From contig OMVS01000006.1 in assembly GCA_900314575.1 (NCBI GenBank), forward strand, positions 1 to 51,706: a stretch of 51,706 bases of DNA, in the 5' to 3' direction. Within the stretch, counting starts at the first letter, position 1. Every line of letters begins with the position of its first letter. The notes below the pieces were generated by a model. It made no database searches, was not told where the DNA came from, and saw only the letters and a program-made list of their open reading frames with translations. This document shows, piece after piece, positions 1 through 51,706 of this stretch. The DNA comes from an uncultured Olsenella sp. Its GTDB lineage: Bacteria > Actinomycetota > Coriobacteriia > Coriobacteriales > Atopobiaceae. A program made the translations under genes and the position numbers.

Positions 1-1586
1 TCCCACTCAATCGTCGCAGGTGGCTTGGGAGTGACGTCGTACACCACGCGGTTCACGCCGTCGACCTCGTCCACGATGCGGCTGGAGATGCGGCCGATCA
101 CGTCGTAGGGAAGCTTCGCCCAGTCGGCGGTCATGGCGTCGGAAGACTCCACCGCGCGCACGATAACCGGGCGCTGGTAGGTGCGCTCGTCGCCCATGAC
201 GCCCACGGACCTGATGTCGGGCAGCACGGCGAAGTACTGCCAGCAGGCGTGCTCGGAGTTGCGGTCGCCCGTCTCCTCGAAGAGCCGCTGGTTGTACGCG
301 TCGAGCTCCTCGCGCACGACGGCGTCGGCCTCCTTCAGGATCGCGAGCTTCTCGGGCGTGACCTCGCCGATGATGCGGATGGCCAGGCCGGGGCCGGGGA
401 ACGGCTGGCGCCATACGAGCTTGTCCGGCAGGCCGAGCGCGATGCCCAGCTCGCGGACCTCGTCTTTGAAGAAGTGGTCGAGCGGCTCGATGAGGTCGAA
501 GTGCACGCCGTCGGGGAACGGGATGAGGTTGTGGTGGCTCTTGATGGTCGAGGCCTTGCCGCCCGTCTTGCGCGCGCCGGACTCGATGATGTCGGGGTAG
601 ATGGTGCCCTGCGCCAGGTACTCGATGCCGTCGAGCTCCTGCGCGACCGAGAAGAACTCCTTCCAGAACTGCGTGCCGATCAGGCGGCGCTTCTGCTCGG
701 GGTCGCTGACGCCGGCGAGCATCCGGGAGTAGCGCTCCTCCGCGTGCACGTGGATCAGGGGCACGTTGAACTGCTTACGGAAGACCTCCTCGACCATCTC
801 CGGCTCGCCCTTGCGCAGCATGCCATGGTTCACGAAGACGCAGATCAGCTGGTCGCCGATTGCGCGATGCACGAGCGCGGCCGTGACGGAGGAGTCCACG
901 CCGCCAGACAGCGCGAGGATGACCTTCTTCTCGCCCACCTGCTCGCGGATTTCCGCGACCTTCTCGTCGATGATGTTGTCCATGGTCCAGTCGGGCTCAA
1001 GCCCGCACACGCCGAACAGGAAGTTCTGCAGGATCTTGCGGCCGCACTCGGTGTGGCGCACCTCGGGGTGGAACTGCGTGGCGAAGAGGTTGCGGCTCGC
1101 GTCCTCCATGGAGGCGACGGGGCAGGTCTGCGTGGTCGAGGTGACCGAGAAGCCCGCCGGCACCGAGCTCACCGCGTCGCGGTGGCTCATCCACACGGTC
1201 TGCTCCGCGGGCGTGCCGTCCAAGATGCGGCTCTCGCCCTGGCGCGCGAGGCGGGCCGGGCCGTACTCGCCCTTCTCGGTGTGGCCGACCTCGCCGCCGA
1301 GCTTGACGGCCATGATCTGCTGGCCGTAGCAGAAGCCCAGGACCGGCACGCCGAGCTCGAAGACGCCCGCGTCCATGTCGGGCGCGTCGTCGGCGTACAC
1401 CGAGGCGGGCCCGCCGGAGAGGATCACCGCGGACGGCCCCTTCTTCGCGAGCTCGGCCGCGGGGATGTCGCAGGGGAAGATCTCGGAGTAGACGTGCAGG
1501 TCACGCACCCTGCGGGCGATGAGCTGCCCATACTGGGCGCCGAAATCCAGAACCGCGACAAACTGGCCGGGCGTTCTCGTCTGCAT
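1..1586 (-). CDS. guaA: GMP synthase (glutamine-hydrolysing), 3' end just outside the window
   Basis: This enzyme converts XMP to GMP with ATP and glutamine, the last step of guanine nucleotide synthesis. The protein starts MQTRTPGQFVAVLDFG. It has a class I glutamine amidotransferase domain with the nucleophile elbow GFCYGQQ (Cys86), then an ATP-pyrophosphatase domain with the PP-loop SGGVDSS, and ends in the family-typical PPATIEW. Only the last base of a Glu codon and the stop are missing, so the protein is about 529 residues, close to the usual 525. The ATG at 1586 follows GGAGG by 4 bases; another ATG four bases further upstream is out of frame. The gene diverges from the LCP gene at 1791, and the AT-richer 1600-1665 stretch between them probably holds its promoter. 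Confidence 0.97.
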   Translation of the reverse strand, partial: MQTRTPGQFVAVLDFGAQYGQLIARRVRDLHVYSEIFPCDIPAAELAKKGPSAVILSGGPASVYADDAPDMDAGVFELGVPVLGFCYGQQIMAVKLGGEVGHTEKGEYGPARLARQGESRILDGTPAEQTVWMSHRDAVSSVPAGFSVTSTTQTCPVASMEDASRNLFATQFHPEVRHTECGRKILQNFLFGVCGLEPDWTMDNIIDEKVAEIREQVGEKKVILALSGGVDSSVTAALVHRAIGDQLICVFVNHGMLRKGEPEMVEEVFRKQFNVPLIHVHAEERYSRMLAGVSDPEQKRRLIGTQFWKEFFSVAQELDGIEYLAQGTIYPDIIESGARKTGGKASTIKSHHNLIPFPDGVHFDLIEPLDHFFKDEVRELGIALGLPDKLVWRQPFPGPGLAIRIIGEVTPEKLAILKEADAVVREELDAYNQRLFEETGDRNSEHACWQYFAVLPDIRSVGVMGDERTYQRPVIVRAVESSDAMTADWAKLPYDVIGRISSRIVDEVDGVNRVVYDVTPKPPATIEW

Positions 1587-1790
1587 GCATCCTCCAATTG
1601 TGTGGTTTCTCACAAAACCGCAGTTAGGTGTATCATTCGTCTGTATCGACACTAATCATAAGCCTCCCGCGTTGGCAAGCCTTGGCAATCCGCTGCATGA
1701 AATCGGCGCGGGAATGTCCCCAGGGGAGTGCCCCTCAGTCTATCAAGACGATGCGTCCCAAGGGGACACACTCACACGATCGGAGACCCC

Positions 1791-3668
1791 GTGTCCGAAT
1801 TCGATGGCTACGACACGCCCAGGGAGAACGGCTCCGAGGCAGACGACACGTTCCCCCAGCCCGGCGCTCGCAGGGGCCCGGGCGCCCACTTCCGTACGAG
1901 CACGGGGGCCAGCGGTTCCGGCGCTCAGGGCGCGCCGGCCCACGCCAAGCACGCGACGCACGCGCAGCAGCCTGGCGGCGCAGCCGACGATACGCCCGCG
2001 TGGCAGGCGGCCTTCTCGCACGCGGACCCCGACTCCACGGCGGTGTACCTGGAGGCGGCGAAGCACCGCGCATCGCACGCGGCGCACGCGGACGCCGCCG
2101 CCGAGGCGGACATCGACAGGATCATGTCCGACATGGGTGACGGCGCGGACTCCCCCGTCTTCCCCGATGCCTCTGCTTCTCCCGCCACGCCTGACTCGGC
2201 CGGAGCAGCGGACGGTGCGCCCGACGGTGCCGACGCGACGGGCGACTACGAGGACGACGAGCCGACCGCGGTCCTGGACGGCGACGACATCGCCGCACGC
2301 GCCGCCTCGGACACGGGCACCACGGCCGACGGCGCCCTCGGCGCTGCCGACGCGGCTGGCTCCCCCGCCGGCTTCAAGCCGCTCGCACAGGTGGGCGAGG
2401 GCACCCGCAACGCCAAGGACGCCCCCAAGGAAAAGCCGAACCCCTACGACCTCGACCCCACCGGCAAGAAGGCCAAGCGCAAGCACCGCGTCCTTATCGG
2501 CGTACTGATCGGAATCGCAATCGTGCTCCTGGCGGGCGTCGGCGCAGTCGCCGCATACGTGCACAACATCAACACCAAGCTCACCAAGAACGTGGACAAG
2601 AGCCTCATCTCCGAGCTCACCACCACCGAGCCCGGAGACCCCTTCTACATGCTTCTGCTGGGCACGGACCGCGACGAGGAGCGCGCGGAGAGCTCCGAGT
2701 ACGGCTCGGATGACAGCGCCTACCGCTCCGACTCGATCATGCTCGTGCGCATCGACCCGAAGAACGTCAAGGTGACCATGGTCTCGATTCACCGAGACAC
2801 CCTCGTCGACCTCGGCGAGCACGGACAGCAGAAGATCAACGCCGCCTACTCGATCGGCGGGGCGTCATACGCCACGCAGGTGGTGTCCGAGTTCGCCGGC
2901 GTCGACATCTCGCACTACGCCGAGGCCAACCTCGACTCGTTCGCCTCGGTCGTAGACCAGGTCGGCGGCGTCACCGTCAACCTCCCCACGCCGGTCCACG
3001 ACCCCAACTACACCGGGCTCGAGCTCGAGGCGGGCGAGCAGACGCTCGACGGCCACACGGCAGCCCTCCTGTGCCGCTGCCGCCACGGCTACGACGCATA
3101 CGGCGACGGCGACCTGTACCGCGCCGCCAACCAGCGCATGGTGATCGCCGCGGTCGTGCAGAAGGTCCTGCAGAGCGACCCCGCGACCATCGCGAGCACC
3201 ATCACCACCATGGCCGACAGCGTCACGACCGACATGACCGTCGCGGACATCCTCGACCTGGCGAACCAGATGAAGACGCTCAACGTCGACACCGACATCA
3301 TGACCGGCATGGAGCCCACGACCTCGAGCTACTTCAACTCCACCTGGTACGAGATCTGCAACGTGAGCTCCTGGCAGAAGATGATGGCCCGCGTCGACCA
3401 GGGGCTGTCGCCCTACGAGGACAACTCCCAGGACGCCACGGTCGGCGTGGCCGGCTCCATCGGCAATGGCAGCGACCAGGACGATACGAGCGAGGACTTG
3501 ACCTCCAGCGATGCTAGCGCGGACGACTCCGAGACCACCACGACGGAGGTGACCTCGACGGCCGGCGCCAACGCCGTGGAGCCCACGGGCTCCGGGTCGA
3601 GCTCCTCCGGATCCGGGTCGAGCTCCTCCGGCTCCGGCTCGAGCTCCTCCGGCAGCCGACGTCAGTAG
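1791..3668 (+). CDS. LCP family (LytR-CpsA-Psr) cell-wall glycopolymer ligase with long cytoplasmic tail
   Basis: LCP proteins transfer lipid-linked glycopolymers onto peptidoglycan on the outer face of the membrane. I place the start at the GTG at 1791, preceded by GGAG, because the more upstream frame is not protein-like; this gives 625 residues. Residues 1-232 are a hydrophilic Ala/Asp-rich tail, 233-256 form a single membrane helix, and about 284-440 form the LCP domain. The domain shows FYMLLLGTD, RSDSIMLVRID, VSIHRDT and the Arg-rich CRCRHGYDAYGDGD...RAANQR stretch. A Ser/Gly tail closes the protein. Orientation is N-in, domain outside. The cytoplasmic tail is much longer than usual for the family. 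A hairpin terminator follows at 3781. The exact glycopolymer substrate cannot be read from sequence. Confidence 0.92.
   Translation: MSEFDGYDTPRENGSEADDTFPQPGARRGPGAHFRTSTGASGSGAQGAPAHAKHATHAQQPGGAADDTPAWQAAFSHADPDSTAVYLEAAKHRASHAAHADAAAEADIDRIMSDMGDGADSPVFPDASASPATPDSAGAADGAPDGADATGDYEDDEPTAVLDGDDIAARAASDTGTTADGALGAADAAGSPAGFKPLAQVGEGTRNAKDAPKEKPNPYDLDPTGKKAKRKHRVLIGVLIGIAIVLLAGVGAVAAYVHNINTKLTKNVDKSLISELTTTEPGDPFYMLLLGTDRDEERAESSEYGSDDSAYRSDSIMLVRIDPKNVKVTMVSIHRDTLVDLGEHGQQKINAAYSIGGASYATQVVSEFAGVDISHYAEANLDSFASVVDQVGGVTVNLPTPVHDPNYTGLELEAGEQTLDGHTAALLCRCRHGYDAYGDGDLYRAANQRMVIAAVVQKVLQSDPATIASTITTMADSVTTDMTVADILDLANQMKTLNVDTDIMTGMEPTTSSYFNSTWYEICNVSSWQKMMARVDQGLSPYEDNSQDATVGVAGSIGNGSDQDDTSEDLTSSDASADDSETTTTEVTSTAGANAVEPTGSGSSSSGSGSSSSGSGSSSSGSRRQ
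3591..3653 (+). repeat. three 21-bp tandem repeats encoding SGSSSSG
   Basis: Three consecutive in-frame 21-bp units begin at 3591, 3612 and 3633. Each encodes the heptad SGSSSSG, and they differ from one another at one or two bases. They form the extracytoplasmic C-terminal linker of the first LCP protein. Unit number could change by slippage without breaking the frame. Confidence 0.85.
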
Positions 3669-3780
3669 CCGGCGTCGCAGCTGCGCCCGACCCGCAGCGA
3701 GCTGGCGTCGCCGCGCGAGGGCAACGGGAGCGAAGCGGAATCGGCACCACCGCGCGAGGAACGACAGAGCACTTGGCATC

Positions 3781-3813
3781 AGCGAGGCCCGCCATAGGCG
3801 GGCCTCGCTCTTT
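3781..3813 (+). terminator. Rho-independent terminator after first LCP gene
   Basis: A perfect 13-bp stem (3781-3793 with 3797-3809) with an ATA loop is followed by CTTT. It lies about 110 bases after the stop of the first LCP gene and separates it from the second. Confidence 0.8.
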
Positions 3814-3919
3814 GTGGACTTCCGGGAGAAGGACCCCGCCCATCCCGCAGCCACTAAACTAGATGAACTGCAACTGCCGCCGCGCCGCCTTGGCGCAGAG
3901 AGTAACCCGAGGAGTCCGC

Positions 3920-5449
3920 TTGCTTCGCCGCAAAGACAAAGACCAGGGTACGCAGCCTTCCAGCGAGCCCACGCCCGTGCCGCACTACACGGCGCGCGTC
4001 CTCTCCAGGGAGAGCTCCTCCGAGAGGTACGCCAAGAAGCGGCGCGAGCGCTCCCGGCACCACGGCCTCAAGGTCGCGCTTCTCACCGCCCTCGCGGTCG
4101 TCCTAGCCGCCGTCCTGGGCGTCGGCGGCTACCTGTACAGCCTCGGGTACCGCATCGGCACGAACGACCAGGATCTTCTCGCCAGCCTCTCCTCCACCTC
4201 CTACGACCAGCCCTTCTACATGCTGCTGATGGGCGTGGACACTGGCGAGGAGCGCCTCGCGGAGGGCGACACGGGGCGCTCGGACTCGATGATGCTCGTT
4301 CGGATCGACCCCGTGAACGTGAAGGTCACGATGGTCTCGCTGCATCGCGACACGCTGGTGAGCATCGAGGGGCACGGTGAGGGGAAGCTGAACTCGGCCT
4401 ATGCCTACGGTGGCAGGAGCCTTGCGGTCAAGACGGTGAACAAGCTTTCGGGCGTCGACATCTCGCACTACGCCGAGGTGGACTTCGACTCGTTCACCAG
4501 CATTGTGGACTCGATTGGCGGCATCACGGTCAACCTCCCCACCGACGTCTACGACCCCGATTACACGGGCCTCGACCTCAAGGCGGGCGAGCAGACCCTC
4601 GACGGCAACACGGCGCTGCTGCTGTGCCGCTGCCGGCACGCCTACGACGCGTACGGTGACGGCGACACCTACCGCGCGGCCAACCAGCGCATGGTGATCG
4701 CCGCCATCGTGAAGAAGGTGCTCGCGAGCGACGCCGCCACCAAGATAGGCGCCATCTCCTCCATGGCCGACAGCATCACCACCGACATGTCGCTCGGCGA
4801 TATCTTCGGCCTCGCGAACCAGATGAAGGGCATCGACTTCGACGAGGACGTCTACACCGCCATGACCCCGACGGAGGGCTTCTACTACAACGGCGCGTGG
4901 TACGAGAAGCTCGACACGACCGCCTGGAAGACGCTCATGCAGCGCGTGGACGAGGGGCTGCCGCCGTACGAGGACAGCAGCCAGGACAAGACGCGTGGCG
5001 TCGCCGGCTCGGTCTCGGACGCCGAGGCTGGCTCGGGGTCAGGCGACGGCACGTCGCAGTCCGAGTCGTCGGATGGCGGCTCAACGGGCTCCACGGGCGG
5101 CGCCTCGGGCGCCTCCGCGGGCGGCTCTTCGGACAACGCGACGGACAACGCGACGGGCTCCGGCACCGTGATGGTGCTCAACGGTGCGGGCGCCCCCGGG
5201 CTGGGAACCTCCGTCGCGAACCGCCTCTCCGCGCTCGGCTACGACACGCAGTCGCGGAACGCGGCGAGCTTCAGCTACACGAAGACCGAGGTCTACTACA
5301 ACGGGGCCGACAACAAGCAGCGTGCGGAGGCCATCGCCAGCTCGCTCGGCAACGGAATCACCGTTACCGCGAACGACGGGTCGGTCACCACCTCGACTGA
5401 CGTCGTGGTGGTTGTCGGAGAGGCTCAGGCAGACCTGGCCGACCGATAG
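3920..5449 (+). CDS. LCP family cell-wall ligase with LytR_C domain
   Basis: This is a second LCP glycopolymer-peptidoglycan ligase, a tandem paralogue of the preceding gene. I chose the TTG at 3920 because GAGGAG lies 5 bases upstream; the ATG at 3863 has no such signal. The product is 509 residues. A short basic cytoplasmic segment precedes a membrane helix at about 51-73. The LCP domain at about 98-260 contains FYMLLMGVD, RSDSMMLVRID, VSLHRDT and CRCRHAYDAYGDGD. A Gly/Ser-rich linker leads to a C-terminal LytR_C-type domain at roughly 425-500, which includes VMVLNGAGAPGLG. The first paralogue lacks that last domain, so the two probably differ in how they bind the wall. A weak TAAACT near 3855 could be the -10 of its own promoter. 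Confidence 0.92.
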   Translation: MLRRKDKDQGTQPSSEPTPVPHYTARVLSRESSSERYAKKRRERSRHHGLKVALLTALAVVLAAVLGVGGYLYSLGYRIGTNDQDLLASLSSTSYDQPFYMLLMGVDTGEERLAEGDTGRSDSMMLVRIDPVNVKVTMVSLHRDTLVSIEGHGEGKLNSAYAYGGRSLAVKTVNKLSGVDISHYAEVDFDSFTSIVDSIGGITVNLPTDVYDPDYTGLDLKAGEQTLDGNTALLLCRCRHAYDAYGDGDTYRAANQRMVIAAIVKKVLASDAATKIGAISSMADSITTDMSLGDIFGLANQMKGIDFDEDVYTAMTPTEGFYYNGAWYEKLDTTAWKTLMQRVDEGLPPYEDSSQDKTRGVAGSVSDAEAGSGSGDGTSQSESSDGGSTGSTGGASGASAGGSSDNATDNATGSGTVMVLNGAGAPGLGTSVANRLSALGYDTQSRNAASFSYTKTEVYYNGADNKQRAEAIASSLGNGITVTANDGSVTTSTDVVVVVGEAQADLADR

Positions 5450-5514
5450 GGACTCGACGCAAGCCGTCGCAAGTAGTGGCTGGCCCGCGCGGCACCTCCG
5501 TCTCGCGCTTGGCT

Positions 5515-5579
5515 CAAGGTGAGGAACCGGTCGTTTTTCTCGGTCTGAGACGCCTGGTTTCGAACGCTTTCTCACCTTG
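5515..5579. repeat. 65-bp inverted-repeat element, copy A
   Basis: Two 19-nt arms in inverted orientation (5515-5533 and 5561-5579) match at 16 of 19 positions and enclose 27 unrelated bases. All four arms of copies A and B fit CAAG-K-TGAG-R-A-W-B-CG-K-TCG, with 14 invariant positions. Copy B at 7207 has exactly the same length. No T-tract follows, so simple intrinsic termination is not an obvious role. Confidence 0.8.
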
Positions 5580-5806
5580 GGCGATCCCTTAATCAAGGAC
5601 GCCTAGGACAGCCTGGTCACTGCGGCACCAGGCCGGGCCCCGGGCCATACCTGCCGCCGAGTCGCCGGGCCGTCCCGAACGGCCCGTGCCTTGGGCCGCG
5701 ACCATGCCGATGGCTCGAATGACCGGCGGACACGAGGGTCGCCGCAATCGAGCGCGTCGGACTGGAATCGGATGCGTCGGACGCGCGTCGCTGAGCTAGC
5801 TTTGTT

Positions 5807-5820
5807 CGAACATCCGTTCG
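5807..5820. promoter_or_regulatory. candidate LexA (SOS) box
   Basis: The sequence CGAACATCCGTTCG is a perfect dyad of the Gram-positive/actinobacterial type CGAAC-N4-GTTCG. It lies 82 bases before the start codon at 5903. A possible -35 (TTGTTC, 5802) and a poor -10 (TAAGAC, 5825) flank it, so a bound repressor would cover the promoter. That LexA binds here is inferred from the consensus only. Confidence 0.6.
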
Positions 5821-5902
5821 CCGATAAGACTCCGCCCCTCCCCTCTCAGCCCATCATCTGGCGTATTCTTCTGTCCACTTTCCTCTTGGCAGGAGGTGGT
5901 AC

Positions 5903-6943
5903 ATGAGCACGCGGGGCCTAGCGATGCAGCGCCTCAGCCAGGCCTTCCACGGAGGCAAATGCCTTCATGCCAAGACCGACGCCGAACGGCAGAGCCTGCG
6001 TCGCCTGGTCAGAAACGGGCTCGTCTGCTCGCCTTCACGCGGTCTGTTCGTCCGCGCCGAGGACTGGAGGTCCCTAAACTCGCGCGCGCGTGCGCTCATG
6101 ATCATCCGCTCGATGTCTGCCATGCATCCGGACTGGGTGTTCTGCGACGTGAGCGCCGCGGTCGTTCATGGTCTCGCCGTGTCGTTCCATCTGCTCGGAC
6201 AGGTCCATATCGCCGTGCCCAAGTCACGCCATGGGAGAAGCACCACCAAGGTCATCCGTCATTCGACCGGAAGCTGCCCCGTCGTGCAGGTCGGCGGCAT
6301 CAAGGTCACATCGCTCCCGCGCACGGTTCTCGACTGCCTGCGCGGGAGAAGCTTCGCCGAGGGGCTCGTCATCGCTGACTCCGCCCTCCGTATGAGCGGC
6401 GCCACCGCCACATCCTTCGAGGGGACCCTCAGGCGACTCGGCAGGGGCCTGCACGGCATTCGACACGCTCTCTCGACCTTGTCGCACGCAGACCCGAGAA
6501 GCGAGAGCGGGGGCGAGTCGTTGGCCCGTGCGCTCATGATAGAATTCGGGTTTCGTCTGCCTGAGCTCCAGGTAACCGTGCGGAGCACCCTAGGCGACGG
6601 CCATTTCTATCGGCCTGACTTCATGTGGAGGCTGCCAAGCGGAATCGTATACGGAGAGTTCGACGGAAGGGAGAAGTACGTCGATCCCGCCATGACGCAC
6701 GGAGCGAGCGCCGCCAGCGTGATGGCCGACGAGCGGCTTCGGGAGTCACGCCTCAGCGCGACGGGTCGCGTTATGCGGTTCTGCTATGCGGACCTGCGCT
6801 CCCCTGCGCGGTTGGCAAGATTGCTTGATGGCTTTGGCATTCCTCGTGACAGAAGGCCCGTCTCGCTCGACTTGCGACCGAGTTCGCGACGCGGAAGGCC
6901 GACCACACGGCAGTCTACGCGGCGGGCCGCCATCACGGCGTGA
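5903..6943 (+). CDS. AbiEi-like N-terminus fused to DUF559/Vsr-like nuclease-fold domain
   Basis: The product has 346 residues; the ATG at 5903 follows a strong AGGAGGTGGT. Residues 1-55 resemble an AbiEi-type winged helix (LRRLVRNGLV...SRGLFV), and 75-165 follow the AbiEi-family pattern (SAAVVHGLAV, VHIAVPK, VTSLPRTVLDCLR). The C-terminal part (about 197-310) matches the DUF559/very-short-patch-repair-like PD-(D/E)xK pattern: SESGGES (Glu205), RPDF (Asp239), GEFDGREKY (Glu252, Asp254, Lys258) and VMRFCYADL. It may therefore bind and cut DNA, but no activity is shown. No AbiEii-type toxin gene lies on either side, so a classic AbiE toxin-antitoxin pair is unlikely. Base composition is less GC-rich than its neighbours, and it ends in TGA, a minority stop here. 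A LexA-type box precedes it and 65-bp palindromes flank it on both sides. Confidence 0.75.
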   Translation: MSTRGLAMQRLSQAFHGGKCLHAKTDAERQSLRRLVRNGLVCSPSRGLFVRAEDWRSLNSRARALMIIRSMSAMHPDWVFCDVSAAVVHGLAVSFHLLGQVHIAVPKSRHGRSTTKVIRHSTGSCPVVQVGGIKVTSLPRTVLDCLRGRSFAEGLVIADSALRMSGATATSFEGTLRRLGRGLHGIRHALSTLSHADPRSESGGESLARALMIEFGFRLPELQVTVRSTLGDGHFYRPDFMWRLPSGIVYGEFDGREKYVDPAMTHGASAASVMADERLRESRLSATGRVMRFCYADLRSPARLARLLDGFGIPRDRRPVSLDLRPSSRRGRPTTRQSTRRAAITA

Positions 6944-7571
6944 CATCCCTCGCATCCCAGTGTCGACTGGGGCCATGCCGAGCAGAGCACCCCACATCCA
7001 CAAGCCACACGATTCCCCAGTGGCGCGCGTAGCGCCGGCGCCATGCTGCGTCGGGGCGTTCTCCGCACCGGCGGTCCCGTCTAGCTCGGCAGCGCCCTCT
7101 AGCCCGGCGACGAGCATCTCGTAGTCCGCCCTCAGCAGCGTTTCACGTCGGAGGTACCGGAGACGCTGGACACGCCCCCCGGCCCTGACACCTGCCTGCT
7201 TACATCCAAGTTGAGAATCCGGTCGGATTCTCCTGTCCATTTGTCGCAGATACGACCGAATTCTCACCTTGGATTCCCGCGCCACGCCGGATGGCCTATC
7301 GTCTCACTCGAGCCATCCATTCTCATCCTACCCATCTAGGCCCAGACGAGCGGGCGCAGAACGGCAACGAGCCCGACCAGCACGGGAGAAGATCCCGCGC
7401 CAGCCGGGCCCATCTATCTGGACGCCCGCGGCACCACTGGGGTACCAGCCGAATCCGCCCGCCTGGACGCCCGCGGCACCACCGCAGCGCCCATGGCGCC
7501 ACCGCAGCGCCAGCCGGGCGCGCCGCCGGAGGCTTCGGCATCGCCCGGAGCGTCAGCCGACGTCGGTGCGC
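6944..7571. other. 628-bp region without an intact gene
   Basis: It contains a 6-bp hairpin just after the preceding gene (CCCAGT with ACTGGG, 6956-6971), palindrome copy B at 7207-7271, and a proline-rich coding relic from about 7385 onward. Between 6975 and 7200 I see no convincing feature. Confidence 0.6.
7207..7271. repeat. 65-bp inverted-repeat element, copy B
   Basis: The arms (7207-7225 and 7253-7271) are inverted copies matching at 17 of 19 positions and share the copy A consensus. The identity reaches ATCC outside both arms. The left arm also contains a separate perfect 8-bp hairpin, GAGAATCC with GGATTCTC, around GGTC at 7213-7232. Aligned without gaps, A and B agree at 41 of 65 positions. 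Identity is concentrated in the arms and nearly absent in the middle. Confidence 0.8.
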
Positions 7572-7585
7572 CTACTTGCTGCTGA
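7385..7585 (+). pseudogene. relic of a Pro/Ala-rich coding sequence, probably frameshifted
   Basis: A plus-strand frame reads PSIWTPAAPLGYQPNPP followed by AWTPAAPPQ. Near 7490 the proline-rich reading continues in another frame (APMAPPQRQPGAPPEA) and ends at a TGA at 7583. A 20-bp direct repeat (7418-7437 and 7463-7482) lies 45 bases apart, an in-frame multiple of three. No start codon or domain is recognisable. The 3' end overlaps the end of the convergent lipoprotein gene by 14 bases. This could also be chance coding potential in GC-rich DNA. Confidence 0.25.
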
Positions 7586-8699
7586 CGACCTCCTTGTCGG
7601 CCGTCATCTCCTTCCACTTGGCGAGCACCGCCTCGCGGTCCGGGCCGAACTTGGTCGTGTCCTCCTTCATGAGCTGCGACGTGTCGAAGGTGCCATCGAC
7701 GCCCTGGACGTCCGGGATGCACATGAGGATGGTGCTCTTCTTGTCGATGCTGGCCAGGTACGCGAGGTTCTCGTCGTTGCTGAAGAGCCACTCGACGAAC
7801 AGCTTGGCGTCGTCGACGTCGTCCGCGTTCTTGAACACCGCGACGCCGTCGGGCATGTAGGGCATGCCCTCGCTCGGGTACACGAGCTCGAGGTTGCCGC
7901 CCGAGAGGATCTCGTCGAGCGTGCCGTCGATGTAGGTGATGCCGACCCCCGCCTCGCCGCTGCTCACGCGGGTGGACGGGTCGGAGCCGCGCTTGGTGTA
8001 GTACGGGATGTTCTGGTTCAGCTGGCTCAGGTACTCCCAGCCGGCGTCCTCGCCCATGTTCTGGAGAAGGGCGTCGACCGCGGCGTAGTTGGTGCCGGAC
8101 ACGGCCGGCGTGGACATGATGATCTCGTCCTTGTACTCGGGCTTCACCAGGTCCGTCCAGCTCGCGGGCTTGTTCGCGCCGACCTCTCCGAGGATGTCGT
8201 TGTTCACGATGAAGCCCACGACCGTGGCACCCTTGCTGAACCAGTAGTTGTCCGGGTCCTTGAACGTGTCCGCGAACCGAGACGCCGCGTCGAAGTTGAC
8301 CTGCTCGAGCAGGCCGGAGTCCTTGGCGGACATGAACGAGTCGATGCCGCCGCCGAACCACAGGTCGGCCGCCGGCGTGCCTCCCTCGGCCTTGAGCTTG
8401 GAGAGCGCCTCGCCCGAGGACATGGACACGAACTCGACCTCGCAGCCCACGTCCTGCGTGAAGCGGTCGAAGAGCTTCTGGTACGACTCGCTCGTGCAGA
8501 TGACCTTCATCGTCTTGCCCGAGGTGGACTTGAGGTTCGTCTGGTTCGAGCTCGACGACTGGGCCTGGCTTGCGGACGACCCGCCGTCCGTCGCATTCGA
8601 GCCGGAACCCGAACAACCGGTCACGGCGAGCGCGGAGAGCGCGACCGCGGATGCGGAGCCGAGGATGAACGAGCGTCTGGATAGGACCTTCTTTGCCAT
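7572..8699 (-). CDS. ABC transporter substrate-binding lipoprotein, FutA/AfuA-like, Tat signal
   Basis: This 375-residue protein is the extracytoplasmic binding component of the importer formed with the next two genes. Its N-terminus combines a twin-arginine motif (SRRSFIL) with a hydrophobic stretch and a lipobox ending at Cys29 (AVTGC), so it is predicted to be a Tat-exported lipoprotein. A Ser/Gln-rich linker follows, then a class II periplasmic-binding fold with ADLWFGGGIDSF and VSSGEAGVGITYIDG. These features fit iron(III)-type binding proteins such as FutA, AfuA and BitA. Phosphonate or other small anions cannot be excluded. The start codon overlaps the stop of the ATPase gene (TAATG), implying translational coupling. 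Confidence 0.88.
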   Translation of the reverse strand: MAKKVLSRRSFILGSASAVALSALAVTGCSGSGSNATDGGSSASQAQSSSSNQTNLKSTSGKTMKVICTSESYQKLFDRFTQDVGCEVEFVSMSSGEALSKLKAEGGTPAADLWFGGGIDSFMSAKDSGLLEQVNFDAASRFADTFKDPDNYWFSKGATVVGFIVNNDILGEVGANKPASWTDLVKPEYKDEIIMSTPAVSGTNYAAVDALLQNMGEDAGWEYLSQLNQNIPYYTKRGSDPSTRVSSGEAGVGITYIDGTLDEILSGGNLELVYPSEGMPYMPDGVAVFKNADDVDDAKLFVEWLFSNDENLAYLASIDKKSTILMCIPDVQGVDGTFDTSQLMKEDTTKFGPDREAVLAKWKEMTADKEVVSSK

Positions 8700-9655
8700 T
8701 AGGCACCTTCCTTCCATTCGAGGGGGCGCGCCACGTCGAAGCGCACGGAATCCCCCACTTTCAACACGAGCGAGCGGTCCTGCCTTACCCTGACCACCTG
8801 CCCGTCGACATCGATCGCGTACTCCCACTGGGAGCCGAGGAACATCGCCTGCACGACCCTGCCCGAAAACGCCCCGTCTGGCGTGAGCCGCGCGCCCTCC
8901 TTGCGGAAGGCCACGGTGCAGCCGTCTCCGAGCCGCAGCTCGTTCACGCTGCCCAGGAAGCGCGCGCAGTAGGCGTCGCACGGGTGGTCGTAGACGTCGA
9001 GCGGCGCGCCCTGCTGCACTACCTTCCCGTGGTGGAGAAGGGCGATGCGGTCGCCGATCGCCATCGCCTCCTCCTGGTCGTGCGTGACGAACAGCATGGC
9101 GATGTCGAAACGGCGCTGGACCGCCCTGACCTCCTCGCGCATGCGCACCCGCAGCCCGGCGTCCAGGTTCGAGAGCGGCTCGTCCAGGAGGAGCGCCTTG
9201 GGCTTGAGGACGAGGGCCCGCGCGAGCGCGACGCGCTGCTGCTGGCCGCCCGAGAGCTCGGAGGGGTACGCCCCCGCACGCTCCGCCATGCCCACCGTCT
9301 CGAGCATCTCCCGGGCGCTGGCCTCACGCTCTTCTCGGCCCATGCCCTGCAGACGCAGGCCGAAGGTGACGTTGTCGAGGACCGTCATGTGCGGGAACAG
9401 CGCGTAGGACTGGAACACCGTCGCCACCGGGCGGAGCTCCGGCGGGCGGCTGCCCATCTCCTCGCCATCGATGAGCACCTGGCCGGAATCCGGCAGCAGG
9501 TAGCCTCCGACGGCCCGGAGCGCCGTGGTCTTGCCGCAGCCTGAAGGCCCGAGGAGGCAGACGAGCTCCCCCCTCTCGACCGTGAGGCTGAGCCCGTCCA
9601 GGACCGAGGTCCCGCCGTATCCGACCCTGAGGTCGCGCAGATCAAGCATCGGCAT
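8699..9655 (-). CDS. ABC transporter ATP-binding protein, FbpC/PotA-like
   Basis: This is the cytoplasmic ATPase of the metal-type importer, 318 residues. It shows Walker A GPSGCGKTT, the Q-loop at VFQSYALFP, signature LSGGQQQRVALARAL, Walker B LLLDEP and the switch His in FVTHDQEEA. After about residue 235 comes a C-terminal regulatory region (TOBE-like) as in FbpC, PotA and CysA relatives. I start at the ATG at 9655 (MPMLDLRDL), which follows AAGGAGG. Its start lies inside the 3' end of the permease gene (14-base overlap) and its stop overlaps the binding-protein start, so the three genes form one coupled operon. Confidence 0.95.
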   Translation of the reverse strand: MPMLDLRDLRVGYGGTSVLDGLSLTVERGELVCLLGPSGCGKTTALRAVGGYLLPDSGQVLIDGEEMGSRPPELRPVATVFQSYALFPHMTVLDNVTFGLRLQGMGREEREASAREMLETVGMAERAGAYPSELSGGQQQRVALARALVLKPKALLLDEPLSNLDAGLRVRMREEVRAVQRRFDIAMLFVTHDQEEAMAIGDRIALLHHGKVVQQGAPLDVYDHPCDAYCARFLGSVNELRLGDGCTVAFRKEGARLTPDGAFSGRVVQAMFLGSQWEYAIDVDGQVVRVRQDRSLVLKVGDSVRFDVARPLEWKEGA

Positions 9656-11408
9656 GCTGACGGCGCCTCCTTCCCAAGAAGAGCCAAGCCAGAGCCGCAT
9701 CGACCACGAGCGTGATCGCGACGATCACGAGGGAGGTCGCGGCGGCCTGGCCGTACTTGCCGCCCGACAGCTGGTCGAACAGCTCGAAGATAGCGGTCTT
9801 GTTGCCCGGCGCGATGAGGAACAGGACCGCGCTGTAGGCGACCATCGCCGAGGAGAACGCGTTCATGAAGCTCACCGCCGCTGCGCGGCGCACGCTCGGC
9901 ACCACCACGGCGAGCGCGCTCGCCAGCCGCGTCGCACCGACGTCGCGAGCGGCCTCCTCGAGGTGAGGGTCCAGCTGCGCGAGCTCGTTGGAGAACGCCT
10001 GCTGCGAGATGGACAGCTGCTTGAAGGCGAGCACCAGCACCACGATAACGGCGGTCCCGGTGAGCTTGAGCGGCGGCCTGTTGAACGCGAGGATGTAGCC
10101 CAGGCCCACGCAGGTCCCGGGCAGCATGTAGGGCATGGTGATCGCGAAGCCGAGAAGGGCCTGGGCCTTGCGCGACACGCCGGCCAGCGCGCGACCGGCG
10201 CGCCCGCCACGGCGGGCGGCGTGGCCGGCAGCGCCCGCGCCCGCACGACCCCGCTGAAGGAGGTAGGCGCAGACGAATCCCAGCACGCACGAGATGGCGG
10301 CCGACGCCAGTGCGAACCAGAGGCTCCTCGCGAGCGGCAGCGCCTCGTACTCGGCGAGGTGCCGGAAGTTCGCGTCGGTGAGCGGCGCCGTCCAGCTGAT
10401 GCCCTGCGTGAGCGAGGCGTGCACGATCGTGGCGTACTGCATGACCATGAACGCGACGAACGCCCACGACACCACCGAGCACACGACGCCGAGGGGGCCG
10501 TCCAAGGTCATCTGCGCCGCGCGGCGGTCGCCGACCATCTCGAACGCCGAGGTGGCCGTCCCCGCCACGCGCCTGCGCGACCGCGCGATGAGGGCGGCGT
10601 AGCAGGCGTAGACGACCACGGCGATGGCGCACAGCAGGATGCCGAGCACCGCGGCGCCAGCGAGGTCGGAGTAGCCGACGACCTGCTCGTAGATGGCGGT
10701 CGAGATCGTCTCGAAGCTCCCGCCGATCACGACGGGCGTGCCGTAGTCTGCCAGCGAGCGCACGAAGGTGAGCAGGAGGCACGCCCCCACCGACGGCAGC
10801 GCGAGCGGCACCACGACACGGCGGGCGACGGTCGAGGGCGAGGCGCCGAGGTCCCGCGCCGCGTCGATCACCGACGGGTCGATGTTGCGTATCGTGCTCA
10901 GGATGAGAAGGACGTTGATCGCGCAGAAGAAGACCGACTGCATGACCACGACGCCGACGGGGCCGTACGGACTCACCGAGAGGCCGAGAAGCTCGTGGGT
11001 GACGAGGCCGCGCCTGCCGAAGAGCTCGACGTAGGCGAGCGAGGAGACGAACGGCGGCGAAATGATGCTCGCGAAGACGAGCGCCACCACGACGTCGCGC
11101 GCCCTCGACCTCGAGTAGGCGACCCGCAGCGAGATGGCGAGCGCGAGCGCGGTCGAGATGACGGCCGACGCCATGCCGGCCAGGACGCTGTCGCGGATGA
11201 GCGTGCCGCGGCGCGCGAGCTCGCCCACGAGGTCGCTGCCCACCCCCTTCGAGAGCAGCGAGAGGACGGGGGCGACGGAGAACAGCAGCACGAGCGCGAC
11301 GGCCGCGACCGCGATCGCCGCCCCCACCACCGCGGAGCGCCTGTGGCGCCTGAGGGCGCCCGCAGGCAGCGCGCCCCGTCCCTCGAGCGCAGGTTCTTGT
11401 CCGTCCAT
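9642..11408 (-). CDS. ABC transporter double permease, FbpB-like fusion
   Basis: Two binding-protein-dependent permease domains are joined in one chain of 588 residues with about twelve hydrophobic segments. Each half carries an EAA-type loop that docks the ATPase: DAARDLGASPSTVARRVVVP in the first half and EEAARDVGATRLASALAVVVP in the second. A basic Gly/Ala/Arg-rich linker of about 35 residues separates them. This architecture is typical of FbpB, ThiP and other iron or thiamine importers. I use the ATG at 11408; an in-frame TTG at 11420 is possible. It is the first gene of the operon and starts 16 bases after a terminator-like hairpin. Confidence 0.93.
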   Translation of the reverse strand: MDGQEPALEGRGALPAGALRRHRRSAVVGAAIAVAAVALVLLFSVAPVLSLLSKGVGSDLVGELARRGTLIRDSVLAGMASAVISTALALAISLRVAYSRSRARDVVVALVFASIISPPFVSSLAYVELFGRRGLVTHELLGLSVSPYGPVGVVVMQSVFFCAINVLLILSTIRNIDPSVIDAARDLGASPSTVARRVVVPLALPSVGACLLLTFVRSLADYGTPVVIGGSFETISTAIYEQVVGYSDLAGAAVLGILLCAIAVVVYACYAALIARSRRRVAGTATSAFEMVGDRRAAQMTLDGPLGVVCSVVSWAFVAFMVMQYATIVHASLTQGISWTAPLTDANFRHLAEYEALPLARSLWFALASAAISCVLGFVCAYLLQRGRAGAGAAGHAARRGGRAGRALAGVSRKAQALLGFAITMPYMLPGTCVGLGYILAFNRPPLKLTGTAVIVVLVLAFKQLSISQQAFSNELAQLDPHLEEAARDVGATRLASALAVVVPSVRRAAAVSFMNAFSSAMVAYSAVLFLIAPGNKTAIFELFDQLSGGKYGQAAATSLVIVAITLVVDAALAWLFLGRRRRQHADA

Positions 11409-11423
11409 CGACTCCCCCAAAAG

Positions 11424-11446
11424 AGGCCCCCGACGGGCGGGGGCCT
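11424..11446 (-). terminator. terminator hairpin just upstream of the ABC operon
   Basis: Read on the minus strand, a 9-bp stem (AGGCCCCCG with CGGGGGCCT) is followed by CTTTT and then the GGGGGAG that serves the permease start. It lies 170 bases after the ychF stop, so it may simply end that transcript. The AT-rich stretch 11448-11492, the likeliest promoter, is upstream of it, so the hairpin may instead act in the leader of the ABC operon. Confidence 0.65.
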
Positions 11447-11615
11447 GTAAGTTGCTAATTTATCTATTCTAGCGACGACTTTTTATAATCGCTCACACGC
11501 TTCGCGCCCTTGCGCTACCCATGGCCGCGCTTTCGCCCATCGCGATGGCCCAGCGCACGCGGCGCCCACGGCACCAGGAACGCCTGCGTCCCCGCCGCTG
11601 TCGCGGCGCCCGGCG

Positions 11616-12680
11616 CTACACGTTGAAGCGGAAGACCATGACGTCGCCGTCCTGGACGACGTAGTCCTTGCCCTCCATGCGCAGCCTGCCCGCCTCGCGG
11701 GCCCCCGCCTCGCCGCCGAGCGTGACGTAGTCGTCGTAGGAGATCGTCTCGGCCTTGATGAAGCCGCGCTCGAAGTCGGAGTGGATGACGCCGGCCGCCT
11801 CCGGCGCCTTGGCGCCGATGCGCACCGTCCACGCACGGACCTCCTTGGGGCCCGCGGTGAAGAAGCTCTGCAGCCCGAGCAGGCGGTAGGCCGCGCGGGC
11901 GAGCACGGCGAGGCCCGGCTCCTCGAGGCCGAGCGAGGCGAGGTACTCCGCCGCCTCCTCGGGCTCAAGCTCTGAGAGCTCGGCCTCCACCTCGGCGCAG
12001 ATGGGGATGGGCGCCTGGCCGGCGATGGGCGCGAAGTCGTCTGCGAGCTGGTCCTCGTCGCAGTTGGCGACGTAGAGGATCGGTTTCATGGTGAGCAGGA
12101 AGAGGTCGTGCGCGGCAGCGCGCTCGTCGTCGGTCATGTCGAGGTCGGCCGCACGGTTCCCGGCGCCGAGCCACTCGTAGAGGCGCTTGGCGACCTCGAG
12201 CCTGGGCTTCAGGTCCTTGTCGCGCTTGGCCTCCTTCTCGAGCTTGGGGAGGGCGCGCTCCACGGTCCCGTAGTCGGCGAGCACGAGCTCGGTCTGGATC
12301 GTGTCGGCGTCGGCGGCGGGGTCCACGCGCCCGTCGACGTGCACCACGTCGGGGTCGGCGAAGTAGCGGACGACCTCGCAGATCGCGTCGCAGTTGCGGA
12401 TGTTGGCCAGGAACTGGTTGCCGAGGCCCTCGCCCTCGTTGGCGCCCTTCACCAGGCCGGCGATGTCGACGAACTCGACCGTGGCCGGCACGACCCTGGC
12501 GGGGTTCACGATGTCGGCGAGCTTCTGCAGCCGCGGGTCGGGGACGTCGACGATGCCGACGTTGGGGTCGATGGTCGCGAAGGGGTAGTTCGCCGCAAGC
12601 CCGCCCTTCTTGGTGAGAGCCGTGAACAGCGTGGACTTGCCCACGTTGGGCAGCCCCACGATTCCGATAGAGAGGGACAC
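11616..12680 (-). CDS. ychF: redox-responsive P-loop ATPase YchF (OLA1 family)
   Basis: This conserved TRAFAC-class protein hydrolyses ATP rather than GTP and associates with ribosomes. It has 354 residues, close to the usual 363. Visible motifs are G1 GLPNVGKST, switch [19 protein letters not shown], a divergent G4 (ANCDED, in place of NKxD, as expected for the family) and a C-terminal TGS domain ending [15 protein letters not shown]. The start is the GTG at 12680 with AAAGGAG six bases upstream; an overlapping ATG is out of frame. It lies 136 bases downstream of the polyferredoxin gene on the same strand. Confidence 0.97.
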
Positions 12681-12816
12681 GTCATTCTCCTTTGTTCGTC
12701 ACTCGCATGCCGCTGCGTCTTCGTTAGTCTGCCGGGCGCCGTCTGCGCCGGCGCTGGCCGCAACCTGGCCGCGGCCGCACCGCGCCGGGCAGGGCCGCCG
12801 CGCCGGGCGGCCGCAC

Positions 12817-14094
12817 CTACTTGCCGTCCTCCTCGAGGTTCTCGAGGGCGTCCATGCCCTTGTCGAGCAGCAGCTTGCCCTTCTCCTTGAGCTCCTCCGC
12901 GCGGGCGCGGCTCTCCGCCGCCATGCGCCTTCGCCGCTCCGCGTCCTCGTCGGGGACGACGAGCTCCTGAGGGTCGCAGGGCACCATGGCGAGCGCATCC
13001 TCGGGGCAGGCGACGGCGCAGGCGCCGCAGTTGACGCAGAACGCCGGCTCGACCGAGAAGTGCCCCTCGCGGTCGAGGTCGTTGGCGTGGACGGGGCAGA
13101 CCTTGACGCAGTCGCCGCACTTGGTGCACCTGGAGGAGTCGCAGGCGGGGATCTCGAGCTTGAAGCCCTCCGCGAGGTCAGGGTACTTCTGCAGCGCCGC
13201 CATCACGAGCTTGCGACGCTGCGTGAGGATGTGGCGGCGGTTCTGGGAGGTCTGCGCGCCCACGGCCTTCTCGAGCGTGCGCTGCAGCTCCGTGAGCTGC
13301 TTGGTGTGCTGCTGGATGCGCTGGGCCACGGCCTGCGCGCCGGCCAGCGCCGGGTTGCCGCGAGAGACGAGCCTCGTGGCGGAGGTGGCCATGCTGCTGA
13401 CGAACTGGCTGCGCCGGTACGCGCGGGACTGCTCGTGGTTGAGGCGCCTCTCGTCCACCTCGAGGCCCACGGACTCGCCGCTCAGCTCCTCGGCGGCGGC
13501 GATGGCGTCGCCGTAGCGCTCCTCGCCCGTGGTGGTGCGGCACCGGTCGCAGATGCCGACGGGCAGGTAGACGGAGAGGTTGGGGTACTCGCACAGCAGC
13601 GCGAACCACAGCTCCTCGGAGATGGCTCCCACGCACGGCAGGAGGACCTCGTTCTCCTTGGGAAGGCGCCCCAGCGCCCGCGTGCAGGTGACGTAGCAGT
13701 CCTCGTACTTCGAGGCCACCTCGGCGACCTGCTTGTAGAGCTGCAGCGGCGCCTGGCTGCCGCAGATGAAGACCTCCGTGGGGCAGACCGTGGCGCACAG
13801 GCCGCACTTGCGGCACCTGTCGTCCACCTTGACCGAGGAGCCCTTGATGGTGATCGCGTCCACCGGGCACACGTCGAGGCAGCGCGTGCACGCCTTGGGG
13901 TCGCGCGTGGAGCAGGTCACGCAGAAGATCGAGTTGACGCGCGGCTTGACCTTGTAGTCGGAGGGGTCGTAGACCTTGACCGTGGCGGGGTCCTGAATGA
14001 GCGTGCTGGCGACGTCACCGAGCGGGTTCTGGATCGCTCCCCAGTTGTCCTGGATGTCGATGATGTCATCGAGCAGGTCGCGCTTCTCGGCCAT
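12817..14094 (-). CDS. polyferredoxin-like [4Fe-4S] protein with four cluster motifs
   Basis: This 425-residue cytoplasmic protein starts at the ATG at 14094 behind a GGGGAGGG. The N-terminal region has CxxC...CxxCxxxCP (Cys58-76) and CRKCGLCATVCP (Cys94-104). The C-terminal region has CTKCGDCVKVCP (323-333) and CVNCGACAVACP (353-363). Together these can hold about four [4Fe-4S] clusters. Between them lies a segment with further cysteines (LLPCVGAISEELWFALLC...GICDRC) that recalls thiol/disulfide and hydrogenase-associated redox proteins. A basic helical stretch and a charged coiled-coil tail complete it. I infer a role in intracellular electron transfer in an anaerobe; the partner is unknown and no dehydrogenase gene is adjacent. 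Confidence 0.8.
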   Translation of the reverse strand: MAEKRDLLDDIIDIQDNWGAIQNPLGDVASTLIQDPATVKVYDPSDYKVKPRVNSIFCVTCSTRDPKACTRCLDVCPVDAITIKGSSVKVDDRCRKCGLCATVCPTEVFICGSQAPLQLYKQVAEVASKYEDCYVTCTRALGRLPKENEVLLPCVGAISEELWFALLCEYPNLSVYLPVGICDRCRTTTGEERYGDAIAAAEELSGESVGLEVDERRLNHEQSRAYRRSQFVSSMATSATRLVSRGNPALAGAQAVAQRIQQHTKQLTELQRTLEKAVGAQTSQNRRHILTQRRKLVMAALQKYPDLAEGFKLEIPACDSSRCTKCGDCVKVCPVHANDLDREGHFSVEPAFCVNCGACAVACPEDALAMVPCDPQELVVPDEDAERRRRMAAESRARAEELKEKGKLLLDKGMDALENLEEDGK

Positions 14095-14187
14095 GCCCTC
14101 CCCTTCCTGTAGGAACGTGCAAGCTCCCATTCTATCCCACCCGCGGCCGGCCGGGCGGAGAAGGACGCGCGCCCGCGGCTGCGACAC

Positions 14188-14227
14188 AAGGGGACGGCCA
14201 GGCGCCGTGGCACCTGGCCGTCCCCTT
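14188..14227 (-). terminator. 15-bp perfect hairpin after groL
   Basis: A perfect 15-bp inverted repeat (14188-14202 with 14213-14227) with a 10-base loop lies 115 bases beyond the groL stop and before the polyferredoxin gene. On the minus strand it is followed by TTGTGTCG, a poor T-tract, so termination may need help. Confidence 0.6.
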
Positions 14228-14341
14228 GCGAAGCTCTTCTTGCCGGACCCCGCCCCAGCCGGGCGTCGGGGCCAGCCGCGCGGACAGCCGCCCGCGACTC
14301 CCGCCCGCAGTCGCCGCGGGCGGGGCTGGAAGCGGTGTCGC

Positions 14342-15982
<1,641 letters not shown>

Positions 15983-16055
15983 CTATGTCCTCCAAGTTGC
16001 TGGTTCTGACCTGAGACGCGGGGGCCGGCCGGCTCCCGCACGCGCCGGCGAGGCG

Positions 16056-16346
16056 CTAGTCCTCGATGATGGCGTAGATGTCGTCGGAGCGGAGCAGCAG
16101 GTAGTCCTCGCCGTCGATCTTGACCTCGTTGCCGCCGAACTTGCCGTAGAAGACCTGGTCCCCGGCCTTCACGTCGAGGGCGATGCGCTCGCCCTTCTCG
16201 TCGAACTTGCCGGCGCCGACGGCGATGACCTCACCGCGCTGCGGCTTCTCCTGGGCACCGCTCGAGATGTAGAGGCCCGTGGAAGTCTTCTCCTCCTTGG
16301 GGGCAGGCTTGACGAGAACGCGATCACCCAGAGGCTTGAGTGTCAT
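16056..16346 (-). CDS. groS: co-chaperonin GroES
   Basis: This is the 10-kDa lid of the GroEL chamber, 96 residues of normal length, beginning MTLKPLGDRVLVKP. It includes the mobile-loop region (EEKTSTGLYISSGAQEKP) and the roof hairpin region. The start at 16346 follows AAGGAGG. It is the first gene of the groS-groL pair. Its upstream region has no CIRCE element but does carry a perfect 12-bp palindrome. Confidence 0.98.
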   Translation of the reverse strand: MTLKPLGDRVLVKPAPKEEKTSTGLYISSGAQEKPQRGEVIAVGAGKFDEKGERIALDVKAGDQVFYGKFGGNEVKIDGEDYLLLRSDDIYAIIED

Positions 16347-16448
16347 TTAGAAGTACCTCCTTCTTGCGCGCCGTCCGGCGCAATGCCTTGACGCGGGCCC
16401 GACTGGCACCCGCGCGTTTCCAACAGTGAGGATGATACCCATATCTCT

Positions 16449-16460
16449 AGGTTTAAACCT
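16449..16460. promoter_or_regulatory. 12-bp palindrome upstream of groS
   Basis: AGGTTTAAACCT is a perfect 12-bp dyad about 100 bases before the groS start, inside an AT-richer stretch (16425-16500) that probably holds the promoter. I found neither CIRCE half-sites nor a HAIR-like inverted repeat, so this dyad is the best operator candidate. The regulator is unknown. Confidence 0.4.
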
Positions 16461-16525
16461 CGGGATGGAAAAAACCTTCCTTCCTGCGACTTAGATTTTC
16501 TACTCCGCGCTACCTAAGCCTCCAC

Positions 16526-18475
16526 CTAGGCCTCGGAGGGGCGCAGGCCCTCGAGCTCGGCCAGCCAGAGGCGCGCCGAGGCGTCGGAGGGCATGCGAAG
16601 GTCGCCCCTCGGCGAGACGGCGACCGTGCCTACCTTCGGGCCGTCCGGCAGGCAACTGCGCTTGAACTGCTGCGAGAAGAACCTGCGGTAGAAGACCTCG
16701 AGCCACCTCAGGATCTCCTCGTCCGCATGCCCCGCCTCCGTCCCCTCGCCCAGCGCGTAGCGGGCGAGCCTCAGGACCTTGCGCGGCGCGAACCCGCGGC
16801 GCAACACCTGGTAGAGGAAGAAGTCGTGCAGCTCGTAGGGGCCGACGAGGTCCTCGGTCCGCTGGGAGATGGTGCCGTCTCCGCTCGCGGGCAAAAGCTC
16901 CGGCGAGACGGGGGTCGCCAGCACGTCGTCGAGCACGCGGGAGACGTCGGCGTCCTCACAGGTGTCCGCGACGTAGCGGACGAGGTGGCGCACGAGCGTC
17001 TTGGGGACGCCCGCGTTGACGCCGTACATGGACATGTGGTCGGCGTTGTAGGTCGCCCAGCCGAGCGCGAGCTCGGAGAGGTCGCCCGTGCCCACGACGA
17101 TGCCGCCCACCTGGTTGGCGATGTCCATGAGCACCTGCGTGCGCTCGCGGGCCTGGGCGTTCTCGTAGGTCACGGAGTGGTCGGCCTCGTCGTGGCCGAT
17201 GTCCGCGAAGTGCTGGCGCACGGCCTTGGCGATGCTCACCTCGCGCAGCGTGCAGCCCAGGGCGCGCGCCAGGTCGACGGCGTTGCCGTGGGTGCGCGTG
17301 GTCGTGCCGAAGCCGGGCATCGTCACGGCGACAACGCCGTCGCGGGGAAGGCCGAGCAGGTCGTAGGCGCGGGCGATCACGAGCAGGGCGAGGGTGGAGT
17401 CCAGCCCACCCGAGACGCCGATGACGGCGGCGCGCGCATGGATGTGGGAGAGGCGCTTCGCCAGGCCGAACGCCTGGATCGAGAGGACGTCCTCGCAGCG
17501 CTCGGAGCGGCGGGCGGGGTCGGCCGGCACGAAGGGATGGGGGTCCACCCGGCGCGTGAGCGCGGTCTCCTCGAGGGCGAGGTCGAAGGGCACGCGCAGG
17601 TAGGAGGGGCAGGTCGCGTCCTCGCGGAAGGTCGAGGTGCGCCGGCGCTCGGCCTCGAGCGCGCACACGTCCACCTCCGTCGTGGCGCGCCCCTCGCCGA
17701 AGGGGCGCGCCTCCGCGAGCAGCGCGCCGTTCTCGGCCACGAGGTCATGGGCCGAGAAGACCAGGTCCTGCGTTGACTCCCCCCAGCCCGCGCTCGCATA
17801 GACGTAGGCCGCCACGAGTCGCGCGCTCTGGCCCGAGACCAAAGAGCGGCGGTAGTCCGCCTTGCCGACGATCGCGTTGGAGGCCGAGAGGTTGCAGACG
17901 ACGGTCGCGCCGGCCTTGGCGTGGGCGATCGAGGGCGGGTCGGGGACCCAGAGGTCCTCGCATATCTCGACCGCGACCCTGAGCGCCGGCACGCTCGAGC
18001 ACGAGAAGACCTGCGAGCAGCCGAACGGCACGTCGCGCTCGCCGAAGGCGTCCGTGCGCGTGACCTCGAGGGGCCCGGGCACGAAGTGGCGCACCTCGTA
18101 GAACTCGTTGTAGTTGGGGAGGTTCCGCTTGGGGACGACGCCCAGGACGCGGCCGTGGGCGAGGGCGACGGCGCAGTTGTAGAGCTTGGAGCCCACGCGC
18201 AGCGGCGCCCCGACGAGGACGAGGGCGTCGAGGTGTGCCGTGGCGTCGCGCACGTCCGCGACCCCCGCCTCGGCCGCGCGCAGGAGCTCGTCCTGCCAGA
18301 AAAGGTCCTCGCAGGTGTAGCCCGTGACGCAGAGCTCCGGGAGGACGACGAGCTTGGCGCGCTCCCGCTCGCAGGCGTCCGTGACCTCGGCGACGATGGC
18401 GCTGACGTTTGCCTCGACGTCCGCGACCACGACCCTCGGCGAGCGCGCCGAGACCTTGATGAAACCGTCCCGCAT
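16526..18475 (-). CDS. nadE: glutamine-dependent NAD+ synthetase
   Basis: This enzyme makes NAD+ from deamido-NAD+, ATP and glutamine. Its 649 residues include an N-terminal nitrilase-fold glutaminase with the triad Glu47 (VLPELCV), Lys116 (PKRNLPNYNEFYE) and Cys172 (VEICEDLW). The C-terminal synthetase has the PP-loop SGGLDST at 355-361 and later GTGDLSELALGW. Length and architecture match the long actinobacterial form, in which ammonia is channelled between the two sites. The ATG at 18475 follows GGGAGGGG. It is a single gene between groS and the amino-acid importer. Confidence 0.97.
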   Translation of the reverse strand: MRDGFIKVSARSPRVVVADVEANVSAIVAEVTDACERERAKLVVLPELCVTGYTCEDLFWQDELLRAAEAGVADVRDATAHLDALVLVGAPLRVGSKLYNCAVALAHGRVLGVVPKRNLPNYNEFYEVRHFVPGPLEVTRTDAFGERDVPFGCSQVFSCSSVPALRVAVEICEDLWVPDPPSIAHAKAGATVVCNLSASNAIVGKADYRRSLVSGQSARLVAAYVYASAGWGESTQDLVFSAHDLVAENGALLAEARPFGEGRATTEVDVCALEAERRRTSTFREDATCPSYLRVPFDLALEETALTRRVDPHPFVPADPARRSERCEDVLSIQAFGLAKRLSHIHARAAVIGVSGGLDSTLALLVIARAYDLLGLPRDGVVAVTMPGFGTTTRTHGNAVDLARALGCTLREVSIAKAVRQHFADIGHDEADHSVTYENAQARERTQVLMDIANQVGGIVVGTGDLSELALGWATYNADHMSMYGVNAGVPKTLVRHLVRYVADTCEDADVSRVLDDVLATPVSPELLPASGDGTISQRTEDLVGPYELHDFFLYQVLRRGFAPRKVLRLARYALGEGTEAGHADEEILRWLEVFYRRFFSQQFKRSCLPDGPKVGTVAVSPRGDLRMPSDASARLWLAELEGLRPSEA

Positions 18476-18604
18476 GATGACCCCTCCCCGACGGGCGCGG
18501 GCTCGCCGCGCCCGCGCCTCGCGTCTCGTCGACGACGGACCCCGGCGTCCGGGCGCGCACGTCCGGCCGCCGGGGTCGACCTCGGGGTATAGCTTATCGC
18601 ACGG

Positions 18605-18638
18605 GCGCCCGCAGGCGCACGCGGGCGTGTGCGGGCGC
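18605..18638 (-). terminator. GC hairpin directly after amino-acid ABC ATPase stop
   Basis: A 9-bp perfect stem, GCGCCCGCA with TGCGGGCGC, begins at the stop codon of the ATPase gene. No T-tract follows, so it may be a weak terminator or an mRNA 3'-end protecting structure. Confidence 0.4.
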
Positions 18639-19423
18639 TACTCGACGCCCACGTCCTCCAGGTAGCGCGAGAGGAAGGCGCGCGTGCGGGGCTGCCGGGG
18701 GTTGGTGAAGAGCTGCTTGGGGTCGCCCTCCTCGGCGATGACGCCCTTGTCCATGAAGACGACCTTGTCCGAGACGTTCTTGGCGAAGTCCATCTCGTGC
18801 GTGACGACGACCATGGTCATGCCCCCGGACGCGAGGTCGCGCATGACGTTCAGGACCTCCCCGACGATCTCGGGGTCGAGCGCGGAGGTCGGCTCGTCGA
18901 AGAGCATGAGGTCGGGCTGCATGCACAGGGCGCGCGCGATGGCGACGCGCTGCTTCTGGCCGCCGGAGAGCGAGGTGGACGGCGCGTCGACGAAGTCGGC
19001 GAGCCCGACGGCCGCGAGGTTCTCGCGGGCGCGCCTCTCCGCCTCCGCCTTGTCGCACTTGTGTAGCATCACGGGCGCGAGCGTGCAGTTGTCCAGCACG
19101 TTCTTGTTGTTGAACAGGTTGAAGGTCTGGAACACCATGCCGATGCTCTCGCGCAGCTTGTTCACGTTGGCGCGCGAGTTGGCGAGGTCCTCGCCGTGGA
19201 ACCACACGTGGCCGGAGTCCGGCGTCTCGAGCAGGTTGATGCAGCGCAGGAGCGTCGACTTGCCGGAGCCGGACGCACCGATGATGGTGACGACCTCCCC
19301 CCGGTTCACCTCGAAGTTGATTCCCTTGAGCACCTCGAGCGAGCCGAAGGACTTGCGGAGGCCCTCGACGCGGACGAGCGGCTCCCCGCTCAGAGCGCCC
19401 CGCGCGCTCTCGTTTTCAGCCAT
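18638..19423 (-). CDS. polar amino-acid ABC transporter ATP-binding protein (GlnQ-like)
   Basis: This 261-residue cytoplasmic ATPase belongs to the polar amino-acid uptake family. Its motifs are Walker [20 protein letters not shown], signature [15 protein letters not shown], Walker [15 protein letters not shown] and the switch His in [10 protein letters not shown]. The start at 19423 has GGGAGGT upstream. It lies 12 bases after the permease stop and is the last gene of the SBP-permease-ATPase operon. The substrate is probably an amino acid such as glutamine, arginine or cystine, but cannot be fixed from sequence. Confidence 0.95.
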
Positions 19424-19435
19424 TTGGGGACCTCC

Positions 19436-20650
19436 CTAGTTAGAGCTCGTGACGCCGTCAGAGGGCTTGGCGCCCAGGCGCACGGCCAGGACGTTCAGCA
19501 GCTTGGTGGCGAGCATGGTGAGGACGAGGTAGCAGACGGCCGTCACGACGTACACGGGGAGCTGCTTGTAGTACACGCCGGTGATGGTGCGCGAGGCGAA
19601 CATGAGCTCCACCACGCCGATGACCATGAGGACCGACGAGTCCTTGATGTTGATGACGAGCTCGTTGGAGAGCGCGGGGACGGCGTTCAGGATGCCCTGC
19701 GGGAACACGACGGAGCGCATGGCCTGCCACTGCGAGAGCCCCAGCGAGCGCGCGGCCTCCGCCTGGCCGGGGTCGACGGCGCCGATGCCCGAGCGCAGCA
19801 CCTCCATCATGTAGGCCGTGGAGTTGAGCGCGATGGTGACCATGGCCGCCGTGAACGGGGGCCACACGCCCAGGATCTGCGTGGCGGACATGCCGCGGGC
19901 GGTGAGCAGCGAGGTGCCACCGTAGTAGATGATGAGGCCCTGGACCATCATCGGCGTGCCGCGCACCACGGCGGAGTACACGCGCGCGAAGCCCGAGCCG
20001 ACGGTCTTGAGGAAGCGCACGAAGTCGTCGTCGGTGCGCTCGATGGTCTGCAGGCGCAGGAACACCAGGAGGATGGCGAGGAAGAACGCGATGACCGTGC
20101 CGACGACGGCCAGGATGACCGTATTCACGATGCCCGTGGCGAACTCGTCGCGCATGCTGTAGATCATGTACACGGCCGACGAGAAGAAGTCGGTGGGGTT
20201 CTTGGACTGCGCGATGCTCGAGGAGACGAGGTCGGCGGCGCCCACCACCACGCGGTCGACGACGAACGCGGCGACGATGGCCCACACCACGTACGAGCAG
20301 ATGCGCTCGGCCCTGACCGCCTGGGGCCGCTTGAAGGGCGACGTCTTGGCGTACTCGTCGCCCCTCCACTTCGCCAGCTTGTTCACGAGGGCGACGAGCG
20401 ACACCACGATCCACGCCACGAGCACGTAGTACAGGACGACCTCGACCGCGTAGGAGCGGGCGAGGAAGCTCGAGGCCGAGTGTGGCTGGTTGGCGAGCGC
20501 GAGGCCGACGAGGGCCAGGGCGCTCGTGCCCAGGAACACGTAGCGGTGGTCGCTGGCGACGAACCCCACGAGGCCCCCGCGCCCCTTCGTCTCGCTGCTG
20601 CTGGGCGGGTCCTTGGGCCGCGCCCCTTCCATCTCAGGTTCCGTGCTCAT
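19436..20650 (-). CDS. polar amino-acid ABC transporter permease (HisM/GlnP type) with N-terminal membrane extension
   Basis: This is the membrane component of the importer, 404 residues, longer than the roughly 220-residue core. Residues 1-185 contain a polar start and three hydrophobic segments not typical of simple permeases. The core begins near ATGIVNTVILAVVGT and has the EAA loop EAARSLGLSQWQAMRSVVFPQ. The long N-terminal part could add transmembrane helices or help hold the binding lipoprotein. The start at 20650 lies after an intercistronic stem-loop that separates it from the binding-protein gene. Confidence 0.92.
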   Translation of the reverse strand: MSTEPEMEGARPKDPPSSSETKGRGGLVGFVASDHRYVFLGTSALALVGLALANQPHSASSFLARSYAVEVVLYYVLVAWIVVSLVALVNKLAKWRGDEYAKTSPFKRPQAVRAERICSYVVWAIVAAFVVDRVVVGAADLVSSSIAQSKNPTDFFSSAVYMIYSMRDEFATGIVNTVILAVVGTVIAFFLAILLVFLRLQTIERTDDDFVRFLKTVGSGFARVYSAVVRGTPMMVQGLIIYYGGTSLLTARGMSATQILGVWPPFTAAMVTIALNSTAYMMEVLRSGIGAVDPGQAEAARSLGLSQWQAMRSVVFPQGILNAVPALSNELVINIKDSSVLMVIGVVELMFASRTITGVYYKQLPVYVVTAVCYLVLTMLATKLLNVLAVRLGAKPSDGVTSSN

Positions 20651-20681
20651 GACGTACTCTCCTAGCCTCCATCATCAAGAC

Positions 20682-20763
20682 GGGCGCCTCGTAGCGCGCG
20701 TCGGGGTCGCGTCCGCGACGGCGCGGCGCCGAGCCCCCGACGGGCCCTCGCTACGAGACGCCC
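20682..20763 (-). promoter_or_regulatory. large intercistronic stem-loop in the amino-acid ABC operon
   Basis: The arms 20682-20696 and 20749-20763 pair at 14 of 15 positions, and inside them 20699-20706 pairs perfectly with 20735-20742. The structure lies between the binding-protein stop and the permease start. Such elements often stabilise the upstream mRNA or partly stop transcription, so that binding protein exceeds membrane components. No T-tract is present. Confidence 0.6.
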
Positions 20764-20787
20764 CTTCGGGCGAACGAATATGGGCGA

Positions 20788-21723
20788 CTACTCCGGCAGG
20801 CGCTGCTGGACGGCGTCCCAGTACGCCTGACGGTCATCCTGCGAGACTGCGTTGATGCAGTCGTTGATCTTCTTGAGGACGTCGTCCTGCCCCTTGGCGA
20901 TGCCCGCGTTGATGGGCGCGTCCTCGCTGAACAGGATGGGGCTGCCGTTGAACTCGACCTGCACGAGGTCGGGGTTGGACGCGAGGAGCCCCTTGGCGTT
21001 CTCGACGTCGTAGGTGACGGCGTCGCAGGCGCCGTTGCTGATGGCGGAGAGCTGCGCGGGCACCGAGTCCACGGGCTCGAGGTGGTTGACGTTGGGGATC
21101 TCGTCGATGACGTCGTCCAGCAGCGTGTCGCGCTGGCCGAGGACGGCGGCGCCGGCGAAGTCGGCGAAGCTCGTGGCGCTCGCGAGCGGCGAGCCCTTCT
21201 TGACCAGGAGGCCGTAGTGGCCGTCCCAGTAGGGGTCGGAGAAGTCGATGGACTGGCGACGCTCGTCGGTGGCGGTCATGCCGCCGCAGATGATGTCGAT
21301 GGTGCCGCTGGTCAGGCCCTCGACGAGGCCGGAGAAGTCCATCTTCACCGCGACGGGAGTGAGGCCGAGGGCCTCGCCGATCTTCTTGGCGAACACGATG
21401 TCATACCCGTCGGCGTAGGCGCCGTCCTGGCCCTGGACGGGAATCGTGTTCTCAGACTCCTGCGAGACCTGGAAGTTGTACGGGGGGTAGGCGACCTCCA
21501 TGCCCACTCGCATGGTGCCGTTGTCGCCGAAGCTGGAAGAGGCGCTCGACGAGGCGCCGGAGGCGCTGCCTGCGGTCTGCGTGGAGGGTCCGCACGCCGT
21601 GAGGAGGGAGGTGCCGGCCACGGCCGCCGCGCCGAGGCCCGACAGCTTGAGGAATCCACGGCGCGAGAGCCTGCTCGCGTCGAGTCCTGACGTCTGGTTC
21701 GTGTTTGATACGTTGCTTGCCAT
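20788..21723 (-). CDS. polar amino-acid ABC substrate-binding lipoprotein, Tat signal
   Basis: This 311-residue binding protein belongs to the bacterial extracellular solute-binding family 3. The start is ATG at 21723. The N-terminus contains the twin-arginine motif LSRRGFLKLSG, a hydrophobic stretch and a lipobox with Cys44 (LLTACG), so it is predicted to be a Tat-exported lipoprotein. After a Ser/Ala linker come FGDNGTMRVGMEVAYPPYNF, GYDIVFAKKIGEALGL and DIICGGMTATDERRQSIDFSDPYW, the classic amino-acid-binding signature. It is the first gene of its operon. Confidence 0.94.
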   Translation of the reverse strand: MASNVSNTNQTSGLDASRLSRRGFLKLSGLGAAAVAGTSLLTACGPSTQTAGSASGASSSASSSFGDNGTMRVGMEVAYPPYNFQVSQESENTIPVQGQDGAYADGYDIVFAKKIGEALGLTPVAVKMDFSGLVEGLTSGTIDIICGGMTATDERRQSIDFSDPYWDGHYGLLVKKGSPLASATSFADFAGAAVLGQRDTLLDDVIDEIPNVNHLEPVDSVPAQLSAISNGACDAVTYDVENAKGLLASNPDLVQVEFNGSPILFSEDAPINAGIAKGQDDVLKKINDCINAVSQDDRQAYWDAVQQRLPE

Positions 21724-21949
21724 TGCGGTTCCCCCTTGAGAGATGTGAGTACGTACCCCTTCCGCGCGCGCAACCGGAGGGGACCCATTCCCCTCCCCCT
21801 TGCAACCTAATGCGAGAAAGTTACGACGCCCGCCTAGTGTACAGCGCCCGACTGGCTTCTCCCACCCCGCCGGGCACCGGTTTACCACGCTGAAATCGGA
21901 ATGAATATTCTGGGCGATACATACGCGCGAATCGCGGCGTCAATCGCGG

Positions 21950-24451
21950 CTACCTGCCGCGGGGCGGCCACTCGCTCGCGTCCACGACGGGCTCAGCCGG
22001 CGAGGTCCACTCCGAGAGCTGCGCGTTGGGGCGCGCGTCCAGGGGGAGGCCCGTCTCGGGCCGCTCCACGAAGTCGGCGTCCGCCCGCAGGCTCCTGAGC
22101 GCGCACACGGCGATCATGGCGCCGTTGTCGCCGCACACGGCCATCGGCGGCACGCTCACGCGCACGCCCCTGCGGGAGAACTTGCGGACGTAGGCCTCGC
22201 GCAGCTGCGGGTTGGCGGCGACGCCGCCGCCCACGCAGAAGTCGCCCACGCCGGTCTCCTCGACGGCAGCGAGGGCCTTGGCCACCTGCACGTCGATGAC
22301 GGCGGCCTCGAAGGACGCCGCGAGGTCCGGCAGGTCGATCGGCCTGCCCGCGCGCATCTCGCCCTCGATGTAGGTGATGACGGCGGTCTTGAGGCCGGAG
22401 AGCGAGAAGCGGTAGTCGCCGGAGTGCATCATGGCGCGCGGGAAGTGGATGGCCTTCCTGTTGCCGCGCGCCGCCAAGCGCGAGATGACCGGGCCGCCTG
22501 GATAGCCCAGGCCGAGGGCCTTGGCGACCTTGTCGAAGGCCTCGCCGACGGCGTCGTCGATGGTGGCGCCAAGGATCTGGTAGTCGCCCCAGGCACGCAC
22601 GTGCACGAGCATGGTGTTGCCGCCCGAGACGAGGCTCGCCACGAAGGGCGGGCGCAGGTCGGGGGCAGCGAAGAGGTTGGCGAGCATGTGGCCCTCGAGG
22701 TGGTTGACGGGCACGAGCGGCAGGTCCGCGGCGGCGCTGAGCCCCTTGGCGAAGGCGACGCCCACCACGAGGGCGCCCACGAGGCCCGGGCCCGCGGTCA
22801 CGCCCACGGCGTCGAGGTCGTCCGCGGTCAGGGTGTCGCAGCCGAAGTGGCGCCCCGCCTGCGCCATGGTCTCCTCGAAGACGCCGACGATGGCCTCCAC
22901 GTGCTTGCGCGACGCGATCTCGGGCACGACGCCGCCGAAGCGGGCGTGGAAGTCGATCGAGGTGGCGACCACGTTCGCGCAGATGCGGCCGTGCCCGTCG
23001 ATGAGCGCCATGGCCGTCTCGTCGCAGGAGGACTCGACCGAGAGGACCAGAGGGCGCGCCTCCTCGAGCGCGCGCGTGACGTCCGCACCGCGCTCGCCGG
23101 CCACGATCGGCCACGGGCGGATGGAGGCCCTGGGCTCGGGACGCTCCCCCACGAGCTCGGCGTCGGCCGCGAGTGGGAGGCTCGCACGCATGATGAGGGC
23201 GGCGACGCCGGGGGCGTAGTAGTCGGGGCGGCGGCCCACCTCCTCGAAGCCGAGGCGCGCGTAGGCGGCGCGTGCCGGCCGGTTGCCCTCGTCCACCTCG
23301 AGGGAGACGCTCGACGCGTTGAGCATCTGGCCGTCGTAGGCGACGCGGGCGACGAGGCGCGAGGCTATCCCCTGCCTGCGGCGGGCGGGGTCCACGGCGA
23401 CGTCGGCCACCTCGAAGTCCGCGCCCGCGAGCATGCCGCCGGCGAACCCGACGATGCTGCCCTGGTCGTGGGCGACCCACCAGCTGCGGGCCGGCTGCGA
23501 GAGCTCCTCGTAGAACATCTGGCGCGTCCAGGGCGTGTGTGACGAGCCCTCGAAGGCGCGCCGCTCGAGGTCGGCCACCTGGTCGAGGTCGTTGACGGAC
23601 ATCGGCCTGAGCTGCAGGTGGGCGCCGGCCAGGGCGTCGTCGACGCCGGTGTAGGCGACGCTCGCCGGCTCCTTGAGCCCGAGCCTCAGGCGCTCCGTCT
23701 CCTCGGCGTCGGAGAGCCGCGTGTAGATGGGCAGCACCAGCGCCGGGTCGCCGTCGCCTGCGGCCGGCCGCCAGTCGGGGGCCGCCACCGAGCGCGCGAG
23801 GGCGGTGCCCGTCGGGAGCCAGAGGCCCTCGTCGAGGATCCGGCGGAGGCCCGCCATCTCGAAGCGGTCGCGGTACTTGGCGAGGCCGTTGCCCGTGAGC
23901 TGGAGCTCGCCGGCGTCGGAGCCGGAGGCGAGAAGCTCGACGCACTCGTCGGCCTTCATGACCGTCTCGGCCTCGAAGGTCCTGTGGGCACCCTCGTCGT
24001 CCACGCGGTAGACGCCCGGGTAGACCTCGCCGCGCATGGCGTCGTCCACGACGCCGACGAGCCCGCGCACGCCCGCCTCCCACGCCCGCCAGGCGACGGC
24101 GTCGAGCGTCGAGCCGCCGTGCAGGGGCCTTCCGAGCGCGCAGGCGACGCCCTTGGCGCAGGCCACGCCGATCCTCACGCCGGTGAAGGAGCCAGGACCC
24201 CTGCCCACCACGACGGCGTCGAGGTCGGCCATCGAGAGGCCCGCCTCGGCGAGCGCCGCGAGGGCGCTGTCGGCGAGCTGCTCGTTGGCGTGCCGGCGGC
24301 AGGGGTGGTCGCGCGACGCGAGCTCCTCCACGCCGTCGTCGCCGATGCGGACGACCGAGCAGGCGAGCTGGTCGGTGGAGGTGTCGATGGAGAGGACGGT
24401 CCCGCGGACGCGGCGGGCGCCCTCCGAGGGGGCCTGGCTTTCTGAGTGCAT
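21950..24451 (-). CDS. tsaB/rimI/tsaD: TsaB-RimI-TsaD triple fusion (t6A synthesis plus ribosomal-protein acetyltransferase)
   Basis: One 833-residue chain carries three proteins usually encoded separately. Residues 17-250 are TsaB (LSIDTSTDQLACSVV, GRGPGSFTGVRIG), the dimer partner of TsaD. Residues 280-425 are a GNAT acetyltransferase of RimI type with the acetyl-CoA motif RRRQGIAS, which acetylates the N-terminus of ribosomal protein S18. Residues 468-815 are TsaD (SVESSCDETAMALI, metal-binding NHLEGH at 583-588, SGGNTML, VGGGVAANPQLREA), which transfers threonylcarbamoyl to A37 of ANN-decoding tRNAs. All key motifs look intact and no frameshift is seen. The start at 24451 follows GAGGTGAG. 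tsaE lies just upstream in the same direction. Confidence 0.96.
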   Translation of the reverse strand: MHSESQAPSEGARRVRGTVLSIDTSTDQLACSVVRIGDDGVEELASRDHPCRRHANEQLADSALAALAEAGLSMADLDAVVVGRGPGSFTGVRIGVACAKGVACALGRPLHGGSTLDAVAWRAWEAGVRGLVGVVDDAMRGEVYPGVYRVDDEGAHRTFEAETVMKADECVELLASGSDAGELQLTGNGLAKYRDRFEMAGLRRILDEGLWLPTGTALARSVAAPDWRPAAGDGDPALVLPIYTRLSDAEETERLRLGLKEPASVAYTGVDDALAGAHLQLRPMSVNDLDQVADLERRAFEGSSHTPWTRQMFYEELSQPARSWWVAHDQGSIVGFAGGMLAGADFEVADVAVDPARRRQGIASRLVARVAYDGQMLNASSVSLEVDEGNRPARAAYARLGFEEVGRRPDYYAPGVAALIMRASLPLAADAELVGERPEPRASIRPWPIVAGERGADVTRALEEARPLVLSVESSCDETAMALIDGHGRICANVVATSIDFHARFGGVVPEIASRKHVEAIVGVFEETMAQAGRHFGCDTLTADDLDAVGVTAGPGLVGALVVGVAFAKGLSAAADLPLVPVNHLEGHMLANLFAAPDLRPPFVASLVSGGNTMLVHVRAWGDYQILGATIDDAVGEAFDKVAKALGLGYPGGPVISRLAARGNRKAIHFPRAMMHSGDYRFSLSGLKTAVITYIEGEMRAGRPIDLPDLAASFEAAVIDVQVAKALAAVEETGVGDFCVGGGVAANPQLREAYVRKFSRRGVRVSVPPMAVCGDNGAMIAVCALRSLRADADFVERPETGLPLDARPNAQLSEWTSPAEPVVDASEWPPRGR

Positions 24452-24597
24452 GGATTCTCACCTCGTGCGGGCGCGCGCCCGCGACTCGTGGTCACAAGGT
24501 ACGGGCGTCGGGCGCCGAAGGCCCCCGCCCCGTCCCCATCCTATCGCTTGGCGCGACCGCCGGAGGGCACTCCTGGCGACGCCCGTCGGTCCGGCGC

Positions 24598-25143
24598 CTA
24601 CGCACGCGCCGCGGCGTCGACGGCCGCGTCCAGGGCAGAGACGATCTCCTCGCCCCTCGCGTCATGGGGGACGAGACGGACCTCGCGCGGCGGCTCGACG
24701 CCGGCCGGCGCCTCGTCGTCGAGGCGCGTGAGGAAGACGTCGAGCCGCTCGGGGCCGATCTGGTCCGCGAACTGCTCGCCCCACTCGATCACGCAGGCGC
24801 CCTCCTGGCCGAGCACGTCGAAGAGGCCCGTGTCCTCGAGCTCGGAGGGGTCCTGGAGCCGGTAGAGGTCGAAGTGGTAGAGCGGGACGCGCCCGTCGTC
24901 GTAGACCATCTCGATCGTGAAGGTGGGGCTCGTCACGTCGCCCCCGACGCCCAGGCCGCAGGCGATGCCCTTGGTGAGCTGCGTCTTCCCGGCGCCGAGG
25001 TCGCCCGTCAGCACGAGCACGTCGCCGTCGGCGAGAAGCGCCCCCAGGAGCCGCCCGAGCTCGATGGTCCCCTCCGTCGACGCGGAGACGAAGGTCCCCG
25101 CGCCCATGCGCCCGAGCCGGGCGCCTCCCCGTCCTTCTCCCAT
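24598..25143 (-). CDS. tsaE: t6A biosynthesis ATPase TsaE
   Basis: TsaE binds the TsaB-TsaD complex and hydrolyses ATP to reset it during tRNA A37 threonylcarbamoylation. The 181-residue protein has Walker A LTGDLGAGKTQLTKGIA, TSPTFTIEMVY and the Trp-containing VIEWGEQFAD. The ATG at 25143 has GGGGAGAC directly upstream; an internal ATG at 25107 is possible. A Gly/Arg-rich start of about 15 residues is not conserved. It lies between udg and the tsaB/rimI/tsaD fusion, so the whole TsaE-B-D set is encoded together. Confidence 0.96.
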   Translation of the reverse strand: MGEGRGGARLGRMGAGTFVSASTEGTIELGRLLGALLADGDVLVLTGDLGAGKTQLTKGIACGLGVGGDVTSPTFTIEMVYDDGRVPLYHFDLYRLQDPSELEDTGLFDVLGQEGACVIEWGEQFADQIGPERLDVFLTRLDDEAPAGVEPPREVRLVPHDARGEEIVSALDAAVDAAARA

Positions 25144-25220
25144 GTCTCCCCTCTCGTCGTCCGTACGTGCGGCAAGCGCGCGGCGCCCTGGCCAGGGGCC
25201 CAGCCCCCCGGCCGGGCGGG

Positions 25221-25838
25221 CTATCGCTTGTTCGCCGAGGCGGGGTGCTCCTCGAGCCAGCGCCCCAGCATGCGGAAGTCGTCGTCGAGGTAGCTCTGCC
25301 ACTCGCGGTGGTAGAGGGCCGCCGCAGGGTGGAAGGTGGGCATGACGACGAAGTGGCCCGTCTGGTGCATCCTGCCCCTCAGGCCCGTGATGCCCGCCTC
25401 CGTCCGGAGGACGAAGTGCGTGGCGAAGTTGCCCAGGCACACGATCACGTCCGGCCAGATCGAGCGGATCTGCTCGCGCAGGAAGGGCGAGCAGGCCTCG
25501 ATCTCCTCCGGGCGGGGGTTCCGGTTCGAGGGCGGCCGGCACTTGACGACGTTGGCGATGTAGACGTCCTCGCGCCTGAGGCCGGCCAGGGCGAGAAGGT
25601 CGTCGAGGTTGTGTCCTGCCGCGCCCACGAACGGCTCGCCCTTGAGGTCCTCGTTCTTGCCGGGCCCCTCGCCGACGAACATCACGCGCGCGTTAGGGTT
25701 GCCGACCCCGAAGACGATGTTGTGGCGCGTCTCGCAGAGGGGGCAGAGGCGGCAGTCCCCCAGGACGGCGCGGACCTCCTCGAGCGTCACCTCCTGGGGC
25801 CGCTGGTGGTCGTGGCCCGGGATGTGCATCACGGACAT
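25221..25838 (-). CDS. uracil-DNA glycosylase, family 4 (Fe-S)
   Basis: This enzyme removes uracil from DNA as the first step of base-excision repair. The 205-residue protein carries cysteines at 29, 32, 35, 100 and 116; four of them (32, 35, 100, 116) fit the [4Fe-4S] ligands of family 4. The active-site region [20 protein letters not shown] and the HPAA motif near the end (FHPAAAL) are present. I chose the ATG at 25838 because GAGGAGG precedes it; an upstream ATG at 25889 would overlap the end of alr and lacks such a site. It sits between alr and tsaE in the same direction. Confidence 0.94.
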
Positions 25839-25881
25839 GGCACCCTCCTCATCCACCAGGTACGAGCGCCGGGCGCGGCGC

Positions 25882-27033
25882 CTAGGCATAGACCCTCTGC
25901 AGCCTGAGGCCGAAGTCGCAGGTCACCTCGTAGTTGATCGTGCCGCGGAGCTCCGCCATGTCATCCATGGTGATGCGCTCGCCGCCGTCCTCGCCCACGA
26001 TGGTGACGACGTCTCCGTACTCGACGGGGCGCGAGGGCCTGAACGCGCGCGTGGGGTTGACCTCGACCGCGAACATGAACTGGTCCATGCAGATCCTGCC
26101 GACCTGCCGGCACCTCTCGCCCCGCACGAGCACCTCCATGCGGTTGGAGAGCGTGCGGGAGAGCCCGTCGGCGTAGCCGACCGGCACCGTGGCGACCTGG
26201 GTGTGCGGCCTCGGCACGCGGTAGGTGAGGCCGTAGCCCACGCCGGTCCCGACCTCCGGCTCCACGACGCGGGTGACCCGCGCGCGGACGCTCATCGCCG
26301 GCGTGAGGTCAACCTTGGGGCGCGTCGAGTCGGCCGGCTGCAGGCCGTAGAGGCCGATGCCGGCGCGGCACATGTCGTAGTGGACCTCGGGGTGCAGGAT
26401 CGTGCCCGGGGTGTTGTCGCAGTGGACGAGGCCGCACTCCATGCCCGCCTCGCGCACGCTCCGGACCGCCTCCGCGAAGCGCTTCTTCTGCATCTCGAAG
26501 TCCCAGTCGCCCGGGACGTCCGCCGTCGCGAAGTGCGTGAACGTGCCCGCGCACTCGAGGCCGCGGTGGAAGTCGATCTCGTGGCGGAAGAGCGCGGCCT
26601 CGCTCCACCTGACGCCGATGCGGGTCATGCCCGTGTCGACGGCGAGGTGGTAGCGGGCCACCCGGCCCATCGAGGCGGCGCACTCGCCGAGGGCGAGGGC
26701 GAACTCGGCGGTGTAGACCGCGGGCATGATGTCGTTGCGGACGAGCGTACGCACCGAGTCGACCGGCGGCTCGCTCAGCAGCAGGATGGGCTGCTCCACG
26801 CCCGCCCGCCGCAGCTCCACGCCCTCGTCGACCGTCGAGACGGCGAACTGGTCGGCGCCGCCGGCCAGCATCGCGCGGGCGCACTCCACGGCGCCGTGCC
26901 CGTAGGCGTCGGCCTTCACGACGCACATGAGCTGGGCGTCGGGCTCGCACATGGCCTTGAAGAGGCGGGTGTTGCGCCTCACGGCGCCGAGGTCTACCTC
27001 CACCCACGCCCAACGGTTCTTCGGGTACTCCAT
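25882..27033 (-). CDS. alr: alanine racemase
   Basis: This PLP enzyme makes D-alanine for peptidoglycan. The 383-residue protein has the PLP lysine in [10 protein letters not shown] (Lys40) and the second catalytic base in VGYGLTY (Tyr267). A C-terminal beta-domain carries CMDQFM. Length is typical. The start at 27033 follows GGGAGGG. It lies 44 bases after nnr, a linkage common in actinobacteria and Firmicutes. Confidence 0.97.
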
Positions 27034-27077
27034 GTCCTGCCCTCCCGGCCGGCCTCCCGGCCAACGCTCCTTTGAAC

Positions 27078-28706
27078 CTAGCCCTGCTGCTCCTCGACGG
27101 GGAAGGAGGCCCGCTCCTCCACGGCGTCCGTCGCGAGCCCGAGCTCCTCGATGACGTCGCCCGCCATCACGCCGCGCGACCCGTAACGCTTGGAGGCGAG
27201 CCGCGCCGCCTCGCCGTGGACCTCGCAGGCCATCGCGCACACGAGCGGCAGCGCCTCCTCGCCCTCCTCGCCCGCGCCGCGCCGCCTCGCGAGCGAGGCG
27301 CCCATGACGCCGGAGAGCACGTCGCCCGAGCCGGCCGTCGCGAGCGAGGCGGGGCCGGGCTTGGGCAGCAGGGCCACCTCGACGCCCACGCACGCGGTCG
27401 CCGTGCCCTTGGAGACGACGCAGATCTCGCTGCCACCTTCGGCCCAGACCACGCGGCGCGCCGCGTCCATGGCGGCCGTCAGGGAGTCGGGCGGGTTGTC
27501 CGGCTGGCCGACGAGCCTGCCGAGCTCGCGGCGGTGCGGGGTGAGCACGACCGGCGCGTTTCGGCGCAGGAGCTCCGGGAAGCTGTCGAGGCGGCCGGAG
27601 GTCAGGCGCGAGAGGCAGTTCAGGGCGTCGGCGTCGAGCACGAGGGGCACGTCGCACTCCAGCAGCCCCGAGACGACCGACATGGTCGAGGGGTTCACGC
27701 CCATGCCGCACCCGCACACGACCGTCGCGCTCCTCTCGGCCAGCCTGCGGAGCCCGTCCCGGGCGTCGGCCGCGAAGGTGCCGCTCTCCGGGTCCGTCGG
27801 CAGGCCCACGACGGGGATCTCGAGGAGGTGGGCCTGCACCTGGGCCGCGATCGCGTCGGGGACGGCAAGCGTCACGTAGCCGGCGCCGGCGCGCGCCGCC
27901 GCGCGGGCCGCCATGACGGGCGCGCCCACGTAGCGCTCGGAGCCGCCGACCACGAGGACGGACCCGCGCGCGTACTTGTCGACCGCGGAGGAAGGTGGGA
28001 CAAGGACGTCGAGGTAGTCGCCCGCCTCGACGCGCCACGCGACGGGGTCCGCCTCGACGAGCAGGCGCTCGGTCTGCTCGGCCAGAGGCGCCACGACGAT
28101 GGCGCCCGCGAGGTCCCGACCGTCGTCGGAGAGCAGGCCCGGCTTGAGGCAGAGCATGGTCACCGTGACGTCGGCCATGACGCCGCCGGCGGGGGCGTGG
28201 CCGGTCTGCGCGGACAGCCCGCTCGGCACGTCGACGGAGACCACGCGCGCCCCGGAGCGGTTGAGGCAGTCGATCCAGATGTCGAAGGGCGCCTTGGGCT
28301 CGCCGTGGAAGCCCGTGCCGAGCATGGCGTCGACCACGACGTCCGCCTCGTCGAGCAGGGCCTCGAGGCGCTCGCGCGGGGGCGCCACCTCGATGGGGAC
28401 GCCCGCGGCCCGAGCGCTCGTCGCCACGACGTGGGCGAGGTCGCTCTCGATGTCGTCGGGGGAGACGGGCGAGACGACCGTGACGTCCTCGCCCTTGCCG
28501 CGCAGGGCCTCCGCCGCGACCCAGCCGTCGCCGCCGTTGTTGCCGAAGCCTGCGAGCACGAGGACCTGGTGCACGTCCTCCATCCGCTCGACCTCCTGGG
28601 CGCAGGCGTTGCCCGCGCGGCGCATGAGCTCCGCGAGGCTCACGCCCTCGCCCGTGAGGGCCTGCTCCACGGCCCTGACGTCCTCTACGTTGAGAACTGG
28701 CTGCAT
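27078..28706 (-). CDS. nnr: bifunctional NAD(P)H-hydrate epimerase/dehydratase
   Basis: Nnr repairs hydrated NADH and NADPH. Residues 1-215 form the YjeF-N epimerase (LAGFGNNGGDGWVAAEAL, VVDAMLGTGF, SVDVPSGLSA). Residues 225-520 form the ribokinase-like ADP-dependent dehydratase (VLVVGGSERYVGAP, LDADALNCL, TPHRRELGRL, GSGDVLSG with the catalytic Asp). The full length is 542 residues. The start at 28706 is five bases after the acpS stop, with its GAGGAG inside the end of acpS, so the two are translationally coupled. Confidence 0.97.
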   Translation of the reverse strand: MQPVLNVEDVRAVEQALTGEGVSLAELMRRAGNACAQEVERMEDVHQVLVLAGFGNNGGDGWVAAEALRGKGEDVTVVSPVSPDDIESDLAHVVATSARAAGVPIEVAPPRERLEALLDEADVVVDAMLGTGFHGEPKAPFDIWIDCLNRSGARVVSVDVPSGLSAQTGHAPAGGVMADVTVTMLCLKPGLLSDDGRDLAGAIVVAPLAEQTERLLVEADPVAWRVEAGDYLDVLVPPSSAVDKYARGSVLVVGGSERYVGAPVMAARAAARAGAGYVTLAVPDAIAAQVQAHLLEIPVVGLPTDPESGTFAADARDGLRRLAERSATVVCGCGMGVNPSTMSVVSGLLECDVPLVLDADALNCLSRLTSGRLDSFPELLRRNAPVVLTPHRRELGRLVGQPDNPPDSLTAAMDAARRVVWAEGGSEICVVSKGTATACVGVEVALLPKPGPASLATAGSGDVLSGVMGASLARRRGAGEEGEEALPLVCAMACEVHGEAARLASKRYGSRGVMAGDVIEELGLATDAVEERASFPVEEQQG

Positions 28707-28711
28707 TCAGA

Positions 28712-29269
28712 TCACTCCTCAGGGGAGGCCTCGCGCGCGCCGGGGGCGTCCTGCCCGGACGCGGCCCCAACAGCCCCCGCAAGACCGGTTTCCTGTATCC
28801 GCTCGAGCTCGTCTATGACGGAGCGCGCCCGCCTGAACGACCGCCTGAGCTCCTCGCCCGCGTCCGGCTCGCGCTTCTCCTCCGGGCGCACCTCCGCCGT
28901 CACCGCGACCGCGTTGGCCACGGCGACCTCGCGGGTGTAGGAGAGCGAGAGCGCGACCTCGCGTACGCCAGCGGCCTCGGCGGCCTCGAGGGCGCGTCCC
29001 GAGAGCGTCACGCGCACCTGGCCCCCCTCGTGGCCGACGCTCACGTCGTCGAGGCCGCAGGAGCCCCGCCCCGTGAGCCCGAGCGCGCGAGCCACCGCGC
29101 CGTGCGCCGCGAAGCAGGCGGCGTAGCGCTCCTCCGGGCGCGCGCCCCTCTCGCACCAGGCGCGCTCCTCGGCCGAGAAGCCCCGCTCCGCGAGCCGAGG
29201 ACGTCGCGCCCGCGCCCGCCTCACGCGCGAGATCTCGAGCATGTCGACGCCGACGCCCGCCTGAGCCAC
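28712..29269 (-). CDS. acpS: holo-ACP synthase-like protein with altered catalytic motif
   Basis: AcpS transfers phosphopantetheine from CoA to acyl carrier protein. The N-terminal GVGVDMLEISRV (Asp9 a Mg ligand), FSAEERAWC, ACFAAHGAVARALGL and the VALSLSYTREVAVANAV segment place it in the AcpS family. At 185 residues it is longer than the usual 120 because of a charged C-terminal extension from about residue 130. The normally strict KE of FAAKEAxxKA reads His56-Gly57, so the second Mg-binding Glu is missing. It may be inactive, use another ligand, or have a changed role. The start is the GTG at 29269, nine bases after glmM. Confidence 0.8.
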   Translation of the reverse strand: MAQAGVGVDMLEISRVRRARARRPRLAERGFSAEERAWCERGARPEERYAACFAAHGAVARALGLTGRGSCGLDDVSVGHEGGQVRVTLSGRALEAAEAAGVREVALSLSYTREVAVANAVAVTAEVRPEEKREPDAGEELRRSFRRARSVIDELERIQETGLAGAVGAASGQDAPGAREASPEE

Positions 29270-29278
29270 GCCCGCCCC

Positions 29279-30616
29279 CTAGGCCTCGAACGGCTTGAGG
29301 GCGCGGACGATGACCTCGTCCGCCTGCCTGCACTGCTCGGCGGTCGGGGCCTCGGCGAGGACCCTCACCAGGGGCTCGGTGCCGCTCGCGCGCACGAGCA
29401 CGCGCCCGTCGCCGCCGAGGAGCTCCGACGCCTCCCTCGTCGCCGCCTGGACCGCCTCGGAGGCCATGGCGGCGTCCTTGTCGCCCACGCGCACGTTGAT
29501 GAGGACCTGCGGGTAGAGCACCACGGGGCGCGTGAGCTCGGAGAGGGGCTCGCGCTCGGCGCGGATCACCTCACAGACGCGCAGGGCGGTCATGATGCCG
29601 TCGCCGGTCTTCTCGATGTCGCCGAAGATGATGTGGCCGGACTGCTCGCCGCCGAGCGAGTAGCCCATCTCGCGCATGCGGGCGTAGACGTTCTTGTCGC
29701 CCACGGCGGTCGTCTCGTAGGAGAGGTGCGCCTCGTCGAGGGCGCGGAAGAGGCCGAAGTTGGACATGACCGTGGGGACGACCGTGCCCTTGGCCAGCCT
29801 GCCGTGCTTGTTGAGGTACTTGCCGCACACGTACAGGATCAGGTCGCCGTCCACCACGTGGCCGCGCTCGTCCACGGCGATGCAGCGGTCCGCGTCGCCG
29901 TCGAAGGCGAAGCCCACGTCGAGGGCGTTCTCGACCACGTGGCGCTGCAGGCGCTCGATGTGGGTGCTGCCGCAGTCGACGTTGATGTTGAAGCCGTTGG
30001 GCGCATTGTTGATGACGCGCACGTCCGCGCCGAGGGCGTCGAAGACCGGCTTGGCGACCGAGGAGGCGGCGCCGTTCGCGCAGTCCAGGCCCACCTTGAC
30101 GCCCTGGAGCGAGAAGTTGGCGCTGGCGATGAGGCTCGCGATGTAGCGATTGCGGCCCTGCATGTAGTCGACGGTGCAGCCAATCTTGTCGCCCGTGGCG
30201 AGCGGCACGTCTACGAGGCCGTCGATGTAGTCCTCGATCTTCTGGAGGACGTCCTCCTCCATCTTGTAGCCCTCGCGGTTGACGAGCTTGATGCCGTTGT
30301 CCGAGTAGGGGTTGTGCGAGGCCGTGACCATGATGCCGCAGTCGAAGCTGCCGTCCACGACCTCGTAGGAGAGGCCGGGCGTGGGGATCACGTGCAGCAT
30401 GTAGGCGTCCGCGCCCGAGGCCACCAGGCCGGCGACGAGGGCGCTCTCGAACATGTAGCTGGAGCGCCGGGTGTCCTTGCCCAGGACGACGCGCGCCTTG
30501 CGACCACGATGGATGCCGTAGTACCAGCCGACGAACCGGCCGATCCTGTAGGCATGATCCACCGTAAGGCCCTCGTTTGCCCGACCCCTGAAGCCATCGG
30601 TGCCGAAGTATTTCAT
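29279..30616 (-). CDS. glmM: phosphoglucosamine mutase
   Basis: GlmM converts glucosamine-6-phosphate to glucosamine-1-phosphate for UDP-GlcNAc and peptidoglycan. The 445-residue protein has the phosphoserine loop VTASHNP (Ser100), the metal loop DGDADRC (239-244), GGEQSGHI and the phosphate-binding RASGTEPLVRV. The start at 30616 (MKYFGTDGFRG) has GGGGAGGAG upstream. A strong terminator separates it from rpsI, and acpS follows after nine bases. Confidence 0.98.
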   Translation of the reverse strand: MKYFGTDGFRGRANEGLTVDHAYRIGRFVGWYYGIHRGRKARVVLGKDTRRSSYMFESALVAGLVASGADAYMLHVIPTPGLSYEVVDGSFDCGIMVTASHNPYSDNGIKLVNREGYKMEEDVLQKIEDYIDGLVDVPLATGDKIGCTVDYMQGRNRYIASLIASANFSLQGVKVGLDCANGAASSVAKPVFDALGADVRVINNAPNGFNINVDCGSTHIERLQRHVVENALDVGFAFDGDADRCIAVDERGHVVDGDLILYVCGKYLNKHGRLAKGTVVPTVMSNFGLFRALDEAHLSYETTAVGDKNVYARMREMGYSLGGEQSGHIIFGDIEKTGDGIMTALRVCEVIRAEREPLSELTRPVVLYPQVLINVRVGDKDAAMASEAVQAATREASELLGGDGRVLVRASGTEPLVRVLAEAPTAEQCRQADEVIVRALKPFEA

Positions 30617-30732
30617 CGCGTCTCCTCCCCGGGCGACCTGGATGCGTCTAGGCGTGGCCACGCGCCGCGCGGCCCGAGATGACATGGTACCAACCGCAGG
30701 GCGCATGAGCGCCCTCCCCGGACAGACGGCAT

Positions 30733-30765
30733 AAGAAAAGGGGACCCGCACGTGCGGGCCCCCTT
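30733..30765 (-). terminator. Rho-independent terminator after rplM-rpsI
   Basis: A long GC stem (30738-30751 with 30752-30765, one bulge) is followed on the minus strand by TTCTTAT. It lies 27 bases beyond the rpsI stop. Confidence 0.85.
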
Positions 30766-30791
30766 GGAGCGGCGTAGCCTGTGACGCGGCC

Positions 30792-31187
<396 letters not shown>

Positions 31188-31190
31188 CGG

Positions 31191-31631
31191 TTAAGCCTCC
31201 AGATCGATCTTGACGGGGTTCTGAGCCATGTGCGGGTGCTCCGGGCCAGCGTAGACCTTGAGCTTCATGCCCTGCTGACGGCCGAGGGTCGTCTTGGGGA
31301 GCATGCCCTTGACGGCGTGCTCGATGACACGCTCGGGGTGCTTGGCCATGGCCTCCTTGAAGGACTCGGTCTTGAGGCCGCCGAGCCAGCCGGAGTAGCG
31401 CCAGTAGGACTTGGTGTTGGCCTTGTTGCCCGTGAGCTTGACCTTGTCGGCGTTGATGACGATCACGAAGTCGCCGGTGTCGGTGTTGGGCGTGTACTGG
31501 GGCTTGTCCTTGCCGCGAAGGATCATGGCAGCCTTGGTCGCAAGGCGGCCGAGGGTGGCGCCGTCAGCGTCGATGAGCACCCACTTGCGCTCGACCTCGC
31601 CGGGCTTGGCGAAATGAGTCGACTTGTTCAC
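31191..31631 (-). CDS. rplM: 50S ribosomal protein L13 (uL13)
   Basis: This large-subunit assembly protein has 146 residues and motifs [36 protein letters not shown]-type text and [11 protein letters not shown]. The start is the GTG at 31631 behind TAGGAGGAG. It is the first gene of the L13-S9 operon. The leader can form a hairpin (about GACAGCTC with GGAGCCGTC, near 31653-31675) that might take part in r-protein autoregulation, but this is unproven. Confidence 0.99.
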
Positions 31632-31729
31632 TTGACTCCTCCTACGTACCTGCGGTCTCGACGGCTCCTGGACGAGCTGTCGCGCTTTTAATGTCAGAGA
31701 TTACGGGGCTCTGTTGCAAAAGCCTTTAG

Positions 31730-31757
31730 ATAATAGCATGCCAACCGCTCAAGTCCA
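31730..31757 (-). promoter_or_regulatory. probable promoter of rplM-rpsI
   Basis: On the minus strand a TATTAT -10 box (31730-31735), extended by an upstream TGC, lies 16 bases from TGGACT (31752-31757), which resembles a -35. The site is about 100 bases before the rplM start. A 10-bp palindrome CCCACGTGGG lies just beyond it at 31786-31795. Confidence 0.5.
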
Positions 31758-31840
31758 GGGGAACACGGCTCGTCCACAAACTTTTCCCACGTGGGCACCC
31801 ATGTCGCCCCGATTGCCGTAAGCTGGGGATATGTGCCACA

Positions 31841-31884
31841 CACGCCGTCGCGGGCGCCGCCTCGGGCGCGCCCGCGACGGCGTG
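31841..31884 (+). promoter_or_regulatory. 17-bp perfect hairpin in the leader of the flavin-reductase-like gene
   Basis: The arms 31841-31857 and 31868-31884 are perfectly complementary around a 10-base loop. The structure ends 27 bases before the ATG at 31912. No T-tract follows. It may be a leader structure affecting mRNA stability or translation. Confidence 0.55.
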
Positions 31885-31911
31885 GTGGGAAGCACGGGAG
31901 AAGGGGTTCTC

Positions 31912-32421
31912 ATGGACGCAAAAGCCCTCTACAAGTTCTCGTCAGGCCTCTACGTCGTCTCCGCGGCGACGGACGACGACTGGGGCGCCTGCCTCATCAA
32001 CACCGGGTTGCAGCTCACGAGCAGCCCACTGCAGGTCGAGGTGGTGGTCAACAAGCAGAACCACACCGAGGGGGTGATCGAGCGGGCCGGCCACTTCGCC
32101 CTCTGCCCCATCACCGAGGAGGCGGACATGCCCTACGTCGGCCGCTTCGGCTTCCGCACCTCCACGGAGTTCGACAAGTTCGCGGGCATCGAGAGGCGCA
32201 CGACCGTCCTGGGCGACCCCTTCACGCCGGTCGCCTCCGCGGCGGTCCTCGCCTGCAAGGTCGTCTCCACCCTCGACGTCGGCACGCACGTGGTCTTCGT
32301 CGGCGAGGTGGTCGACGCCGAGGTGCTCTCGTCCGCGGCGCCCATGACCTACGCCTACTACCACTCGACGCTCAAGGGCAAGACGCCGCCGAAGGCCTCG
32401 TCGTTCGTCCCCGGCGCGTAG
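31912..32421 (+). CDS. flavin reductase-like domain protein
   Basis: This 169-residue protein resembles FMN-binding split-barrel flavin reductases. The sequence begins MDAKALYKFSSGLYVVSA and includes INTGLQLTSSPLQVEVVVNKQNHT and VFVGEVVDAEVLSS. In anaerobes such domains often stand alone or precede rubredoxin modules as NAD(P)H:rubredoxin or flavin oxidoreductases. A partner is not defined here, although a rubredoxin lies about 3 kb away. I chose the ATG at 31912, behind GAAGGGG, over upstream frames that are not protein-like. pfkB follows after 24 bases, so the two may be cotranscribed. Confidence 0.85.
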   Translation: MDAKALYKFSSGLYVVSAATDDDWGACLINTGLQLTSSPLQVEVVVNKQNHTEGVIERAGHFALCPITEEADMPYVGRFGFRTSTEFDKFAGIERRTTVLGDPFTPVASAAVLACKVVSTLDVGTHVVFVGEVVDAEVLSSAAPMTYAYYHSTLKGKTPPKASSFVPGA

Positions 32422-32445
32422 CCGGCTAGCCCCGGGAGGCAGACC

Positions 32446-33378
32446 ATGATCTACACCGTGACGCTCAACCCCGCGGTCGACAAGACCGCCCAGGTGCCGA
32501 ACTTCTCGATAGACGCCGTCAACCGCATCGAGGAGCTGCGCCAGGACGCGGGCGGCAAGGGCATCAACGTCTCGAAGGTCGTCGCCGCGCTCGGCGGCGA
32601 GACCGAGGCGCTGTGCCTGCTCGCCGGCAACGCGGGACGCTGGATCCAGGGGCAGCTCGGGTCGATGCGGATCGCCTGCGACCCCTTCGAGGTGGCGGGC
32701 GAGACGCGCACCAACCTCAAGCTCGTGGACCCCATCCGCGGCACCCACACCGACATCAACGAGCCCGGCCCGACGGTCCCGCGCGAGGCGCTCGCCGAGG
32801 TGCTCTCGGCGCTCGTCTCCAAGGTCACGGGCGACGACGTCGTCGTGCTGGCGGGCAGCCTGCCGGTCGGCGTCTCCCCCGCCCTCTACGCGAGCTGGAT
32901 CGACGAGCTCGGCAGGCGCGGGTGCCGGACCTACCTCGATGCCGACGGCGAGGCCCTGCGGCTCGGAGTCGAGGCCAGGCCGAGCTTCATCAAGCCCAAC
33001 CTCCCCGAGCTCTCCGAGCTGTGCGGACGGCGCTTCCAGGACAACGCCGACGTCGCCCGGACGGCCAGGGACCTCGTGGCCGACGGCATCTCGCGCGTCG
33101 TCGTGAGCCTCGGCAGCGAGGGGGCCCTGTTCGTCAGCGAGGCCGGGGCCTGGCTCGCGCGCGCGCCCAAGGTCACGGTCGGCTCCACGGTCGGCTCCGG
33201 CGACTCGGTCGTCGCCGCAGTAGCCTACTCCGAGCAGGTGGGCCTGGCCGAGGAGGGCACCATGCGGCTCTCCATGGCCTGCGGCGCGGCCAACGCCATG
33301 CAGTCCGGCACCCAGGCGGCCCCGCGCGACCTCGTGGACTCGCTCGTCTCGGACGTCGTCATCGAGCAGGTCCTCTAG
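32446..33378 (+). CDS. pfkB: 1-phosphofructokinase / PfkB family sugar kinase
   Basis: This ribokinase-fold kinase probably phosphorylates fructose-1-phosphate or tagatose-6-phosphate. The 310-residue sequence begins MIYTVTLNPAVDKT and has the substrate motif AGGKGINVSKVVAALGGE, FIKPNLPELSEL, and near the C-terminus GSGDSVVA with the catalytic Asp (usually GAGDS). No PTS fructose genes are adjacent, so the exact sugar is open. The start at 32446 follows GGGAGG. Its TAG stop overlaps the stop of the convergent patatin gene in the palindrome CTAG. Confidence 0.93.
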   Translation: MIYTVTLNPAVDKTAQVPNFSIDAVNRIEELRQDAGGKGINVSKVVAALGGETEALCLLAGNAGRWIQGQLGSMRIACDPFEVAGETRTNLKLVDPIRGTHTDINEPGPTVPREALAEVLSALVSKVTGDDVVVLAGSLPVGVSPALYASWIDELGRRGCRTYLDADGEALRLGVEARPSFIKPNLPELSELCGRRFQDNADVARTARDLVADGISRVVVSLGSEGALFVSEAGAWLARAPKVTVGSTVGSGDSVVAAVAYSEQVGLAEEGTMRLSMACGAANAMQSGTQAAPRDLVDSLVSDVVIEQVL

Positions 33379-34367
33379 GCGGGGTCGCCCTCGCCTCCGC
33401 GCAGGAACTCCCTGAGCGCACCCAGGCGCCTGGTCGCCTGGGTGCGTCCATCCACGTACAGCTCGAGCAGGGGCTCCCCTTCCTTCTCCGCCGTGGCGAC
33501 GCCGACGGGCGCGGAGGGCGAGAACACGAACGCGCGCCCCTCGGCCTCGAGCTCGCGGACGCGTGCGTACTGCGCGTTGTACCGCTCGGCACGGGTCTCG
33601 AGCGCGTGGGTGTAGTAGGGGTACTCGTCGTAGCGGTGCGACCTCACCACGAGGGACTCGGTCGAGCCATCCTTCCGATAGCTCTCGTGCTGCGTGAGGA
33701 CCACCACGGCGCGGCTGGCGGGCGCGAGCCCCGCGGGCGTGGGCGACGCGCCCTCGCCCAGGGCCATCTCGACCGGGACCGAGTCCGTCGTCCCGCCGTC
33801 GAGCAGGCGCCTGCCCGCGACCTCGACCGGACGCGAGAAGAGCGGGAGCGAGGCCGAGGCCCGCACCATGTCCACGTCGTCGGGGAGCCTCTTGCACTCG
33901 AGGTAGACGGGACTGCCGAACACGACGTCCGTGGCGACGCAGAGCATCCTCAGCCGGTTGGCGTTGAACGTCCGCACGTCGCAGGGGTCGATCCGCTCCT
34001 GCACCTCGTGGTAGAGGAACCGGTCGCCCGTGAGGTTGCCCGTGCGGGCGAACGAGCGCAGCGACATCATGCGCTTGTCGTCGCGAAAGGCCAGCATGAT
34101 GCGGATCGTCCGCCCGATCTGACGCGACTTGTAGCTCGCCGCGTTGAGCGCGCCGGCCGACGTCCCCCAGACGCTGCCGAAGTTGTAGATGCCATTCTCC
34201 ATGAGGACGTCGAGCACGCCCGCCGTGAAGACGCCGCGGTAGCCGCCGCCCTCGAGCACGAGGGCGTTTTCCGGCGAACCGGTGGGAACCTCCCGGCCGG
34301 CCGGCGCCTCGGACCCCTCCGAGAGGCTCCCGTGCGCGCCCGCGCGCGCCATGTCCTTCTCGCCCAT
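33375..34367 (-). CDS. patatin-like phospholipase
   Basis: This predicted lipid acyl hydrolase has 330 residues. It contains the oxyanion loop GGGYRG, the nucleophile elbow GTSAG and the catalytic Asp in LLDGGTTDSVPV, the Ser-Asp dyad of the family. No signal peptide or membrane segment is evident, so it is probably cytoplasmic or membrane-peripheral, as in the YjjU/RssA-type branch. The first 35 residues are polar and variable. It converges with pfkB, sharing four bases, and its 3' coding region contains a 12-bp hairpin at 33417. Confidence 0.92.
   Translation of the reverse strand: MGEKDMARAGAHGSLSEGSEAPAGREVPTGSPENALVLEGGGYRGVFTAGVLDVLMENGIYNFGSVWGTSAGALNAASYKSRQIGRTIRIMLAFRDDKRMMSLRSFARTGNLTGDRFLYHEVQERIDPCDVRTFNANRLRMLCVATDVVFGSPVYLECKRLPDDVDMVRASASLPLFSRPVEVAGRRLLDGGTTDSVPVEMALGEGASPTPAGLAPASRAVVVLTQHESYRKDGSTESLVVRSHRYDEYPYYTHALETRAERYNAQYARVRELEAEGRAFVFSPSAPVGVATAEKEGEPLLELYVDGRTQATRRLGALREFLRGGEGDPA
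33417..33446. terminator. hairpin inside patatin 3' coding region, possible pfkB terminator
   Basis: A perfect 12-bp inverted repeat CGCACCCAGGCG/CGCCTGGGTGCG encloses six bases. It begins 39 bases after the pfkB stop and lies in the last codons of the convergent patatin gene. There is no T-tract on either strand. Confidence 0.35.
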
Positions 34368-34544
34368 GGCTCCCCCTTCGATCGCTCCGCCCCCCAGCCC
34401 AGGACCTGCCGGGGTAGCGTTTCATTTCCCAGTTTCCGGCAAGTCTAGTCGTTGCGCCCGATCCGACGCGCCGGCGTCTAGGGGCCCGCGCGTCGGGTAT
34501 ACTGAGAGGGTCGCGCCGGCGAGGAGCCGGGGGCGGCGCGTAGC

Positions 34545-34573
34545 TTGACATTCGCATGGTGGCCAGTCCCATC
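34545..34573 (+). promoter_or_regulatory. probable tmRNA promoter
   Basis: A perfect TTGACA (34545-34550) lies 17 bases before CCCATC (34568), a weak -10, which would start transcription only a few bases before the mature tmRNA 5' end. A second possible -10, TATACT at 34497, would give a longer precursor. Confidence 0.45.
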
Positions 34574-34584
34574 GCCATCTCAAT

Positions 34585-34952
34585 GGGGGCGACTGGTTTC
34601 GACAGGGTAGGTCTGAGATGGGAAGCAAGCCGTGGTCGCCTCTCCACGCTAATCAGGGACACCGTCAAATTTAATTGACAACACTGATTCTTACGAGCCT
34701 CTGGCTCTTGCTGCTTAGTTAACCTAACCAGCACGTCAATCCGTCGGTCTCCCCTGCCGGCGGTGCGGCGTCATCTCAGGGGGATGCGCGTGCGGACGTA
34801 GCCGGTATGCCGCACGCCAAGGCCGAACCGGCTCGGACGCCGAACGCGGGTCACCGGGTGCGAGGCGTCCTAGACCCAACCGGTGACTGAGCTTGGAGAA
34901 ACCCGTCAGGGACCTGCCTTGGACCGGAGTTCGATTCTCCGCGCCTCCACCA
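34585..34952 (+). ncRNA. ssrA: tmRNA (ssrA)
   Basis: tmRNA with SmpB rescues ribosomes stalled on broken mRNAs and adds a degradation tag. The 5' GGGGGCGACTGGTTTCGAC pairs through its first seven bases with CGCCTCC before a genome-encoded ACCA end at 34949-34952, giving a tRNA-like acceptor stem with one G-T pair. The T-arm GGAGTTCGATTCTCC is present. The tag frame runs 34677-34718 from GAC to a TAG stop and encodes DNTDSYEPLALAA, expected after a tRNA-derived Ala; the ALAA end is the usual protease signal. A strong terminator follows. Confidence 0.97.
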
Positions 34953-34991
34953 TACGAGAAGAGCGCGGGCGCCTGCGCCCGCCAGATGCAC

Positions 34992-35030
34992 GAGGGCGCC
35001 CCGCCGCGAAAGGCGGGGCGCCCTCTTTTC
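34992..35030 (+). terminator. Rho-independent terminator of tmRNA
   Basis: A perfect 14-bp stem (34992-35005 with 35012-35025), loop GCGAAA, is followed by TTTTC. It ends the tmRNA transcript 40 bases after its 3' end. Confidence 0.92.
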
Positions 35031-35109
35031 TACCTATGCCAACCTATGGGAGCAGACGGCACGGCTGGGCCGCAGCCCTTGGCGCAGGCGCGCCGAGGGG
35101 CCGCGAGCG

Positions 35110-35253
35110 CTACTCCTCGACCAGCTCGAACATGTCGGGGCCGACGCCGCAGACGGGGCAGACGTAGTCCTCGGGGAGCTCGGGCGTGTCCACGGTGACC
35201 TCGAAGCCGCAGACGGTGCAACGGAACGTGTAGGTCTTCTTCTCTTCGGCCAT
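35110..35253 (-). CDS. rubredoxin
   Basis: This 47-residue one-iron electron carrier has two CxxCG knuckles, CTVCG and CPVCG, separated by about 20 residues. The conserved aromatic in YTFRC and the acidic, proline-containing middle (TPELPEDYVCP) are present. The usual W of the family is absent. The start at 35253 has AGAGAGG upstream. It is a short gene between the tmRNA terminator and smpB, typical of an anaerobe; it may pair with the flavin-reductase-like protein or the polyferredoxin. Confidence 0.93.
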   Translation of the reverse strand: MAEEKKTYTFRCTVCGFEVTVDTPELPEDYVCPVCGVGPDMFELVEE

Positions 35254-35386
35254 GACGGTAGCCTCTCTCTTCGCGGCGCACACCCCTGGGGCGCGCCTCT
35301 GCCTTGGTGAGGTTTGGGGGGCCAGGCAGGGACCCCTCTCGGTCCATGGTACCCCATGGGCGCCCGGGCCGACGCGCGATTGCGCC

Positions 35387-35854
35387 CTACCTGCTGCGCT
35401 CCTTGAGGGCGCGCTGGATGTCGCGGTCCGCCTGGCGCGCCGCCAGGTCCTGACGCTTGTCGTAGAGCTTCTTTCCGCGGCCGAGGCCGATCGCGAGCTT
35501 AACGCGGCTGGCCTCGTCGAAGTAGAGCTCGATCGGGACGAGCGCGAGGCCCTTGGCCTGGAGCTTCTGCTCGAGGTAGCGGATCTGGCGCCGGTGGAGG
35601 AGGAGCTTGCGCCTCCTGTCCGGGTCGACGTTCCAGATGCTGCCGTTCGAGTAGGGGTGGACGTGCACGCCCACCAGCCAGGCCTCGCCACCACGGATCT
35701 GGCAGAAGGAGTCGGTTATCTGGCAGCCCCTCTCGCGGAGGCTGCGGACCTCGGTGCCCGTCAGGACGAGGCCGGCCTCGAAGGTCTCGTCTATGAAGTA
35801 CGCGTGGTAGGCGGCCTTGTTGCGGGCGATGGTCTTCTTCTCGCGCCTAGGCAT
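35387..35854 (-). CDS. smpB: SsrA-binding protein SmpB
   Basis: SmpB binds the tRNA-like part of tmRNA and occupies the decoding centre during trans-translation. The 155-residue protein has RNKAAYHAYFIDETFEAGLVL, GTEVRSLR, and the basic C-terminal tail with KKLYDKRQDL followed by a helical stretch. The ATG at 35854 lies inside the 3' end of the TPR gene (8-base overlap). Its RNA partner lies 0.4 kb away on the other strand, and RNase R is encoded 1 kb upstream. Confidence 0.98.
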   Translation of the reverse strand: MPRREKKTIARNKAAYHAYFIDETFEAGLVLTGTEVRSLRERGCQITDSFCQIRGGEAWLVGVHVHPYSNGSIWNVDPDRRRKLLLHRRQIRYLEQKLQAKGLALVPIELYFDEASRVKLAIGLGRGKKLYDKRQDLAARQADRDIQRALKERSR

Positions 35855-36713
35855 CCCGACTGCCCCCCCTCCCGTCGGCGGCGTCCGCGTCCGCCTCGCG
35901 CAGGGCCTCGAGCAGCGTCATCGCCGCGGGCTCCCCCACGAGGTCGCGGGCGCGCACGACGAACGAGGTGGCCTCGCGCGCCTCGCCTGCGCGCGCGGCG
36001 TCGAGTCCGCACTCGAGCAGGCAGACCGCGATCTCGGCGCTCGCCCCGAAGGGCAGGCCCTCCTCCGAGAGGACGTCCGTGGCCTCCTGCTCGTCGAGCG
36101 CGTCCGGATCGCGGCCGTCCGCGCGGGCGCGCTCGACCTCCTCTGCAAGCCCCGCGTCGGCGGCTCCGAGCGACTGCGCCGCCTTGAGCGCCGCAGCCGA
36201 CGCGCGCCCCTTGCCCTGCGCGGAGAACCACCTCGAGAAGTTGAGGTAGGCCCTCACGAGGTGGGCTGGGTCGCTCGCGCGCTCGAAGACGCTGTAGCTG
36301 AGCGCCAGGAACTCGTTCACGTCGCCCTCGGCGCGGTAGAGCTCGGCAAGGTTGAGCCTCGAGGCGCAGTCCATGGGGTTCCAGCGGACCGCCTGCCTGA
36401 GGGACGCCATCGCGCCCTCGCGGTCGTCGAGGACGACGTCGGCGTGCGCGAGGTCGGCGTAGAGCCTGCCGAGCGGCTCCCCGACGTCGTAGAGCGTGCG
36501 GGGGTCCTGCTCGACCCGCACGTACGCGAGGTACTCGAAGGCCGAGGGGAAGCTGAAGAACTGCTGCTCCTCGGTCGTCTGGCAGTTCCGGTCGACGTAC
36601 TCCTCGGCGTCGTCCGCGAGCCTCGCGAGTCGGTCGCGAGCGAGCGCCGCCTCCCCCTGCAGGAGGAGCCCCTCGGCCCCCTCGATCTCTTCCTCTAGCA
36701 TCGTCTGTTCCAC
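35847..36713 (-). CDS. tetratricopeptide-repeat-like helical protein
   Basis: This 288-residue, mostly alpha-helical cytoplasmic protein has TPR-like helix pairs: DVGEPLGRLYADLAHADVVLDDREGAMASLRQAVRWNPMD, then ASRLNLAELYRAEGDVNEF, and a later pair around residues 155-190. No enzyme motif is present. The start is the GTG at 36713 with GGAG five bases upstream. It overlaps smpB and lies 73 bases after rnr, so it sits in the middle of the RNase R-SmpB set. A role as an adaptor is possible but not shown. I do not recognise a named family. Confidence 0.75.
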   Translation of the reverse strand: MEQTMLEEEIEGAEGLLLQGEAALARDRLARLADDAEEYVDRNCQTTEEQQFFSFPSAFEYLAYVRVEQDPRTLYDVGEPLGRLYADLAHADVVLDDREGAMASLRQAVRWNPMDCASRLNLAELYRAEGDVNEFLALSYSVFERASDPAHLVRAYLNFSRWFSAQGKGRASAAALKAAQSLGAADAGLAEEVERARADGRDPDALDEQEATDVLSEEGLPFGASAEIAVCLLECGLDAARAGEAREATSFVVRARDLVGEPAAMTLLEALREADADAADGRGGSRDA

Positions 36714-36786
36714 GTGTGCTCCTTCGTGCGCCCGGACGCCCCGGGCCTCTCGCCTGTGCGAATCGAACGTCAGATTGGTAGGTACC

Positions 36787-38850
36787 CTAATCCCCGCCCG
36801 CCGATGCGTCCGAGGCGCACCCGCGCGGGCCGGCGAGCCTGAAGTCTATCCTCCCACGGGAGGGGTCCGCCCCCGCGACCTCGACGGCCACCCGCCTCCC
36901 GAGCCCCCAGACGCGACCGGTCGACTCCCCCGTGAGCGTCAGGCGCTCCTCGTCGTAGGAGAACCACTCCTCGCCGAGCGCGCGCGTGGGCAGAAGCCCC
37001 TCGGCCAGGGTGTCGTCGAGCATGACGAAGAGCCCGTAGCGCTCGCAACCCGTGACGATGCCGGAGAAGCTCTCGCCGACGCGGCCGCGGAAGAGCTCGG
37101 CCATCTTGAGGCGCTGGGTCGCGCGAGCCGCTGCGTCCGCGACGCGCTCGCGCTCCGAGCAGTCCCGGCAGAGCTGGGGGAGCTGCCTCTCGACGCTGTG
37201 CTGCTCCGGGGAGGCGACGTCGCCGGCGAGCAGCGCCTTGAGGGCCCGGTGCACGATCACGTCGGGGTAGCGCCTGATGGGTGACGTGAAGTGGCAGTAC
37301 GCGCTCGCTCCGAGCGCGTAGTGGCCCTCGTTGTGGGGCAAGTAGACGGCACGGCGCTGCGCCCTCAGGAGCAGGGCGTTCGCCAGGTACTCCCCGCTCG
37401 TGCCCCTCGCGCGCGCGAGGACGCCCTGGAGGACTCCGGGGACGCCGGCCACGAGGGACTCGGCCTCGTCGCCCCGCACGAGCCCGAGCTCGCGCAGGGG
37501 GACGAGGCACGCCCTGAGGTCGTCCGGTGCGGGACGCTCGTGCACGCGGTAGGCGCACGGGACGTCGCGGTCGGAGAGCATGCGCGCCACCGCCTCGTTG
37601 GCCATGAGCATCGCCTCCTCGATGAGCGAGGTCGCCCTCGTCTTCGACCTGACGTCGACGCCCACGGGGCGCCCCTCGTCGTCGAGGATGACCCGGGCCT
37701 CCCTCGTCTCGAAGTCGACGGAGCCGCGCCGTCGCCTGACGCCCTCCCTCAGGCGCGCTACCTCGTCGAGCGTGGCCAGGGCACGGGCGATCCCCTCGCC
37801 CATGGCGCCGGCGCCGAGGTCCGCGGGCTGCAGCTCCCCTAGGAGAAGCCGGTCGACCGTCGGGTAGTCGAGGCGCGCGCTCGAACGGATCGCCGCCTTC
37901 GAGGCCTCGGCGCCGACGACCTCGCCGTCGGGGCCGAGGGTGAGCCGGACGCTCATGGAGAGGCGGTCCTCCCCCGGCCTAAGCGAGCAGACGTCGCAGG
38001 AGAGCTGCTCGGGCAGCATGGGCACGACGCGGTCGACGAGGTAGGCCGAGCAGGTCCTCTGACGCGCCTCGATGTCGAGCGAGGAGCCCCAGGGGAGGTA
38101 GTGGGTCACGTCGGCTATGTGCACCCAGATCTCGAAGCCGCCCCCGTCGAGGCGCCGCGCCCCGACCGCGTCGTCGAAGTCGCGCGCGTCAGCGGGGTCA
38201 ACGGTGAAGCAGAGCAAGCGGCGCAGGTCGAGCCGGTCCGGGTCCGCCGCGAGGGCGCCCTCCACGTCCGCCCGGACCCCTCCCGCCTCCGCGAGCGCGG
38301 CGGGCGAGAACTGGGTCTCGAGGCCGAAGGAGGCTATGACGGACTCCACCCCGAGGTCGAGCTCCTCTGCCGAGCCCAGCCTGCGATCGACCGTCACGAC
38401 CCCTGCGCTCCTCCTCGTGGGGTACTCGAGGATGCGGGCGACCACGACGTCCCCGGACGCGACGCCGAGCCTATTCGCGGAGTCGTCCTCGGGGACCACG
38501 AAGAAGTCGCGCTTGATGCGCGCGTCGAGGGGCACGACGGCCCCGAGCGGGTCGAGGCGGGAGTAGGTCCCCACGAACGAGGAGGTCGCGCGCTCGAGGA
38601 CGGCCTGCACGTAGGCGAGCCTCTCGGGCCCTCCCCCATGCGGTGCGACGAGGCTCACCTGCACCTCGTCACCGTCCATCCCCTCGCGGATCCCGGAACG
38701 CGCCACGACGAAGGTACCCTCGGGCGTCTCGACGCTGGCACGCCCAGGGCTCGTGACGCGCAGGATGCCCGTCAGCAGCTTGCGCGGCTTGCGCGCTGCG
38801 GGATGGTTACCGTGGCGCCTGCTCCCGTGATGTGGCCTCTTGCGTCCCAT
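36787..38850 (-). CDS. rnr: ribonuclease R (RNase II/R family 3'-5' exoribonuclease)
   Basis: RNase R degrades structured RNA from the 3' end and clears defective mRNA released by trans-translation. The 687-residue protein has cold-shock-like RNA-binding domains (about 25-180), the catalytic RNB domain with DPADARDFDDAV, VHIADVTHYL, EAMLMANEAVARML and HFTSPIRRYPD, and a C-terminal S1 domain (FSGIVTGCERYGLFVML). It lacks the long Lys-rich tail of E. coli RNase R. The start at 38850 has AAGGAGG. It is cotranscribed at least with the TPR gene and smpB. Confidence 0.96.
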   Translation of the reverse strand: MGRKRPHHGSRRHGNHPAARKPRKLLTGILRVTSPGRASVETPEGTFVVARSGIREGMDGDEVQVSLVAPHGGGPERLAYVQAVLERATSSFVGTYSRLDPLGAVVPLDARIKRDFFVVPEDDSANRLGVASGDVVVARILEYPTRRSAGVVTVDRRLGSAEELDLGVESVIASFGLETQFSPAALAEAGGVRADVEGALAADPDRLDLRRLLCFTVDPADARDFDDAVGARRLDGGGFEIWVHIADVTHYLPWGSSLDIEARQRTCSAYLVDRVVPMLPEQLSCDVCSLRPGEDRLSMSVRLTLGPDGEVVGAEASKAAIRSSARLDYPTVDRLLLGELQPADLGAGAMGEGIARALATLDEVARLREGVRRRRGSVDFETREARVILDDEGRPVGVDVRSKTRATSLIEEAMLMANEAVARMLSDRDVPCAYRVHERPAPDDLRACLVPLRELGLVRGDEAESLVAGVPGVLQGVLARARGTSGEYLANALLLRAQRRAVYLPHNEGHYALGASAYCHFTSPIRRYPDVIVHRALKALLAGDVASPEQHSVERQLPQLCRDCSERERVADAAARATQRLKMAELFRGRVGESFSGIVTGCERYGLFVMLDDTLAEGLLPTRALGEEWFSYDEERLTLTGESTGRVWGLGRRVAVEVAGADPSRGRIDFRLAGPRGCASDASAGGD

Positions 38851-38926
38851 GCGCCCTCCTTAGCAGAAGGGGCGACGCAGCAAGGCCGCGCCGCCCCAAG
38901 TCACTACGGTTTCGCCCCCGGCGAGC

Positions 38927-39853
38927 CTACACCTTGAGGTAGCGCCTCATGGCGATGGCGGAACCGAACAGGCCGATGACGACACCGATCACGAACAGTA
39001 TGCCGTAGGTCTGGAACATGACGGACGGCGAGAGCTCGAAGCTCAGGAACTGGAGGCTGTTCGATAGCTGCGGCAGCAGGTAGCTCGCACCGAGGTGCAG
39101 CACGATAATCGCGAGGACCGAGCCGATGATCGCCTCAAGCGCACCTTCGGCGATGAACGGCCCCCTGATGAAGCCGTTCGAAGCGCCGACCAGACGCTCG
39201 ATCGCAATCTCGCGCCTGCGGGCGGAGATGGCCAGCCTGATCGTGTTGTTGATGAAGACGAAGGCGACGAACGTGAGCAGGAGGACGAGGACGACCGCGG
39301 CCACGCGCACCCAGGCGGTGACGCTGAAGAGGCGCTCTACCGTCTCTCGCCCGTACTGCACGGAGGCGGAGGTGTTGCCGGGGTCGTCGGCGATGCTCGC
39401 GAAGTCGGGGTCGTCGATAATCCTGCTCGCGACGGACTCCACCTGCTCGGGCTCGGTCATCTTGATGACGAGCGAGGCGGGGACGGGGTTCTCGCCGTCG
39501 AGGGCCGCCACCGCGTCCTCAGCGTTGCGGTTTGACATGGTCTCGCGGTACTCCTGGAGCGCCTCGTCCTTGCTCTTGTAGGTGACGGACTGGACGTTGT
39601 CCCAGGAAGATACCTTCGACTGGAAGGCGTCAACGGCAGCCTGGTCGGCGGAGTCGGAGAGGAACGCCTGGATGGTGACGCGATCCTCGACGTCGCCCAC
39701 CATGTTGCCAATGAGGACGCTGCCGAGCACGAAGACGCCGATCACAAACAGCGAGAGAAAGATGGTGACGATGGCGCCAAGGCACGTCGACCAGTTCCTG
39801 TGGATGTGATGGGTCGCCTCGCGGACAGAATAGCCAAAGTTAGAGGGAACCAT
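38927..39853 (-). CDS. ftsX: cell-division ABC permease FtsX
   Basis: FtsX is the membrane part of the FtsEX complex, which controls peptidoglycan hydrolases at the division site. The 308 residues comprise a cytoplasmic start (MVPSNFGYSVREATHHIHRN), a first membrane helix, an extracytoplasmic domain of about 120 residues (VEDRVTIQAFLSDSADQ...), and three helices with ISARRREIAIERLVGAS as the coupling region. The ATG at 39853 overlaps the end of ftsE by 14 bases. rnr follows after 76 bases. Confidence 0.97.
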   Translation of the reverse strand: MVPSNFGYSVREATHHIHRNWSTCLGAIVTIFLSLFVIGVFVLGSVLIGNMVGDVEDRVTIQAFLSDSADQAAVDAFQSKVSSWDNVQSVTYKSKDEALQEYRETMSNRNAEDAVAALDGENPVPASLVIKMTEPEQVESVASRIIDDPDFASIADDPGNTSASVQYGRETVERLFSVTAWVRVAAVVLVLLLTFVAFVFINNTIRLAISARRREIAIERLVGASNGFIRGPFIAEGALEAIIGSVLAIIVLHLGASYLLPQLSNSLQFLSFELSPSVMFQTYGILFVIGVVIGLFGSAIAMRRYLKV

Positions 39854-40823
39854 AGAAGCCGTACCCACCTCTCTCCTGGTCGCGAACCACGTGACCTGCC
39901 TCGAGCGCTATGACGCGCCTGCGCATCGAGTCGACCATCTCGCGGTCGTGCGTCGCCATGACGACGGTGGTCCCGGTTCGATTGATGCGGTCGAGCAGCT
40001 TCATGATGCCGAGCGAGATGGCGGGATCGAGGTTGCCCGTGGGCTCGTCGCACACCAGAAGCGGCGGACGATTGACCATGGCCCTAGCGACGGAGACGCG
40101 CTGCTGCTCGCCACCAGACAGCTGGTCGGGGTAGTTGTCCATCTTCTCCGCGAGGCCCACGAGACGCAGCACCTCGGGAACCTGGGCCTTCACCACGGAC
40201 TTTGGTTTGCCGATGCACTCGAGCGCGAAGGCCACGTTGCCGTAGACCGTCTTGTCGGGCAGGAGCTTGAAGTCCTGGAACACGGTGCCGATCTGGCGGC
40301 GCAGGTAGGGAACCTTCCAGTTGCGCATCTTCGTGAGGTCCTGGCCAGCGACGAGGACCTGGCCCTTGGTCGCGCGGATCTCTCGGGTAAGGAGGCGCAG
40401 GAAGGTCGACTTGCCCGAGCCGGAGTGTCCGACGACGAAGACGAACTCGCCCGGATAGATGTCCAGGGAGATGTCGTCGAGGGCCGGCTTGTTGGGCTGT
40501 GCCGGGTAGATGAGGGTAACGTTGCGGAACGATATGGTGGGAGTCCCGGTGTGCGGCACCACCGCCACGTCGTCGCCGCGCAGGGGGTCGTAGACGCTCG
40601 GCGCGGGGTTGGCGCTCGGGGCGTCCACGGGCGTGATGTCGGTCTTGGCCGTCACGACGTGCACGGGATCCGGTCCCTCGCCCGCGCCTGCATCGGCGGC
40701 GCCAGGCGCGGCGGACGCGCTCGTCCCCTCGCCAGCGGCGGTAGGAGCCTCGACGCCCTCGGCCTCGGCGGCCTGGGTCGCATCCTCCCCCGCCTGCTCG
40801 TTGCTGCGGAAATGGGTTGCCAC
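39840..40823 (-). CDS. ftsE: cell-division ATPase FtsE with N-terminal extension
   Basis: FtsE is the cytoplasmic ATPase of FtsEX. The ATPase core (about 96-327) has Walker A VGHSGSGKST, VFQDFKLLPDKTV, signature LSGGEQQRVSVARAM, Walker B LLVCDEPTGNLDP and ATHDREMV. Residues 1-95 are an Ala/Glu/Gly/Pro-rich low-complexity extension absent from ordinary FtsE of about 228 residues. The GTG at 40823 with AAAGGAG upstream supports the long start. A TACTAT (40866-40871, minus strand) is a possible -10. The gene overlaps ftsX. Confidence 0.96.
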   Translation of the reverse strand: MATHFRSNEQAGEDATQAAEAEGVEAPTAAGEGTSASAAPGAADAGAGEGPDPVHVVTAKTDITPVDAPSANPAPSVYDPLRGDDVAVVPHTGTPTISFRNVTLIYPAQPNKPALDDISLDIYPGEFVFVVGHSGSGKSTFLRLLTREIRATKGQVLVAGQDLTKMRNWKVPYLRRQIGTVFQDFKLLPDKTVYGNVAFALECIGKPKSVVKAQVPEVLRLVGLAEKMDNYPDQLSGGEQQRVSVARAMVNRPPLLVCDEPTGNLDPAISLGIMKLLDRINRTGTTVVMATHDREMVDSMRRRVIALEAGHVVRDQERGGYGFYGSL

Positions 40824-40968
40824 GAAAGCTCCTTTTCTCTTTCGGGAGCGGTACGGACGAAAAGCATAGTAGAATTCTCCGCCGCCCGGTCGCGACGGAG
40901 ATGCATCCCTACATATACTGCAAAGCCCGACCAGCCTCTCCCGGGGCCTGTCGACGGCCCCGCCGCCG

Positions 40969-42096
40969 TCAGCCCGTGACGGGGGCGGAGCGGTCGGCGT
41001 TGACCATCCAGCGGTGGTAGCCGATCACGAACTGGTCGAGGTCTCCGTCCTCGAGCACCGCCTCCACGTTGCCCGTCTCCACACCCGTGCGCAGGTCCTT
41101 CACCATCTGGTAGGGATAGAGCACGTAGCTTCTGATTTGGCTGCCGAAGCCTATGTCCTGCTTGGGCCCCCTGAGCTCGTCGAGGGCCGCCTCCCTCTTC
41201 TGGAGCTCCAGCTCGTAGAGGCGGCTGCGCAGGATGCCCATCGCAATCTCCTTGTTCTGGAGCTGGCTGCGCTCGTTCTGGCAGGTGACCACTATGCCCG
41301 TGGGAAGGTGCGTGATGCGCACCGCGGAGTCCGTGGTGTTGACGCCCTGGCCGCCATGGCCCGTCGCATGGTACACGTCGACCCTCAGGTCCTTCGGGTC
41401 CACGTCCACCTCGACGTCATCCGGGAGGACCGGCAGCACCTCGACGCCGGCGAAGGTGGTCTGACGGCGCTTCTTCTCGTCGGTCGGCGAGATGCGGACG
41501 AGACGATGGACACCTTGCTCGGCACGGAGCATGCCGTAGGCGTTCTTGCCGGAGACCGTGAAGGTCGCCCTGTCTATTCCGATGATCTCGGCGGTGGGGG
41601 CGTCGTTGACCGTTACCTTCCAGCCCCTCCGCTCGCAGTAGCGCAGGTACATGTGAAGTAGCATCGCGCACCAGTCCTGGGCCTCGAGCCCGCCCTGGCC
41701 GGGCGTGATGTTCACGATGGCGTCGCCGTGGTCGAACTCCCCCGTGAACCAGCTCGACAGCTCAAGCTCAGCCAGGCTCGCCTCGAGCTTTGCCACGCAG
41801 GAGTCCGCCTCACCGAGGAGGTCGGCGTCCTCCGTCTCGCTGCCGAGCTCGAAGGCCGCCTCGGCGTCGCCGAGCAGTGCGCGGGCACGCTCGATGCTCG
41901 CGAGGTCCTCCTTCATGCGCGTGATGTCCGCCATGGTCTTGCTGGCGCTCTCCGCGTCGTCCCAGAACCCCGGCAGGGCGCTCTGCCGCTCGAGCGCCTC
42001 GACGTCCGAGCGAAGGTCGTCCGCGTGGAGGTAGCCCTCCACCTCCTTGAGCCTGTTCGAAAGCGCTCCGAGCGCCTCTGTCGTGACATCCGCCAT
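40969..42096 (-). CDS. prfB: peptide chain release factor 2, without programmed frameshift
   Basis: RF2 recognises UGA and UAA and triggers peptide release. The 375-residue frame is continuous; the internal stop and slippery site of many prfB genes are absent (GYLHADDLRSDVEALERQ reads through). The catalytic GGQ lies at 248-250 (TGHGGQGVNTTDSAVR). The codon-recognition tripeptide normally SPF reads Ser203-Pro204-Thr205 (RISPTDEKKRRQTTF). The gene itself ends in TGA. Its ATG at 42096 lies one base after the secA stop, with AGGAA inside secA, so expression is probably coupled to secA. Confidence 0.96.
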   Translation of the reverse strand: MADVTTEALGALSNRLKEVEGYLHADDLRSDVEALERQSALPGFWDDAESASKTMADITRMKEDLASIERARALLGDAEAAFELGSETEDADLLGEADSCVAKLEASLAELELSSWFTGEFDHGDAIVNITPGQGGLEAQDWCAMLLHMYLRYCERRGWKVTVNDAPTAEIIGIDRATFTVSGKNAYGMLRAEQGVHRLVRISPTDEKKRRQTTFAGVEVLPVLPDDVEVDVDPKDLRVDVYHATGHGGQGVNTTDSAVRITHLPTGIVVTCQNERSQLQNKEIAMGILRSRLYELELQKREAALDELRGPKQDIGFGSQIRSYVLYPYQMVKDLRTGVETGNVEAVLEDGDLDQFVIGYHRWMVNADRSAPVTG

Positions 42097-42097
42097 G

Positions 42098-44851
<2,754 letters not shown>

Positions 44852-44896
44852 TAGCTTCTATCCTTATCCAGTGTGCTGGTTCGCACGGAGGCTACA

Positions 44897-44916
44897 ACAG
44901 TGCAACTTATGACTGT
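44897..44916. promoter_or_regulatory. small inverted repeat upstream of secA
   Basis: ACAGT and ACTGT face each other across ten bases (44897-44916), about 50 bases before the secA start, in the 120-base gap after the giant regulator. It could be an operator or part of the secA promoter, but the evidence is only the symmetry. Confidence 0.25.
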
Positions 44917-44971
44917 ACCACCATCGACCTGGGTTTCGGCATGCGCCGTGCGCCCACATCGAATGCCCAAT

Positions 44972-47900
44972 CTAGCCCTCGGCCCCTTCGCCCGGCGCGC
45001 CATCCACCCCATCAACCGTCTCGGGGCCGCCCGTGCCTCCGCGCGCCTCGGCATCGGCTCCTTCTGGCGTGGCCTCGGGTTCTTCGGGCGTCGCCTCGGG
45101 CTCTTCGGCCGTCGCCTCGGGCCCTTCTGCCGTCGCCTCGGGCCCTTCTGCCGTCGTCTCGGGCTCGGCGTCGCCGGCAGGCGCCTTCTCGTCCCCCGCA
45201 CCGTCCGGGACCTCCGTCTCCGGCTCCACGATCCCCAGGATGCTCGCCCTGCCTCCCTTCAGGAGCTTCGACACCGAGTCGCGGAGGTCTCGCGAGGGCG
45301 GCCTGCGCGTGCGCTCCACGACGCGGTTGCAGAACACCTTGTACTCCTTCTCCGCCTCCGAAGCTCGCCCGGTCGCCACGAGGGTGGCCACGAGCAGCTT
45401 AATCGCGTCCTCCCTCATCCCGTCCGCCTCGTAGGCGTTCCGGGCGAACCTCGCGGCCGTGAGCGTACGGCCGACCCTCAGCGCCGCGAGGGTGCCCGCG
45501 ACCATGACGTCGGCGTACAGGCGCCTCAGGTCCCGTCTCCTCTGCTCGACCAGGCCGATGCCGTCGTTGGCCGGCACGAAGAGGTCCCCTCGATAAATCG
45601 TCTCAGCCCGGCGCGCCGCGACCAGCACCAGCCTGTTGTCCCCTTCTCCGTCGAGCGCCCTGCGGGCGACCCGTTCGAAGCCGTCGACGTCCACGACGAC
45701 GCACTTGGGGTTCAGGGAGAGGGTTCTCTCGGTGCGGTTCGAGAGCAACGCCCCGTCCCCTCGCGTCCCGACCCTGCCGCCCATCACGTGCCTCAGCACG
45801 CTCGTCGCCTCGTAGACGCGCTGCTGGCCCGCTACGTAGTCCGCGTCGGGCCACACGGACTCCATGATCTTGTACCGCTTCACCTGGTGCCGGGGAGCGG
45901 CGGCGAGAAGCGCCAGAAGCTCCTTCGCCCTCCTCCTCTCGAACGACGACGCGGGGACACGCTCGCCCGCGATGGAGACGGACAGACCACCCAGGACCGA
46001 GATCCTCAGCACGTGGTCCTCGTCCACCTCGCACGCGTCGTCGAGCTGGTCGAGTAGGCCCTCCATGGCCTCGTCGACACCCCTCTCCGACTGGTCGCTC
46101 ACGACGGTCGCAACCGTCCCCATCTGTGCGAGCTCACGGCTCCAGGCGGGAGGAACGGCTTCCGAGAAGCGCTCCGACAGCCTTCCGAAGTCGTTCAGGA
46201 GCAGGTTTACAAGCCAGGCGGCACCGCTCGGAACGCGCGGCGGGATCGCCTCAGCAGGGGTTCGGTTCACCGAGCGCGCGCCGACGACGTCTATCAGAAT
46301 CTCGCAAATCTGGTCGAGCTCGCGAGACCCGCCCTCGCATTCCTTGAGGTCCACCCCCATAGGCCCACCCTCCCCTGCGTCGATGAGGACAGAGAGGGTC
46401 CTGCATGACTCCCAGAGGTAGGGGGAGGGGTTGCCGAGCTCGACGAGGATCTCCCGAGCCCGATTGAGCCTGACTCCGGCACGCACCGCGGCACCCCTCC
46501 TGAGGTCCGAGACGGTCAGCACGACCTCGGCGACAGCCTTCAACATGGCGTCCCCGCTGCGGTCCAGGAGACGCGTCAGAGCCTCGACGTCGCCGTTGTC
46601 GACGTCCCTCCCCATCATGATGCCGACCGCCGTCGGGACGGCCTTGTGGATGCCCGGGTACAGGGGCGGTTTGCCCGCCTCGAGAGTCCGAGCGGAGGCC
46701 TCGTGCCAGGCGCACTCCTCCTGGGTGGGCATCGCACCAGAAAGGCCCGTTGACAGGAAGTAGACGTCGGAGAGGAGCGCCGAGAGGAGCGAGCCATCCC
46801 TGTCCGCCAAGAGGCCCCGCGCCTTGAGCGCCTCCCCGAAGGAGTCCGAAAAGCTACCGCAGAGAAGGAGACGAAGCGACTCCGCCATGTGAGAGAGGGC
46901 GGCCTCTGCGCCACGTCGGCCCTGCAAGGGGGGTATTGGCGTCGCGACTCCGATGCCCCGGCAAAGCGCACGGACCTCTTCGATATAGTCTGGCCAGCTC
47001 AGACCAGTCGCGACCCCACGCTCGACGACCCCTTCGGCCGGGCACCCGACGTCCCCGCAGTCCTGCCGCATGAGGCGCAGAGCCCTTCTCGCCTCCCTCG
47101 TCTGCGTCGCAATCCCCAGCCCGAACCGAGAGGCCCTCTCCACGGCATCGGCCACCAGGGGAGCCTCGCCCACGTCGATGAAGTCCAGGGCGTTCATGAT
47201 TGCGAGGGTCGTCTGCCGCAGGCCGTCCGGCGCCATGTTGCACACGATTGCGGCGCGGTTCCACTCCCCCCTTTCCGCCAGCACCTCGGCCACCGCAGCT
47301 ACGGTATCGGGGAACTCCGAGGCAACGGGCGAAAGGCTCTCGTAGACCATGCTCAGCCCCTCGTAGGTATCGGTGCCGACGCAGCGGAACTCGCCCTCCG
47401 CCAACCTCAGGCCACACACCGGGCAGTTGGACGATATTGAGGCAAGAATGTCGTCGTCGCAACGCCTGAGAACCCTCCTCAGGTCTTCGATCGTGCCGTC
47501 CCCAAGGAGGAGGGTTGCGCACCTCGCCTCTCTCTCCTCGTTCATCAGGGTCTCGCGGAGCGTCTCGGAGACGATTAACCCGAGGTTCTCGCAATATCCC
47601 GGGTCGGACATAACGCGTCCGAGGTTACGGCTCTTAATCTTCGAGACCGTCCTCACGAGGAGTGGTATGCCGTGCGTCGCAGCCATCATGTCACGCGCGA
47701 GCCCGCTCGTCCTCCTAAGCCTCTTCGGAAGTCCCATCATCAGGTCGCGGGTGCCATAGCAGGGCGCATCGGGAAGCTCCTCCGACAGCTGCAAGGCCTC
47801 TGGACGCATGCCGAGCACGATGAAGCAGCCGGCCTCCCGCATTCGCCGAATCGCAGACAGCTCCCTCTGCAGTTCACTCTCGTCAGCGGGAGGGAGCCCC

Positions 47901-48262
47901 TTGCACACCGCCATTACCCTCTTCGCGCCGGAACCCTTGACGGCGACTCGCGCAAAGTTCACGAACTTGTGGACTGCATCACCGTCAGAGCACCCACGAA
48001 GGTCGAGGCTACAGACCCTGACCGATGACGAGCGAGTAACGCTCGCTATGTAGTCGAGCGTCTCGTCTGCGTCCATGCCCGGCTCGGCGCAGACGAGGAA
48101 CGTGTCGGGCGCCTCCCCAGCCTGGGCGTTAAAGGCGTTCATTATCGTCGCAGCGACGTCGTTCGGCACGTATTGAACCGTCGCTCCAGGATAGGTACCA
48201 CGACGGCCCCGATTGCCCGCGTTCGCCAGCGCCTCCAAGTACTCCTCGCTCATCCTGCCCAT
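44972..48262 (-). CDS. giant SARP/BTAD-type transcriptional regulator
   Basis: This is a 1096-residue cytoplasmic protein. Residues 752-850 form an OmpR-like winged helix of SARP type (VLRISVLGGLSVSIAGERVP, RAKELLALLA, VWPDAD), followed by a bacterial transcriptional activator (BTAD) helical domain at about 857-1000. Residues 35-250 recall a STAND-type ATPase, but the expected Walker A site reads AEPGMDADET, without GK[ST], so nucleotide binding is doubtful. A CxxC...C knuckle lies at 280-294. The middle is helical and unassigned. Residues 1001-1096 are acidic with five PEAT heptads. The ATG at 48262 has AGGAAG upstream. Its targets are unknown; it faces away from an AT-rich block. Confidence 0.8.
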   Translation of the reverse strand: MGRMSEEYLEALANAGNRGRRGTYPGATVQYVPNDVAATIMNAFNAQAGEAPDTFLVCAEPGMDADETLDYIASVTRSSSVRVCSLDLRGCSDGDAVHKFVNFARVAVKGSGAKRVMAVCKGLPPADESELQRELSAIRRMREAGCFIVLGMRPEALQLSEELPDAPCYGTRDLMMGLPKRLRRTSGLARDMMAATHGIPLLVRTVSKIKSRNLGRVMSDPGYCENLGLIVSETLRETLMNEEREARCATLLLGDGTIEDLRRVLRRCDDDILASISSNCPVCGLRLAEGEFRCVGTDTYEGLSMVYESLSPVASEFPDTVAAVAEVLAERGEWNRAAIVCNMAPDGLRQTTLAIMNALDFIDVGEAPLVADAVERASRFGLGIATQTREARRALRLMRQDCGDVGCPAEGVVERGVATGLSWPDYIEEVRALCRGIGVATPIPPLQGRRGAEAALSHMAESLRLLLCGSFSDSFGEALKARGLLADRDGSLLSALLSDVYFLSTGLSGAMPTQEECAWHEASARTLEAGKPPLYPGIHKAVPTAVGIMMGRDVDNGDVEALTRLLDRSGDAMLKAVAEVVLTVSDLRRGAAVRAGVRLNRAREILVELGNPSPYLWESCRTLSVLIDAGEGGPMGVDLKECEGGSRELDQICEILIDVVGARSVNRTPAEAIPPRVPSGAAWLVNLLLNDFGRLSERFSEAVPPAWSRELAQMGTVATVVSDQSERGVDEAMEGLLDQLDDACEVDEDHVLRISVLGGLSVSIAGERVPASSFERRRAKELLALLAAAPRHQVKRYKIMESVWPDADYVAGQQRVYEATSVLRHVMGGRVGTRGDGALLSNRTERTLSLNPKCVVVDVDGFERVARRALDGEGDNRLVLVAARRAETIYRGDLFVPANDGIGLVEQRRRDLRRLYADVMVAGTLAALRVGRTLTAARFARNAYEADGMREDAIKLLVATLVATGRASEAEKEYKVFCNRVVERTRRPPSRDLRDSVSKLLKGGRASILGIVEPETEVPDGAGDEKAPAGDAEPETTAEGPEATAEGPEATAEEPEATPEEPEATPEGADAEARGGTGGPETVDGVDGAPGEGAEG
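45072..45176 (-). repeat. five 21-bp tandem repeats encoding PEAT heptads
   Basis: Units begin at 45072, 45093, 45114, 45135 and 45156, each 21 bp. They encode variants of GPEATAE and EPEATPE in the acidic C-terminal tail of the giant regulator. Being in-frame heptads, they could expand or contract without breaking the gene. Confidence 0.85.
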
Positions 48263-49119
48263 TGTTCTTCCTCTCCCTTGATATGGATATTAGTGAAAGC
48301 AACCTCCGCTTTCCGCATCCAATAACTTAGCACTTCATTCAAGAGCTTCTAGATTGATTGCTGATTATTTTTTTCTCATTTTGCAGTTCTTTTCCACATT
48401 TTTTGCCACTATTTCATCGGTATTGTATATTTTGTCTCTGCTACATTATGCATTTTCACAGTCTCACAATGATTCCGTTGACTTGTCTATTTCATCTAAT
48501 ATTTCTCACGTTTTCGTATACTTTCTTCAGTATTGGGATTCTGCCAGCTAGAATATGAGTTATCTTCTTATAACTATTTTGTTAATCAATTCTTACTTTT
48601 TTTCTTCAAGGGAGCCCACGCGGCACCGGATCGTCTGTCGCCCCGCAGATTCGCCCGTTCTCCTCGAATGGGCCACGGTTCGGCCGCAGGCCATCTTCGC
48701 TTCAGTCCCTCCGCGGTTCGAACGTCCCTCCGAGAGCGAGAATTCCTCACGTTCGTAGAGGGCCCTTGCCGTCTACAGCTTCCGAGGGATCCGTGCTCGT
48801 GAGCGAACTGCCTCTCCGCCAGGGGCGCAGTCCAGTTGTGACGGAGGCAATGTAGGCGCGACCCATCACGTCATGATTCGAGTTGCCGAGACGACAAGCA
48901 CGCAGGGGCCCAGTCCCGAGCCAATCGCGACGCCGGTCGAGGGGAGCCAGAGGGTCCCGGGAGAGCTGGTCTGTCAACGGAGGATATGAGGAGATGACGT
49001 ACAGTTTCTTTCGCAAATGTTGAGAACCGAATAGACCCAGTCCCGCGACAGGGACATGGCCCCACTGACGGCAGGATGGCAAGTCGCCAAACAAAACCAA
49101 CTGCCGAAGGAGCGGGGCC
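48263..49119. other. 857-bp non-coding region with an AT-rich block and the left part of an IS element
   Basis: From about 48290 to 48610 the DNA is strikingly AT-rich and the plus strand is rich in pyrimidines. In 48361-48600 I count 73 G+C of 240 (30 percent), against well over 60 percent in the neighbours. It probably contains the promoter of the giant regulator. From 48610 on the composition returns to GC-rich and no gene is convincing. The last 100 bases carry the leader hairpin of the IS256-type transposase. Confidence 0.7.
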
Positions 49120-49122
49120 ATG
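49055..49122 (+). promoter_or_regulatory. hairpin covering the transposase start codon
   Basis: CATGGCCCC at 49055-49063 is complementary to GGGGCCATG at 49114-49122, which includes the transposase ATG. Inside, CGGCAG (49069-49074) pairs with CTGCCG (49101-49106). The AAGGAG ribosome-binding site lies in the internal loop. A transcript reading in from outside would hide the start codon. Confidence 0.6.
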
Positions 49123-50307
49123 CCACATGAAATCGTATCATCCGACGACGAGGCCATAAAGGGCTACGTCGGGAAGCTGGTGCTCTCCACCGTCCAGGAG
49201 ACCATCAACGCGCTGCTCGACGAGGAGGCCGACCAGCTCGTGAACGCCGGGCGCTACGAGCGCACCGACGAGCGCTAGGCCTACCGCAGCGGCCACTACA
49301 GGTGCCGGCTGGTCACGGGTGCCGGGGAGCTCGAGCTGAGCGTCCCCAAGCTCAGGGGCGCGACCTTCACGACCCAGATCATCGAGCGCTACCGTAGGCG
49401 CGAGAGCTCGGTGGAGGAGGCCATGATGGAGACGTGCCTGGCCGGCGTCTCCACGCGCAGGATCGAGGACGCGGGCGAGATCCTCTGGGGCTCGTCCGTG
49501 TCCAAGGGCACCGTCTCCAACCTCAACCAGAAGGCATTCGCGAAGGTCGAGGAGTGGAGGACCAGGCCGCCGGCCTGCGCCTACCCCTACGTCTACGTCG
49601 ACGGCACCTACCTCAAGAAGAACTGGGGAGGGGCCTACGAGAGCGTCGCGGTGCTCGTCGCGATCGGCGTGAACGAGGACGGCTACCGCGAGGTCATCGG
49701 CTGCGCGGAGGGCTACACGGAGTCGGCGTACAGCTGGCGCGAGTTCCTCCTCTCGCTGCGCGACCGCGGCCTGAGGGGCGTGAGGATGGTCACCGGCGAC
49801 AAGTCGGCAGGCATGCTCGGGGCCCTCCAGGAGGTGTTCCCCGAGGCCATGTACCAGCGATGCACCGTGCACTTCTACCGCAACGTCCTGGCGAAGGTGC
49901 CCGCCCGCCGCAGGAAGCGCGTCGCCGCCCAGCTCAAGGCCATCCACGCCCGGGAGTCGCTGGGGGCGGGCCTCCGCAAGGCCGAGGAGGTGGCCCGCGA
50001 GCTGGAGGCGTCGAAGCTGGCGGACGCCGCGAAGGTGATACGCGAGGGAGTGGCCGAGACGCTGACCTACGCGAGGTTCCCGATGGAGCACTTGCGGCGG
50101 ATCCGCACCAACAACGGCATCGAGCGGCTCAACCGCGAGGTCAAGAGGCGCACCAACGCAGTCGGCAGCTTCCCGGACGGCCAATCGGCGATGATGCTGG
50201 CGGCCGCGAGGTGCAAGTACGTGGCGGACGGGAACTGGGGCAAGAGGAGGTACCTCGACATGTCGCTGCTGGACCACTGGGACGAGAGGATGTTAGCGTC
50301 GGGCTAA
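49120..50307 (+). pseudogene. IS256-family (mutator-type) transposase with in-frame amber codon
   Basis: From ATG 49120 a single frame of 395 codons runs to TAA 50307, interrupted only by TAG at 49276-49278 (codon 53, after RTDER and before AYRSGHYR, where relatives have a sense codon such as Gln). A C-to-T change of CAG would explain it. The DDE transposase features are YPYVYVDGTYLKKN (first Asp), VTGDKSAGML (second Asp), the mutator signature QRCTVHFYRNVL, and NNGIERLNREVKRR with the Glu. Reinitiation at 49420 would make a protein lacking the N-terminal DNA-binding part. It is probably inactive. No right-end inverted repeat is visible, because the neighbouring IS21-type sequence begins two or three bases after the stop. 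Confidence 0.85.
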
Positions 50308-50399
50308 TTTGACCCCATCCAGTCAAGCGATAATCGCCAATCCCAGTCGGCCGACTCTGGCCAATGCGCCGGCAACCGGTTTCCTAGCTTATGTTCTCG
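50308..50399. mobile_element. probable terminal region of the IS21-family element
   Basis: Between the IS256 transposase stop and the istB stop lie 92 bases beginning TTTGACCCCATCC and containing short repeated pieces (AATCGCCAATCCCAGTCGG, ACTCTGGCCAATG). IS21-family ends often carry such multiple short repeats and a terminal TG. The boundary at about 50310 is inferred, not proven. Confidence 0.4.
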
Positions 50400-51215
50400 C
50401 TACACTCCCTTGGGCTGCATGCCCCTCACCTTGGTGGCCTGCGGGACGGCCTCGACGGAGTAGGTGTCCAGCTCGCGCCCGCGGTAGCGCATCATGAAGA
50501 CGGAGGCCTTGTCGAACACCCTGTCGAGCGCGCACAGCAGCGCGTCGTCGCCCGTGAAGAACTCGTCCCAGGCGCTCGGCGCCACGTTGCTGGTCAGTAT
50601 CATGGTGTTGGGCCCCTCCTTCTCGTATCGGCGGTCGATCACGTCGAAGAAGAGGTCCGTGCACGCCCTGTCGAAGGTGCACCTGCCCACCTCGTCCACG
50701 ATCAGGCAGGTCGGCTTCACCAGCGTCGCGACGACGCGCGAGGCGCTCCCGCGCTCCGCCGCCCTCTGGAACCTGTCCCTGAGCTCGCTCGCCTTCACGT
50801 AGTAGGTCTTCAGGCCGCGCATGCAGCACTCCCGGCCGTACGCCTGGGCCAGGTGGGTCTTGCCTATGCCGCCCGGGCCTATGAACGCGACGTTGCGGTG
50901 CGCGTAGAGGTCGGCGAGCGCGGGAAGCCTCTCCAGCGCCGACGCGTCGCGGCCCTGTATCCTCGAGAAGTCGAATCCGTCGAAGGTCCTGGGCTCCCTC
51001 CTCGGCAGCCGGCTCAGCCTGAGCAGCGTCTCTATCGACGCCTGCCTCCTCTTCTCCGCGAGGTAGTCGAACGTGACGGCGAGCGCGCCGACCTCCGCGT
51101 CGCCCATGTCGTGGTCGGACGCCAGCGTCGCGAGCTCGGAGGCCGCGAGGGCGATCCCGAGCCTGGCGGCCGCCTCGCTGGCGAGCTCGTAGGGGCTCTT
51201 CGCGGCGTTTCCCAT
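50400..51215 (-). CDS. istB: IS21-family transposition helper ATPase IstB
   Basis: IstB is the AAA+ helper that activates the IstA transposase and directs target choice. The 271-residue protein has Walker A GPGGIGKTHLA, Walker B CLIVDEV, sensor LTSNV and the Arg-rich C-terminal part. The ATG at 51215 overlaps the istA stop (TGATG), the standard IS21 arrangement. No internal stop or frameshift is seen, so this gene looks intact. Confidence 0.95.
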   Translation of the reverse strand: MGNAAKSPYELASEAAARLGIALAASELATLASDHDMGDAEVGALAVTFDYLAEKRRQASIETLLRLSRLPRREPRTFDGFDFSRIQGRDASALERLPALADLYAHRNVAFIGPGGIGKTHLAQAYGRECCMRGLKTYYVKASELRDRFQRAAERGSASRVVATLVKPTCLIVDEVGRCTFDRACTDLFFDVIDRRYEKEGPNTMILTSNVAPSAWDEFFTGDDALLCALDRVFDKASVFMMRYRGRELDTYSVEAVPQATKVRGMQPKGV

Positions 51216-51706
51216 CACGCCCACCTCCCGAAGTCGAACTTTGCGAACGCGGGCTTGCCGGGCGCGAGCTCGACCTGCGAGATCGACGTGGTGACGGGCT
51301 GGCTGGGAAGCTCCTCGGGCTGCGCGTCGGCCCACTGCCCCTCGCACCAGCTGTCGCGCCGGTCCCAGGTCACGGCGTGCACGGCCAGCTCCAGGGCCAG
51401 GTCGTCGCTGTATACGTGCAGGTAGCCACCCTCGCGGCTCACGCGGCAGTCCCGCCGCTCGTACCAGTATGGGACCCCGAACCTCCGGCCCTCGTAGCTG
51501 ACGAAGCCGTCGAAGGTGATCCTGCGTCGAGCGGGCGCGCCGCCGGGAGGCAAGCGGACGCGTGCTCCTCGGACGGCACGCAGGCCACGGCGCGCCTCCA
51601 CCTGCCAGCCTGCTCCGCGCACCACAGCAGCGCCTCCCCGTTGAGCGTGGTGATGTCGGTGAAGTCGCGGCCGGCGAGGAAGTTGCCCTTCACGAAGCGG
51701 ATCAGC
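51215..51706 (-). pseudogene. istA: IS21-family transposase IstA, 5' part outside window, frameshifted
   Basis: Only the C-terminal part is in the window. From the edge the frame reads IRFVKGNFLAGRDFTDITTL and continues to PAARPLDAG near 51525. The rest (RITFDGFVSYEGRRFGVPYWY ... AFAKFDFGRWA) continues in another frame to TGA at 51215. Joining the two needs one base near 51522-51530, so the copy appears frameshifted. A sequencing error is the main alternative. The distal part is the beta-rich C-terminal domain of IstA. Confidence 0.8.

What the first reader, a model, noticed from the sequence alone, without database searches (positions are those of the whole stretch)
5903..6943. Solitary AbiEi-like protein with a PD-(D/E)xK-type C-terminus and no toxin partner
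The N-terminal half follows the AbiEi antitoxin pattern, while the C-terminus carries Glu205, Asp239, Glu252-x-Asp254 and Lys258 in a DUF559/Vsr-like arrangement. An antitoxin-like DNA-binding module joined to a possible nuclease, without AbiEii nearby, is not the textbook AbiE system. Such proteins are common in Actinobacteria but, as far as I know, without an established function.
Basis: partly seen in the sequence, partly recalled or inferred. Interest (0 to 1): 0.5.

Follow-up and report, generated by a model that had tools for sequence, protein, structure and literature searches.

The report
Nuclease gene paired with dispersed palindromes
A lone bacterial protein that joins an antitoxin-like DNA-reading part to a DNA-cutting-type part sits between copies of its own palindromic repeat, and in some related bacteria the matching repeat is scattered through the genome, which points to an unrecognised class of gene-plus-repeat system.

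Summary
The 346-aa ORF at 5903-6943 is a solitary two-part protein: residues 2-197 take the AbiEi fold (6y8q, Z 9.5) and 201-314 a Vsr/EDxHD-homing-endonuclease-like fold (3r3p Z 8.0; 1vsr Z 6.8). E205, D239, E252, K258 are invariant, D254 73 of 74. The genome has no AbiEii and relatives share no partner gene. Two ~70-bp palindromes (5512-5582, 7205-7273) with the same half-site and 44-bp offset bracket the gene. In relatives (Atopobiaceae, Collinsella, Eggerthellaceae) upstream and downstream flanks carry copies of one locus-specific repeat (53 of 76 loci; 2 of 131 control genes). In three genomes with one gene copy the repeat is dispersed: 45, 48 and 699 half-sites, reversed controls 0-1, congeners 0-1. 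Five of seven genomes checked lack any RAYT-type transposase. Best reading: an arrangement like REPIN/RAYT with an unrelated enzyme, an antitoxin-derived reader plus Vsr-type nuclease that binds, and probably cuts and helps spread, its own palindromes. Binding, cutting and spreading are inferred.

The parts
5903..6943 (+). CDS, 346 aa, solitary AbiEi-like/Vsr-like fusion protein
5906..6493 (+). AbiEi-like two-domain part (residues 2-197; winged-helix matches at about 1-57)
   Evidence: 6y8q AbiEi Z 9.5 over 178 aligned residues; 1zel Rv2827c Z 6.4; PADLOC AbiEi models
6503..6844 (+). Vsr/EDxHD-like nuclease domain (residues 201-314) with E205, D239, E252, D254, K258, R280
   Evidence: 3r3p Z 8.0, 3hrl Z 7.2, 1vsr Z 6.8; conservation
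5891..5897 (+). ribosome-binding site AGGAGGT
   Evidence: read
5512..5582 (.). upstream palindromic unit: half-site AGGTGAGGAACCGGTCG at 5517-5533 (+) and AGGTGAGAAAGCGTTCG at 5561-5577 (-), offset 44
   Evidence: (DNA fold z -3.4)
7205..7273 (.). downstream palindromic unit: half-site AGTTGAGAATCCGGTCG at 7209-7225 (+) and AGGTGAGAATTCGGTCG at 7253-7269 (-), offset 44
   Evidence: (DNA fold z -5.7)

Best explanation
The gene is the protein half of a gene-plus-repeat system. Shown: most sampled alleles are bracketed by palindromic units made of inverted half-sites that differ from locus to locus; in several genomes the same units are also dispersed; the protein has the AbiEi fold followed by a Vsr/EDxHD-like nuclease fold with an invariant acidic/lysine set. 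Inferred: the AbiEi-like part binds the half-sites, two molecules meeting head to head over one unit (as AbiEi binds inverted repeats, and as the EDxHD enzyme I-Bth0305I dimerises on a target of nearly 60 bp); the nuclease cuts or nicks near the variable centre of the unit; repair or replication of the broken palindrome copies units to new intergenic places and lengthens or shortens their arrays. The result is a population of non-autonomous palindromes kept by a solitary nuclease gene that itself stays put, working like REPIN/RAYT but with an unrelated enzyme. Likelihoods as I see them: association real 0.95; protein binds the units 0.8; nuclease active on them 0.65; it drives their dispersal 0.45.
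For: Upstream and downstream flanks resemble each other in 24 of 31 loci (above the 95% point of 300 mismatched pairs) and in 53 of 76 named loci above the 99% point of 600 mismatched pairs, against 2 of 131 neighbouring control genes (recounted). Dispersal: the half-site of the single gene copy in G041 occurs 699 times there (reversed control 1) and 0 times in congeners G040, G042, G038; that of G040/G039 occurs 45 and 48 times (controls 0 and 1), and 1, 0, 0 times in congeners G041, G042, G038; Eggerthellaceae arms occur 19, 19 and 24 times in G140, G141, G142 (controls 0), 3 in G143, 0 in G144. 281 of 284 clustered half-sites in sampled G041 DNA lie outside called genes. In 30 Gordonibacter units the arms pair with compensatory changes, the central bases are free and flanks are unrelated from about 4 bp outwards. 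The gene locus is orthologous in G140 and G141, but the other sampled sites share no flank. Y1 transposase is absent from G000, G039, G040, G140, G142. Literature: AbiEi and Rv2827c bind 23-bp inverted repeats (PMC7319586, passages); EDxHD dimer on nearly 60 bp (PMC3943268, passages).
Against: No binding, cutting or movement was seen. Of 26 G040 clusters, 23 could be mapped to G039 (about 99% identical) and all 23 have half-sites there, two sharing one G039 cluster; 3 could not be mapped. So recent movement is not visible. Clean empty sites with target duplications were not obtained. In the window's own genome only four units were found, and by the plain flank-similarity test the window gene (12.5), L002 (10.0) and L003 (11.5) fall below the cut of 13. 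Both units near L002 lie upstream of it. 23 of 76 loci fail the 99% cut, and at the looser 95% cut 18 of 131 control genes also pass. One allele tested (G059) shows no dispersal. Flank similarity between loci rises with protein identity but is confounded with synteny. Two genomes with dispersed units (G041, G141) do hold Y1 transposases.
Confidence: 0.5

Rival explanations
1. The units are operators. The protein is a DNA-binding regulator (autorepressor and, where units are many, a regional regulator or nucleoid-type protein) and the units spread by recombination and slippage without it.
For: AbiEi proteins autoregulate through inverted repeats (PMC7319586, passages). Tandem half-sites at a constant pitch of 20, 30 or 31 bp suit cooperative binding. 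Units are mostly intergenic and stable between G039 and G040.
Against: In the 53 loci above the 99% cut the upstream copy ends a median 227 bp (quartiles 148-312) before the start codon and a like copy begins a median 59 bp after the stop codon, unlike a promoter operator. The nuclease residues are invariant, which a pure regulator would not need. Discrete units in unrelated flanks, up to 699 half-sites, suggest copying.
Confidence: 0.27
2. A whole-cassette mobile element: palindrome-gene-palindrome moves as one piece, the palindromes being its ends.
For: In three Eggerthellaceae loci (L186, L195, L204) the unit is compact: a near-perfect palindrome of about 54-59 bp starting about 150 bp upstream and a like one 2-8 bp downstream of the ORF. 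Several genomes hold 2-7 divergent copies with varied neighbours.
Against: G040, G039 and G041 hold one gene but 45-699 half-sites, so units multiply without the gene. The gene locus is conserved between G140 and G141 (77-79%). Copies in the window's genome are 37-70% identical, not recent.
Confidence: 0.1
3. A solitary abortive-infection or restriction-like defence protein (an AbiE offshoot), its repeats being incidental.
For: AbiEi-like N-terminus is found by defence-system models; Vsr-like nucleases occur in restriction contexts (recalled).
Against: No AbiEii, no conserved partner; the recurring neighbours look like ordinary genes such as an ABC transporter, a helicase, a DNA polymerase and a tRNA synthetase (names are my reading of the sequences). 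It does not explain allele-matched dispersed palindromes.
Confidence: 0.08
4. Ordinary hairpins or terminators that happen to lie near the gene.
For: Intergenic hairpins are common (general knowledge).
Against: 2 of 131 neighbour genes against 53 of 76; no terminator-like site in 5440-7580; window half-site 5 matches against 0.75 expected, 4 of them in the two units, 0 of 100 shuffles reaching 5 (pattern drawn from these sites).
Confidence: 0.03

Closest known systems
REP/REPIN repeats with RAYT (REPtrons, TIRtrons)
   Same: Partner gene flanked by palindromes that are also dispersed between genes in the same genome; repeat families matched to a particular partner gene (PMC8049555 passages; PMC3733652 abstract and one section).
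   Different: The partner is not an HUH/Y1 tyrosine transposase: no Pfam match for the protein at E<=1, and an AbiEi plus Vsr-like fold instead. Units are 54-70 bp palindromes or arrays of half-sites. Whether they carry a GTAG- or CGTC-like tag was not examined.
Type IV toxin-antitoxin AbiE (antitoxin AbiEi)
   Same: Full AbiEi fold in residues 2-197; inverted repeats next to the gene.
   Different: No AbiEii toxin, an added nuclease domain, inverted repeats on both sides of the gene and, in relatives, dispersed.
EDxHD homing endonucleases (I-Bth0305I), Vsr and DUF559 nucleases
   Same: C-terminal fold (3r3p Z 8.0, 1vsr Z 6.8, 3hrl Z 7.2; the DUF559 label of 3hrl is recalled); a long palindromic target suits an enzyme that dimerises on nearly 60 bp (PMC3943268 passages).
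   Different: Conserved set here is E...D...ExD...K, without the histidine of the EDxHD name; not inside an intron or intein as far as seen; carries an AbiEi-type reader.

Membership tests
REPIN/RAYT system | partner gene is an HUH (Y1) tyrosine transposase | tested here: not met
   window protein has no Pfam match at E<=1; whole-genome PF01797 search: 0 in G000, G039, G040, G140, G142; 2 in G041, 1 in G141, none with the repeat within about 1.5 kb
REPIN/RAYT system | palindromes flank the partner gene | tested here: met
   53 of 76 loci against 2 of 131 control genes; window units
REPIN/RAYT system | palindromes dispersed in intergenic DNA of the same genome | tested here: met
   met in relatives G039, G040, G041, G140, G141, G142; in the window's genome only four units were found, all near gene copies
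REPIN/RAYT system | partner protein moves the repeats | not testable with these tools
   needs experiment
AbiE type IV toxin-antitoxin | AbiEi fold | tested here: met
   Z 9.5 to 6y8q
AbiE type IV toxin-antitoxin | AbiEii nucleotidyltransferase toxin in the operon | tested here: not met
   none in the window's genome; no neighbour family in more than 6 of 80 loci
Vsr/EDxHD/DUF559 nuclease fold (PD-(D/E)xK superfamily) | alpha-beta nuclease core with conserved metal-binding acids | tested here: met
   fold, 86 residues. Z values of 7-8 are middling, but several members of this fold group line up over the same 201-314 range; metal binding itself not tested
Vsr/EDxHD/DUF559 nuclease fold (PD-(D/E)xK superfamily) | Pfam/NCBIfam DUF559 or Vsr match | tested here: inconclusive
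   no match; absence in a profile scan does not exclude it
Homing endonuclease | gene inside an intron, intein or its own target site | tested here: inconclusive
   the gene stands alone between ordinary genes and is flanked by its repeat; intron or intein models were not searched

The most novel reading that the evidence does not exclude
An independent, non-HUH counterpart of REPIN/RAYT: an antitoxin-derived DNA reader fused to a Vsr/EDxHD-type nuclease, each allele with its own palindromic code, that builds and maintains populations of palindromes (from four units in the window's genome to 699 half-sites in G041) in Coriobacteriia.
Probability: 0.45. Interest if true: 0.9.

Novelty: new variant of a known kind. 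Interest (0 to 1): 0.8.

Why it matters
One class of REP repeats (CGTC) is reported to lack any dedicated transposase (PMC3733652 abstract). A second, unrelated kind of partner enzyme would show that solitary nucleases can hold palindrome populations in bacterial genomes, would give a role to a protein type that defence-system models now label AbiEi, and offers many natural protein/DNA-site pairs for reading the specificity code of AbiEi-type domains. Nine searches of the paper library (listings seen) showed no description of it; that library holds only part of the literature.

Tried and rejected
A BLAST search of the window's upstream unit in its own genome found only itself. A strict spaced pattern found no pair. 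A looser half-site pattern was swamped by chance matches (204 against 99 for the reversed pattern, only the first 100 or so listed); among the 30 loci fetched by it only the window and C85 sites formed inverted pairs, so further or diverged units elsewhere are not excluded. Dispersal was not seen for every allele: GCCGGATATTACG of G059 occurs 4 times there, two beside the gene and two at one other place, against 0-4 in five other genomes. A cluster of units at 1.26-1.29 Mb in G040 was looked at for a cassette arrangement; the ORFs between units looked ordinary by my reading. A 5.5-kb segment between two G040 units is missing from the matching G039 place, with breakpoints at the units, which fits recombination between units. 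Sequence search of solved structures found nothing useful. Foldseek against PDB gave no match at E<=0.001; the fold assignment rests on the VIA second look. Against viral models two unnamed or uncharacterised proteins match at E<=0.001, and models named Vsr, DUF559 or homing endonuclease follow at E 0.004-0.06.

The first conservation script read all loci on one strand and is void; one search replaces it. A2 holds the window plus 73 of 80 loci; left out were six of other length or broken (L181, L188, L217, L230, L243, L251) and L198, which has a disrupted C-terminus. In one search one incomplete unit (L284) of 31 was left out.

Full report
WHAT IS THERE. The ORF at 5903-6943 (+) is real: ATG start, AGGAGGT at 5891-5897 (five bases before the ATG), 346 aa. 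It stands alone, 453 bp after the upstream LytR-CpsA-Psr gene (3863-5449 +) and about 630 bp before the stop of a solute-binding-protein ORF on the other strand (7572-8981 -). Residues 9-184 match 10 AbiEi models (best E 4.4e-9); of 74 aligned proteins 63 match the commonest AbiEi model at E<=0.01. AlphaFold2 with 74 sequences gives mean pLDDT 92.6. The model aligns with S. agalactiae AbiEi 6y8q over residues 2-197 (Z 9.5, rmsd 6.9, 178 aligned) and with Rv2827c (Z 6.4), and at 201-314 with the catalytic domain of homing endonuclease I-Bth0305I (3r3p, Z 8.0, 2.6 A, 93 aligned), ngo0050 (3hrl, Z 7.2) and Vsr (1vsr/1cw0, Z 6.8). The high rmsd to 6y8q would fit two domains in a different pose (inference). 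Foldseek alone gave no PDB match at E<=0.001.

CATALYTIC RESIDUES. E205 lies on the helix that opens the nuclease domain (203-215), D239 just before strand 240-244, E252 and D254 at the end of strand 247-254, K258 on the next short helix and R280 on helix 270-285. In 32 loci found by whole-protein search D239, E252, D254, K258 are 32 of 32, and E205 31 of 31 with a residue there. In alignment A2 (74) D239, E252, K258, R280 are 74 of 74 and D254 73 of 74. E205 is also 74 of 74, but the scan that supplied A2 was seeded on a peptide containing it. Many loci come from the same organisms, so the two counts are not independent. These are conserved residues in a nuclease-like fold; activity is not shown.

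SOLITARY. No AbiEii (PF08843) in the window's genome; the control search rings in 4 of 14 genomes. Among neighbours of 80 relatives no protein family recurs in more than 6 loci; median gap upstream 429 bp, downstream 219 bp; the downstream gene is on the same strand in 31 of 79 (crude gene caller). There are three copies in the genome (100, 70, 37% identity), and at least one in 92 of 140 genomes of the same family, up to 7 per genome.

THE PALINDROMES. The window gene is bracketed by inverted repeats at 5512-5582 and 7205-7273. Both hold the half-site AGGTGAGnnnnCGnTCG as an inverted pair with an offset of 44 bp. The pattern with one mismatch occurs 5 times in the window, 4 of them in these units, against 0.75 expected; none of 100 shuffles reached 5 (similar result). 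The pattern was drawn from these sites, so this shows sharing between the two sides rather than an independent discovery. Both fold as single-stranded DNA better than shuffles (z -3.4 and -5.7). Two further units with a like half-site and offset lie on contig C85, both upstream of paralogue L002, at about 0.2 and 1.5 kb (the offset of the nearer one is my reading). Paralogue L003 has four copies of a different 22-bp half-site downstream. No terminator-like or promoter-like pattern was found in 5440-7580.

GENERALITY. Of 32 loci, 31 had enough flank, and 24 of these have an upstream flank that resembles their own downstream flank above the 95% point of mismatched pairs. For 76 of 80 named loci the counts are 60 above the 95% point (13.0) and 53 above the 99% point (16.5), own median 30 against 10.5 (recounted; four dropped for short flank or broken ORF). 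For 131 neighbour genes of like length in 55 of the loci the counts are 18 and 2, so the stricter cut is the fair one. In the 53 loci the two copies are in direct orientation in 35; the upstream copy ends a median 227 bp before the start codon, the downstream copy begins a median 59 bp after the stop. The window gene scores 12.5, L002 10.0 and L003 11.5 on this test, below both cuts; their link rests on the half-site evidence. Forms differ: single near-perfect palindromes of about 54-59 bp in Gordonibacter and Paraeggerthella; symmetrical arrays of half-sites at 20-bp pitch in G040/G039, at 31 with a last 17 in G041, at about 30 in G128, G059 and G084. Loci below the cut include Bifidobacterium myosotis L250 and several Collinsella, Olsenella, Slackia, Raoultibacter and Paraeggerthella loci.

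DISPERSAL. G041 (3.2 Mb, one contig, one gene copy) holds 699 matches to its gene-flanking half-site (one mismatch allowed), reversed control 1; congeners G040, G042, G038 and the window's genome hold 0, the more distant G072 8 against control 3. G040 and G039, one gene copy each, hold 45 and 48 of theirs (controls 0 and 1), in 26 clusters each by my count of the list; congeners G041, G042, G038 hold 1, 0, 0. Eggerthellaceae G140, G141, G142 hold 19, 19, 24 arms, controls 0; G143 3, G144 0 (gene copy number there not determined). G059's half-site is not dispersed. In 20 sampled 20-kb stretches of G041, 281 of 284 clustered half-sites lie outside called genes, which cover 74%; in G040 113 of 122, in G140 20 of 30 and G141 22 of 31 (crude caller). 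Six of the 20 G041 stretches hold no match and two only one isolated match; eight of the stretches had been chosen because one search listed matches there, so the sample does not give a density.

MOBILITY. In 30 of 31 Gordonibacter units (picked by their arms) arm positions 1-18 form Watson-Crick pairs in 27-30 of 30, with up to three pair types at one position, so both arms change together; observed pairing 0.91 against a maximum of 0.87 in 1000 re-pairings; the middle is free, and pairing falls to chance by 4 bp outside. That looks like discrete copied units. The gene locus is orthologous between G140 and G141 (77-79%), but among the other 11 G140 and 13 G141 stretches no flank was shared at E<=1e-10; the one further non-palindrome match is 183 bp at 71% between the gene-locus stretch L265 and L274. 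Sites were picked with at most one mismatch, so diverged counterparts could have been missed. Two G140 sites were followed up. For L269, the G142 region aligned on both sides has no arm with up to 4 mismatches, nor has the G141 region, aligned on one side only; for L266, the G141 region aligned on both sides has one 4-mismatch arm, the G142 region (one side only) none. The intervening DNA also differs, so these are not clean empty sites. Against recent movement, 23 of 26 G040 clusters map to G039 (about 99% identical) and all 23 have half-sites there, two sharing one G039 cluster; 3 could not be mapped; arrays differ by gaps of mostly about 20 bp or multiples. RAYT-type enzymes do not explain the units in five of seven genomes: PF01797 is absent from G000, G039, G040, G140, G142; the two in G041 and one in G141 have no unit within about 1.5 kb.

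HOW IT MOST LIKELY WORKS. AbiEi proteins, described as monomers, bind 23-bp inverted repeats (PMC7319586, passages read), and EDxHD nuclease I-Bth0305I dimerises on nearly 60 bp (PMC3943268, passages). Units of 54-70 bp with inverted half-sites and a free centre fit two molecules reading two half-sites and cutting between them. I propose that cutting and repair copy and reshape the units, the gene staying put. Binding is likely, cutting plausible, spreading a hypothesis. The main rival is a regulator whose operators spread by recombination.

KNOWN OR NEW. It works like REPIN/RAYT (PMC8049555 passages; PMC3733652 abstract and the section on transposases) but is not a member, since the HUH transposase is missing. 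It is not an AbiE system, since the toxin is missing. Nine paper searches listed no description of such a system; much literature is outside that library.

Noticed in passing
L003:2570-2689 (contig C41 of the window's genome), downstream of paralogue L003: Four copies of a 22-bp half-site GCAAATCGCTTTTATCGGACAA in alternating orientation, unlike the window's units: a possible second repeat code in the same genome.
   Followed up: partly
L120 (G040 1264637-1270111) against L129 (G039): A 5.5-kb segment between two units is missing at the matching place in the sister genome, with breakpoints at the units, as if units serve as recombination sites.
   Followed up: partly
G039 C69 about 2.8-37.6 kb and G040 about 992-1021 kb: Between units the two sister genomes carry different DNA of about 30-35 kb, possibly islands.
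   Followed up: no
L158-L177 (G041): Of 12 stretches not chosen for known matches (0.5 Mb and every 0.2 Mb from 0.9 to 2.9 Mb), clusters appear in 4 (1.5, 2.3, 2.5, 2.7 Mb); distribution along the chromosome may be uneven, but the sample is small.
   Followed up: no
L293 (G141): A Y1 transposase (PF01797, E 1.2e-15) that looks RAYT-like by my reading, with no Gordonibacter unit in the 3.3-kb locus.
   Followed up: partly
L254:3178-4360: A control gene whose two flanks resemble each other strongly (score 187.5), origin not examined.
   Followed up: no
window 34585-34952: tmRNA gene with tag DNTDSYEPLALAA.
   Followed up: no
window 1728-3668 and 3863-5449: Two adjacent LytR-CpsA-Psr family genes upstream of the finding.
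   Followed up: no
L010 / L188 (Olsenella massiliensis): One family member is split into two ORFs, a likely pseudogene or a sequencing error, while a repeat remains on both sides (score 35).
   Followed up: no
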